From positions 1 to 43,289 of the forward strand of contig CAKUZO010000004.1 in the NCBI GenBank assembly GCA_934717895.1: a stretch of 43,289 nucleotides of DNA, in the 5' to 3' direction. Of this stretch, positions 1 to 43,289 are shown in pieces. Position numbers and translations under genes: made by a program. The DNA is from an uncultured Candidatus Melainabacteria bacterium (GTDB lineage: Bacteria; Cyanobacteriota; Vampirovibrionia; Gastranaerophilales; Gastranaerophilaceae). Under the pieces are notes generated by a model. That model did no database searches. It worked only from the letters and a program-made list of their open reading frames with translations, and was not told where the DNA came from. How positions within the stretch are numbered: position 1 is the first letter of the stretch; each line of letters begins with the position of its first letter.

Positions 1-1233
<1,233 letters not shown>

Positions 1234-1251
1234 TTTAATAAAAATAGTAAC

Positions 1252-1288
1252 AAAAATATCCCTTGCAAAATGCTTGGGATATTTTTTT
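1252..1288. terminator. Rho-independent terminator after lysS
   Basis: An 11-bp perfect inverted repeat, AAAAATATCCC / GGGATATTTTT, surrounds a 13-base loop and runs into a T-tract. It lies between the convergent lysS and M16 peptidase genes. The A-tract on the left lets it work in both directions. Confidence 0.85.
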
Positions 1289-1322
1289 TATTTTCATAGT
1301 AATAGTTATGATAAATCCTAAA

Positions 1323-3902
1323 TTATTGTGGTTTTACAATAGATAAAACATAGTTGTCAGTAAATATTTTATTCGCAACTTCAATAATATCGCTTTCTGT
1401 CACACTATTTATCAATTGCGCGTATTGATCATCAAATTTATAGCCTCTGCCAGAAGTTTCAAACCAGCCGATTGTTGTCGCCTTATCAAGATTTGTTTCC
1501 TGCCCGATTATGTAGTGCCCCAAAAGCTTGTCTTTCGCTTCTTGCAACTCTTTTGAGCCGACAAATTCAGTCTTTAATCTAAACACCTCTTCAAGCATTC
1601 TTTTCTTCGCATAGTCAAGGTTTTCAGGATTTGTACCAATATATGTTATAAACGAACCTTTCACGATATGCGGTGAAAACTGTGAACCCAACTGATATGC
1701 AAGCCCATCTCTATCCCTCAAATTTTTGAACAGACGAGAACTCATACCTGAGCCCAATAAAGAATCTATAACCTGCAAAGTCGCATACTCCTTACGATTT
1801 AGCACGCCATCTGTTTGCCAGCCGTAAATAATCCAGTCGGTTTTCAAATCCTTAACCGTTGCGCAAGCTTGTTTTTTAGTCGCTAATTGAGCCACTGAAT
1901 ACTTTGCATAGTCAAACTTTTCACCATTTTTGCCGTTAAAGATTTTTGTAAAATCCGCAATAGCTTTGTCTTTGTCAACATTACCATTAATCGAAATCAC
2001 GACATTTTGAGGATAAAAAGCTTTATCATAATAGGCTTTCACATCTTTTTGTGTAATTTTTGGTAATGATTTTTCAAGGATTTTATTTGAATTTGAATAC
2101 GGCGAACCTTCAAAAATCAACGATTTATAATTATCCACCGCCAGATTTAACGGTACATCTTTGCTTTTTTTAATCGAATTCAACTCGTCATTTTTCGATT
2201 TTTCAATCTCATAATCATCAAGAGTTGCATTATTGATAACTTCATTCAAAAGTTCTATTGTTTTGTCATAATCATTTTTGGTAGAAAGCACGGTAAGATT
2301 AAAGCTATCAGGCTTTGCAGACGGTACAATTTTTATCCCATTATCTTCCATAACTTGTGCAAATTCAGTGGAAGAATATTTCTTTGATCCTTTTGTTATT
2401 ACAGAAGCCGTCAAATCTGCCGTTCCTGCAATGCTTTCAGTAAATTCTCCACCTTTTGAGAAAATCCCGATTGCAACAATATCGTTCACCTTGTTCGGAG
2501 TAAGTAAAAGCGTTGCGCCATTTGAAAGTTCATACTTTTGGGTATTAGAATTTTCACTGACAAATTTTGCCGGCTCAGTTTTTTGCGTAACATTAGAAAC
2601 TTTTACTTCTTTACAAGATTCAGGCAAAACTATTGATACAGCACTCTTTTCAAATCCTAAATACTTATTTGCAACAGCTTTAACCTCTTGTGGTGTAACC
2701 TTTTTTATATTATCTAAATACGTTTCATAATACTTGGTATCATCAGTTGTCACAAAGGTATAGCCGATTTCACTTGCGATATTCGATATTGATTCTCTTT
2801 CGTAATACGTATCACGTTCAATTACATTTTTTGCAAGTTGAAGTTGCTCTTGACTAACGCCATTTTTCTGAACATTTTTTATTTCGTCAAAAATACTATC
2901 TTGAAGTTTTGTGCATTTATCAGGGTCAAAAGTTGCAGTAATATAAAAAATTCCATCGTCTTTAAACCCTGTATTTGCAGTACCGATAGTGTTTGCAAGC
3001 TGTTTGTATTCTTTAATATTTCTATAAAAAACAGACGAACGCCCTTCTCCCAAAATCGTTGCCAAAACATCAAGCGCATAAGAATCTTTATCGTCGATTT
3101 TTACACCTCTAAATCCAACCAACATATAACCGGACTGAGTGTCGAAATATGCCACATTTTTCTTTTGTGATGTCAGAATTTTTTCTTTCGGATAAACATT
3201 TTTTATCGGTTTTTTATATTCTGAATTAAACCCAGTCTTAACCTTGTCAATTGCAGAATTTACGTCCACATCTCCAACAATCACTGTCACCATATTCGAC
3301 GGGTTATAAAATTTGTTATAATAATCCATAATTGCATCACGGTGAATTGTGCTTATGATATCAGCTTTTCCGATAACTTTTCTTTTGTAAGGGTGATCAG
3401 TGTAGAGCATATTCACCAAATTGTCATAAACAAGCGTATTCGGAGAATTTGCATCTTTCATAATTTCTTCAATAACGACTTTGCGTTCTTTTTCAAGCTC
3501 TTTCCTTGGCACAAGCGGGTGCAAAAGCATATCAGAATGCATTTCAAGCGCCAAATCAAAATCTTTGGAAGGAATAGTTACGTAATAATGCGTAAAATCC
3601 TTGCTGGTTGCCGCATTTGTGATAGCACCTTTTGTTTCAAGGATTTTATCAAACTCTCCTGGCGCATGATTTGTAGAACCTTTAAAGAACAAGTGTTCCA
3701 AAAAGTGCGAAACGCCGTTGTTTTCATCATTTTCATTTATAGAACCAGTCTTAATCCAAGTATCAATCGTCACAATCGGATTTGATTTAACCTCTTGAAT
3801 AACAACGGTTTGTCCATTATCAAGCTTATAGACATTAAAATCAGCGGCAAAAACACAGTTTGAAAAAATAACCAACGCCGATATAATCAAAAATTTCTTC
3901 AT
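1323..3902 (-). CDS. Secreted two-domain M16 (insulinase/processing peptidase-like) zinc protease
   Basis: The predicted protein has 859 residues. A signal peptide (MKKFLIISALVIFSNCVFA) implies export. The N-terminal M16 domain carries the inverted zinc motif H66-F-L-E69-H70, with the further acidic ligand expected in the VVIEEIMKD segment. A second M16-like half (from about residue 480) lacks an HxxEH motif. This is the usual arrangement of one active and one structural half, as in PqqL/YmxG-type proteases. The start at 3902 is chosen because GAAGGGGATAAT precedes it; an upstream extension of 27 codons has no ribosome site and would bury the signal peptide. The likely role is degrading peptides in the periplasm or outside the cell. 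The substrate is unknown. It is monocistronic, convergent with lysS. Confidence 0.93.
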   Translation of the reverse strand: MKKFLIISALVIFSNCVFAADFNVYKLDNGQTVVIQEVKSNPIVTIDTWIKTGSINENDENNGVSHFLEHLFFKGSTNHAPGEFDKILETKGAITNAATSKDFTHYYVTIPSKDFDLALEMHSDMLLHPLVPRKELEKERKVVIEEIMKDANSPNTLVYDNLVNMLYTDHPYKRKVIGKADIISTIHRDAIMDYYNKFYNPSNMVTVIVGDVDVNSAIDKVKTGFNSEYKKPIKNVYPKEKILTSQKKNVAYFDTQSGYMLVGFRGVKIDDKDSYALDVLATILGEGRSSVFYRNIKEYKQLANTIGTANTGFKDDGIFYITATFDPDKCTKLQDSIFDEIKNVQKNGVSQEQLQLAKNVIERDTYYERESISNIASEIGYTFVTTDDTKYYETYLDNIKKVTPQEVKAVANKYLGFEKSAVSIVLPESCKEVKVSNVTQKTEPAKFVSENSNTQKYELSNGATLLLTPNKVNDIVAIGIFSKGGEFTESIAGTADLTASVITKGSKKYSSTEFAQVMEDNGIKIVPSAKPDSFNLTVLSTKNDYDKTIELLNEVINNATLDDYEIEKSKNDELNSIKKSKDVPLNLAVDNYKSLIFEGSPYSNSNKILEKSLPKITQKDVKAYYDKAFYPQNVVISINGNVDKDKAIADFTKIFNGKNGEKFDYAKYSVAQLATKKQACATVKDLKTDWIIYGWQTDGVLNRKEYATLQVIDSLLGSGMSSRLFKNLRDRDGLAYQLGSQFSPHIVKGSFITYIGTNPENLDYAKKRMLEEVFRLKTEFVGSKELQEAKDKLLGHYIIGQETNLDKATTIGWFETSGRGYKFDDQYAQLINSVTESDIIEVANKIFTDNYVLSIVKPQ

Positions 3903-4020
3903 ATTATCCCCTTCAAAAATTTCTTCTAATTTATAGAAACATAATACAATAAATTTTTGAATTAGGAAATAGGGGGATACCAAAATAGGGAGAGAATTAT
4001 AAAAAAGTTTTTAAAAAGCA

Positions 4021-4056
4021 GCTACGAAGCGAAGCGGCTAGGCAGCGAAGTTGCTT
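4021..4056. repeat. GC-rich dispersed repeat, copy 1
   Basis: A GC-rich patch (4031-4047, GAAGCGGCTAGGCAGCG) stands out in AT-rich intergenic DNA. Its reverse complement matches the intergenic patch at 26676-26692 with one mismatch over about 15 bases. The core is shared, so this looks like a member of a dispersed intergenic repeat family; its function is unknown. Confidence 0.5.
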
Positions 4057-4067
4057 ATAAAATCAAA

Positions 4068-4400
4068 TCACAAACTATCATGTAGCAGCGAAGCAATATT
4101 GTTACAGAGGGCTACGTGCGTAAAACATTTACACCAATATCTGAGATATGAATGAACGTCGTTACAGAGGGCTACGTGCGTAAAAGCTTTACACCAATGT
4201 CTGAGGTATGAATGAACGTCGTTACAGAGGGCTACGTGCGTAAAAGCTTTACACCAATGTCTGAGGTATGAATGAACATCGTTACAGAGGGCTACGTGCG
4301 TAAAAGCTTTACACCAATGTCTGAGGTATGAATGAACATCGTTACAGAGGGCTACGTGCGTAGCACCCTCTGCCAAGGTAAATCCAAAAAATTTTCGCAT
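4068..4400 (-). pseudogene. Prepilin leader followed by 60-bp tandem array; pilin body missing
   Basis: A good ribosome site (GGAGAGATTA) precedes ATG at 4400. The product starts MRKFFGFTLAE, a prepilin-peptidase leader with the G|FTLAE cleavage site. The hydrophobic pilin helix (VLITLGIIG...) is absent. Instead GATHVALCN follows, then a 20-residue unit (FTHVALCNDVHSYLRHWCKA) repeated in frame about four times. The ORF ends at IASLLHDSL. The same GATHVA(P/L)CN segment follows the first leader copy of the intact prepilin at 16383. I read this as a broken prepilin gene or a silent cassette. It could also be a real cysteine-rich small peptide. About 110 codons stay open through the array, which is expected for a unit length divisible by three. 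Confidence 0.55.
4101..4360. repeat. 60-bp tandem repeat, about 4.4 copies
   Basis: Units start at 4101, 4161, 4221 and 4281, with a partial copy from 4341. Copies differ at only a few positions (for example AACGTC/AACATC, CAATAT/CAATGT). Every copy contains GCTACGTGCGTA, and the last one completes the hairpin palindrome GCTACGTGCGTAGC. Near-identity suggests recent expansion. There are no unique spacers, so it is not a CRISPR array. Confidence 0.95.
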
Positions 4401-4504
4401 TAATCTCTCCACATAATAATATATTATTTTTTCGTTATAATATAACTCAATTTTTTATCAATATAATATTGCTAAGGCAATTTTTCGATTTCAAAGATTA
4501 GAAA

Positions 4505-4798
4505 TTAGTGTTTAAAAACCTTTTTTATCAACGGATAGCACAGAGCCAAAGCTCCGAGGCCTAGCACTACAAAAACAGATGTCGGGGTTTTCTTTTGCCT
4601 AATATCATTGGAATTTTTCATTGATACATACAAATCTTGATTTAGCACCTGAAAATCTCTCGATGCTTGCGCATGAGAATACAAAACCGGCTTGTAATGA
4701 TCGTTTGGCGGCGTAATAATCCCAACATTAAGCTGAGAATTTTTCATATTCGGATTTACACTGACACTATTATCCATACCTTCTATAAAACCAAACAT
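4505..4798 (-). CDS. Small protein with C-terminal membrane anchor, unknown function
   Basis: A 97-residue product with a polar N-terminal half (rich in N, Q and S, no signal peptide) and one C-terminal hydrophobic segment, SVFVVLGLGALALCYPLI, followed by KKVFKH. That layout fits a tail-anchored inner-membrane protein with its N-terminus in the cytoplasm. The start is uncertain: ATG at 4798 has no clear ribosome site, and the in-frame ATG at 4777 has AGAAGG too close. It resembles in plan, not clearly in sequence, the protein at 36464-37579, which also ends in a hydrophobic segment and a short basic/charged tail. I do not recognise the family. Confidence 0.6.
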   Translation of the reverse strand: MFGFIEGMDNSVSVNPNMKNSQLNVGIITPPNDHYKPVLYSHAQASRDFQVLNQDLYVSMKNSNDIRQKKTPTSVFVVLGLGALALCYPLIKKVFKH

Positions 4799-4848
4799 AG
4801 GCAGGAATTGCGTAAGAGTTAAGAAATGTAAACCTATTTTATTCTACC

Positions 4849-6117
4849 TTAAACATTTGGCAAGTCGCCTTTTACTTCGGCAACTTCTGAACTTTCAAGC
4901 CCAAATACGTTATGCAAAGCTTTTACAGCCTGTTTTGCATCGTCTTTGTCTACTAAACAGCTGATTTTGATTTCACTTGTTGATATCATACGGATATTAA
5001 TTCCTTGTTCTGCAAGTGTTTCAAACATAGTTGACGCAACACCCGGCCTATCAATCATGCCCGCGCCGACAATTGAAACCTTTGCAATATTTTCATCAAC
5101 CTCAATATCACCTGTCGCTCCAATTTCTGCCTTCAAAACATTCAACGCATCAACTGTTTTGGCTAAATCTGCTGAATCAATAGTAAATGCAATATCATTG
5201 GTATTAGAAACCTTTCTTGCATAAGATTGAATAATCATATCAACTGAAATATTTTCTTTTGCCAACTTACTAAATATTTTGCCGGCAACCCCAGGTCTAT
5301 CAGGCACATCACAAACAACAATTCTTGCCTGAGATAAATCTGCTGCAACGCCTGTCACCGGTTTATAAATTTCCATTTTTTCAACTCCTAATATCAATGT
5401 ACCTAAATTATCTGTCTTAAAACTGCTACGAACTCGCATCGGAACATTAAACTGTTTTGCTGTTTCAACACTTCTCGGGTGAAGAACATTCGCTCCGGCG
5501 TGTGCAAGTTCCAACATTTCCTCGTAAGAAATCTCGTCCAATCTTGATGCGTTCGGAACAACTCTCGGATCGGTTGTGTAAACCCCTTCCACATCAGTAT
5601 AAATATCGCACCTTTCAGCATTCAAAGCCGCTGCAAGTGCAACCGCTGACGTATCAGATCCGCCACGACCTAATGTCGTAATTTCGCCATCTTCCGTAAC
5701 ACCCTGAAATCCGGCAACAACAATAATTTTACCTTCTTTCAAATTCTGTTTCAACTTGTCAGTCTTAATATCAACAATTCTGGCTTTTGAATGAACATTT
5801 TCTGTCATAATTCCGATTTGCATAGCATTAAAACTAACTGCGTCATATCCTTGCGCTTGAATTGCCATAGCCAAAAGCGCGATAGAAACTCCTTCTCCTG
5901 TCGAAAGAAGCATATCCATTTCTCTGCCAGAAGGATTTGGACTCAAATCCTTTGCCATTTTAACAAGGTAATCCGTTGTATGTCCCATAGCCGAAACCAC
6001 GACTACAACATCATTTCCGTTTTCTTTTTCCTTAATTACCGTTCTTGCGACATTTTTAATTTTTTCGGTATCTGCAACTGATGTGCCACCAAATTTTTGA
6101 ACAATGATTTTTCTCAA
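4849..6117 (-). CDS. lysC: Aspartate kinase (aspartokinase)
   Basis: This 422-residue enzyme phosphorylates L-aspartate, the first step to lysine, diaminopimelate, threonine and methionine. The amino-acid kinase domain opens with K8-F-G-G-T-S13 and includes GRGGSDTSAVALAAALNA and the DVEGVYTTDPR segment. Two C-terminal ACT domains (from about residue 265, RIVVCDVPDRPGVAGKIF, and about 345, VSIVGAGMIDRPGVASTMF) predict allosteric control by end products. The start codon is TTG at 6117, three bases after the stop of the upstream TPR gene, so translation is probably coupled. It is the last gene of the operon kdsC-TPR-lysC. There is no riboswitch-like leader, because no gap exists in front of it. 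Confidence 0.96.
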   Translation of the reverse strand: MRKIIVQKFGGTSVADTEKIKNVARTVIKEKENGNDVVVVVSAMGHTTDYLVKMAKDLSPNPSGREMDMLLSTGEGVSIALLAMAIQAQGYDAVSFNAMQIGIMTENVHSKARIVDIKTDKLKQNLKEGKIIVVAGFQGVTEDGEITTLGRGGSDTSAVALAAALNAERCDIYTDVEGVYTTDPRVVPNASRLDEISYEEMLELAHAGANVLHPRSVETAKQFNVPMRVRSSFKTDNLGTLILGVEKMEIYKPVTGVAADLSQARIVVCDVPDRPGVAGKIFSKLAKENISVDMIIQSYARKVSNTNDIAFTIDSADLAKTVDALNVLKAEIGATGDIEVDENIAKVSIVGAGMIDRPGVASTMFETLAEQGINIRMISTSEIKISCLVDKDDAKQAVKALHNVFGLESSEVAEVKGDLPNV

Positions 6118-6120
6118 AAT

Positions 6121-7611
6121 TTATTCTCTTTCTGACTGGGACAAAAACCTTTCTAATTCAAGCTTTTGTTCAGGGTACTCGAACTTATCAGGATTGATTT
6201 TCAGAATTTTTTCTGCAATCGAGATTGTTTCTTTTACATTATATTCACAAAGGTTATCTTTGACAAGAGTATAACTCACATTAAACATCAAATTTAACAA
6301 TCTGACATTTTCCGGTTCAACTTTCAATGCTTTACGAAGCTTTCTTTGCGCCTCTACATAGTCATTTTGCCCCATTAAATAGTCCACATAATCAAAATAA
6401 ATTCTGACAAAACTCGGATTAGTTCGTATTGCGGCTTCGTAATAATCTTTAACTTTTGTATCATTGCCCTGTTTTTCGTAACATTTTGCCAAATAATACG
6501 CATTGATAAAATTTTCGTCATCTTCTCGAAAGCCTTCAATCGCCTTTTCGCAATCGCCTTTTTCATAAGCAATAATTGAGTTTGCAAGTTTAACTGATTT
6601 ACTGTCCGGCAATTTCTCCTCCAAACCAGATAAAATATTTTCAGCCTCTTCGACTTCTCCTCTAAGCGCACAACATAGCGCCAAATTTATTTGAATTCCG
6701 ACATCTTCGCCGTCAAGTTCAAACGCCTTTAAAAGCTTTAATTTTGCATCATCAAGTTTATCAAAATTAACCAAAGATTTTCCCCATTCAAGGTAAAGCG
6801 CCGGAGCTTCAACACATTTTTCTTCTGCGGTTTGAAAACTTTTCTGTGCATTTTCAAAATCATACTTTTCTGTATAAACCTGTCCCAATAATATATATGC
6901 AGGGAACATTTTATCGCTGAATTCAAGTGCTTTTTTGGCGTAATGAATAGCGCTGTCAAGGTCGTTTCTGATAGCTTTCAGACGCGCAAGTTCAAATGTA
7001 TTATTTGGATTTGGACAAATGTTTGCAAGCAAAGACAATTTCATCTCAGCCTTATCATACATTTCGAGCTTAATCTCCACCACCGCACACAAGAAGACTG
7101 CCGAAAAATTATATTTGTTGCACTTAATCGCATCGGTAAACTTTGCCTGTGCCTCACGATATTTTTTAAGCTTCATTAACGCCATGCCCCAACCGGTAAA
7201 AGTATCAGTATTTCCGGCTTGAACCTTATTTGCGTTTTCAAAAGCCAAAATTGCTTTATCATATTTTTTTACGGTCACGAGCGCAAAACCGAGCCTTTGC
7301 CAAATGTTTTTGTCTTGCGGATTTAATTCGGCAGAAATCTGATAAGATTCAACACATTCATCAAACCTGCTCAATTTTTCGTAAACCGCACCGAGATATT
7401 TGAAAACAAGCGCATCTTTTTGCGGAAGTTCCAACGCTTTTTTCAAAACAACTTCTGCTTCGGCGTACTTTTCCTTTGCCATCAAAGCTTTTGCCCTGTT
7501 CACAATTGCATATGAAGGCAGCGACTGAATTACTGTTTCCTCTTGGTATTTGTCAATCGAGCTGCTCAAATGTTTAATTTTTTCAACAATATCTTTTATC
7601 CAACCAGACAA
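6121..7611 (-). CDS. Tetratricopeptide-repeat (TPR) protein
   Basis: A 496-residue protein built almost wholly of TPR units, for example AEAEVVLKKALELPQKDALVFKYL, then FDECVESYQISAELNPQ and YDKAILAFENANKVQ. They extend from about residue 35 to 480. It has no signal peptide or membrane span, so a cytoplasmic scaffold role is likely. The start is TTG at 7611, with AGAGAGG eight bases upstream, and it overlaps the end of kdsC by 16 bases. It stops just before lysC. The partner proteins are unknown. TPR sequence alone does not say whether it serves envelope assembly or regulation. Confidence 0.9.
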   Translation of the reverse strand: MSGWIKDIVEKIKHLSSSIDKYQEETVIQSLPSYAIVNRAKALMAKEKYAEAEVVLKKALELPQKDALVFKYLGAVYEKLSRFDECVESYQISAELNPQDKNIWQRLGFALVTVKKYDKAILAFENANKVQAGNTDTFTGWGMALMKLKKYREAQAKFTDAIKCNKYNFSAVFLCAVVEIKLEMYDKAEMKLSLLANICPNPNNTFELARLKAIRNDLDSAIHYAKKALEFSDKMFPAYILLGQVYTEKYDFENAQKSFQTAEEKCVEAPALYLEWGKSLVNFDKLDDAKLKLLKAFELDGEDVGIQINLALCCALRGEVEEAENILSGLEEKLPDSKSVKLANSIIAYEKGDCEKAIEGFREDDENFINAYYLAKCYEKQGNDTKVKDYYEAAIRTNPSFVRIYFDYVDYLMGQNDYVEAQRKLRKALKVEPENVRLLNLMFNVSYTLVKDNLCEYNVKETISIAEKILKINPDKFEYPEQKLELERFLSQSERE

Positions 7612-8072
7612 TCTACTACCTCTCTAAAAACGCCACAACCGGCTTGCGCCTCTGTCACCTGAATTCCGTCAACTTGTTTTAATTTTTCAACAGCATGTGG
7701 CACAGTAACCTTGTATTTAGCAAACTTCAAACACTCTAAATCATTGATATCATCTCCGATATATATATATTCTTCCGGCGAAAGATTGTACTTTTCTACA
7801 ATATTTTTCAAAACATCAATTTTAATCCTGATATTTTGGTGAACTTCTTCAACCTGAAACTTCTTTGCCAAAATCTCAATTGCGGCATTAGCTTCGCCGG
7901 AAATTATGCCGATTTTATAATTATTTTTTCTCAAAATAGAAAAAGCCATAACATCTTTAAAATTCAAACGTCTGGAAATATTCCCGTCATCAGAGATGTA
8001 AACACAATTGTCAGTAACAATTCCGTCAAAATCAGTTATAACCATCTTTATCGTACTCGGAAATTTAAGCAT
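7596..8072 (-). CDS. kdsC: KdsC-like 3-deoxy-D-manno-octulosonate 8-phosphate phosphatase (HAD family)
   Basis: A 158-residue, cap-less HAD phosphatase. Motif I is D14-F-D16-G-I-V-T-D, motif II is the IISGE segment, the lysine lies in RIKIDVL, and motif III is GDDINDLECL. The C-terminal AGCGVFREV resembles the KdsC/YrbI loop (usually AGxGAVRE). KdsC makes free Kdo for lipopolysaccharide, implying an outer membrane. The start is ATG at 8072, nine bases after GAGGG; the TTG six bases further up is too close to that site. It heads the operon with the TPR protein and lysC, and is divergent from the histidine kinase. A phosphatase for a related nonulosonic acid is the main alternative. Confidence 0.85.
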   Translation of the reverse strand: MLKFPSTIKMVITDFDGIVTDNCVYISDDGNISRRLNFKDVMAFSILRKNNYKIGIISGEANAAIEILAKKFQVEEVHQNIRIKIDVLKNIVEKYNLSPEEYIYIGDDINDLECLKFAKYKVTVPHAVEKLKQVDGIQVTEAQAGCGVFREVVDCLVG

Positions 8073-8091
8073 ATACAAAATCCCTCTTATC

Positions 8092-8100
8092 TGTTATAAT
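8092..8100 (+). promoter_or_regulatory. Extended -10 promoter of histidine kinase
   Basis: TGT followed by TATAAT forms a consensus extended -10. Transcription would start near 8107, giving a short leader that holds the ribosome site AGAGAGGA before ATG 8128. The same 60-bp gap must also hold the kdsC operon promoter on the other strand. Confidence 0.6.
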
Positions 8101-8127
8101 CATATCATAAAGAGAGAGGATTAGCAC

Positions 8128-9399
8128 ATGCTTTGGTATTTATTAAATTTAGGCATCATTTTGGTATTCATCATACTTTTTTTAATCACAAGACAAACAA
8201 GCAAACGTTGGTCTAAAATTAATGATTACTTAGGAATGGTTACAAACACAGTAAACTCAGTTCGTTACGGGAATCTTTCAACAAAAATCGAAGAGATTAA
8301 CCACCCGACGTACCAAAACGTTACGGACAGTATCAACCGAATGGTAGAAACTCTTAATGACAGAGAAAAAATGATTGTCGAATACCAAAACGAACTTATG
8401 CGCCAAAACAAATTACTGGAATCAGTTATCAACTCTCTATCTGACGGGATTTTAATCATAAACGACAAACACAACATTTTACGTGCAACCCCACAAATTA
8501 CTGAATGGTTTGGAACAAAGGGGCAAGAAATTATTGGTTCAAACATCGATGATTACATTCAAATAAGCGACGACACACCGATTGAACGTGCAAAAAACAA
8601 AGATGTTTTCATCAAACACACACCAACAAATAATTTTGTAATGCAGACGATTAAACTTTCGCTTGATGACGACAAAAAACGCTATGTAATCTTGATTAAA
8701 GACGTTACAAACGAACGAGAAATCGAAACTCTTAAAGAAGATTTTGTTGCTACTTTAACCCACGATTTGAAAGTTCCAATCGTTGCAGAATCAAATATTA
8801 TCAACTTTTTGCTTAACGGAACTTTTGGTGAAATTTCTAACAAGCAAGAAGTAGCCCTACTTAATATGAAAAAATCCAACCAAGAACTTGTCGAACTCGT
8901 TCAAATTATCCTTGAAACATACAAAATCAAAGAAACAGGGATTAAGCTCCTCAAAGAGAATATTATGCTCAACGGATTTATCTCTGACATTATCGAAAGC
9001 ACCCAACCGATTGCCAATAACTCAGGAATTACAATATATTTTACCCCTTCAAGAGATATAAAAGTTACGGCAGATCCAATGCAGTTGGAAAGAGTTATCA
9101 AAAACTTGATTTCTAATGCGATTTCGCACAGCAACACAAAAGACCGAATTGATATAAAAACAGGTGAAATCCCCGGATTTATAACTATTTCGGTAATCGA
9201 TTACGGGCAAGGTATTCCGCCAAAAGAAATTAAATTAATCTTTAACAAATATTATTCAGCGGCGAAAAAATTCCGCAAAATCGGTACAGGACTAGGCTTA
9301 TACCTATCTCAACAAATCGTAAAATCGCACGGTGGTGAAATTACTGTCCAAAGCGAAGAAGGCGTCCAAACAGAATTCTGCATAAAATTACCTTTGTAA
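8128..9399 (+). CDS. Membrane sensor histidine kinase (HAMP-PAS-HisKA-HATPase), orphan
   Basis: A 423-residue kinase with one N-terminal transmembrane helix (residues 3-20). A HAMP-like linker and coiled coil follow (about 22-100), then a PAS domain (about 100-195, GILIINDKHNILRATPQITEWFG). The HisKA H-box is FVATLTHDLKVP with phospho-acceptor H212. The ATPase has an N box (NLISNAISHS), G1 (DYGQGIPP) and G2 (GTGLGLYLSQQIV). There is no sizeable periplasmic domain, so it probably senses a cytoplasmic or membrane signal. No response regulator lies beside it. A second kinase at 37664-38929 shares the H-box style and the (G)(T)xG spacing after it. A strong hairpin terminator follows. Confidence 0.93.
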   Translation: MLWYLLNLGIILVFIILFLITRQTSKRWSKINDYLGMVTNTVNSVRYGNLSTKIEEINHPTYQNVTDSINRMVETLNDREKMIVEYQNELMRQNKLLESVINSLSDGILIINDKHNILRATPQITEWFGTKGQEIIGSNIDDYIQISDDTPIERAKNKDVFIKHTPTNNFVMQTIKLSLDDDKKRYVILIKDVTNEREIETLKEDFVATLTHDLKVPIVAESNIINFLLNGTFGEISNKQEVALLNMKKSNQELVELVQIILETYKIKETGIKLLKENIMLNGFISDIIESTQPIANNSGITIYFTPSRDIKVTADPMQLERVIKNLISNAISHSNTKDRIDIKTGEIPGFITISVIDYGQGIPPKEIKLIFNKYYSAAKKFRKIGTGLGLYLSQQIVKSHGGEITVQSEEGVQTEFCIKLPL

Positions 9400-9415
9400 T
9401 TTTCAACAATTAAAA

Positions 9416-9465
9416 AAACAACCTGTCTTTTGGAAAATTTCCAAAGGCAGGTTGTTTGAATTTTA
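9416..9465. terminator. Long hairpin terminator after histidine kinase
   Basis: An imperfect inverted repeat of about 19 bp, AAACAACCTG... / ...CAGGTTGTTT, with loop region around 9437. It is followed by a T-rich tract and preceded by an A-tract. It sits between the convergent kinase and the 9471 gene and probably serves both. Confidence 0.85.
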
Positions 9466-9470
9466 CAGTA

Positions 9471-10007
9471 TTAATGAGTTCTTGAAAAATCAATTAATGA
9501 TATCCAAGGTGTATTTTCGACATTAGTATTTTCAACATAAGAGTATAAGCGTGGAAATAACTTATCTGATTTTAAATGCTCATACATTTGGACAGATTTT
9601 TGGTCCGGTGTAAATGTAATACCTAAAGCTTCTCTATAATTCCCTTTTAAAACTTCTTTAGAAATCTCATTAGGTTTAAATGTATAGTTCGTAGAAGTAC
9701 TATTTTTTAAATCATTTATATGCCAAGAACTTCCATTATATCTATTATATACAAAATTTTTATCTATTTTAGACCAATTTTCTTTCCTCATTGTTCTTAC
9801 TGCTGATTTAGGTATAGAGCTTTTATCAGTGATAATTTTTCTTAATTCTTTAGTAACATTCCCAGATGAATCTACAAACTTAAAATCTATAATTCTTTGG
9901 ACTCCTTTTGCATTTTTACCCGCACCAATTTGAAAAGCTGAATCAATAACGCTTCTAAAAATTTTCTTTCCACGCAAAACACCAATTAATTTCATCCCAG
10001 TAATCAT
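9471..10007 (-). CDS. Hypothetical protein, 178 residues
   Basis: I do not recognise this protein. It is basic and polar, with no signal peptide or membrane segment. It contains KKIFRSVIDSAFQIGAGKNA near the N-terminus and an ordered-looking middle, NRYNGSSWHINDLKN. The start at 10007 is supported by GAAAGGGG ten bases upstream. It lies downstream of, and on the same strand as, the small protein at 10095-10430, but a perfect 32-bp palindrome (10051-10082) separates them, so they may be transcribed separately. The pair sits in a gene-poor stretch with a microsatellite, as accessory genes often do. Confidence 0.75.
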   Translation of the reverse strand: MITGMKLIGVLRGKKIFRSVIDSAFQIGAGKNAKGVQRIIDFKFVDSSGNVTKELRKIITDKSSIPKSAVRTMRKENWSKIDKNFVYNRYNGSSWHINDLKNSTSTNYTFKPNEISKEVLKGNYREALGITFTPDQKSVQMYEHLKSDKLFPRLYSYVENTNVENTPWISLIDFSRTH

Positions 10008-10050
10008 ATCATTTTCCCCTTTCTATATTAATTCCCTAAAAAATTTCTTT

Positions 10051-10082
10051 ATTTCGCAAAAGGGTTAACCCTTTTGCGAAAT
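10051..10082. terminator. Perfect 32-bp palindrome between two small genes
   Basis: ATTTCGCAAAAGGGTT is followed directly by its exact reverse complement. Reading leftward, an A/T-rich tract ending in TTTTTT follows, so it could terminate transcription from the 10095-10430 gene. Perfect symmetry without a loop would also suit a dimeric DNA-binding protein. Confidence 0.65.
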
Positions 10083-10094
10083 ATAATTATTTAA

Positions 10095-10430
10095 TTACCA
10101 TTTAATATTTAAACTTCTTGTAAATTGTTTTTCTCCATTAGTATTGTGCTGTTCAATTTGAAAAGGTTTACCCTTTTTGTCAACATCAATATATGTGTAA
10201 CTTCCATCATTTCCCATGGTTACATAATAAGATTTGCCCATGTTCTTACGGTATTCATATAGTTGTTCCCCATTTCTATCAAAGGCAATATAACCCATTT
10301 CTGTTTTTACTTTTTTATTAACCAAATGTTCTCTTTTTTTAAAGTCATGATAACGTTCATACGCTCTATCAGTATTGTTATCCCTTTTTCCTAATTCATT
10401 TGGTCTGTTACCGTCTAATCTTAAATCCAT
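10095..10430 (-). CDS. Hypothetical protein, 111 residues
   Basis: I do not recognise this protein. The N-terminal third is highly charged (RLDGNRPNELGKRDNNTDRAYERYHDFKKRE). The rest looks like a small beta-rich domain with repeated aromatic/glycine turns (GYIAFDRNGEQLYEYRKN, GKSYYVTMGNDGSYTYIDVD), in the manner of MORN or YD-like strands. No signal peptide is seen. The start is ATG at 10430, five bases after AAAGGAG; an upstream in-frame TTG would overlap that ribosome site. The pentanucleotide microsatellite at 10511-10575 lies 81 bases upstream on the promoter side, so repeat length could affect expression. Confidence 0.72.
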   Translation of the reverse strand: MDLRLDGNRPNELGKRDNNTDRAYERYHDFKKREHLVNKKVKTEMGYIAFDRNGEQLYEYRKNMGKSYYVTMGNDGSYTYIDVDKKGKPFQIEQHNTNGEKQFTRSLNIKW

Positions 10431-10510
10431 AAATACTCCTTTCAAACATCTTATATCTGTGCTGTCGTGTTTATATATATATTAAAAATTTATGAAAAGA
10501 ATAATTGCTC

Positions 10511-10575
10511 CTATCCTATCCTATCCTATCCTATCCTATCCTATCCTATCCTATCCTATCCTATCCTATCCTATC
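10511..10575. repeat. Pentanucleotide microsatellite (CTATC) x 13
   Basis: Thirteen uninterrupted CTATC units (GATAG on the minus strand). It lies outside coding sequence, 81 bases upstream of the start of the 10430 gene. Pure arrays this long change length by strand slippage. Confidence 0.97.
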
Positions 10576-10843
10576 AGTGATTATAACTGAATTTCAGCCG
10601 TTTAAAATACATCTTAACATTTCTTAATGATTAGATTTATTTATATGGGCTTACGATTCAGCATGGTTATATTGGTATTCTAAAAGTTGCAAATTTATGT
10701 TGTCGAAAATACCAATCTGATTAAAACAAGTTTAATTTTAAAATATTTGTAGATAAAAATTATAATGCATTGATAAATTTTACAAACAAATAGGCTGGCT
10801 TTATTACACCAACCTTTTGTTTCTATAATATTATCGTGAATAA
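10576..10843. other. Gene-free stretch downstream of gyrA
   Basis: With the microsatellite and 10446-10510, this makes a gap of about 400 bases without a gene. No tRNA, hairpin-rich RNA or convincing ORF is visible. Near gyrA there is an imperfect inverted repeat (AAACAAATAGGCTGG at about 10784-10798 against CCAACCTTTTGTTT at about 10811-10824). It could be the weak gyrA terminator on the minus strand. Confidence 0.5.
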
Positions 10844-13408
10844 TTATTCAGCTTTATTATCATCGCTTAACAAGCTTGTTTGAGCAACGTTAGATTCTGC
10901 ATCGGCTGCGTCCATTGCAGCTACGTCCTTTTTAACTGTTTCATCTTCATCAGGGTTCAAAATCTTGTTTACAGATACAACCGTATCGTTGTCTGTCAAG
11001 TTTTGAGCTCTTACACCTGTTGCAGGACGTCCTTGACGAGAAATTGAACCGGCATTCAATCTTGTTACAACTCCGTTTGCTGTAACCATCATAATGTCAT
11101 CTGATTCTTTTACGATAGTCAATGCAACAAGTTTTGATGCTGTTGATTTAAACTTAGTTGCAATCAAACCTATTCCACCTCTGTTTTGGCTTCTGAATTC
11201 TGACAATTTTGTACGTTTGCCAAAGCCATCAGATGTTACAACCAACAAATCTGCGTCATAATCTCTTGGAACAATATCGCAACCAACAAGTTCGTCGCCA
11301 GATCTCAACTTCATTGAAGTTACACCTCTTGCGCTTCTGCCCAAAGGTCTTAAATCTTCAATCGGGAATCTGATTGCCATACCACAAGATGTTCCGATAA
11401 TGATTTCATCTCTTGCGGAAGCAAGTTTTACCCAGTTAAGTTCGTCGCCTTCTTCCAAACCGATTGCGATAATACCGTTTCTTCTGATATTTGAGAAGTT
11501 GTCTAATTCGATACGTTTAATGTATCCTTTCTTAGTCAACATAATTAAGTTCAAATCGTGTGAGAAGTTACTTACAGGTACAACTGCCGTAATTTTTTCA
11601 TCTTGATCGATAGGAAGAACGTTTACGATTGGCAATCCTTTAGATTGACGTCCACCCTCTGGGAAGTCGTAAACACTTAAGCTGTATACAGTTCCTTTTG
11701 AAGAGAAGAACAATACTTTATCGTGCATCATTGCTGTAAAGAAGTGTTGAATATCATCATCTTCTTTAGTTTTAATGCCCGATTTGCCACGAGTTGCACG
11801 GTTTTGGCGTTCAAATGTGTCTAGAGAAATACGTTTCAAATATCCTTGGTGAGTGATAAATACTGCCATAGGAGTATTTGGAGTTAAGTCCTCAATTGTA
11901 ACTTCACCTTGTTCCGGCAAGATTTGAGTTTTTCTATCGTCACCGTATTTTTCTTTGTCTTCAAGCAATTCTTTTTTGATGATGTCAAGGATTTTTTGAC
12001 GGCTTGCAAGAATTTCTTCGTATTCAGCGATTTTCTTAACAAGTTCATCATACTCAGCTTTAACCTTGTCTTGCTCCAACCCTGTCAATCTTCTCAATTG
12101 CATTTCCAAAATTGCATTAGATTGGTCAACATCAAGTCCAAATCTGCTCATCAAGCCTGTTCTTGCATCATCAGTAGTTTTTGATTTTTTGATAAGTTCA
12201 ATAACTTCGTCAATTGAACCCAAAGCTATAATCAAACCTGCTAAAATGTGAGCTCTGATTTTTGCCTTTTTCAAGAAGAAAATTGTACGTCTTGTAACGA
12301 TTTCAACCCTATGTTCAACGAATTCTGAAAGAACTTCAAACAAATTCATCAATCTAGGCTGTTTGCCACAAAGCGCAAGCATATTCACGCCAAAAGTAGT
12401 TGCTAATTGAGTAAACTTGAACAAATTATTTTTAACAACATCAGGTTTTGCGTCACGTTTAAGTTCAATTACGATACGCATACCTTCTCTGTCGGATTCA
12501 TCACGAATATCAGAAATTCCGGTAATTCTTTGATCCTTAACAAGTTCAGCGATTTTTTCAATCAAAGCAGCTTTGTTCACCTGATAAGGAATTTCGGTTA
12601 CAACGATTGCTGTACGAGTTTGACGACCGTTTCCGCCTGCAATTTCTTCAAAGTTTGCAACAGCTTGCATTTTAATAGAACCACGACCTGTTTCATAAGC
12701 CTGTTTAATATCGCTCAATCCGATAATTGTAGCAGCAGTCGGGAAGTCAGGACCCTTTACATATTCCATCAATTCCGGAATAGAAATATTCGGATTGTCA
12801 ATCAACGCAATTGTACCGTCAACGATTTCACAAAGGTTGTGAGGCGGAATATTTGTTGCCATACCAACCGCAATACCTGAACAACCGTTCAACAAAAGCA
12901 TTGGAAGTCTAACAGGTAAAACAGAAGGTTCTTGTAACGAACCGTCAAAGTTCGGTTCAAATTCAACTGTTTCACAATCAATATCAGCAAGCATAGATTG
13001 AGTAATCTTATGCATTCTTGCCTCTGTATACCTCATTGCGGCTGCGCCGTCACCGTCGACAGAACCGAAGTTTCCGTGACCGTCAACTGTCAAATATCTT
13101 GTAGAAAAGTCTTGCGCCATACGAACCAAAGCTTCATAAACCGCTGTATCACCGTGTGGGTGATATTTACCAAGAACTTCACCAACGATACGGGCACATT
13201 TCTTAAACGGCTTATCAGGAGTCATGCCAAGTTCGTTCATAGCATACAAAATACGTCTGTGTACCGGTTTTAAACCATCTCTAACATCAGGCAGTGCACG
13301 TCCGACAATTACACTCATCGCATAGTCGATATATGAACGCTTCATCTCTTCTCTGATATTAACAGGAACGATTTTCCCATCTGCAAACATATTTTGTTGA
13401 TTGCTCAT
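10844..13408 (-). CDS. gyrA: DNA gyrase subunit A
   Basis: An 854-residue subunit that cuts and rejoins DNA to introduce negative supercoils. The breakage-reunion domain contains the catalytic Y127 in [10 protein letters not shown], and [22 protein letters not shown] near the start. The quinolone-determining loop reads [17 protein letters not shown]: the position equal to E. coli Ser83 is T88 and Asp87 is E92. The C-terminal beta-pinwheel has the usual blades. The GyrA box, normally QRRGGKG, is the divergent [13 protein letters not shown]. The start at 13408 follows AAAGGGA; a 17-codon upstream extension is unlikely. Length and blades favour GyrA over ParC, though no gyrB or parE is nearby to confirm. 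It lies downstream of the HD-GYP gene with a 169-base gap. Confidence 0.93.
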
Positions 13409-13577
13409 TTCAATCCCTTTCTCTTCCAAGTCTAATCTATTGCTAATATTGTACCACAAACAGATTTTTTAGGGAAATTTTAAAATAATCTTTACAATAG
13501 ACTAACAGAGATATCGATGTAAACCAAATATTTGCGATTAAAAAAACTAATTAGAATACTCTTAAAAGTCTTGTATT

Positions 13578-14825
13578 TTAATAAACTTCTTCAAGGGCTT
13601 GAACAACAACAGGATCCCATTTTGAACCTGATTCAGATTTAATTATTTCAAGAGCTTTTTCTCGCGGGAAAGCTTTTCTGAAAGGTCTGTCTGATGTTAA
13701 TGCACAATACGCATCTGCAACAGCAATAATTCTTGAACCAAATGGGATTGACTGTCCTTTCAAACCTTCCGGTTCTCCTGAGCCGTCATACCTTTCCTTT
13801 TGGTACGTAATATATGGAACGACTTCTGACAAGAAATTAATATTCATCAATAAGTGAACTCCAAAATCAGAATGTTCTTTAATTTGCTTCAACTCTTCTG
13901 CTGAAAGTGTTCCGCTTGTTGCAAACAATTTTTCAGGAACCGCAATTTTGCCGACATTTTGCAACAAACCTGCATAATATATTAAATCTGTTGTTTTTTC
14001 GTTCAATCCTAATTGTTTACAGATTTTTCGAGCTAATTTGGCAGTGTTTTTTGAATGAGAAACTTTGTATTGTCCTTTTGTATCAACTGCATAAGCCAAA
14101 TGTTCTACAAAATCTTGTTGATAGTCACACAAGTCACCGATTAATGCCGTTAACTCAGCCCTAATATGCTGCAAATCACTTGTGGAAGAAGAATTGTCAT
14201 CAATAACCTTGTTTGTTTCGTCAATTGTTGCCTGCAATGTCATTGATGTTGCAAAAAGAATTGCAATACTCTCTACAAGTTCAATATAATTTTCATTAAT
14301 AGGCACATCATTTTCTAAAACTATTACGCCTGTTGACTGAATATTGCAATGCATAGGTACAGCAACGGATTTCTCAACAACCGTATCTCCGCTAAGAAAC
14401 GCCTTTCCGACAATTGTTGAATCATCTGGCGAAAGAGTTTTTTCAGCACTGCTTGTAGTACCGACAAGTTCAAGAGTTTTATTTTTTTCAAGGTAAATAT
14501 GACAAGCTTTAAGCTCCAACATTTGAGCAATAGACTGGGCAATTGATGTATAAATTGCCTGTTCTTCGGACTTGTTAAAACTCAACACATAAAGAGTGTT
14601 TTGCAAAGAATAAATTGAGATAAGCTCTTTAAGCTGATTTATTAAACCGGCTTTTTTATCTTTTGCGCTATTCCCGATTTTTCTTGCCAAATCTTCCGAA
14701 ATAAGGTTTTCAGCAATAAAATCTCCGAGGTTTAGAGCAAAAATTTCTTCAAGAGGATCTTCGCCAACCAAATAATCAGATTGTGAAAATAGTGAAACGC
14801 CGTTTTTATTCTCTTCTTTTGTCAT
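13578..14825 (-). CDS. GAF-HD-GYP protein with degenerate catalytic HD pair
   Basis: A 415-residue soluble protein. A GAF-like domain occupies about residues 90-210. The HD-GYP domain (about 240-412) keeps HSKNTAKLA, IKEHSDFG, the YDGSGEPEGLKGQSIP loop and ADAYCALTSDRPFR. The signature HD of the usual LLHDIGKI is replaced: LLQNVGKI has Q289-N290, with codons CAA AAT. The later histidine region, usually HHERxDGxGYP, reads YQKERYDGSGEP. Loss of these ligands predicts no c-di-GMP hydrolysis. The protein may bind a nucleotide or a partner instead. The start has AAGGA upstream. It is divergent from ctpA across about 240 bases. Confidence 0.9.
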   Translation of the reverse strand: MTKEENKNGVSLFSQSDYLVGEDPLEEIFALNLGDFIAENLISEDLARKIGNSAKDKKAGLINQLKELISIYSLQNTLYVLSFNKSEEQAIYTSIAQSIAQMLELKACHIYLEKNKTLELVGTTSSAEKTLSPDDSTIVGKAFLSGDTVVEKSVAVPMHCNIQSTGVIVLENDVPINENYIELVESIAILFATSMTLQATIDETNKVIDDNSSSTSDLQHIRAELTALIGDLCDYQQDFVEHLAYAVDTKGQYKVSHSKNTAKLARKICKQLGLNEKTTDLIYYAGLLQNVGKIAVPEKLFATSGTLSAEELKQIKEHSDFGVHLLMNINFLSEVVPYITYQKERYDGSGEPEGLKGQSIPFGSRIIAVADAYCALTSDRPFRKAFPREKALEIIKSESGSKWDPVVVQALEEVY

Positions 14826-15064
14826 TAATTTTTCCTTACATACATGCCTTCATAATTATTTACGGCAAACCTGATTAAAACTTTAATAAATTTTACAAAA
14901 ATTCATACAAATAGAGGAGAAAATTCATAATTTCTACTCTAAATAATGCAGAAAATCAACCTGATATTAGCGTTTTTCATACACATGTAAAAATTTGTTC
15001 ATAACCGCTTAACCTACTTAAAAAGTATATTGATTAAAGAATTTCATTGGTGTTAAATGTTGAT

Positions 15065-16297
15065 ATGAAGAGAAGTCAAATTATTATTTTCATATTGTTG
15101 ATATCAACGTTGTTTGTACTTAACAGAGTTTTTATAAGTACGGAAGATGCTAATCTTGAAGAGCAGCCGGAGATGGTGAATCACGACAAAATTTCATCTC
15201 AAAGATTGTTTGACAACAGCTGGAAAATAATACGTGACAACTATTACGACAAAGATTTAAACGATCAACCTTGGAATTATTGGAAAGAACGTTACCATGG
15301 GGAAATTAAGACTGATGAAGATGCCAAAGTCGCAATTGATACTATGCTAGCAAGTCTTGACGATCCGTATTCAAGATATATGTCCAGATCCGAATATCTG
15401 GAACAAAATAATTCTATTAATTCAAAAATCACAGGTATTGGAGTAAACATTTCTTCTGTGGCAGGGAAAATTCATATTGTAAGCGTTATGGAAGGAACTC
15501 CTGCTCAATTTGCAAATCTACTTCCAAAAGATATTATCATTGCAATTAATGGGAAAGAAGTAAACGGACTTTCGCTTTCAGAGGTTGCAAACCTTGTAAG
15601 AGGACCTGAAAACAGTTTTGTAAATATCACAATTTTACGGAACAATGACAAATTGACAAAACGTGTTATGCGTAAAGAAATTAAGATAAAAACCGTAAAA
15701 AGTTCTGTAATAGACAAGAATATCGGTTATATTCAAATAACAAGTTTTATTGGATCAACGACTCCTAACGAGTTTTTAGAAGCTCTTGAAAAAACAAAGA
15801 ACACAAAAGGCTTAATTTTAGACCTTAGAGGCAATACCGGCGGGCTTTTGCCAAATGCCGTATTTATTGCAAACTTGTTTATTCCGCAAGGGAATATTGT
15901 AAGTATAGTTGGCAGAAACGGTTACAAGTACGATATTAATGCTCAAAATACCGAATTCAGTATCCATAAACCGACTATTGTTTTGGTTGACGGAAATTCT
16001 GCCAGTGCAAGTGAAATCTTATCAGGAGCATTAAAAGATTACAACAAGGCAAAACTATTAGGGACAAAAACTTATGGCAAAGGCATGGTTCAAAAAATTA
16101 TCCCAATGCCAAATGAAACAGGCATAAACCTTACTGTTGCAAAATATTTAACACCAAAGGGTACCGACATAAATAAAAAAGGAATTACACCTGATATAAG
16201 TGTTAATTTAAGCATAAAAGATGTAAAAAATAACAACGACGCCCAGCTCCAAACGGCAAAAAACGTGCTATCGCAAATGATGTTGAGCAAGAAATAA
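15065..16297 (+). CDS. ctpA: C-terminal processing peptidase, S41A family (CtpA-like)
   Basis: A 410-residue serine protease with an N-terminal signal-anchor (IIIFILLISTLFVLNRVFI), so it acts in the periplasm. A tail-specific N-terminal helical part is followed by a PDZ domain (about residues 110-190, GIGVNISS through LLPKDIIIAINGKEV) and the S41 core. The Ser-Lys dyad is most likely S312 in GNSASASEILSGAL and K339 in GTKTYGKGMVQ. The start is uncertain: ATG at 15065 has no clear ribosome site, and TTG or GTG codons 15 to 18 bases upstream are alternatives. The sequence before ATG (TTAAAT, six bases, ATG) might allow a leaderless message. In cyanobacteria CtpA matures the photosystem protein D1; here a general periplasmic role is inferred. 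Confidence 0.93.
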   Translation: MKRSQIIIFILLISTLFVLNRVFISTEDANLEEQPEMVNHDKISSQRLFDNSWKIIRDNYYDKDLNDQPWNYWKERYHGEIKTDEDAKVAIDTMLASLDDPYSRYMSRSEYLEQNNSINSKITGIGVNISSVAGKIHIVSVMEGTPAQFANLLPKDIIIAINGKEVNGLSLSEVANLVRGPENSFVNITILRNNDKLTKRVMRKEIKIKTVKSSVIDKNIGYIQITSFIGSTTPNEFLEALEKTKNTKGLILDLRGNTGGLLPNAVFIANLFIPQGNIVSIVGRNGYKYDINAQNTEFSIHKPTIVLVDGNSASASEILSGALKDYNKAKLLGTKTYGKGMVQKIIPMPNETGINLTVAKYLTPKGTDINKKGITPDISVNLSIKDVKNNNDAQLQTAKNVLSQMMLSKK

Positions 16298-16318
16298 AAT
16301 TTCAACTATAACATTAAA

Positions 16319-16346
16319 TTGCTATAATAAATTTGTTTGTTATAAT
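16319..16346 (+). promoter_or_regulatory. Sigma-70-type promoter of prepilin gene
   Basis: TTGCTA (16319-16324), 16 bases, then TGT-TATAAT (extended -10, 16338-16346). The leader of about 30 bases contains AGAGAGGA before ATG 16383. Confidence 0.6.
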
Positions 16347-16382
16347 GGTGATAGATGATGTTAAGAATAGAGAGGATTACAC

Positions 16383-17240
16383 ATGAAAAAATCTTTTGGG
16401 TTTACTTTGGCAGAAGGTGCTACGCACGTAGCCCCTTGCAACAACAAACAACTCTTTGGGTTTACTTTGGCAGAAGTATTAATAACACTAGGTATAATTG
16501 GTGTTGTTGCAGCAATTACACTACCAAGTCTTATTCAGAAATATCAAAAGAAAACATATATTGAAGGTTTAAAAGTAGGTATTTCTATTTTGGAACAAGG
16601 CTTTAAAGCTGCAATGGCAGATGACGGAGTTGATGATTTAGCAGATACCACATTGTGGAAAAATTGTGATGGTACTGATATCCCTTATAGTAGTTCTGAA
16701 TGGCGAAATAAATGTCAACCTGAATTGAGTAAGTATTTTAAGGGCATAAAATTTGAATCTGTTCCAGATATGCAAGCTCTTGGAGATACCACAAATATTA
16801 TGACCAATACGGATACTTGTCGAAAATTAGTTGGAAAAACAAACAAATGGTATTATTTAAACGATAAAAGCAAATGTCGTGGTTGGAAAAATGTTGCTGT
16901 AACTCTTGCAAATGGCATGAGAGCTGATATGTTTGTTGGTTTAGAAGATGTTAGTTATGCCGCAGGTACAATTACCGCATTAGATGTAAATGGGGGGAAA
17001 GCCCCTAATACTTGGGGAAGAGATACATTTTATTTACGAATCCTTAGAGATGGAAGAGTTGTCGGTCTATATAGCAAAGCAGAAGCAGAAGCCTATGCAA
17101 AATATAACAATAAAGATATTACCTCGATAATAGAAGACTACAAAACCAAAGCAGAAACAGATTGTAACAATACAATCTCTGCAGGTGGTTGGACTTGTTC
17201 CGGCAGAGTAATTGATGAAGGCTGGGTAATGAATTATTAA
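16383..17240 (+). CDS. Type IV-type prepilin with duplicated leader
   Basis: A 285-residue prepilin. It starts MKKSFGFTLAE, then GATHVAPCNNKQL, then a second FGFTLAE leading into VLITLGIIGVVAAIT, the hydrophobic alpha-1 helix. Prepilin peptidase would have to cut after G26, because only that site precedes a helix; the upstream G6|FTLAE site has none. The first 26 residues are thus a lengthened leader. The rest is a polar globular domain with several cysteines (NKCQPE, DTCRKL, SKCRGW, DCNNTIS, WTCSGR) probably forming disulfides. The gene has its own promoter and AGAGAGGA ribosome site. Type II secretion pseudopilin is an alternative class. No assembly ATPase or platform gene is in the window. 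Confidence 0.9.
   Translation: MKKSFGFTLAEGATHVAPCNNKQLFGFTLAEVLITLGIIGVVAAITLPSLIQKYQKKTYIEGLKVGISILEQGFKAAMADDGVDDLADTTLWKNCDGTDIPYSSSEWRNKCQPELSKYFKGIKFESVPDMQALGDTTNIMTNTDTCRKLVGKTNKWYYLNDKSKCRGWKNVAVTLANGMRADMFVGLEDVSYAAGTITALDVNGGKAPNTWGRDTFYLRILRDGRVVGLYSKAEAEAYAKYNNKDITSIIEDYKTKAETDCNNTISAGGWTCSGRVIDEGWVMNY
16395..16476. repeat. 22-bp direct repeats flanking a 38-bp palindrome-bearing insert in the prepilin leader
   Basis: Two identical 22-bp copies (16395-16416 and 16455-16476) begin TTTGGGTTTACT and are offset by exactly 60 bases. Between them, 38 bases begin just after the first copy and hold GCTACGCACGTAGC (16420-16433), a hairpin of two six-base arms and a two-base loop. The arrangement looks like an insertion with duplication of its target. 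Confidence 0.85.
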
Positions 17241-17260
17241 ATATGGAGAAAAAGATGTCA

Positions 17261-17286
17261 AAGCCTCTATGAACAATAGAGGCTTT
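17261..17286. terminator. Hairpin between convergent prepilin and zinc-ribbon genes
   Basis: AAGCCTCTAT, five-base loop GAACA, ATAGAGGCTT: a perfect 10-bp stem. The T-run is short on the plus strand (TTTCG). On the minus strand a TCTTTTTCT tract follows a few bases later. It is probably a shared terminator. Confidence 0.65.
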
Positions 17287-17301
17287 CGCACAAAATTCAA
17301 C

Positions 17302-17529
17302 TTATCTCTTGAATATATTTACATCTTTCAACTCATCGCGTTTTACGACAAGACCACATTTTGAGCACGCCAAAACCTCTTCCGAACTGTCTATCGGAAG
17401 AAATACGTGTTCACACTCATCAGAATTAAACTCGTCATTTCCCTCATCTTGGGCAAACGGGTCAAAATCCAACGATTTTCGATATTTTTTACCCTTTATA
17501 TATTTTGTTATAAGCTCAAAAAGATACAT
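17302..17529 (-). CDS. Small acidic protein with zinc-ribbon-like C-terminus
   Basis: A 75-residue protein. A short N-terminal helix (MYLFELITKYIKGKKYRKS) is followed by an acidic linker (DFDPFAQDEGNDEFNSDE). A possible zinc knuckle, C-E-H...(14 residues)...C-S-K-C, lies near residues 39-59. The second half, ACSKCGLVVKRDELK, looks like one side of a zinc ribbon. It begins two bases after the stop of the cytidine deaminase gene and must be co-transcribed with it. I do not recognise the family; the function is unknown, with nucleic-acid or protein binding possible. Confidence 0.75.
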   Translation of the reverse strand: MYLFELITKYIKGKKYRKSLDFDPFAQDEGNDEFNSDECEHVFLPIDSSEEVLACSKCGLVVKRDELKDVNIFKR

Positions 17530-17531
17530 AA

Positions 17532-17915
17532 TTACAATTCAAAACTGTCAGGAAGCATTTCTTGCAAAGATTTTACAGCAATTCCATCATCTGTTTCCAA
17601 GATGATATCCAAACCGTCTTTTGAAACAAATTCACTCATAACTTGGCGACAAGCTCCACAAGGCACACAATATTTGCGTTTTGGAGAATAAATTGCGACT
17701 GCACGAATTTTTCTTTCTCCTGCTGCAATTGCAGTACCTATTGCGTTACGTTCTCCACAAATAGTCATTCCGTAACTTGAATTTTCAAAATTACAACCTG
17801 TGTAAACATTTCCGCTTTCGCCCAACACACAAGCTCCGACAGGGAAGTTTGAATAAGGTACATAAGCATTTTCTGAGGCTTTTTTAGCCAATTCTAGCAT
17901 TTCTTCATATTTCAT
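17532..17915 (-). CDS. cdd: Cytidine deaminase
   Basis: A 127-residue enzyme that converts cytidine and deoxycytidine to uridine forms in pyrimidine salvage. The zinc site is C53-G-E55-R-N (usual form CAE) with P85-C86-G-A-C89. The N-terminal substrate segment AYVPYSNFPVGACV is intact. The length matches the homotetrameric class. No Shine-Dalgarno precedes ATG 17915; a TAGTAT box ends exactly six bases before it, suggesting a leaderless message. It is followed at two bases by the small zinc-ribbon gene. Confidence 0.95.
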   Translation of the reverse strand: MKYEEMLELAKKASENAYVPYSNFPVGACVLGESGNVYTGCNFENSSYGMTICGERNAIGTAIAAGERKIRAVAIYSPKRKYCVPCGACRQVMSEFVSKDGLDIILETDDGIAVKSLQEMLPDSFEL

Positions 17916-17930
17916 ACCAGAATACTACAA
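17916..17930 (-). promoter_or_regulatory. Putative leaderless promoter of cdd
   Basis: On the minus strand: TTG-TAGTAT-TCTGGT-ATG. The -10-like box ends six bases before the start codon, so transcription would begin at or next to the A of ATG. Confidence 0.5.
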
Positions 17931-17970
17931 TATTTTTTTTATTTTGTTATCCTTTAATTAAACGATATTG

Positions 17971-17985
17971 TGCTATAATACAATT
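17971..17985 (+). promoter_or_regulatory. Leaderless extended -10 promoter of the 17986 gene
   Basis: TGC-TATAAT-ACAATT-ATG: a consensus extended -10 with six bases to the start codon and no room for a ribosome site. Confidence 0.72.
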
Positions 17986-18783
17986 ATGAAATTTTTAGTC
18001 AAACTCGGATTAATACTAACTTTACTAACATCATTTGCACAGGCAATAACGTTTGATGTACTTGTTTTGCCTGCTGATATATTAAACCCGAAAGAAAATT
18101 ATTACGGATTTGAAGAAGTTTCCGAAATCGTTGCAGACGACATAATCAATGACTTTAATTCAACAGGCGGCAAGGTTAAATCGCCTGATTTGTATACCGT
18201 TCGTGCAAAACTTAACCAAAATTCCGAGCTAAAACAAAACGTAAATACTGTTTTAAAAAAATACAAAGACACAAACAAATTGGACTATGCAAATTTAAAA
18301 AAAATAAGCAACGCATTTGGCTGCAAATCGGTTTTAGTGGTTTCAAGTTCTGTTGTTACAAACAAGAATTCGCTTAAAAGAAGTGTTTGGGAAGTTTTAA
18401 ATGTATCGACGGCGTTTGATGTTTCATATCCTTACAGACTTGAAACATCTGTTGTACTCCTAGACAATATAAATGATTTAGTAATGTGGAGTAACAATTT
18501 TTCTACAAAACTCGGAACCAATGAAAATCAATTTGCCGCAAAAAATTATGCACAAGCTTATGATGAACTTGAAAAAATCAAACTTTACTCCAAGACTGTT
18601 GTTGCACCATCGGCGTCACAAAATATTGTGTTGAGATTTTTCCCAAAAGCAATTCGACCAATTGATAAAAAAATAGAAGATAACAGCGGCAGTGCATTAA
18701 GATTTGAACGAAATTTACCTGAATTGCCTAAGAAAAAAGAGAGTTCTGAACCTTTTTACGGAGATATGATTTTTGGAATTTAA
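17986..18783 (+). CDS. Exported protein of unknown function
   Basis: A 265-residue product with a signal peptide (MKFLVKLGLILTLLTSFAQA). The mature part begins ITFDVLVLPADIL. The central segment, LKKISNAFGCKSVLVVSSSVVT and ETSVVLLDNINDLVMWSNNFS, recalls a compact alpha/beta fold of the kind seen in envelope proteins that bind other lipoproteins or penicillin-binding proteins, but I cannot assign a family. The C-terminus is proline- and charge-rich (LPELPKKKESSEPFYGDMIFGI). It is probably periplasmic. Translation from ATG 17986 is indicated by the signal peptide. It is divergent from cdd across 70 bases holding two leaderless-type promoters. Confidence 0.78.
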   Translation: MKFLVKLGLILTLLTSFAQAITFDVLVLPADILNPKENYYGFEEVSEIVADDIINDFNSTGGKVKSPDLYTVRAKLNQNSELKQNVNTVLKKYKDTNKLDYANLKKISNAFGCKSVLVVSSSVVTNKNSLKRSVWEVLNVSTAFDVSYPYRLETSVVLLDNINDLVMWSNNFSTKLGTNENQFAAKNYAQAYDELEKIKLYSKTVVAPSASQNIVLRFFPKAIRPIDKKIEDNSGSALRFERNLPELPKKKESSEPFYGDMIFGI

Positions 18784-18826
18784 CCCCAATTTATGAATAA
18801 AAAACATAAAAAACTTAACTAATCAA

Positions 18827-18855
18827 TTGAAATTTAAAATTGTTTATATTATAAT
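18827..18855 (+). promoter_or_regulatory. Strong promoter of the ferredoxin gene
   Basis: TTGAAA (18827-18832), a 17-base spacer, and TATAAT (18850-18855). Transcription would start near 18862. A GTGAA-GAAA-TTCAC hairpin with a GNRA-type loop (18863-18876) would then cap the 5' end of the mRNA. Confidence 0.85.
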
Positions 18856-18906
18856 TGAACGTGTGAAGAAATTCACGATTGTAAAAAAATATAAGGAGAA
18901 TGTAGA

Positions 18907-19083
18907 ATGACAGTAAAAGTAAATGATTCTTGTATCGGTTGTGGTGCTTGCGAATCTATTTGTGATGCAGTATTTTCAGTAGATGGCGTTGCACAAGTAG
19001 ATGAAGCAGCTGTTTCAGACAACATGGATTGTGTTAAAGAAGCAGCAGAAGCTTGCCCTGTATCAGCAATCGAAGTTGAATAA
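18907..19083 (+). CDS. Small [4Fe-4S] ferredoxin
   Basis: A 58-residue ferredoxin reading MTVKVNDSCIGCGACE at its start. C9, C12 and C15 plus the CP-motif cysteine in EACPVSAIE fit the ligands of a single [4Fe-4S] cluster. C19 and the cysteine in NMDCVK fit the disulfide pair seen in monocluster ferredoxins such as that of Thermotoga (from memory). It carries electrons for anaerobic metabolism, for instance with hydrogenase or pyruvate oxidoreductase; no partner is nearby. A perfect promoter and a strong AAGGAG ribosome site seven bases before ATG suggest very high expression. The gene is monocistronic, with its own terminator. Confidence 0.95.
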   Translation: MTVKVNDSCIGCGACESICDAVFSVDGVAQVDEAAVSDNMDCVKEAAEACPVSAIEVE

Positions 19084-19110
19084 TTATTATTTATAAAATC
19101 AAAATAGTAG

Positions 19111-19151
19111 AAAAAAGACCGATTAAAAAGAATAATATCGGTCTTTTTTTT
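19111..19151 (+). terminator. Strong terminator after ferredoxin
   Basis: AAAAAAGACCGAT / ATCGGTCTTTTTT, a 13-bp perfect stem around a 13-base loop with a run of Ts. Confidence 0.9.
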
Positions 19152-19166
19152 AGCCTTTAATATTTG

Positions 19167-19181
19167 TGTTATTATACGCTT
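19167..19181 (+). promoter_or_regulatory. Leaderless extended -10 promoter of the SGNH hydrolase
   Basis: TGT-TATTAT-ACGCTT-ATG: the -10 box ends six bases before the start codon at 19182. Confidence 0.65.
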
Positions 19182-19808
19182 ATGAAAAAAGTTTTATGTT
19201 TTGGAGATAGCAACACATTCGGTTTTATACCTGAAAAGTGTTCCAGATACGACAAAGATACTCGTTGGAGCGGGCTTTTGAAAACCCTTTGCAATGAGAA
19301 ATTTTTGATTACAGAAGCTGGCTGTAATAACAGAACGGCATTTGTGGATAACCCTGCCGGCAGAGAACAAACAGGATATAAAATTCTTCCGGAATATTTA
19401 AAAGTAGAAAACTTTGATATTGTTATTTTGGCTATTGGAATAAATGATTTACAACGATTTTTTAACCCAAATTTAAATGAATTTGAAGAAGGGCTCACAA
19501 AACTTATTGAAATTACCAGAAATCTGTTACCGCAATCTGAAATAATCCTAGTTTGCCCGTCAAAACTTGATTTAAAGGGGATTAAAAAAGGAATTTTTAG
19601 CTTTCAATTCAACGAAGAGTCTGTCGAAAAATCTTTTCAGTTACCACAAATTTACCAAAATATTGCAAAAAAATATAATTGTGAATTCGTAGACTTAAAC
19701 GAAATTGTAGAGGTTTCTCCTCTTGATGGACTTCATTTTTCTGCCGAAAGCCATAAGAAAATTGCAGAATATTTGTATGAAGTATTACTTAATTTTCTTC
19801 AAAGATGA
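19182..19808 (+). CDS. SGNH/GDSL-family esterase
   Basis: A 208-residue hydrolase with no signal peptide, so probably cytoplasmic. Block I is F-G8-D9-S10-N11-T with S10 the nucleophile. Block III is AIGINDL, and block V is DGLHFSAE with the Asp and His of the catalytic triad. The block II glycine is probably in EAGCNNRT. The GDSNTFGF form and overall size resemble arylesterase/acyl-CoA thioesterase I-type members; the substrate is unknown. ATG 19182 is supported by the motif being right at the N-terminus and by the leaderless promoter. Its last 24 bases overlap, tail to tail, with the AsmA-like gene. Confidence 0.9.
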   Translation: MKKVLCFGDSNTFGFIPEKCSRYDKDTRWSGLLKTLCNEKFLITEAGCNNRTAFVDNPAGREQTGYKILPEYLKVENFDIVILAIGINDLQRFFNPNLNEFEEGLTKLIEITRNLLPQSEIILVCPSKLDLKGIKKGIFSFQFNEESVEKSFQLPQIYQNIAKKYNCEFVDLNEIVEVSPLDGLHFSAESHKKIAEYLYEVLLNFLQR

Positions 19809-22574
19809 AATAAAGTTGTTGTGTTCAATATCGCCATCAACTTTCGTTAAGAAGATTTGACAATCTTTTTCGTTAGCATCAATTGGCGGAAGTTGTGAAA
19901 TTTCTGCCGAATAATAATTACTGTCATTTCGACTACTCAATGGAATTCTGTTTGCCAAACTGTTCAGTGAAATATTTCTCAAAAACCCTGCAAAACCTTT
20001 GTTATGGTTGCTGAATTTTGTATAAATTCGCAAAGACGCATCACTTTTTTCAATGTCATAACGCCCGACAATAAATGAACTTAGTTGAGGTGCCGACGAT
20101 TTAATCATTAATCTTTCTACAACATTATCCTTTATTTCAAGAGAACCTTTTATATCATTAAATTTGCCTTCCGGAATATTTACCAAATCCGAAAACGTTG
20201 CTGGACTAATCATTACGAGCGGATTTCTAAATAATGCAGCAAATTTAAGAATATACTCAACCAAGCCGATTTTTTGGATAGTACCATTTTTAACAATGAA
20301 TTTTACAGAGCCGTTTAATTTCATTTTATCATCAGTATTAAGTTCAATCAGCCCGCTTGCTTTGCCGGAAATCTCTCGTGGCAAAGTTAAAAGCGTGGTT
20401 GCAATGATGTCAGAATTTACGTCTAAAATTCCGAGTCTTAAATTGTATTTGTGTTTTTTAAGATCACAATTGACCTTTGCAGAGGAATGTCCTTCCGCAA
20501 TCGCAAACCTGTTTGAATACATGTTCAAAATACTGTTTTTATCCAGTGAAAGCGTCGCTTTTACATCATTAAAATTAATATCTTTGTATTTGCCCTCTTT
20601 AATATGCAAAACGCAATCTTCAACGATGAAATTCCCGATATCAAATGTCGGAGTGTTGTCGTCGTTGTCTTTCGCTTCTCCGGACGGTTTTACGTCAAAC
20701 TTTTCGCTTGTAATTTCCTCAGAGTTCTGATTATTAGCAGATGCAATAAATCTTTCGACATCAACATTATCAATCGTAAGATTAGTGTGCTTAACAACAA
20801 TAGGAAATTTTATTTGATTCAAAAGATTGCCTGAAAAATCAAATTTAGAACGTCTGTAACCTCCTTGTGCTGCAAGGTTTAGCATGCCATCAGATGTTGT
20901 CATCTCACCATGTTTTACAAAAACACGTTGAGAAGGAATAAAAACTTCGTCCATTGACAAATTACCGTTTAAATAAGGGAAATCAGCCCCATTTATCATT
21001 TCCATTTTGCCGGCAATTTTTCCTTTTTTAAACATTTTATCGCCAATTAATACATTCAAAAACTCACTTGGCAAAGGACGCGGAATTTCAAACCCGAGAT
21101 TTTTCACAAACGGTTCAGGTTTTGAAAAATCCACATTTCCGGCAAGCTTAACAACCGGTTTTACCTTTTTAACCTGTTCTTTTGTAAAACCGTCAGGCAC
21201 AATATAGTAATCTATCGATTTAATATTCAACAAATTGTTTTCAAAATGCAAATCTCCTTTAACCCCGCGAATATAATTTACGGGAGTCAAAGAAGCTCCG
21301 TCCACAAGTATATCTTGCCCTTTTTTTACTCCAAACAACCACAGTAAGTCAATTTTGTTGTTTTTTGACTTAAAATCAAGTCTGGTTTTTGTACTTCCGC
21401 CAACAAGTTCAATTTTTGTCCCAACCATTTTTGACAAATAATTAATCATAAAATCATTTGTCACAACAGCACGAGCTACAAGTTTTGTATCTATTGATTT
21501 CAAATAATCGTCAACCGTTCCTTGCATTTCAATTTTGTTAGCTTTTTTATTGTTGTAATAACCCTTAAAATTCGACAGAGTAACTTTATTTTTGGTTAAA
21601 TCTATTTTCCCGTTTTGTAAAAATACCGGAATGTCAGCGACAGGAACTATTTTACAAGAAACTTTATTAAGATTTACAACCCCATGCATGTCAGAATTAG
21701 TAAGTTTTATATTAAAATTGAAACTTCCTTTAAGATCTTTAAAAAAGCTTAGCGGTTCATTTAAATTATTTTCAACAATTCCGGAATTTATCAGTGTCAA
21801 AACATCTGCAACGTCAATTTTGTTCGAAAAAACTTCCAAATTGTAATTTTTCTTTTTATCAGCTTTGGCGTTGAAAAAAATCTTAGAATTATTAAAAATC
21901 AAATAACAATTTTGCACCCAAATCGCTTTATCCTTTATGAAAACAGCATTTCTATCCGCAAAATTCAAATGGAGTGTCTTATCTGCTTTTTTGATATTTG
22001 AAGTTAAATTAAAATGCACGTATCGAACAACTTTTTGAGTATTGTCAATCTTTAAATCGTCAGCATTAAGCGTCACAAAAGTTGCCGGCTCTATTTTATA
22101 TAAAAACGTCGATTTTTTTACATATAAAAGTGAATCAAAAAAATCAAAATTCCAGTCAGATTTTTCTTGTTCCTGCTTCTTTGGCTGAGCAAGCGACATT
22201 AGCTTGTTTATATCTGCAAAAATATAATCTGCTCCGAGTTTTTTGATAATAATGTTTTTATCAAAAACTTCTTTAAAAGAAAGAACTGTATCAAAATTGT
22301 TTACGTTCAAAAGGTTTTGACTGTTTTTTGTTACAGAAAGTTTATCAACTTTAAACTCAATTATTGGCGAAAGCGAAGTTTTTAGTTGCGGACGTATTAT
22401 TTGAACATCAAGATTAAGATATTTATTAACCATTTTTTCGGCATAATTTATAACTTTTGAGTTAGAAACCGCCCAAGGCAAAACTTTTAGGTATGTCACA
22501 AACGGCGTCACGGCAAGTATACCTGCAACAACCGCTGTGCTCATTATAATTTTAAACTTCTTACTCATCACCAT
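19785..22574 (-). CDS. AsmA/YhdP-like large envelope protein
   Basis: A 929-residue protein. An N-terminal membrane anchor (IIMSTAVVAGILAVTPFVTYL) is followed by a very long region of alternating beta strands, with repeats of the style NNFDTVLSFKEVF, LKGSFNFNIKLTNSDMHGVVNL and KGSLEIKDNVVERLMIKSSAPQ. This plan matches the AsmA-like repeating-beta-groove family (AsmA, YhdP, TamB), thought to move phospholipids between the two membranes. A low-complexity acidic patch (EAKDNDDNTPTFD) splits the protein near residue 640. A leaderless promoter precedes ATG 22574; ATG 22568 is an alternative. It overlaps the SGNH gene by 24 bases at the 3' end. Confidence 0.8.
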   Translation of the reverse strand: MVMSKKFKIIMSTAVVAGILAVTPFVTYLKVLPWAVSNSKVINYAEKMVNKYLNLDVQIIRPQLKTSLSPIIEFKVDKLSVTKNSQNLLNVNNFDTVLSFKEVFDKNIIIKKLGADYIFADINKLMSLAQPKKQEQEKSDWNFDFFDSLLYVKKSTFLYKIEPATFVTLNADDLKIDNTQKVVRYVHFNLTSNIKKADKTLHLNFADRNAVFIKDKAIWVQNCYLIFNNSKIFFNAKADKKKNYNLEVFSNKIDVADVLTLINSGIVENNLNEPLSFFKDLKGSFNFNIKLTNSDMHGVVNLNKVSCKIVPVADIPVFLQNGKIDLTKNKVTLSNFKGYYNNKKANKIEMQGTVDDYLKSIDTKLVARAVVTNDFMINYLSKMVGTKIELVGGSTKTRLDFKSKNNKIDLLWLFGVKKGQDILVDGASLTPVNYIRGVKGDLHFENNLLNIKSIDYYIVPDGFTKEQVKKVKPVVKLAGNVDFSKPEPFVKNLGFEIPRPLPSEFLNVLIGDKMFKKGKIAGKMEMINGADFPYLNGNLSMDEVFIPSQRVFVKHGEMTTSDGMLNLAAQGGYRRSKFDFSGNLLNQIKFPIVVKHTNLTIDNVDVERFIASANNQNSEEITSEKFDVKPSGEAKDNDDNTPTFDIGNFIVEDCVLHIKEGKYKDINFNDVKATLSLDKNSILNMYSNRFAIAEGHSSAKVNCDLKKHKYNLRLGILDVNSDIIATTLLTLPREISGKASGLIELNTDDKMKLNGSVKFIVKNGTIQKIGLVEYILKFAALFRNPLVMISPATFSDLVNIPEGKFNDIKGSLEIKDNVVERLMIKSSAPQLSSFIVGRYDIEKSDASLRIYTKFSNHNKGFAGFLRNISLNSLANRIPLSSRNDSNYYSAEISQLPPIDANEKDCQIFLTKVDGDIEHNNFISSLKKIK

Positions 22575-22589
22575 AATTTGATTATACCA
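22575..22589 (-). promoter_or_regulatory. Leaderless extended -10 promoter of the AsmA-like gene
   Basis: On the minus strand: TGG-TATAAT-CAAATT-ATG. A consensus extended -10 ends six bases before the start codon; there is no ribosome site. Confidence 0.72.
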
Positions 22590-22785
22590 TGATTAAATTA
22601 AATTTAAATGTATATTCTTATCTCGAACTTTAAATAATGTAAAATTAAAAATAGTAAATTTTTGTTTATATTATATAGACAAGCTATTACAATAAGGTTA
22701 TAATAATAGTATATAAATTTAATTAAAAGAAAAGAGAGTTATAAACATGGAGTATAATACAAAATTTTTTAAACAAAGGATAAGT

Positions 22786-23883
22786 ATGCCTAATTTCTTT
22801 CAAACAAAAAAATTTAATACAAATTTTTCTTCAAACCGCTCTGCATTCACACTTGCAGAAGTTCTGATTACCCTTGGCATCATTGGCGTTGTTGCAGCAA
22901 TTACAATGCCTGTTATATTGAGTAATATCCAAGGGCAAGTAAAAGCAAAACGAATTCAAAACATACAACAAAAATTAAGTAAAGTAACAGATAAGATGGC
23001 GGTTCAAAGCGGGCTTATGGGCTATGACAACACAGCAGCTTTTGTTAAAGAGCTTGAAAAACATATGAAAATAGCAAAAGTGTGCGATAACAACAACCTT
23101 GAAGCTTGTTGGCCTACGGAAAAGGTTGTTTTAAATGATTCAGGGGCAACTTGGGAAATCGCCAGAACAAAGAATGCGAAAACTCTAAAAATCCCTGAAA
23201 ATGTCGGTGGAGATTGGTCTGACACTATTGGAATATTAACCGCTGACGGAACTTCAATGATTTTGAGTTATGACAAAGCGTGTACATTTGACGTTGATAA
23301 ATTTGGCTTAAAAGCAACACCTGATGGAACCTTTTCTTATTCAACAAACTGTATTTCAGGAGTATATGACTGGAACGGCGGAAAATTGCCGAACAAACTT
23401 GATGACGACGTAATACGTCTGGGCAAATCAACTGGTCTTGGAACGGAATGTGGTATGAAGCTTGGGGGTAAATGCTTCACTGCTCCTTTCAAACCAACGT
23501 ATTTAACCCAATCAGAATGCGAAAAAGAAAAAGATAGACTTGGTATAAAAAATTGTAGTCCTGATAAAGATTATTGGGCCGGTGCAGTTAGAGATTGCAA
23601 TGGCGTTAAAAACATGCCAACAGCGGAAGATTTAGCTAAATTGGCAACATTGCTATACAAAGGGAACCCGACAATTGGAGCCGAAGCCAATAAGAGTTCT
23701 TTAACACTGGATACCGAAGCAGCATCAACTCTTGGACTAACAAATAAAGAGATATATATATGGGCTGCAAACGAACACGATAGCGAATACTCATACTATC
23801 GAGGTTTTCTACAAAAACGAACTGAATGGAAGCATTATAACCGCAAGGGGACTAGCCGACAGGCAGTTTGTCTAGGATCTTAA
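22786..23883 (+). CDS. Type IV-type prepilin
   Basis: A 365-residue prepilin with a 20-residue leader ending SNRSA, then FTLAEVLITLGIIG and the rest of the hydrophobic helix. The residue before F is alanine rather than the usual glycine, a tolerated variant. The large globular domain has many cysteines (KVCDNNNLEACW, TECGMKLGGKCF, SECEKEK, RDCNGV) and ends RQAVCLGS. The start at 22786 has AAAGGA five bases upstream. ATG 22747 is an in-frame alternative with AGAGAG upstream, giving a 33-residue leader. Unlike the prepilin at 16383, this one has a single leader and no insert, so it shows the ancestral form. Confidence 0.9.
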   Translation: MPNFFQTKKFNTNFSSNRSAFTLAEVLITLGIIGVVAAITMPVILSNIQGQVKAKRIQNIQQKLSKVTDKMAVQSGLMGYDNTAAFVKELEKHMKIAKVCDNNNLEACWPTEKVVLNDSGATWEIARTKNAKTLKIPENVGGDWSDTIGILTADGTSMILSYDKACTFDVDKFGLKATPDGTFSYSTNCISGVYDWNGGKLPNKLDDDVIRLGKSTGLGTECGMKLGGKCFTAPFKPTYLTQSECEKEKDRLGIKNCSPDKDYWAGAVRDCNGVKNMPTAEDLAKLATLLYKGNPTIGAEANKSSLTLDTEAASTLGLTNKEIYIWAANEHDSEYSYYRGFLQKRTEWKHYNRKGTSRQAVCLGS

Positions 23884-23890
23884 TATAATA

Positions 23891-23921
23891 AAAATGTCGA
23901 GGCACATACCTCGGCATTTTT
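23891..23921 (+). terminator. Terminator after prepilin
   Basis: AAAATGTCGAGG / CCTCGGCATTTT with loop CACATA and a T-run; one G-T pair in the stem. Confidence 0.88.
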
Positions 23922-23950
23922 AATAATGCTCAATATTCACCAAAAAACAA

Positions 23951-25180
23951 CTATACGTCTTTTTTTACAAAACCGGTTTGAATAATGTCACGCCCAAAAC
24001 GAGCTTCCAGCTTGTCAAAACATTGAGATAATTTCGCTTTTTTCTCCTCAGATGAAGTGTCCGCAAATAATGACATTTGCGCCTCATCATTCGATACAAA
24101 ATTCTCTAAAACCACGCCGGTACTGCGATACAAGATATTTGGATTATACAATTTATCCAAAAGCTTGAACACAATATCAGAAATTTCCAGCTCAAAATCT
24201 GTTGCACTATTTAAAACTTTTTTCTCACAAAAAACTCTGAAATCCTTCGTTCTCAAAAAAATGCTAACAGACTTACATTTCGCATTAATTTTTCTCAACT
24301 TTACGCAAGCCCTGTGGATATGGTAGTTTAGGGAGTTTTTCAAATATGTTTTGTCCGATGAAAACTTTGCAAGTGCACTTGTTTTTTGGATAGATTTTGG
24401 AAGTTTTTCCTCATTAGAAACAGGCGAAACCATCTCGCCCATAAGCTCATGTTTCATCTCGAGCCCTCGAATTCCAATCTGTTTATCGAGCCACAAATCG
24501 TCTTGACAAATCAGCTCATAAGCCGTCAAAATCCCATTTTTACGTAATAATAACGAAAGATTTTTTCCAATTCCCCAAATCTCGTCTATGCTTGTTTTTT
24601 GCAACAAAGGAATAATCTCTCTGTTTTCAACTAAAAACACTCCTTTGCCCAAAGTTTTTGCTTTGTCAGACGCTAATTTTGCAAGCGATTTTGACGAACT
24701 TACTCCGATAGAAACAGGAATATCAACTTGTTTAAGCACCTCTTCCCTAATCATTTGTGCGATTTCAAGGTAATTCTTTTTATACATTCGCTCCATGCCT
24801 GTCAACTCGACAAAAGCCTCATCAATTGAATAAACCTCGACATTCGGACTAAATGTGCGCAAAACGGCCATTACCTTTTTCGAAATTTCGCAATACAGAT
24901 CGTGATTTGCGTTGATATACGTTGCCTTTTTCATTTGTCCTTCGATTTGAAAATACGGCATACCCATACGAATACCAAGCTTTTTCGCCTCTTTGGAACG
25001 AGAAATCACACATTGTCCACGTCCGGACATCACGCAAACCGGTTTCCCTTTCAGTTCGGGCTTTACAGACTGTTCGCAAGATACAAAAAACGAATCGCAA
25101 TCAACCAAAGCTATAACATTTTTCCGTGCCATAGCAATATTATCGATTTCTTTTGATTTTTCGTCAAAAATTTTATCCAT
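23951..25180 (-). CDS. Y-family DNA polymerase, UmuC/YqjW-like
   Basis: A 409-residue translesion polymerase. Catalytic acids are D27 in LVDCDSFFVSCE and D120-E121 in YSIDEAFVEL. The QCVISRSKEAKKLGIRMGMPYF segment is typical of the UmuC/YqjW branch rather than DinB. The little-finger domain follows residue 250. There is no umuD or LexA-like gene beside it. The ATG at 25180 begins two bases after the NFACT stop codon and has no ribosome site, so it is probably translated by coupling. ATG 25132, nearer the usual start of the family, is an alternative. I leave the symbol open because UmuC and PolIV paralogues are hard to part by eye. Confidence 0.9.
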   Translation of the reverse strand: MDKIFDEKSKEIDNIAMARKNVIALVDCDSFFVSCEQSVKPELKGKPVCVMSGRGQCVISRSKEAKKLGIRMGMPYFQIEGQMKKATYINANHDLYCEISKKVMAVLRTFSPNVEVYSIDEAFVELTGMERMYKKNYLEIAQMIREEVLKQVDIPVSIGVSSSKSLAKLASDKAKTLGKGVFLVENREIIPLLQKTSIDEIWGIGKNLSLLLRKNGILTAYELICQDDLWLDKQIGIRGLEMKHELMGEMVSPVSNEEKLPKSIQKTSALAKFSSDKTYLKNSLNYHIHRACVKLRKINAKCKSVSIFLRTKDFRVFCEKKVLNSATDFELEISDIVFKLLDKLYNPNILYRSTGVVLENFVSNDEAQMSLFADTSSEEKKAKLSQCFDKLEARFGRDIIQTGFVKKDV

Positions 25181-25182
25181 AA

Positions 25183-26595
25183 CTAATCTACTATAATTTC
25201 TTTTTCGTTTTTGTACGTTACATAGCCTAAATTAGCAGCCGGCGGCTTTTTCAAGAATTTTCTTTTTGTGTAAATCACTCCGACTTTTGAAGATAGTGAA
25301 CCTTTGGAATATTTTTTTGCAAGTTTTGCACACTCAAAAATCAGCTTGTCGGACGGATTTTCACACTTCAAAAGAATATGAGACCCTGCACAATCCCTTG
25401 TGTGGAACCAAAAGTCTTCGTCCTTCGAAAGCTTTGACACAATATAATCATTTTGCCTGTTATTTCGCCCGACAAAAACCTTGCAACCATCGAGTTCTAG
25501 CTCCATAAGAGAATTTTTCTCAACTTTTTTAGGCTTTTCTTTCGGGGAAACTTCAACCTTAATTTCTTCCAAATCAGAAATCGAATCGGCAATATCAATC
25601 GAGTACAAAATTTGCTCAGAATAATTTATATTCTGTTCAAGTTCCGAAATAAGTTCAGAAAGCTTTATTGATGCAGTTTTTGCCTTGTTATAAAGTTTAT
25701 AAAATCTGTTTGCGTTATCTTTCAAGGTTTTTGTTGAATCCAATTCTATTTTAATCTGCTTATTATTTTCATAATCAAAAACTTCCGCAACCTTTGAATA
25801 ATCTGACAGTGCGTACAAATTCGCCATAATCAAATCGCCATAAACTCTGTACTTATTCATTTTTTCATCAGTTGTCAATTGTTTTGACATTTTTGCAAGC
25901 GAATTTTTGTCCTTTTTCAACTTTGTATTAACAATTTGGCGTAAATTTTCTTTCAATTTTGCAAACTTATCCTGATAAACACACTCCGCATAATAATCGT
26001 CAATCGCTTTATTAATACTTTCACATACGGAATTTGCAAGAGAATTTTTTGAAGCATACCAATCTGTCGGGCGTCCTGACGGGTAAACATAAGGTAAACC
26101 ACCTGCCATCTCACGTTCTCGGCTCTTTTCTGCTCCGACATTATGAGCACAGCCCAAAATCATATTCGTGTCATAGTTATAAAGAATTACGTTGGAATAT
26201 TTTCCCATAAGCTCAATTGCCAAGCAGAGATAAATTTTTTCAGAAAGTTCGTTATAGGTTTCGATGTAAAACTCTAAAATTCTCTCATATTGAGGTTGAT
26301 TTACTCGTGCTATCACAGAGTTTTCAAGGTATTTACGAAGTAGCATACAAAACATCGGCGGCTTTTGGGGAATTTCTATTAGTCGCTTTGCCTCATTTGC
26401 TTTGTCCATAAAACAAACGTGATAGTACTGCGGATTTATATTTATATATAATTTTCGGGTTTCGCCTTTTGAACGGATTGAAAGCACAAAATCACGACGT
26501 GTCGGTTGCTGAATTTTTTGAATTCGTGCATTCGTCAAAAATTCCGAGTTTTCGGCAACCCATTTTTTCAAACTTAAAGAATCAAAATTTATCAT
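25183..26595 (-). CDS. NFACT/RqcH-family ribosome quality-control protein, short form
   Basis: A 470-residue protein. RqcH binds stalled 50S subunits and adds C-terminal alanine tails. NFACT-N is clear (PPMFCMLLRKYLEN, MGKYSNVILYN). A coiled-coil middle follows (about 195-345), then the NFACT-R domain (VGRNNRQNDYIVSKLS, DFWFHTRDCAGSHILLK, PPAANLGYVTY). Two departures from the Bacillus protein as I recall it: the helix-hairpin-helix segment between NFACT-N and the coiled coil appears to be missing (about 100 residues shorter overall), and the DR pair needed for tailing reads ER in QYERIL. The start is supported by a leaderless -10. It is followed directly by the Y-family polymerase. Confidence 0.88.
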   Translation of the reverse strand: MINFDSLSLKKWVAENSEFLTNARIQKIQQPTRRDFVLSIRSKGETRKLYININPQYYHVCFMDKANEAKRLIEIPQKPPMFCMLLRKYLENSVIARVNQPQYERILEFYIETYNELSEKIYLCLAIELMGKYSNVILYNYDTNMILGCAHNVGAEKSREREMAGGLPYVYPSGRPTDWYASKNSLANSVCESINKAIDDYYAECVYQDKFAKLKENLRQIVNTKLKKDKNSLAKMSKQLTTDEKMNKYRVYGDLIMANLYALSDYSKVAEVFDYENNKQIKIELDSTKTLKDNANRFYKLYNKAKTASIKLSELISELEQNINYSEQILYSIDIADSISDLEEIKVEVSPKEKPKKVEKNSLMELELDGCKVFVGRNNRQNDYIVSKLSKDEDFWFHTRDCAGSHILLKCENPSDKLIFECAKLAKKYSKGSLSSKVGVIYTKRKFLKKPPAANLGYVTYKNEKEIIVD

Positions 26596-26610
26596 AATCT
26601 GATTTTACAA
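26596..26610 (-). promoter_or_regulatory. Putative leaderless promoter of the NFACT gene
   Basis: On the minus strand: TTG-TAAAAT-CAGATT-ATG, a -10 box six bases before the start codon. Confidence 0.55.
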
Positions 26611-26659
26611 CAAAGTTAAGCAGATGCATAGAGGCAAAGTCCTTTACGTAATAAACCTA

Positions 26660-26692
26660 GCTGCCTCGCTTCTTAGCTGCCTAGCTGCTTCA
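26660..26692. repeat. GC-rich dispersed repeat, copy 2
   Basis: AGCTGCCT occurs at 26660 and again at 26676, followed by AGCTGCTTC. GCTGCCTAGCTGCTTC (26677-26692) matches the reverse complement of 4031-4046 with one mismatch. It sits in the AT-rich gap between divergent NFACT and rimO. Confidence 0.55.
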
Positions 26693-26763
26693 AAACAAAT
26701 TGTCCAAGCAAGTGATTACAAAAAATTATATTCATGATAAAGTGATTTTAAAAGAGGTAAAAT

Positions 26764-28071
26764 ATGAAAATAGCATTATTAAACCACGGTTGTGCGAAAA
26801 ATTTAGTTGATTCTGAACTTATGCTTGGACTTTTGGCTCAAAAAGGACATCAAGTTACGTTAGATGAAAACGAAGCCGATATAGTAGTTGTAAACACTTG
26901 TTCATTCATTCACGATGCTGAAAAAGAGTCTGTACAAGCGATTTTAAAAATGATTCAAGATGGGAAGAAAGTTATTGCAACAGGCTGTCTTGCTCAAAAA
27001 TATAAGGGAGAACTAAAAAAAGCAATCCCTGAAATTTCAGGAATGATAGGAACTTCCGACATAAAAGAAATTGTTGAAGTCGTTGATAAAATTGCAGATA
27101 ACAAAAATTATATTGAACACGTTTCTGAAAAACCTGAATATATTTATCCTGAAAATATTGAGCGACAACAGATTACCGTAGGTTCAAGCTCTTACATAAA
27201 AATTGCAGACGGCTGTAATTACCACTGCGGATATTGCATTATTCCACAACTCAGAGGGGAATACCATTCCAGAACTATTGAAAACATTTTGGAAGAAGCA
27301 AATTCACTTGTCAAAAAAGGCGTTACGGAAATCGTTTTGATTGCGCAAGATACTACAAGTTATGGAATTGATTTGTACGGCAAACCAGCTCTACCAAAAC
27401 TTTTGGAAGAACTAAATAAAATCGAAGGTTTAGGCTGGATTAGAATTTTGTACGCATATCCGACTCAGGTTACAGACGAACTTATCGACGCGATTGCAAG
27501 ACTTGACAAAGTCGTAAAATATATTGATTTGCCGTTGCAACACTATAATCAAGATATTCTAAAAGCTATGAGAAGACCGGTTATGGATTACGATATATTG
27601 GTTAAAAAAATTCGTGACAGAATTCCAAATGTCGCTATCAGAACAGCATTTATCGTTGGGTATCCGGGAGAAACTAATGAACAATTTAATGAGCTTTACG
27701 AGTTTGTAAAACGCGCAAGGTTTGAAAAAATGGGTGTGTTCGAATACTCTCGTGAAAAAAATACAGTTTCTTATTCAATGGAAAACCAAATTCCTGCAAA
27801 AATCAAAAAACAACGTCACAAAAAATTGATGACTTTACAAAAGAAGATTTCTCGCGAAGTCAACGAAGGCTACGTGGGCAAGACTCTTCCTTGTATTGTA
27901 GAAGGCTTTACAGACGACGGACTTGTTTTGATGCGTTCTCAATATGACGCACCGGAAATAGATGGAATGGTTTACGCAAACTCCCACAATGCAATCGTTC
28001 CGGGGGATATTGTAAACGTGAAAATTAATCGAGCAGATGACTATGATTTGTTCGGAGAAATTGTTGAATAA
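26764..28071 (+). CDS. rimO: Ribosomal protein S12 methylthiotransferase
   Basis: A 435-residue radical-SAM enzyme that adds a methylthio group to the conserved aspartate of ribosomal protein S12. The N-terminal UPF0004 domain binds one [4Fe-4S] cluster through C10, C46 and C75. The radical-SAM triad is C151-x3-C155-x2-C158 in DGCNYHCGYCIIP. A TRAM domain closes the protein (VGKTLPCIVEGFTDDGLVLMRS through VNVKINRADDYDLFGEIV). LNHGCAKNLVDSE and the RGEYHSR segment favour RimO over MiaB. AGAGG precedes ATG. The flippase gene follows after a hairpin. Confidence 0.96.
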   Translation: MKIALLNHGCAKNLVDSELMLGLLAQKGHQVTLDENEADIVVVNTCSFIHDAEKESVQAILKMIQDGKKVIATGCLAQKYKGELKKAIPEISGMIGTSDIKEIVEVVDKIADNKNYIEHVSEKPEYIYPENIERQQITVGSSSYIKIADGCNYHCGYCIIPQLRGEYHSRTIENILEEANSLVKKGVTEIVLIAQDTTSYGIDLYGKPALPKLLEELNKIEGLGWIRILYAYPTQVTDELIDAIARLDKVVKYIDLPLQHYNQDILKAMRRPVMDYDILVKKIRDRIPNVAIRTAFIVGYPGETNEQFNELYEFVKRARFEKMGVFEYSREKNTVSYSMENQIPAKIKKQRHKKLMTLQKKISREVNEGYVGKTLPCIVEGFTDDGLVLMRSQYDAPEIDGMVYANSHNAIVPGDIVNVKINRADDYDLFGEIVE

Positions 28072-28084
28072 CACTGCAATGTAG

Positions 28085-28104
28085 GTCGGGATTGCTATCC
28101 CGAC
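28085..28104. repeat. GC-rich hairpin between rimO and flippase
   Basis: GTCGGGAT-TGCT-ATCCCGAC: perfect 8-bp stem, four-base loop. No T-run follows, so it is not a classical terminator. Its composition contrasts with the surrounding AT-rich gap. Confidence 0.8.
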
Positions 28105-28135
28105 ACCAAAAAACGATAATAAATAAAGGATTAGC

Positions 28136-29593
28136 ATGGAATTTATAGAAAACAGAGAAGTTGAAAGAGAACAGTTAAGAGAAATTTTTAGAGATATGCT
28201 CAAATACTCACCGTCCAAAATCGTGGGTATGATTGGGAATGCACTAATCGTTCCGGTTTACACAAGTCTGTTGTCACCGGATCAATATGGGCTGTATTCA
28301 TTATCAATTGCGGTTTTATCGTTCTTATGCATCATCTTTTCTGACTGGGTCGGACTTTCAGGTTTGAGATTTTTCAAACACCACCAAATGACTCAGGATA
28401 TGCCGAAATACTTGACGACTCTTGTAACTATGCTTGTGACAAACTTGTTTTTGATGTTTGTTTTGTCGTTCACATTCAGGCATAACTTCTATTCATTCTT
28501 CCATATTCCTGTAAAATACTTTTTCGCGATTTTAGTATTAATCATTCCTGTTGCGATAAGAGCTTTGCTATTCCAGCTTTTAAGGGCTCAGTTGAAGGCG
28601 GTTTCATTCACTCTTTCAACAATCGTAAACCAGTTTTTGACAATTTTATTATCAATATTTTTTGTAAAATTCTTCCACCTCGGAGCTGTCGCTTTGCTTC
28701 TCGGCATGGGAGTTTCAATATCTTTAATCGACTTACTTTTGATTTACCAAAGCAATATTTTATCTTGGTTTAAATTGCAAAAAATCGAATGGAATTCTGT
28801 TTTACCGATTATGAAATATGGTGTTCCGATTGCGGCAACATCGCTCAGCGCTTGGATTATCAACCAAAGCAATAAATTCATCATGAACAGTATCCATGGC
28901 TTTTCACAAGTCGGAATTGTAGGCGTGGCTTACGGTTTGACATTGCCATTGTTGATGACTATTTTTTCAATAATCACAGTAGCTGCAATTCCTAGAATTA
29001 TCAACATGTATGAAGAGAAAATCGATGTTAGACCGTTGATTTCAAGATTTAGTGGCTACTATGTAATGATTGCATTACCGATAATTACAGTAATTTCTCT
29101 TTATGCAACAGATTATGTTCAAATAATGTCATCTAATGACAAGTTTTTAATCGCCTTTAAACTTGTGCCGTACTTCGCTTTCGGGACATTTTTTATGGCA
29201 TTAACAGATTATACAACTTTGCAATATCACCTTGCTAATAAAACTCATATTGAATTTATCATTAAGTTAATTTCGGGGATTGTCAATATTGCATTGAATA
29301 TTTTATTAATCCCTCGTATGGGCTTGGTTGGCGTTGGTATTGCAACTTTGGGAGCAAATTTCTTGTACTTCTTATTAAGCGTAATCATTGTCCTTCCGGG
29401 GCTTAGATTAATTTTCCCAAAATTGATTATGTCAAGAATGGCAATATCTTTTGTTCCATTTGTCGCACTTTACTTTGTGTTTAGCAAGTTTACACACCTT
29501 CCGGCTCTGTTTGAAATGTTGAGTTTGATGTTTGTGTTCTATATTTGTTATTTCACGTTGACAAACACTATTATGAAACGCAAAGAGCAATAG
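28136..29593 (+). CDS. MOP-superfamily polysaccharide/lipid flippase (Wzx-like)
   Basis: A 485-residue integral membrane protein with about 12-14 hydrophobic segments and a 25-residue charged N-terminal tail. The pattern SPSKIVGMIGNALIVPVYTSLLSPDQYGLYSLS is typical of the polysaccharide-biosynthesis (RfbX/Wzx) branch, in which lipid-linked sugars are turned across the inner membrane. MurJ is less likely. The ribosome site is AAAGGA with ATG at 28136. No glycosyltransferase cluster is adjacent, so the substrate cannot be told. It might be co-transcribed with rimO across a 64-base gap holding a hairpin. Confidence 0.87.
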   Translation: MEFIENREVEREQLREIFRDMLKYSPSKIVGMIGNALIVPVYTSLLSPDQYGLYSLSIAVLSFLCIIFSDWVGLSGLRFFKHHQMTQDMPKYLTTLVTMLVTNLFLMFVLSFTFRHNFYSFFHIPVKYFFAILVLIIPVAIRALLFQLLRAQLKAVSFTLSTIVNQFLTILLSIFFVKFFHLGAVALLLGMGVSISLIDLLLIYQSNILSWFKLQKIEWNSVLPIMKYGVPIAATSLSAWIINQSNKFIMNSIHGFSQVGIVGVAYGLTLPLLMTIFSIITVAAIPRIINMYEEKIDVRPLISRFSGYYVMIALPIITVISLYATDYVQIMSSNDKFLIAFKLVPYFAFGTFFMALTDYTTLQYHLANKTHIEFIIKLISGIVNIALNILLIPRMGLVGVGIATLGANFLYFLLSVIIVLPGLRLIFPKLIMSRMAISFVPFVALYFVFSKFTHLPALFEMLSLMFVFYICYFTLTNTIMKRKEQ

Positions 29594-29697
29594 AGCGTTA
29601 ATATTTGTTAATAATATAGCAAGAAAAATTTTTCTCAGATTTTGTATATGAGAAAGTAGATTTGTGTGCAAATTTATTAAGTAATTGTAATAAAAAA

Positions 29698-29726
29698 TGG
29701 AAAATCAACTATCCTCTTGGTAAAAT
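29698..29726 (+). promoter_or_regulatory. Promoter of the adhesin gene
   Basis: TGGAAA (29698-29703), 17 bases, then TGG-TAAAAT (-10 at 29721-29726). The leader of about 65 bases ends with GAAAGGAA before ATG 29797. Confidence 0.55.
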
Positions 29727-29796
29727 TGTACTGCTAGTCGAATTTAATATAAAAAAATAATAATAATTAGGGAAATATTTGAAAGGAAAAACAAGC

Positions 29797-32700
29797 ATGA
29801 TTAAGATAAAAGCCGAAAAAAGAAAGGCAGTAGCATCTGCACTAACATTTTGTTTCTTTTTACAGCAGTCTTTTTGTTTGCAGGTTTTAGCAACCCAGAT
29901 ATCAGGAGCAACAGGCAATAATGGAATTTATAATATTACGCCGACTGCAATGAACGGAGATATTGGGTTTAGAAAATATAAAGATTTTAATTTAAGCGAA
30001 GGCGATGTCGCAAACTTGATTTATCACTTGCAAGGCAGGGATTTATCGACATTTGTAAACATGGTTGATAACCAAATTAATATTCAAGGTATTGTAAATA
30101 CCGTAAATAAAGCAGGAGATTTTAACGGTGGACACGCTGTGTTTGTTTCTCCAAACGGCATGGTTGTCGGTCAAAGCGGTGTCTTGAATGTAGGTTCTTT
30201 ATCTGTTATGACACCTGATGTTTCAGCTTACGAAAAATATAAAAGCGATGTCGCTAACCCAACTTTGATAAAAGATTACAAATCCAGATTGAGTGCACCG
30301 GGAACAGGCAGCGTGACAATCGACGGCAAAGTTTTAGCTCGTAATTTTGTTGATATCAACGCAGCTGACGTGAATGTTTCTAACACAGGGCTTGTAATGG
30401 CAGGTGTTAAAGACGCGACAAAAATAACTTCAAACGCACAAGCAGAAGCTTTGTTTAACAAGCTCGTAAACACTGATAACTTAGCTTCTAATTCATACAA
30501 AAACAACAGCGGAAGTATTTTGGTAACATCTTACGGCGCAAATGGCGGAACAAAAGTTGCCGGGAATATGAAAAACTTCGGCACCGGAAGTGTTCAAATT
30601 ACAAATACAGGCTCAAAAGGTATTCAAATATCCGGCAAAACAGCAAATGCCAACGGTGACACAATTTTAATAAACCAAAAAGGTGCTGTTAATGTTTCCG
30701 GCTCTGTTAAAAACCAAGGCGGTCAACTTCTTGTAGATAATACAGGGAATGGAGTTTTGGTTGCATCAACAGGTTTGTTGAGCAACAAGGGCGGACTTTT
30801 AACCGTAAACAATACCGGTGCTAACGGCGTGACAATTGAAAACGGCGGAAAACTTACAAACTCAACTCATTCCGCAAACATTACAAACTCAGGTGTTAAA
30901 GGCGTAAACGTTCGAGGTCATGTTGATGCAAACGGAATTAACATAAATAACAAAAATTCAAATGTTGTTCTTGGTTACAACACAGGAAGCAATTATTTGA
31001 ACTCAAAAGGCAACGTAAATATTGATATCCAAAACGGAAACTTATTAAACTATGGAACCAAAGAAACTTTAATTAATACATCTAAAAACTTAAATATTGA
31101 TGTAAAAAACGGTTCAGTAGGTAAAAACATAGGACCTTGTGACGGTGGAGTTTGTACCGGAATTGGTGTTGATCAAAGAGATTTAACGAAATCTGTAAAT
31201 GTTGCAGTTGATGGCAGAGTCAAAGCAATTAGTACAAAAGGTTCAAACTCATCACTTGTGAATATGGCAAGTTTGAACAAAAACATGAATGTTGATCAAA
31301 TCAAATCTGATGGCAGAGTGATTTTGCTTGCAGACGGTACTGTAAAAGGTGCAAAACCTTATGATATTTTGAACGCTTCAAGAAATTCTAGAAAACCGAA
31401 CGTCGAAGGTACAGGAATTTCAATAATTTCAAGCGGAAATATCGGTGCTGAAAATAAAGCTTTAACTTTCAGACAAAACGGTGTTGAAAACATTTTCTAT
31501 GGCGACGACGCAACAAAACCGCACGTAGTTACAGATATTAACAAGCCAAAAGAAGGCGTTGATATGTTGGCAATCGGCAATATCAACGTTAAAGGTTTGG
31601 ATAAAGCCGACGGAACAAAACTTGACACTAACGCTTGTGCGATTATTTCAAAAACAGGTAATGTAAACGCTGAATTTTCCGGTGATGTATATATCAGAGA
31701 AACAACTGCCAAGAAAGTAAATATTACAACTCGTGGCAAAAACATGTACATCGAACACTTAGGCGAAGTTCCAACTTACCCGCAAGATTACTATGGACCA
31801 AACGGCGTTAAACTTGAAAAGGCAAAGCTTACAGCTCTTGATTTGGGAAGCTACAAAGATCCAAACGAAGCACCTGAATACAGACACGCAGCAGATTCTA
31901 CAATTGTAGTTAAAAACGGAACTTTCGCAGGCAAAGGCGAAGGCAGACCGGCTCACGAACAAGATTTGACACTTGTTGCAGATAACGCATACGCTGGCGG
32001 TTACTACTTCAATATGGGTAAACACAGACCTGACGGCAAATCTGTATTGACAGAAGATGCAACAACTAATCCGCTTACAAATGCAATTAACCCTGAAACT
32101 CCTGTTTCTATCAGAGCGAAAGCTGTTAGACCTGATGATGTAAAAGCTATCGGTCAAGATCCAAAAGACAGAAATTACTATTATGGTGGCAGCGGACAAG
32201 GAGATGATCCGGATTATGATGGCGTACTTGATCCTAGCAAAAAAGGAACTGAGGAAGATGATGACAACTTGGTAGTTCCTAAAAAAGAAAAAGAATATCC
32301 ACTAGATACAGATACCGATACAGATATTGATACTGACACGGATACGGATACCGATATCGATACTGATATGGACACAGATACAGACACGGACGTTGATACT
32401 GACACAGATACAGATACCGATATTGACACAGATACTGACACAGATGTAGACACGGACAACGATACTGACTCTGATATAGATACTGACGCTGATTCGGATA
32501 CCGATATTGATACAGATACCGATACAGATGTTGATACGGATACCGACACCGACACTGACACAGATACAGATGTAGATTCAGACAGTGATTCCGACTCTGA
32601 TAACGACAACGATAGTGATATTGATACAGATACTGACGTTGACACTGATAATGATACTGATACAGATGTAGATTCCGATTCCGACAGCGATTCTGACAGT

Positions 32701-33231
32701 GACTCTGACAGTGATTCAGATAGTGACTCAGATAGCGACTCGGATAGTGACTCAGACAGCGATATCGACTCTGATACAGACATTGACTCAGACAGCGACG
32801 ACGATATTGACAAACCACAAGCAAGCTATAAAGACACCTACAAACAACGTGTAGTTGATTATAATGTAAACTCTATCGACAAACGTCAATATATGAGATT
32901 CCCGGCACAAGACAACAGAAACCCTGTTTCTCTTGCAGAAAACACCCAAATCGACTCATTACTCGATATTTCAAGAGGTGGTATTGCGGTAAAACACCAC
33001 AATGATCTTAAAGTAGGCGATGTTGTTCCGGTAAATATCTCTTACGGCAATTTGAACATTAATGCAGACGTAAAAGTTGTTTCAGCAAGCGATGTTCGTG
33101 CTGGGGCAGAGTTTATCAACCTAGACCAAATAACAGCAAACAAACTTCTATACATGAATATGTTGTTGGAAGAACAGACTGCAATGGGACAAAGAGGCAA
33201 TAACATCAACAACGTTTCATACGCAAACTAA
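29797..33231 (+). CDS. Filamentous-haemagglutinin-like adhesin with D-T/D-S repeat stalk and C-terminal PilZ domain
   Basis: A 1144-residue protein. A long basic signal peptide (residues 1-35) precedes a haemagglutination-activity/TPS-type domain ([24 protein letters not shown] onward, including [12 protein letters not shown]), recalling the LktA family of filamentous adhesins. A beta-helix region of imperfect repeats (LVNNTG-, [18 protein letters not shown]) runs to about 600. Residues 837-1005 are almost pure Asp-Thr then Asp-Ser dipeptides. The end is a PilZ-like domain: R1030-Q-Y-M-R1034 (RxxxR) and D1057-I-S-R-G-G1062 (DxSxxG), the c-di-GMP-binding signature. No TpsB partner and no sortase motif is seen. 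ATG 29797 is chosen for its ribosome site; an upstream TTG lies inside that site. Confidence 0.88.
32305..32811. repeat. Low-complexity GAY-WSN repeat tract (Asp-Thr / Asp-Ser)
   Basis: About 507 bases made of GAT/GAC alternating with ACN, TCN/AGY or an occasional ATT or GTT codon. The first half is mainly Asp-Thr, the second Asp-Ser. Synonymous codons are well mixed, so the tract is kept at protein level rather than copied as a pure DNA repeat. Confidence 0.95.
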
Positions 33232-33248
33232 ACATAAAAAAATAAAAC

Positions 33249-33290
33249 AAATTGCACCTTTTAATAAAAAAGGTGCAATTTATTTTTTCA
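33249..33290 (+). terminator. Terminator after adhesin
   Basis: AAATTGCACCTTTT / AAAAGGTGCAATTT, perfect 14-bp stem, followed by ATTTTTT. It may serve the convergent GNAT gene too. Confidence 0.9.
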
Positions 33291-33304
33291 ATAAAATCTT
33301 TTAT

Positions 33305-33739
33305 TTAACTTTCAAAAATCATTTGGTCATATTTGAGAGGTTTAAAACCTTGTTTTTTATAAACTTCTAATGCCTTTTCATTACTCGGACATAATTCTAG
33401 TCTTAACCTCGCAGCGTCAAAATTCTCTTTTAAATATTGCAAAAATTTGCTTCCAATCCCCATTGAGCGAAACTCTGGCAAAATATAGATTTCATCAATC
33501 CACAAAGTTACCCCACCCGCTTCTTGCGAAAATGTTTTCGCCAAAAGCGCATAGCCGACTCGTTTTTCTTCCTCTTCAAAAATATAGCATTGTGCATAAG
33601 TATCTGATGCCATCAATTCATCAAATGTTTTAATAATATTTTCTTCGGGAATTGCATGCAACACCGCCTCAGAATGATAGAATGCATTTACAGAATTGAT
33701 ATAAAACTCTCTGTCATTTTTATTAATTTTTCTTATCAT
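33305..33739 (-). CDS. GNAT-family N-acetyltransferase
   Basis: A 144-residue acetyl-CoA-dependent acetyltransferase. The A motif is EIYILPEFRSMGIGSKFLQYL (R/Q-x-x-G-x-G/A form: RSMGIGSKF) and the B region is ALEVYKKQGFKPL. The substrate is unknown. It starts ten bases after the EamA stop with no ribosome site; TAAAAT overlapping that stop lies six bases before ATG. It may therefore be transcribed on its own as a leaderless message and also be read from the EamA transcript. Confidence 0.9.
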   Translation of the reverse strand: MIRKINKNDREFYINSVNAFYHSEAVLHAIPEENIIKTFDELMASDTYAQCYIFEEEEKRVGYALLAKTFSQEAGGVTLWIDEIYILPEFRSMGIGSKFLQYLKENFDAARLRLELCPSNEKALEVYKKQGFKPLKYDQMIFES

Positions 33740-33754
33740 AAAACGATTTTAACA
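33740..33754 (-). promoter_or_regulatory. Leaderless extended -10 promoter of the GNAT gene
   Basis: On the minus strand: TGT-TAAAAT-CGTTTT-ATG. The box overlaps the stop codon of the EamA gene. Confidence 0.55.
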
Positions 33755-34648
33755 TGTAATTTTTTTATTTGAAGTCATGTTTCTTGAAATTATCAAAAAT
33801 ACTCCAAACAGGATTAATATCACACCAATAGAAATTCTCAAAGTTAAGCTTTCATTAAAAAACAAAATTCCGAAAAATATCGCCGTCAACGGTTCCAATG
33901 CTCCTAATATTGCGGTATTCGTTGAACCGATTAATTTAATTGCAATCCCGATTGTTTCCAAAGAAATAATTGTAGGAAATATTGCCAAACCGATTACAAA
34001 AAGCCACGCAGTAATTGTGTTTAAGCCCTGCAAATTTGTACAAAATTTCAAATTAACAACGTAAACCAGTAATCCAAAAAGCATTACATAAAAACTTAAC
34101 TTTGCACTATTCATGGACTTAATTGATTTAATATTCTTCACACCAACAATATAAAGAGCATACAAAAGAGCTGATGCAAGCACAATTGCAACCCCTTTTA
34201 AGCTTAAAACACTGTCAGGTTTACCTTTATACAAGAGCATTATTCCAATAGAGGTCAAAAAAATTGCAGATACGACCGTTTTGGTAATTTTTTCTTTAAA
34301 GAAAATTGCCATTATTAACGCTACAAGCACAGGATAAATGAACAAAATCGTGCAAGCAATTCCGGCTTCTATATAATGAAAAGATTCAAACAACGTTAAA
34401 GACGAAAGCGAAAAGAAAATTCCCAAGAAAAACAATGGAACTAACTCACACTTTGCAACTTTTAATGATATTTTTTTTACACATTTTAACCAAAGAAAAT
34501 AAATTATTACAGCGAAAAAATACCTGTAAAATAACACAGAATTCACCTCAATACCTTGCGCATATAACGGCAAGGCAAACAACGGATTCATACCATAGCT
34601 GGTTGACGCAATTACGCCGTTCAAAATTCCTTTCGTATTATTGTTCAT
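33749..34648 (-). CDS. EamA/DMT-family transporter (10 TM)
   Basis: A 299-residue membrane protein with ten hydrophobic segments in two EamA halves; the second ends in the characteristic AILGALEPLTAIFFGILFFNESLT followed by a last helix. This family exports amino acids, metabolites or drugs. The substrate cannot be read from sequence. A consensus TGT-TATAAT promoter lies 20-30 bases upstream and TAGGA serves as ribosome site, so this gene is an SD-led contrast to its leaderless neighbour. GNAT follows ten bases on. Confidence 0.92.
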   Translation of the reverse strand: MNNNTKGILNGVIASTSYGMNPLFALPLYAQGIEVNSVLFYRYFFAVIIYFLWLKCVKKISLKVAKCELVPLFFLGIFFSLSSLTLFESFHYIEAGIACTILFIYPVLVALIMAIFFKEKITKTVVSAIFLTSIGIMLLYKGKPDSVLSLKGVAIVLASALLYALYIVGVKNIKSIKSMNSAKLSFYVMLFGLLVYVVNLKFCTNLQGLNTITAWLFVIGLAIFPTIISLETIGIAIKLIGSTNTAILGALEPLTAIFFGILFFNESLTLRISIGVILILFGVFLIISRNMTSNKKITC

Positions 34649-34670
34649 AAATCTTTTTTCCTAAACCTCA

Positions 34671-34679
34671 TTATAACAA
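34671..34679 (-). promoter_or_regulatory. Extended -10 promoter of the EamA gene
   Basis: Minus-strand TGT-TATAAT; the start codon lies 22 bases beyond the box, leaving room for a short leader with a ribosome site. Confidence 0.6.
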
Positions 34680-34714
34680 AAAATTGTTTTTTGAGTTAAT
34701 CAGAAAAAGTTTTT

Positions 34715-35455
34715 CTACAAACTGAAATTGAAATTCATAATAATAACAAGTTCTTCATTGAAAAAGTTTTCAGGGAACGGCTTAAACGGTGCAGCAGAAC
34801 GAATTGCAGCTCCCGCATTATCATCTAAAAGTTTAATTTTAGACGACTTTAAAATCCTGCATTTTTTCACATTACCATCTCTGTCAAGCGTAATCGCCAT
34901 CTGTACCATCAGGTCTTTTTGTCCTTTTGCAAGAATATCAATATCTTTTCTCGGTGGAACTTTCCAGTTTTTTACAATTTTTTCTCTAACCTCTTTAACA
35001 TAAGGAGCATAGTCCACGTATTTGCCATCAGGACTGAATACAAATGATTCTGAACTATTTACAAAAACCTGAACAGCGTGAAGTTTTCCGGACGGATAAT
35101 CATAAATAATTCGACACTTCATAAGTTCAGGACGTCTAAAAGAAACAAATTTCAACATATTTGAATCGATATTGTAAATAAGTTCTGCATTACCGTTTTT
35201 CACGTAATGATAAGATTTATTTTGAGTTCCATCGTCCGGCACAAGAGTAAAATCATGGTAATATTTCGGATATTTGTCAGTTTTAATTTGTGTTTTAATC
35301 TTACTGAATATAATGGCAAGAGTTTCGTTTACTTGTTCATAACTCTTACTTTGAGCAGGTTGCAAAAAATCCGGCGTAATTTTTGAATAAGTTCCGGCAA
35401 TGGCACTTGCAGCCATTGTTAGTATTGTTATACATAAAATTAATAGCTTTTTCAT
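34715..35455 (-). CDS. Exported protein with TonB C-terminal domain
   Basis: A 246-residue product. A signal peptide (MKKLLILCITILTMAASAIAG) is followed by an unassigned middle domain (about 25-150). A TonB-C-like domain ends it: VREKIVKNWKVPP, then VQMAITLDRDGNVKKCRILKSSK, then AIRSAAPFKPFPE. Unlike true TonB it has no proline-rich linker and its N-terminal hydrophobic segment looks cleavable. It may thus be a free periplasmic TonB-C protein or a TolA-like part rather than an energy transducer. GGAG precedes ATG. No ExbB/ExbD is near. Confidence 0.85.
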   Translation of the reverse strand: MKKLLILCITILTMAASAIAGTYSKITPDFLQPAQSKSYEQVNETLAIIFSKIKTQIKTDKYPKYYHDFTLVPDDGTQNKSYHYVKNGNAELIYNIDSNMLKFVSFRRPELMKCRIIYDYPSGKLHAVQVFVNSSESFVFSPDGKYVDYAPYVKEVREKIVKNWKVPPRKDIDILAKGQKDLMVQMAITLDRDGNVKKCRILKSSKIKLLDDNAGAAIRSAAPFKPFPENFFNEELVIIMNFNFSL

Positions 35456-35680
35456 AATGTAACTCCAAGATTAATGATACCACAAACATAGGAAAATGAA
35501 CATTTTTGAGCTAATTACACGAAAAACTCTTTAAGAAATGTAAATTCTTGGTTTAAAACATTAAAGTTTTTTATAAAAAAATCCGATAAAAAATTTGTCA
35601 ATAAATCTTGACAGAGGATAGAAAATCATTAAATAAGGAGTAGAAATTACAGATTAAAAAAGATTAGAAAGGGTGTATGT

Positions 35681-36178
35681 ATGTCATCAATAAGTTCGAT
35701 AAGCGGAGCACAAGCAGGTGCAGTCGCAACTTATAAGAGCGATGAACTCAGTACATTAACAAAACAAAAATTAGAGGCTTTGGGGATAGATCCGACATCG
35801 GTGACATCAGAAGCTCAGGCACAGACACTAATTGCGCAGGCGGAGGCTGCAAAGCAACAAAACAGTTCGGGACAGCAACAACAAGGAGGTAACTCATCAG
35901 AGCAAGAGCTTTTATCAGAAGCTAAAACACTTGCAACATCAGTTGGAGTAACAGTATCATCTAATGATTCGCTAGACGATATGATTGACAAAATTTCAAA
36001 CAAAATTCAGGTTATGCTGAATTCAAACGATAAGTCACAAGTATCGGCAGCACAAGATTATCAGGCTCAACTGGCAAGTATTTCTGACAAAGCAAATTCT
36101 ATTTCAAATACACAACAGAATATTTTTAACGCAATGGATATGATTTCTTTAAGCAACAAGTACGCCTTGGGCTTATAG
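35681..36178 (+). CDS. Unknown Ser/Gln/Ala-rich helical protein
   Basis: A 165-residue acidic, mainly helical product. The start is MSSISSISGAQAGAVATYKSDE. A putative small helical motif, LTKQKLEALGIDPTSVTSEAQAQTLI, is followed by a glutamine/serine linker (KQQNSSGQQQQGGNSSE). A longer helical part follows, including LDDMIDKISNKIQ. There is no signal peptide, membrane segment or cysteine. I do not recognise the family. It has a good ribosome site (GAAAGG) and its own terminator, so it stands alone. It shares the Q/A-rich, signal-less character of the 39178 product and may belong to the same functional set. Confidence 0.75.
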   Translation: MSSISSISGAQAGAVATYKSDELSTLTKQKLEALGIDPTSVTSEAQAQTLIAQAEAAKQQNSSGQQQQGGNSSEQELLSEAKTLATSVGVTVSSNDSLDDMIDKISNKIQVMLNSNDKSQVSAAQDYQAQLASISDKANSISNTQQNIFNAMDMISLSNKYALGL

Positions 36179-36217
36179 GAAAGAGTTTTCAGAAAAACTA
36201 GAAAAAGAAATTTGTGG

Positions 36218-36246
36218 ACGGCTTTCAATATGAAAGCCGTTTTTGA
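36218..36246 (+). terminator. Terminator after the 35681 gene
   Basis: ACGGCTTTCA-ATA-TGAAAGCCGT followed by TTTTT; a perfect 10-bp stem with a three-base loop. Confidence 0.9.
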
Positions 36247-36463
36247 ATGCCAATCTCTTTATAACAAACTATATTATTATTAATTTTATATTGAATCATA
36301 ACCCTAAAATCACTTAAACATAAAGGATTATAGAAGTTTACACCTCTCACCGCTCCTGTTTGTTAAGAATTATTACAGATGATTAATATAAAAACGCAAT
36401 TTTTTATCAAAAAATTTGTTTATATATTCAAGGTAGGTTAATTAATTTTTGAAAGGTTATGTT

Positions 36464-37579
36464 ATGGCAGGTGAAATTGGAACAAATTACAACAATATGT
36501 TGTTTAGAAATGATAGCTTGTATTCTTACAACAATCCTTATTTAATGCAGAATTCAACTTCTATGAACGATGATTTTATGGCTCAATCAGTTTTCGGGAA
36601 TTCTGCACAACAAGCAGCTTTGGCAAACTATGCAAACGCTCTTCAAGGAAGCAACTTGCAAGGTCAACCACAAACTGACATATATCAACCATCAAGCAAT
36701 GGTGGAGGTTCTTCAATTGCTTCAACACTTTTAACCGGTATTGTTGGTGGCGGCGCAACAGCGGCAGGTGTTTATTATTTGGGAACTAACCCGATGAAAG
36801 ACGGCAAAGTAAATTCTTCTTTCCTAGAAGTGTTGAACAAACAAAATCTTGAAAATGCAGTGAAATTAAAATACGATGCATTGTACGCAAAACAAGCAAA
36901 TCCGATTTATCAAAAAGTAGGTATTGCAGGTGCTGAACAGTATGAAGCTGTTCAAAAGCTTGCCGGATTAACAAAACTTGAAGATTTGCCACAAGAAATT
37001 CGAGCTAAGCTTCCAGCCTCTATTCAAACTCCGGAAGCTGCAAAACAGGCAATTGAACAAATTAAACCGGAACTTGCGAAAATCGATACCCAAAAACTAA
37101 TTCAACAAGTTGCTAAACAGGTAAACCCAGACTCATTAGCATTCCATCAAGCCAGATTAAGCAAACTTCAAGGGCTTGAAGCACAGGTAAAAGCTTTAAA
37201 ACCGGAAGCAACAGTTGAAGAATTGACAACATTTTTCAAAAACAACGCATCAGCTTACGGACTAAAAGGTACAGATGTTGAGATTGCAACAAAAGCAGAA
37301 AAATTAGCAAATACATTCAAAACTCAAGAAAACTTGTTGAATAATATTACCAAAAGAGTTTCTACTCACCAAGCCCATATCAACAGAATCAATCTAAATT
37401 TGGAACAACAATTCAAAAACCACTGGGACGAAGGTGCAAAAGCTCTAAAAGAAGGAGCTCCAAAAGAATTAAGTCAAGCCATCAAAGACTTTAAATGGCA
37501 AAAAGCAGGTAAATACGGACTTATTACCGGTGGCATTCTTATCCTTGCAAAATGCTTATTTGGAAACAAAGAAGCATAA
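36464..37579 (+). CDS. Unknown protein with two hydrophobic segments and long helical middle
   Basis: A 371-residue protein. The N-terminal 85 residues are N/Q/S-rich (NYNNMLFRNDSLYSYNNPY). A glycine-rich hydrophobic segment (IASTLLTGIVGGGATAAGVYYLG) follows, then about 230 residues of helical, Lys/Gln/Ala-rich sequence. A C-terminal hydrophobic segment (YGLITGGILILAKCLFG) ends NKEA. It is probably anchored in the inner membrane by the two ends. The start at 36464 has GAAAGG seven bases upstream; a TTG five codons before overlaps that site. I do not recognise the family. The C-terminal anchor echoes the small protein at 4505-4798. Confidence 0.78.
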   Translation: MAGEIGTNYNNMLFRNDSLYSYNNPYLMQNSTSMNDDFMAQSVFGNSAQQAALANYANALQGSNLQGQPQTDIYQPSSNGGGSSIASTLLTGIVGGGATAAGVYYLGTNPMKDGKVNSSFLEVLNKQNLENAVKLKYDALYAKQANPIYQKVGIAGAEQYEAVQKLAGLTKLEDLPQEIRAKLPASIQTPEAAKQAIEQIKPELAKIDTQKLIQQVAKQVNPDSLAFHQARLSKLQGLEAQVKALKPEATVEELTTFFKNNASAYGLKGTDVEIATKAEKLANTFKTQENLLNNITKRVSTHQAHINRINLNLEQQFKNHWDEGAKALKEGAPKELSQAIKDFKWQKAGKYGLITGGILILAKCLFGNKEA

Positions 37580-37616
37580 CCAAAATTTCTCTTTAATTAT
37601 TCTTTCCAAAATCAAC

Positions 37617-37660
37617 AAACCGCAAAATCAAAAATTTATATTTTGAATTTTGCGGTTTTT
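37617..37660. terminator. Terminator between the 36464 gene and the second kinase
   Basis: AACCGCAAAAT... / ...ATTTTGCGGTT with TTTTT following; about 17 paired bases with one bulge. It is placed between convergent genes and is probably bidirectional. Confidence 0.85.
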
Positions 37661-37663
37661 GAT

Positions 37664-38929
37664 TTAAGATACAGAAACTGATAATTTTTTATATACTTTT
37701 GGAATTTCAAAACCAAAGTGACACACTTGATTTTCGTCACTTATTGCGTAAACACTGCCTCTATGAGCTTCAATTATTTGCTTTGACAAATATAATCCTA
37801 ATCCTGTACTTGTTTTAATTGATTTGGCATTTTGAATTTGTTTAAATTTTTCAAAAATATCTTTCATTTGTTCTTTTGTAATATATTTCGACTTATTTTC
37901 TACATCAAGAACAATATTATCATCATTCGTTTTTATCGTAATTATAATTGTTGTATCACTAAATCCATGATTTATCGCATTGCCTAAAATATTGATTATA
38001 ACTCGTTTTATCTGAACTTTATCAGCCACAATCTCAACTGATTTCAAATCTGAATTTATTACTAATTTTTGCATTTTTTCTTTCAATAGATTGTCCATCG
38101 CTTGTCCGGTCTGAGATATAAGCTCTAATAAATCAAATTTTTCAGGATTTACTCTTATTAACCCTTTATCATACAAAAACGAACCTAATACAGTAAAAAT
38201 CAAGTCATACATATAGTTACAAGATCTTTTAATTTGTTTTAAAATTTCAGCTTGTTCATTATTTACTTTCCCCAAAGTCCCTGCAAGCAATAAGTCCAGA
38301 GCTCGAATTTGGGCAATTGTAGGCGTTTTCATATCATGAGTAACAGTTGCAATAAAAGTTTCTTTCTTATCTTCAAGTTCTTTAACATTATCTATAACAC
38401 GATAAATTACAAGAATGCTTTCAACGTTATTTCGTTCATCAAAAATTGGAGATTTTACAACTCTGAAATAATGAGTTTGACCATTTGACAAATCTGCAAA
38501 TCTTTCAGCGGTTACAAGTCGCTTTTCCCTAATAACAATTTCATCTTCACGCCTACTGGCTTTGGAACATAAAATAAATTCATAACTGTTTATGCCAACC
38601 AAACTTTCACGCTTAACAGAAAACAAATTTGCACATTCTTCATTTCCAAGAATAATCTTGTTTTCAACAGACTTCACAAAAACCAAAAAAGGACAAGCAT
38701 TAATAATAGTTTCCATTTGAGCGTGCTGTTTAACAATTTTTCTTTCAAGTTTTCTAGTTTCTTTAAGCCCCAAAAAAAGCATATAAAGCAAGCTGACAAC
38801 AACAAAACAAACAATAAAAATTGCATCGCTAACAGGCAGAACAACTGATGGTAACAAGTGCGGAGAAGCCAATATTACAAACAAAATAATAATTGTAATT
38901 AACAGAATAATTGTTTTTTCTAAATTCAA
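37664..38929 (-). CDS. Membrane sensor histidine kinase (2 TM-PAS-HisKA-HATPase), orphan
   Basis: A 421-residue kinase. Two N-terminal membrane helices (about 6-22 and 31-53) have almost no periplasmic loop. A PAS domain (about 70-180) precedes the H-box FIATVTHDMKTP with phospho-acceptor H198. The ATPase has the N box NILGNAINHG, a weak G1 (DVENKSK in place of DxGxG) and G2 (TGLGLYLSKQI). The weak G1 is unusual but other boxes look complete. The start codon is TTG at 38929 with GGAG nine bases upstream; no ATG is near. No response regulator is adjacent. It is a distant paralogue of the kinase at 8128. Confidence 0.9.
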   Translation of the reverse strand: MNLEKTIILLITIIILFVILASPHLLPSVVLPVSDAIFIVCFVVVSLLYMLFLGLKETRKLERKIVKQHAQMETIINACPFLVFVKSVENKIILGNEECANLFSVKRESLVGINSYEFILCSKASRREDEIVIREKRLVTAERFADLSNGQTHYFRVVKSPIFDERNNVESILVIYRVIDNVKELEDKKETFIATVTHDMKTPTIAQIRALDLLLAGTLGKVNNEQAEILKQIKRSCNYMYDLIFTVLGSFLYDKGLIRVNPEKFDLLELISQTGQAMDNLLKEKMQKLVINSDLKSVEIVADKVQIKRVIINILGNAINHGFSDTTIIITIKTNDDNIVLDVENKSKYITKEQMKDIFEKFKQIQNAKSIKTSTGLGLYLSKQIIEAHRGSVYAISDENQVCHFGFEIPKVYKKLSVSVS

Positions 38930-39177
38930 TATTTCTTACTCCGTGCTTCGTCACAATTATTTTATACTATACAAACCCTGCAAAAGATATTACCCAACAG
39001 TCTAAATGAGGGAAAACGATAGAAATTCTCAATAAAGCCAAAAGCAAAGACAACGCTTCGCAATCCGGCAAATTTCAACCAAAACATTAATTTTTATTAC
39101 AAAAGTTAAATTTTATGAAATTTTACGGGAATAATATACTTAATATAAATAGAGAAGTTTATATAGAGGGCAAGACT

Positions 39178-39564
39178 ATGTCAATAAAAATCGATGGAAT
39201 TCAATCAGAAGACGAGCTAAAAAAAGCTCAGGCTGCTGCACAAGCACAAGGGACCACGATTACGGATTACAATGAATGGTCTGAGATTTTGAGGCAATTT
39301 CAAGATAACGGAATTCAATCAACCGGATCTTACACCGGCGACAAGGCTTTGATGGAAAATATTCAGGCACAAATGGCAGAGCTTGCACAAGAATTACAAG
39401 AACAGGAAGCTATTCAAAAAAATCTACCTGAAAATAACCAAACAGAAAAGGTTCAAAAATCGGCAGAAACAGACAAACAACAAGAACTTAAAGCAACAAT
39501 AGCGAATGCTACAAGTTCTCAAATTATGTCTGATTATATGAAGTATTATCACATGTTGATGTAA
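39178..39564 (+). CDS. Unknown small Gln/Glu-rich helical protein
   Basis: A 128-residue soluble product starting MSIKIDGIQSEDELKKAQAAAQAQG. Helical heptad-like stretches (QAQMAELAQELQEQEAIQ) and a final segment ending SDYMKYYHMLM suggest a coiled-coil partner protein. AGAGGGC six bases before ATG 39178 decides the start; an upstream ATG at 39115 has none. There is no signal peptide, cysteine or membrane segment. I do not recognise the family. It lies 91 bases upstream of the EF-hand/HELTH protein, in the same direction. Confidence 0.72.
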   Translation: MSIKIDGIQSEDELKKAQAAAQAQGTTITDYNEWSEILRQFQDNGIQSTGSYTGDKALMENIQAQMAELAQELQEQEAIQKNLPENNQTEKVQKSAETDKQQELKATIANATSSQIMSDYMKYYHMLM

Positions 39565-39655
39565 TTCTTCGCGAATGTAACGTTTTGTAATATAACTATA
39601 ATTTTATTAAAGTTTTCCTCCATAATATCCGTTACTATTAGAAAAAGGAAAAATT

Positions 39656-41341
39656 ATGGAGATTAGTAACAACACATTTTCTGCGGCTATTAGAAAATAT
39701 GATGTCGAAAAGCAAAATGAAGAAACTAAAAATTCTAATTTAACAGAAGAATACACAGTTCAAGAACTTGCAAAAACCTCAGATGCTGATGGATTTGTAC
39801 GTTCTGACGGCAGTATTGCAAATTTAGCTGATATAAATTTTGTTTCTACAAGTAATGTAGAAGTTGATGAGGCAGAGGATTTGACCACAACTCAAAAGGC
39901 AATGAACTATGCAATTGCCTCCTCCATAAGCACCGAAGAATTAGATTACATCAAAAAATTAATCTATAATTCTCAGCATTCATTTATTGAGAATTTTTAT
40001 GATGCAGATTCATTTTTTGAATATGTTCATGACAAAAAAGATTCTACTGTTACGAAAGAAACAGGGATTAGCCGTTCTCAACTCATTGCATTAACCCAAA
40101 ATGACAAATGGGAAGACAGTCACAATGACTTTTTCGGCTCATTAAACAGAAGTTTTTACAGTCTAGATAAAGATAACAATGGAACTTTGTCTTACGCGGA
40201 AGTAAAAAACTTTTTAAACACATATTTAAAAAAGAACGGCTATAACGATTTCAAAACTCAGGTTCAAGCTTATTCAGATGAAATTCAGAAAAAATTTGAT
40301 GAAAAAAGTAATCAAGGGAAATTGGAATTTGCCCTAAAATTAACCGAAGATTATCTAAAATCAGCAGGATTAAAAAACCAGCTTGAAGCTCTTAATCGAT
40401 TAAAAGCCGGAATAGATCTTGATCCTGATACTATTTGTAAAGTTGGACAGATTTCAATCGTAGAATATGAAAATGAAAATCAGCTCGGTGGCTATACAAG
40501 TTGGCAGGGCTATAAATCATATACTAATGTAAACCCAAATGGAGATGATGTGGATAAGGCTTACGGTGAAATTCCAAATTCCAACAAAACAACTCCCGGC
40601 AAACCGACTAAACTCTCAAATGGTGATAGAACTTACACGCAAACAATCGGATACTTCACCAGAGATGATGATTTTTATTATACCGATGATGATGGAAAAA
40701 AGCAATTCTCTAATAATGGACTTACACTATCTGCAAAGTACTTAGAAAAAGGTACAAGTTGGGCAGAATTAGTTGCAACACTTGTCCATGAACTAACACA
40801 TGCAACATATTCTATGTTTTCAACTAACGGAAAAACAGATGGAGCCATTTCTATAACACAAGATAACTTAACAGCACTTAGACAAATGGGAGCTTTGACA
40901 GACGAAGAATATGAACTTGCAAAAGAAAACATTAAAGATTTGAATGATAAATATGGACAATATATGGTAACAGCCAGCGGGAATTGGGTTGGTGGCAAAG
41001 ATATGAGCATAGATAACAAAAATAAAATTAATAACGCTACCTCTTTAACCACAGAAGAAAGTGCCATTTTAGATAAATTAACTTATAAAATCTCAGCTGC
41101 CAGAGGAGAATATATGGCATATCAAGCCGATGCAAATTATTTAGATAGTGTTGGCGGAGATATTTTCAACAAAAGAGTTGGAGATGTCGGATCTGACATG
41201 GCTGTCGATGGAAAAAATGAAAAAGATACTATTATCAAACATTTAGAACTCTGTGGCTATAATACAGGGCTTGATGATGATTTGAAAAAAATCCAAGACA
41301 ACGAAGTTCTTCCTGATTGGAAATGGTGGAGTTACGCATAA
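39656..41341 (+). CDS. Putative zinc metalloprotease with EF-hand (no signal peptide)
   Basis: A 561-residue protein. A canonical EF-hand loop, D171-K-D173-N-N175-G-T-L-S-Y-A-E182, points to calcium binding. The zinc motif H378-E379-L-T-H382 lies in LVATLVHELTHATYSMF, and a likely third ligand is E485 in GEYMAYQAD. The 107-residue gap is longer than in most gluzincins. The first 80 residues are charged and disordered-looking, with no signal peptide or membrane span. No family name comes to mind; catalytic activity is inferred from HExxH. A calcium-switched protease acting after release or translocation is one idea. AAAAAGGA serves as the ribosome site. Confidence 0.75.
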   Translation: MEISNNTFSAAIRKYDVEKQNEETKNSNLTEEYTVQELAKTSDADGFVRSDGSIANLADINFVSTSNVEVDEAEDLTTTQKAMNYAIASSISTEELDYIKKLIYNSQHSFIENFYDADSFFEYVHDKKDSTVTKETGISRSQLIALTQNDKWEDSHNDFFGSLNRSFYSLDKDNNGTLSYAEVKNFLNTYLKKNGYNDFKTQVQAYSDEIQKKFDEKSNQGKLEFALKLTEDYLKSAGLKNQLEALNRLKAGIDLDPDTICKVGQISIVEYENENQLGGYTSWQGYKSYTNVNPNGDDVDKAYGEIPNSNKTTPGKPTKLSNGDRTYTQTIGYFTRDDDFYYTDDDGKKQFSNNGLTLSAKYLEKGTSWAELVATLVHELTHATYSMFSTNGKTDGAISITQDNLTALRQMGALTDEEYELAKENIKDLNDKYGQYMVTASGNWVGGKDMSIDNKNKINNATSLTTEESAILDKLTYKISAARGEYMAYQADANYLDSVGGDIFNKRVGDVGSDMAVDGKNEKDTIIKHLELCGYNTGLDDDLKKIQDNEVLPDWKWWSYA

Positions 41342-41351
41342 AACTTGTTTG

Positions 41352-41366
41352 TGATAATATAAACGC
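41352..41366 (+). promoter_or_regulatory. Leaderless extended -10 promoter of the prenyl synthase operon
   Basis: TGA-TAATAT-AAACGC-ATG: the box ends six bases before the start codon at 41367. Confidence 0.65.
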
Positions 41367-42296
41367 ATGAGTTTTCAGGAAAAATATGCTAATATTTTCG
41401 GGGTTGTTGCAGATGAAGTAGAACTCGTTAAACAAAAATTGTTTGACGGAATTGAACTTGAAGATCATCTAAGAACAAATCTTTTCAAAATCTTTAATGC
41501 TCCATCTAAACATATTCGTGCAGTTGTGTCATTTTTGATTTTAAAAGCACTGGATATTGAGGTTAATGCTTCTCAAATTATTCTACAAGCATCAATCGAG
41601 CTTGTTCATAATGCTTCTCTAATTCACGACGACATTATTGATGAAAGCGAAAAACGGCGTGGAGTTGAAACACTAAACACATATTTTGACAACAAATTGG
41701 CGATCATTGCAGGAGATTATTTGATTTCACTTGCCCTAAAAAGAATTCGTTCACTTAATTCGTTTGAAATCATTGATATGTTTGCCCAGACACTTGATGA
41801 TATGTGCCAAGGAGAAGTCGCTCAACAGTTTGGAAAATATAAAATTCCAACAATTGAAGAATATATAAAAAAGACCGAACAAAAAACCGCAAAACTTTTT
41901 GAAACAGCTATTTGCGGAGGTTTAAGCTTAGGAAGTACGGAGTCACACCTCGCCCATACGGGGAGAGGAAAGAATTTCTTAGAGAACGTTAGTGAACTTA
42001 GAAATTCTGGTGAGGGGTACAACCTGTCAAATTTTGCCAAAGCCTTTGGCATAGCTTTTCAAATTCGTGATGATTTGATAAACGCAAAGACTTCAAAAAG
42101 TGATTTTAAAGACGGAATTTATACGGCTCCGGTTATTTTGGCAGGAAGTGTTGAGTGCTTTGAAAATGGTATTGAAAAAACTCAAGATTTGTTGAATAAT
42201 TACATTGAATGTGCCAAAAATGAGATTGAAAAACTTAAAGATAGCAAATATAAAACGGCACTAATAGAGCTTTTAGGACTAATTAAAGATGAATAA
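41367..42296 (+). CDS. Polyprenyl diphosphate synthase with in-frame insertion
   Basis: A 309-residue trans-isoprenyl synthase that makes prenyl chains for quinones or carriers. The first Asp-rich motif is intact (L-I-H-D88-D89-I-I-D92). The second reads FQIRD235-D236-L-I-N239, with the usual last Asp replaced by Asn. Residues 191-220 (TESHLAHTGRG through NSGEGYNL) are extra compared with the family and are encoded by a palindrome-rich DNA element. They fall in the loop between the GG/KTA region and the helix before the second motif, where insertion is most likely tolerated. The lepB gene overlaps its end by eight bases. Product chain length (GGPP, heptaprenyl, octaprenyl) cannot be told. Confidence 0.9.
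   Translation: MSFQEKYANIFGVVADEVELVKQKLFDGIELEDHLRTNLFKIFNAPSKHIRAVVSFLILKALDIEVNASQIILQASIELVHNASLIHDDIIDESEKRRGVETLNTYFDNKLAIIAGDYLISLALKRIRSLNSFEIIDMFAQTLDDMCQGEVAQQFGKYKIPTIEEYIKKTEQKTAKLFETAICGGLSLGSTESHLAHTGRGKNFLENVSELRNSGEGYNLSNFAKAFGIAFQIRDDLINAKTSKSDFKDGIYTAPVILAGSVECFENGIEKTQDLLNNYIECAKNEIEKLKDSKYKTALIELLGLIKDE
41937..42026. repeat. Palindromic element inserted in frame in the prenyl synthase
   Basis: Ninety bases, encoding 30 extra residues. Nested inverted repeats: CCTCGCC (41948-41954) with GGTGAGG (42009-42015, one G-T pair); AGAATTTCT (41971-41979) with AGAAATTCT (42000-42008), perfect; AACGTT at 41985; and CCC-ATAC-GGG (41953-41962). GC-rich CCTC/GAGG arms are foreign to the surrounding AT-rich codons. 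Confidence 0.75.
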
Positions 42297-42933
42297 AATT
42301 AAAGAAATTGCGTTAAAAATAAAAGAAAATTATATGAAAATAAACCCAACTGCAAGAGAAATTATAGAAACAGTTGTTTTTGTAGTTGTGATGGTAATTA
42401 TAATAAGATTTTTTATAGGTGAAATCCGTTGGATTCCGTCAGCTTCTATGCACCCGACGCTTGTTGAAGGCGATAGAATTGTTGTAGAAAGGTTTTCAAG
42501 GTTTTATTCAACACCAAAACGAGGAGATGTAATGGTGTTTTATCCGCCGTTTGAAAGATTACAAAACACGCCTTGGAAAGTATTTTCAAGATTAACAGGC
42601 TTTTTCTGCAAAGATGTGGCTTATATTAAACGAGTAATCGGCACCCCTGGGGATAAATTTGAAATAAAGACAGATAAAGATGGGAAAAGTACGGTTTATA
42701 TAAACGATAAACCGCTGGAAGAGCCGTATATTGTAACTTCTTATTACGATAAACCTTGCACAGAAGATATGATGTGTGGCCCGATTATAATCCCTGAACA
42801 CAAATATCTGATGATGGGCGACAATAGAGGAAATTCTTATGATAGCAGATGGTGGGGATTGTTGCCGGAAGACAGATTTATTGGAAGAGCAGTATTTTTA
42901 TTCTGGCCTTTTACTAGGATAAAAGGATTATAG
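42289..42933 (+). CDS. lepB: Signal peptidase I
   Basis: A 214-residue membrane protease that cuts signal peptides from exported proteins. A single membrane helix (about 25-43) precedes the catalytic Ser in IPSASMHPTL (S53) and the general base Lys in YIKRVIGTPGD (K114). The C-terminal box GDNRGNSYDSRWWGLLPEDRFIGRA is complete. It overlaps the end of the prenyl synthase gene by eight bases, so the two form an operon read from the promoter at 41352. A strong terminator follows. Confidence 0.96.
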   Translation: MNKIKEIALKIKENYMKINPTAREIIETVVFVVVMVIIIRFFIGEIRWIPSASMHPTLVEGDRIVVERFSRFYSTPKRGDVMVFYPPFERLQNTPWKVFSRLTGFFCKDVAYIKRVIGTPGDKFEIKTDKDGKSTVYINDKPLEEPYIVTSYYDKPCTEDMMCGPIIIPEHKYLMMGDNRGNSYDSRWWGLLPEDRFIGRAVFLFWPFTRIKGL

Positions 42934-42973
42934 TTGCCAAATGAGTGCTTTACAAAAGAACTTTATTTAAAAC

Positions 42974-43003
42974 AAAAGAACCGCCATTTCTGACGGTTCT
43001 TTT
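42974..43003. terminator. Terminator between lepB and adhE
   Basis: AAAAGAACCGCCA-TTTC-TGACGGTTCTTTT, a 13-bp stem with one G-T pair. A- and T-tracts on both sides suit both convergent genes. Confidence 0.9.
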
Positions 43004-43013
43004 AATTTTATTT

Positions 43014-43043
43014 ACCCGTTGTCGGGTGGAGCGGCTACGCTCC
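43014..43043. repeat. Two adjoining GC-rich hairpins at the end of adhE
   Basis: ACCCG-TTGT-CGGGT (43014-43027) and GGAGCG-GCTA-CGCTCC (43028-43043) touch each other and the adhE stop codon. The second contains GGCTACG, recalling the GCTACG core in the prepilin-linked repeats. Confidence 0.75.
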
Positions 43044-43289
43044 CTATTTTTGAGTTGGGTAGTAATCTCTAACAACACCGTTGAATGCGTCGATATAAAT
43101 TGCTTTAATATCTTCCATCAATGGATATGCAGGGTTTGCACCTGTACATTGATCGTCGAATGCAAGTTCTACCATTTCGTCCAACTTAGCGTTGAAATCT
43201 TCTTCTGATACACCGAATTCTTTAATAGAGAACGGCAAGTTGATTTTCTTCATCAAATCTTCAATAGCTTTGATGTACAATTCAACTTT
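43044..43289 (-). CDS. adhE: Bifunctional aldehyde/alcohol dehydrogenase, C-terminal fragment (cut by window edge)
   Basis: Only the last 81 codons are visible; the frame stays open to base 43289, so the gene begins outside the window. The segment VSEEDFNAKLDEMVELAFDDQCTGANPAYPLMEDIKAIYIDAF matches the end of the iron-dependent alcohol dehydrogenase half of AdhE (FDDQCTxANPRYPL). AdhE reduces acetyl-CoA to ethanol, indicating fermentation, which agrees with the ferredoxin. A stand-alone iron alcohol dehydrogenase is less likely, since the FDDQCTGANP tail is typical of AdhE. It is convergent with lepB. Confidence 0.88.
   Translation of the reverse strand, partial: KVELYIKAIEDLMKKINLPFSIKEFGVSEEDFNAKLDEMVELAFDDQCTGANPAYPLMEDIKAIYIDAFNGVVRDYYPTQK

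Follow-up and report, generated by a model that had tools for sequence, protein, structure and literature searches.

The window, by which we mean the whole stretch of 43,289 nucleotides analysed here, carries on its plus strand a gene for an adhesin of the two-partner secretion (TPS) type that ends in a PilZ domain (29797..33231; 1144 aa from an ATG start, with an alternative TTG start 18 bases 5′ at 29779). Residues 1-32 (29797..29892) form a probable Sec signal peptide, with a hydropathy peak of 2.22 preceded by a charge of +4 by a hydropathy measure rather than a trained predictor, and with cleavage guessed by eye to follow VLA. As in TpsA proteins, a Sec signal peptide is thus indicated by hydropathy, charge and a cleavage-like site (a moderate test), and the TPS secretion domain is identified by a match to the LktA-family FxxPxG head (NF012204, 148.8 bits; residues 45-196, 29929..30384). 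It is followed by a beta-helix-type passenger with its C-terminal segment, which ends at the stalk (30385..32304), and by an Asp/Thr/Ser-rich stalk of 170 aa (residues 837-1006, 32305..32814). The strand repeats of the passenger could be modelled as far as nucleotide 30786, the remainder being known from sequence repetition alone, and the stalk varies strongly among relatives in both length and letters. The PilZ domain (residues 1029-1117, 32881..33147; Pfam and fold search) contains an RxxxR motif (R1030, R1034; 32884..32898) and a DxSxxG motif (D1057, S1059, G1062; 32965..32982), both read from the sequence and conserved in relatives, and it is closed by a C-terminal helix that relatives also keep (33127..33195, model residues 106-128). 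Pfam assigned a polysaccharide flippase upstream of the adhesin gene, and a GNAT acetyltransferase, an EamA transporter and a TonB-C-domain protein to the opposite-strand genes downstream.

The first-pass annotation of this DNA had described an exported adhesin with a TPS-like head that ends in a PilZ-like domain with both cyclic-di-GMP (c-di-GMP) motifs intact, an unusual pairing. This description was borne out: the head matches NF012204 behind a signal-peptide-like start, the C-terminal piece scores 36.6 bits against the PilZ profile (PF07238) with a curated cut-off of 22.5, a fold search returned the PilZ barrel, and the motif residues R1030/R1034 and D1057-G1062 are those originally numbered. 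A chance motif or frame artefact is ruled out by the Pfam match, the fold and the related proteins in many genomes. A separate gene or a frameshift at the stalk is likewise ruled out, the frame being unbroken in the window and in many relatives. Matches to MSCRAMM Sdr/Clf proteins reflect low-complexity similarity of the stalk and fall well under the cut-offs of those families. Sequence searches of solved structures gave no match at E 0.01 with alignment A1 of the domain, and with alignment A2 nothing beyond three Alg44 entries (E 0.14-0.72). Long antisense frames over the stalk (32214-32813 and 32279-32824, minus strand) are a by-product of its short repeats.

Other stalk-PilZ fusions, for which a search had been proposed, are numerous. 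The C-terminal region returned at least 500 protein matches from the database, and the motif pair is present in all 121 sequences examined (120 among the matches listed, plus that of the window). Five loci in named genomes all belong to Candidatus Gastranaerophilales, an order within the Melainabacteria, as do the nearest relatives of the window adhesin (83% identity), so that the window too probably stems from this order. In a sample of 192 genomes from the order of G001, a Candidatus Gastranaerophilales genome, alignment A1 was matched by 122 (E 0.001), many of them with two to four matches, and some PilZ was present in 188. A class-wide sample gave matches in 121 of 289 genomes at E 1e-5, only three of which (G290, G304, G306) lay outside the handles of the order sample. 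Because all match one alignment, the PilZ adhesins of the order are related. Many A1 matches are short open frames of about 150-540 aa, and each of those fetched (G039, G048, G076, G082, G142) reaches the end of its contig. Among divergent relatives there are single frames longer than 5000 aa, the longest of 6438 aa, whose extreme C-terminus is PilZ; examples are L153 (G170:C4:53925), L163 (G138:C1) and L164 (G160:C10). The LktA-family head exceeds its cut-off in the frames of more than 5000 aa in G155, G160 and G170 and in a frame of 4382 aa in G103. With the divergent domain of G149 as the query, 16 further proteins of 1614-2768 aa were matched, each with a precomputed PilZ assignment, and these entered the conservation count described below.

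The secretion partner expected of a TPS adhesin was sought in 12 relatives, all of which encode both the ShlB/TpsB family (PF03865) and the adhesin head family. A TpsB gene adjoins the PilZ-bearing TpsA gene in G151, G155 and G170, and in G103 it adjoins a TpsA whose PilZ-like domain lacks the motifs. In G149, TpsB is separated from the PilZ adhesin by one TPS adhesin without PilZ (L150, 7364-9826), an arrangement in which a single transporter may serve adhesins with and without the domain. No TpsB was found among the 10 window open reading frames put to Pfam, nor among the frames read around the adhesin or small PilZ genes of G039, G048, G076, G082, G142 and G145, where several stretches reach a contig end. 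In G039, a TpsB is encoded some 62 kb away on the same contig, and in G001 TpsB lies on contigs other than those with the adhesins.

Relatives also encode small proteins in which a signal-peptide-like start is followed, after a stretch of short to medium length, by a PilZ domain, with no adhesin part. The Pfam PilZ cut-off was exceeded by all six that were tested. Four of the genes lie on the same strand directly 3′ of an adhesin gene that ends in PilZ (G039 L086, 67-522; G076 L145, 6170-6826; G048 L146, 970-1614; G142 L147, 4798-5457), the adhesin being cut by the contig end in G076 and G048. Two others (G018 L179, 1269-1778; G012 L180, 1625-2146) are divergent from an adjoining TpsB-like gene; these TpsB-like neighbours are near-identical, and the one from G018 contains POTRA_2 and ShlB by Pfam. 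A 166-aa match in G082 was dropped from this group because it is the truncated end of an adhesin with a stalk. An N-terminal hydrophobic segment, whole or partial, was present in 10 of the 14 small PilZ proteins matched in the database, the remaining four being fragments without it. Export was judged by a simple hydropathy measure and by eye rather than by a trained predictor or an experiment; by this measure the N-terminal peak was 2.19-3.43 in 11 small PilZ proteins and 2.22-2.70 in six other PilZ adhesins, as against 0.32-1.87 in 34 PilZ proteins of the order that are about 200 aa long. Several of the small proteins have cleavage-like sites, and positive charge precedes the hydrophobic segment in all 11 that were measured, so that a PilZ domain on the outside would still be favoured even if the segment were to stay as a membrane anchor. 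The PilZ domain therefore seems meant to leave the cytoplasm, both on adhesins and alone, as far as can be read from these N-termini.

Conservation was assessed over 131 columns in 47 representatives, chosen from 129 distinct domains so that identity stays below 70%. The four columns of lowest entropy are both arginines, the serine and the glycine of the c-di-GMP motifs, with R in 43/43, S in 47/47, G in 47/47 and the second R in 44/45; the only other letter at the second arginine stems from the fragment P0133. At the D/N column, 45 of 47 letters are one of these two; it ranks only twelfth because D and N alternate, which matches the motif definition RxxxR and [DN]xSxxG given in the accessible part of PMC10333796. 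The set includes a cytosolic-type PilZ protein of 197 aa (L040) and the truncated fragments P0133 and P0135, as well as the motif-less L171 and L174, which appear at the arginine columns as gaps rather than mismatches owing to local-match trimming. The motif pair was also kept in all 70 distinct domains of another set and at 21 of 24 divergent loci. Three paralogues have lost the arginine pair and the aspartate (L171 in G109, L174 in G155, L175 in G103); their PilZ-like domains end long frames in the unchanged C-terminal place, and G103 and G155 encode a canonical copy alongside. Serving as an internal control, they suggest that the place of the domain and, by implication, its export are independent of the motif, so that retention of the motif elsewhere suggests ligand binding. 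The conservation of the columns shows the binding site of the domain to be under strong selection. The first-pass annotation had also raised an outside ligand; motif conservation favours a ligand site outside the cytoplasm but does not name the ligand, and, as the motif-less paralogues show, certain copies are maintained even though they lack the site.

With respect to c-di-GMP metabolism, each of five genomes searched had seven GGDEF matches, one of them weak, and HD-GYP-type domains numbered five or seven in each of 12 relatives (G001-G005, G019, G039, G040, G062, G094, G149, G151). EAL domains were absent from all 12 (the EAL control matched in 6 of 14 genomes), as was the LapG-type peptidase C93 (control matched in 1 of 14), and from the lack of EAL we infer that LapD is lacking too. 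Turnover of c-di-GMP in these 12 relatives apparently proceeds without EAL enzymes. No exported diguanylate cyclase was seen in G001, where the three of seven GGDEF genes caught by the pattern have no hydrophobic segment. According to the available sections of PMC8472254, c-di-GMP is normally cytosolic and not periplasmic. Added extracellular c-di-GMP has nevertheless been described to affect biofilm formation and adhesion in Campylobacter jejuni (PMC9608569, accessible part), and extracellular effects on S. mutans and S. aureus are cited in the part of PMC6416229 that was available.

Both halves of the protein have known counterparts. The domain shares the fold, the RxxxR and [DN]xSxxG motifs and the C-terminal helix with YcgR, Alg44, MapZ and BcsA, whereas here it forms part of a TPS adhesin that has an export signal; to our knowledge, PilZ proteins described so far act in the cytoplasm, and receptors of c-di-GMP are regarded as cytoplasmic. 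The TPS adhesins FHA, HMW1, HxuA and EtpA have in common with the window protein a signal-peptide-like start, the TPS domain (NF012204 head) and the beta-helix, and a TpsB with POTRA_2 and ShlB is likewise found in relatives; the window adhesin differs in its PilZ C-terminus, and we know of no published TPS protein with such an end. CdrA/CdrB with LapD/LapG of P. aeruginosa resembles the present case in that a C-terminal hook keeps a TPS adhesin in its pore and retention is tied to c-di-GMP: in the account available from PMC8472254, a disulfide hook stalls CdrA in the pore and LapG releases it under c-di-GMP control via LapD. CdrA thus relies on a disulfide together with a separate receptor and protease, whereas residues 1006-1144 of the window adhesin contain no cysteine, the 12 relatives lack the EAL and C93 domains of that route, and the nucleotide site would here lie in the hook itself. 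The same source, in its accessible part, reports entrapment of HMW1 and ExlA as well; ExlA of the ExlA/ExlB pair is a TpsA kept at the outer membrane, favoured by c-di-GMP, but its C-terminal domain is described there as having no characterised homologue, whereas the window adhesin ends in PilZ. Leptospira LIC_20173, a PrsW protease-PilZ fusion, is similar in that PilZ ends a larger membrane-associated protein, but its PilZ is predicted to be cytoplasmic behind an inner-membrane protease domain, and the portion of PMC12943098 at hand describes no TPS adhesin. In the literature searched, mainly by titles and the beginnings of abstracts and with most subscription journals outside it, we found no exported, secreted or periplasmic PilZ domain, and within the same limits none linked to Gastranaerophilales or to an extracellular filamentous adhesin; the available parts of PMC10333796, PMC12943098 and PMC7841849 contain no exported PilZ either. 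PilZ and TPS adhesins are each known, and it is their combination, order-wide and with export signals, that is absent from the literature searched.

We tentatively favour, at a probability somewhat short of even, the reading that PilZ, exported at the C-terminus of an adhesin secreted by the two-partner route, serves as its stopper, and that the kept cyclic-dinucleotide site would set the balance between retention and release. A PilZ barrel behind a flexible linker lends itself to such a role. The N-terminal TPS head would dock on the TpsB pore and the beta-helix would thread outward, until the flexible linker rests in the pore. The adhesin would then be tethered to the cell by the small folded PilZ barrel, which most likely sits on the periplasmic side of the pore and less likely at the surface. 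Binding of c-di-GMP or a related cyclic dinucleotide outside the cytoplasm might set the stability of the stopper or PilZ-PilZ pairing, and this in turn could determine retention or release of the adhesin. The small PilZ proteins with a signal-peptide-like start may act as soluble partners or competitors. Direct control of a surface adhesin by a second messenger, as envisaged in the first-pass annotation, is at present a conjecture.

A broader reading, possible but rather doubtful in our estimation, is cyclic-dinucleotide sensing outside the cytoplasm, in which the PilZ domains on TPS adhesins and the free secreted ones would read c-di-GMP in the periplasm or outside, whether of the cell's own making, from neighbours or from lysis, and so control retention. 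We regard it as comparably unlikely that the fold has been reused, the exported PilZ being a structural C-cap or a dimerisation or sorting module with no role in c-di-GMP signalling, and the motif residues serving folding, protein contacts or another ligand such as a glycan. Export would indeed separate the domain from the known c-di-GMP pool, L171, L174 and L175 occupy the C-terminal place without the motif, and non-binding PilZ domains that act through protein contacts are described in the available part of PMC10333796. The reuse reading nevertheless has to accommodate that the most conserved columns are precisely the c-di-GMP motif positions, with the alternation of D and N matching the published motif; and if folding or anchoring were all that the motif served, paralogues without it would not be expected to keep their place and architecture.

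The length of the linker bears on a further alternative, that the end stays inside the cell as a plug. Here, c-di-GMP-bound PilZ would fold before export and stall Sec, so that the adhesin spans the envelope with PilZ inside, and at low c-di-GMP the end would pass and the adhesin would be freed. Such a gate would draw on the cytosolic c-di-GMP pool, and a PilZ domain placed in the cytoplasm has a parallel in the Leptospira fusion to a membrane protease (PMC12943098, available part). Bridging both membranes needs, by estimate, roughly 90-100 extended residues. The window linker, from the last passenger motif to R1030, measures 252 aa, and 86 distinct linkers that could be measured (range 72-447) have a median of 112 aa, lengths that could bridge the envelope; however, five of the 86 are shorter than 100 aa and two shorter than 90 aa (72 and 83), and the linker of G149/G151 comprises about 55 aa by eye. 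By this estimate, every linker would suffice for an outer-membrane pore, while the shortest would not span both membranes. Moreover, the small PilZ proteins found near adhesins or a TpsB-like gene, such as that of G039 with about 15-25 residues by eye between its signal-peptide-like start and PilZ, would have nothing outside to hold. Together, the shortest linkers and the small proteins weaken the inside plug proposed in the first-pass annotation, which we now consider improbable, and place a periplasmic or surface stopper above it. That PilZ was captured once by chance and is a relic with no present role would fit the relatedness of the order's PilZ adhesins, but is very improbable given strong column-specific conservation in 47 diverse representatives and the occurrence of PilZ on its own behind a signal-peptide-like start.

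With its export signals and its intact, strongly conserved site, this PilZ family offers a concrete candidate for a receptor of extracellular c-di-GMP. If sensing does take place outside, c-di-GMP would act there as a signal at the envelope or between cells, read by a dedicated receptor; if the ligand differs, a PilZ domain would still have left the cytoplasm and become the end piece of an adhesin in an order of gut bacteria.

Two further genes of the window may be mentioned. The frame at 22747-23883 has a prokaryotic N-terminal methylation (pilin-like) motif (PF07963, 23.5 bits), and 34715-35455 on the minus strand encodes an exported-looking protein of 246 aa in which a TonB C-terminal domain is the sole Pfam domain.
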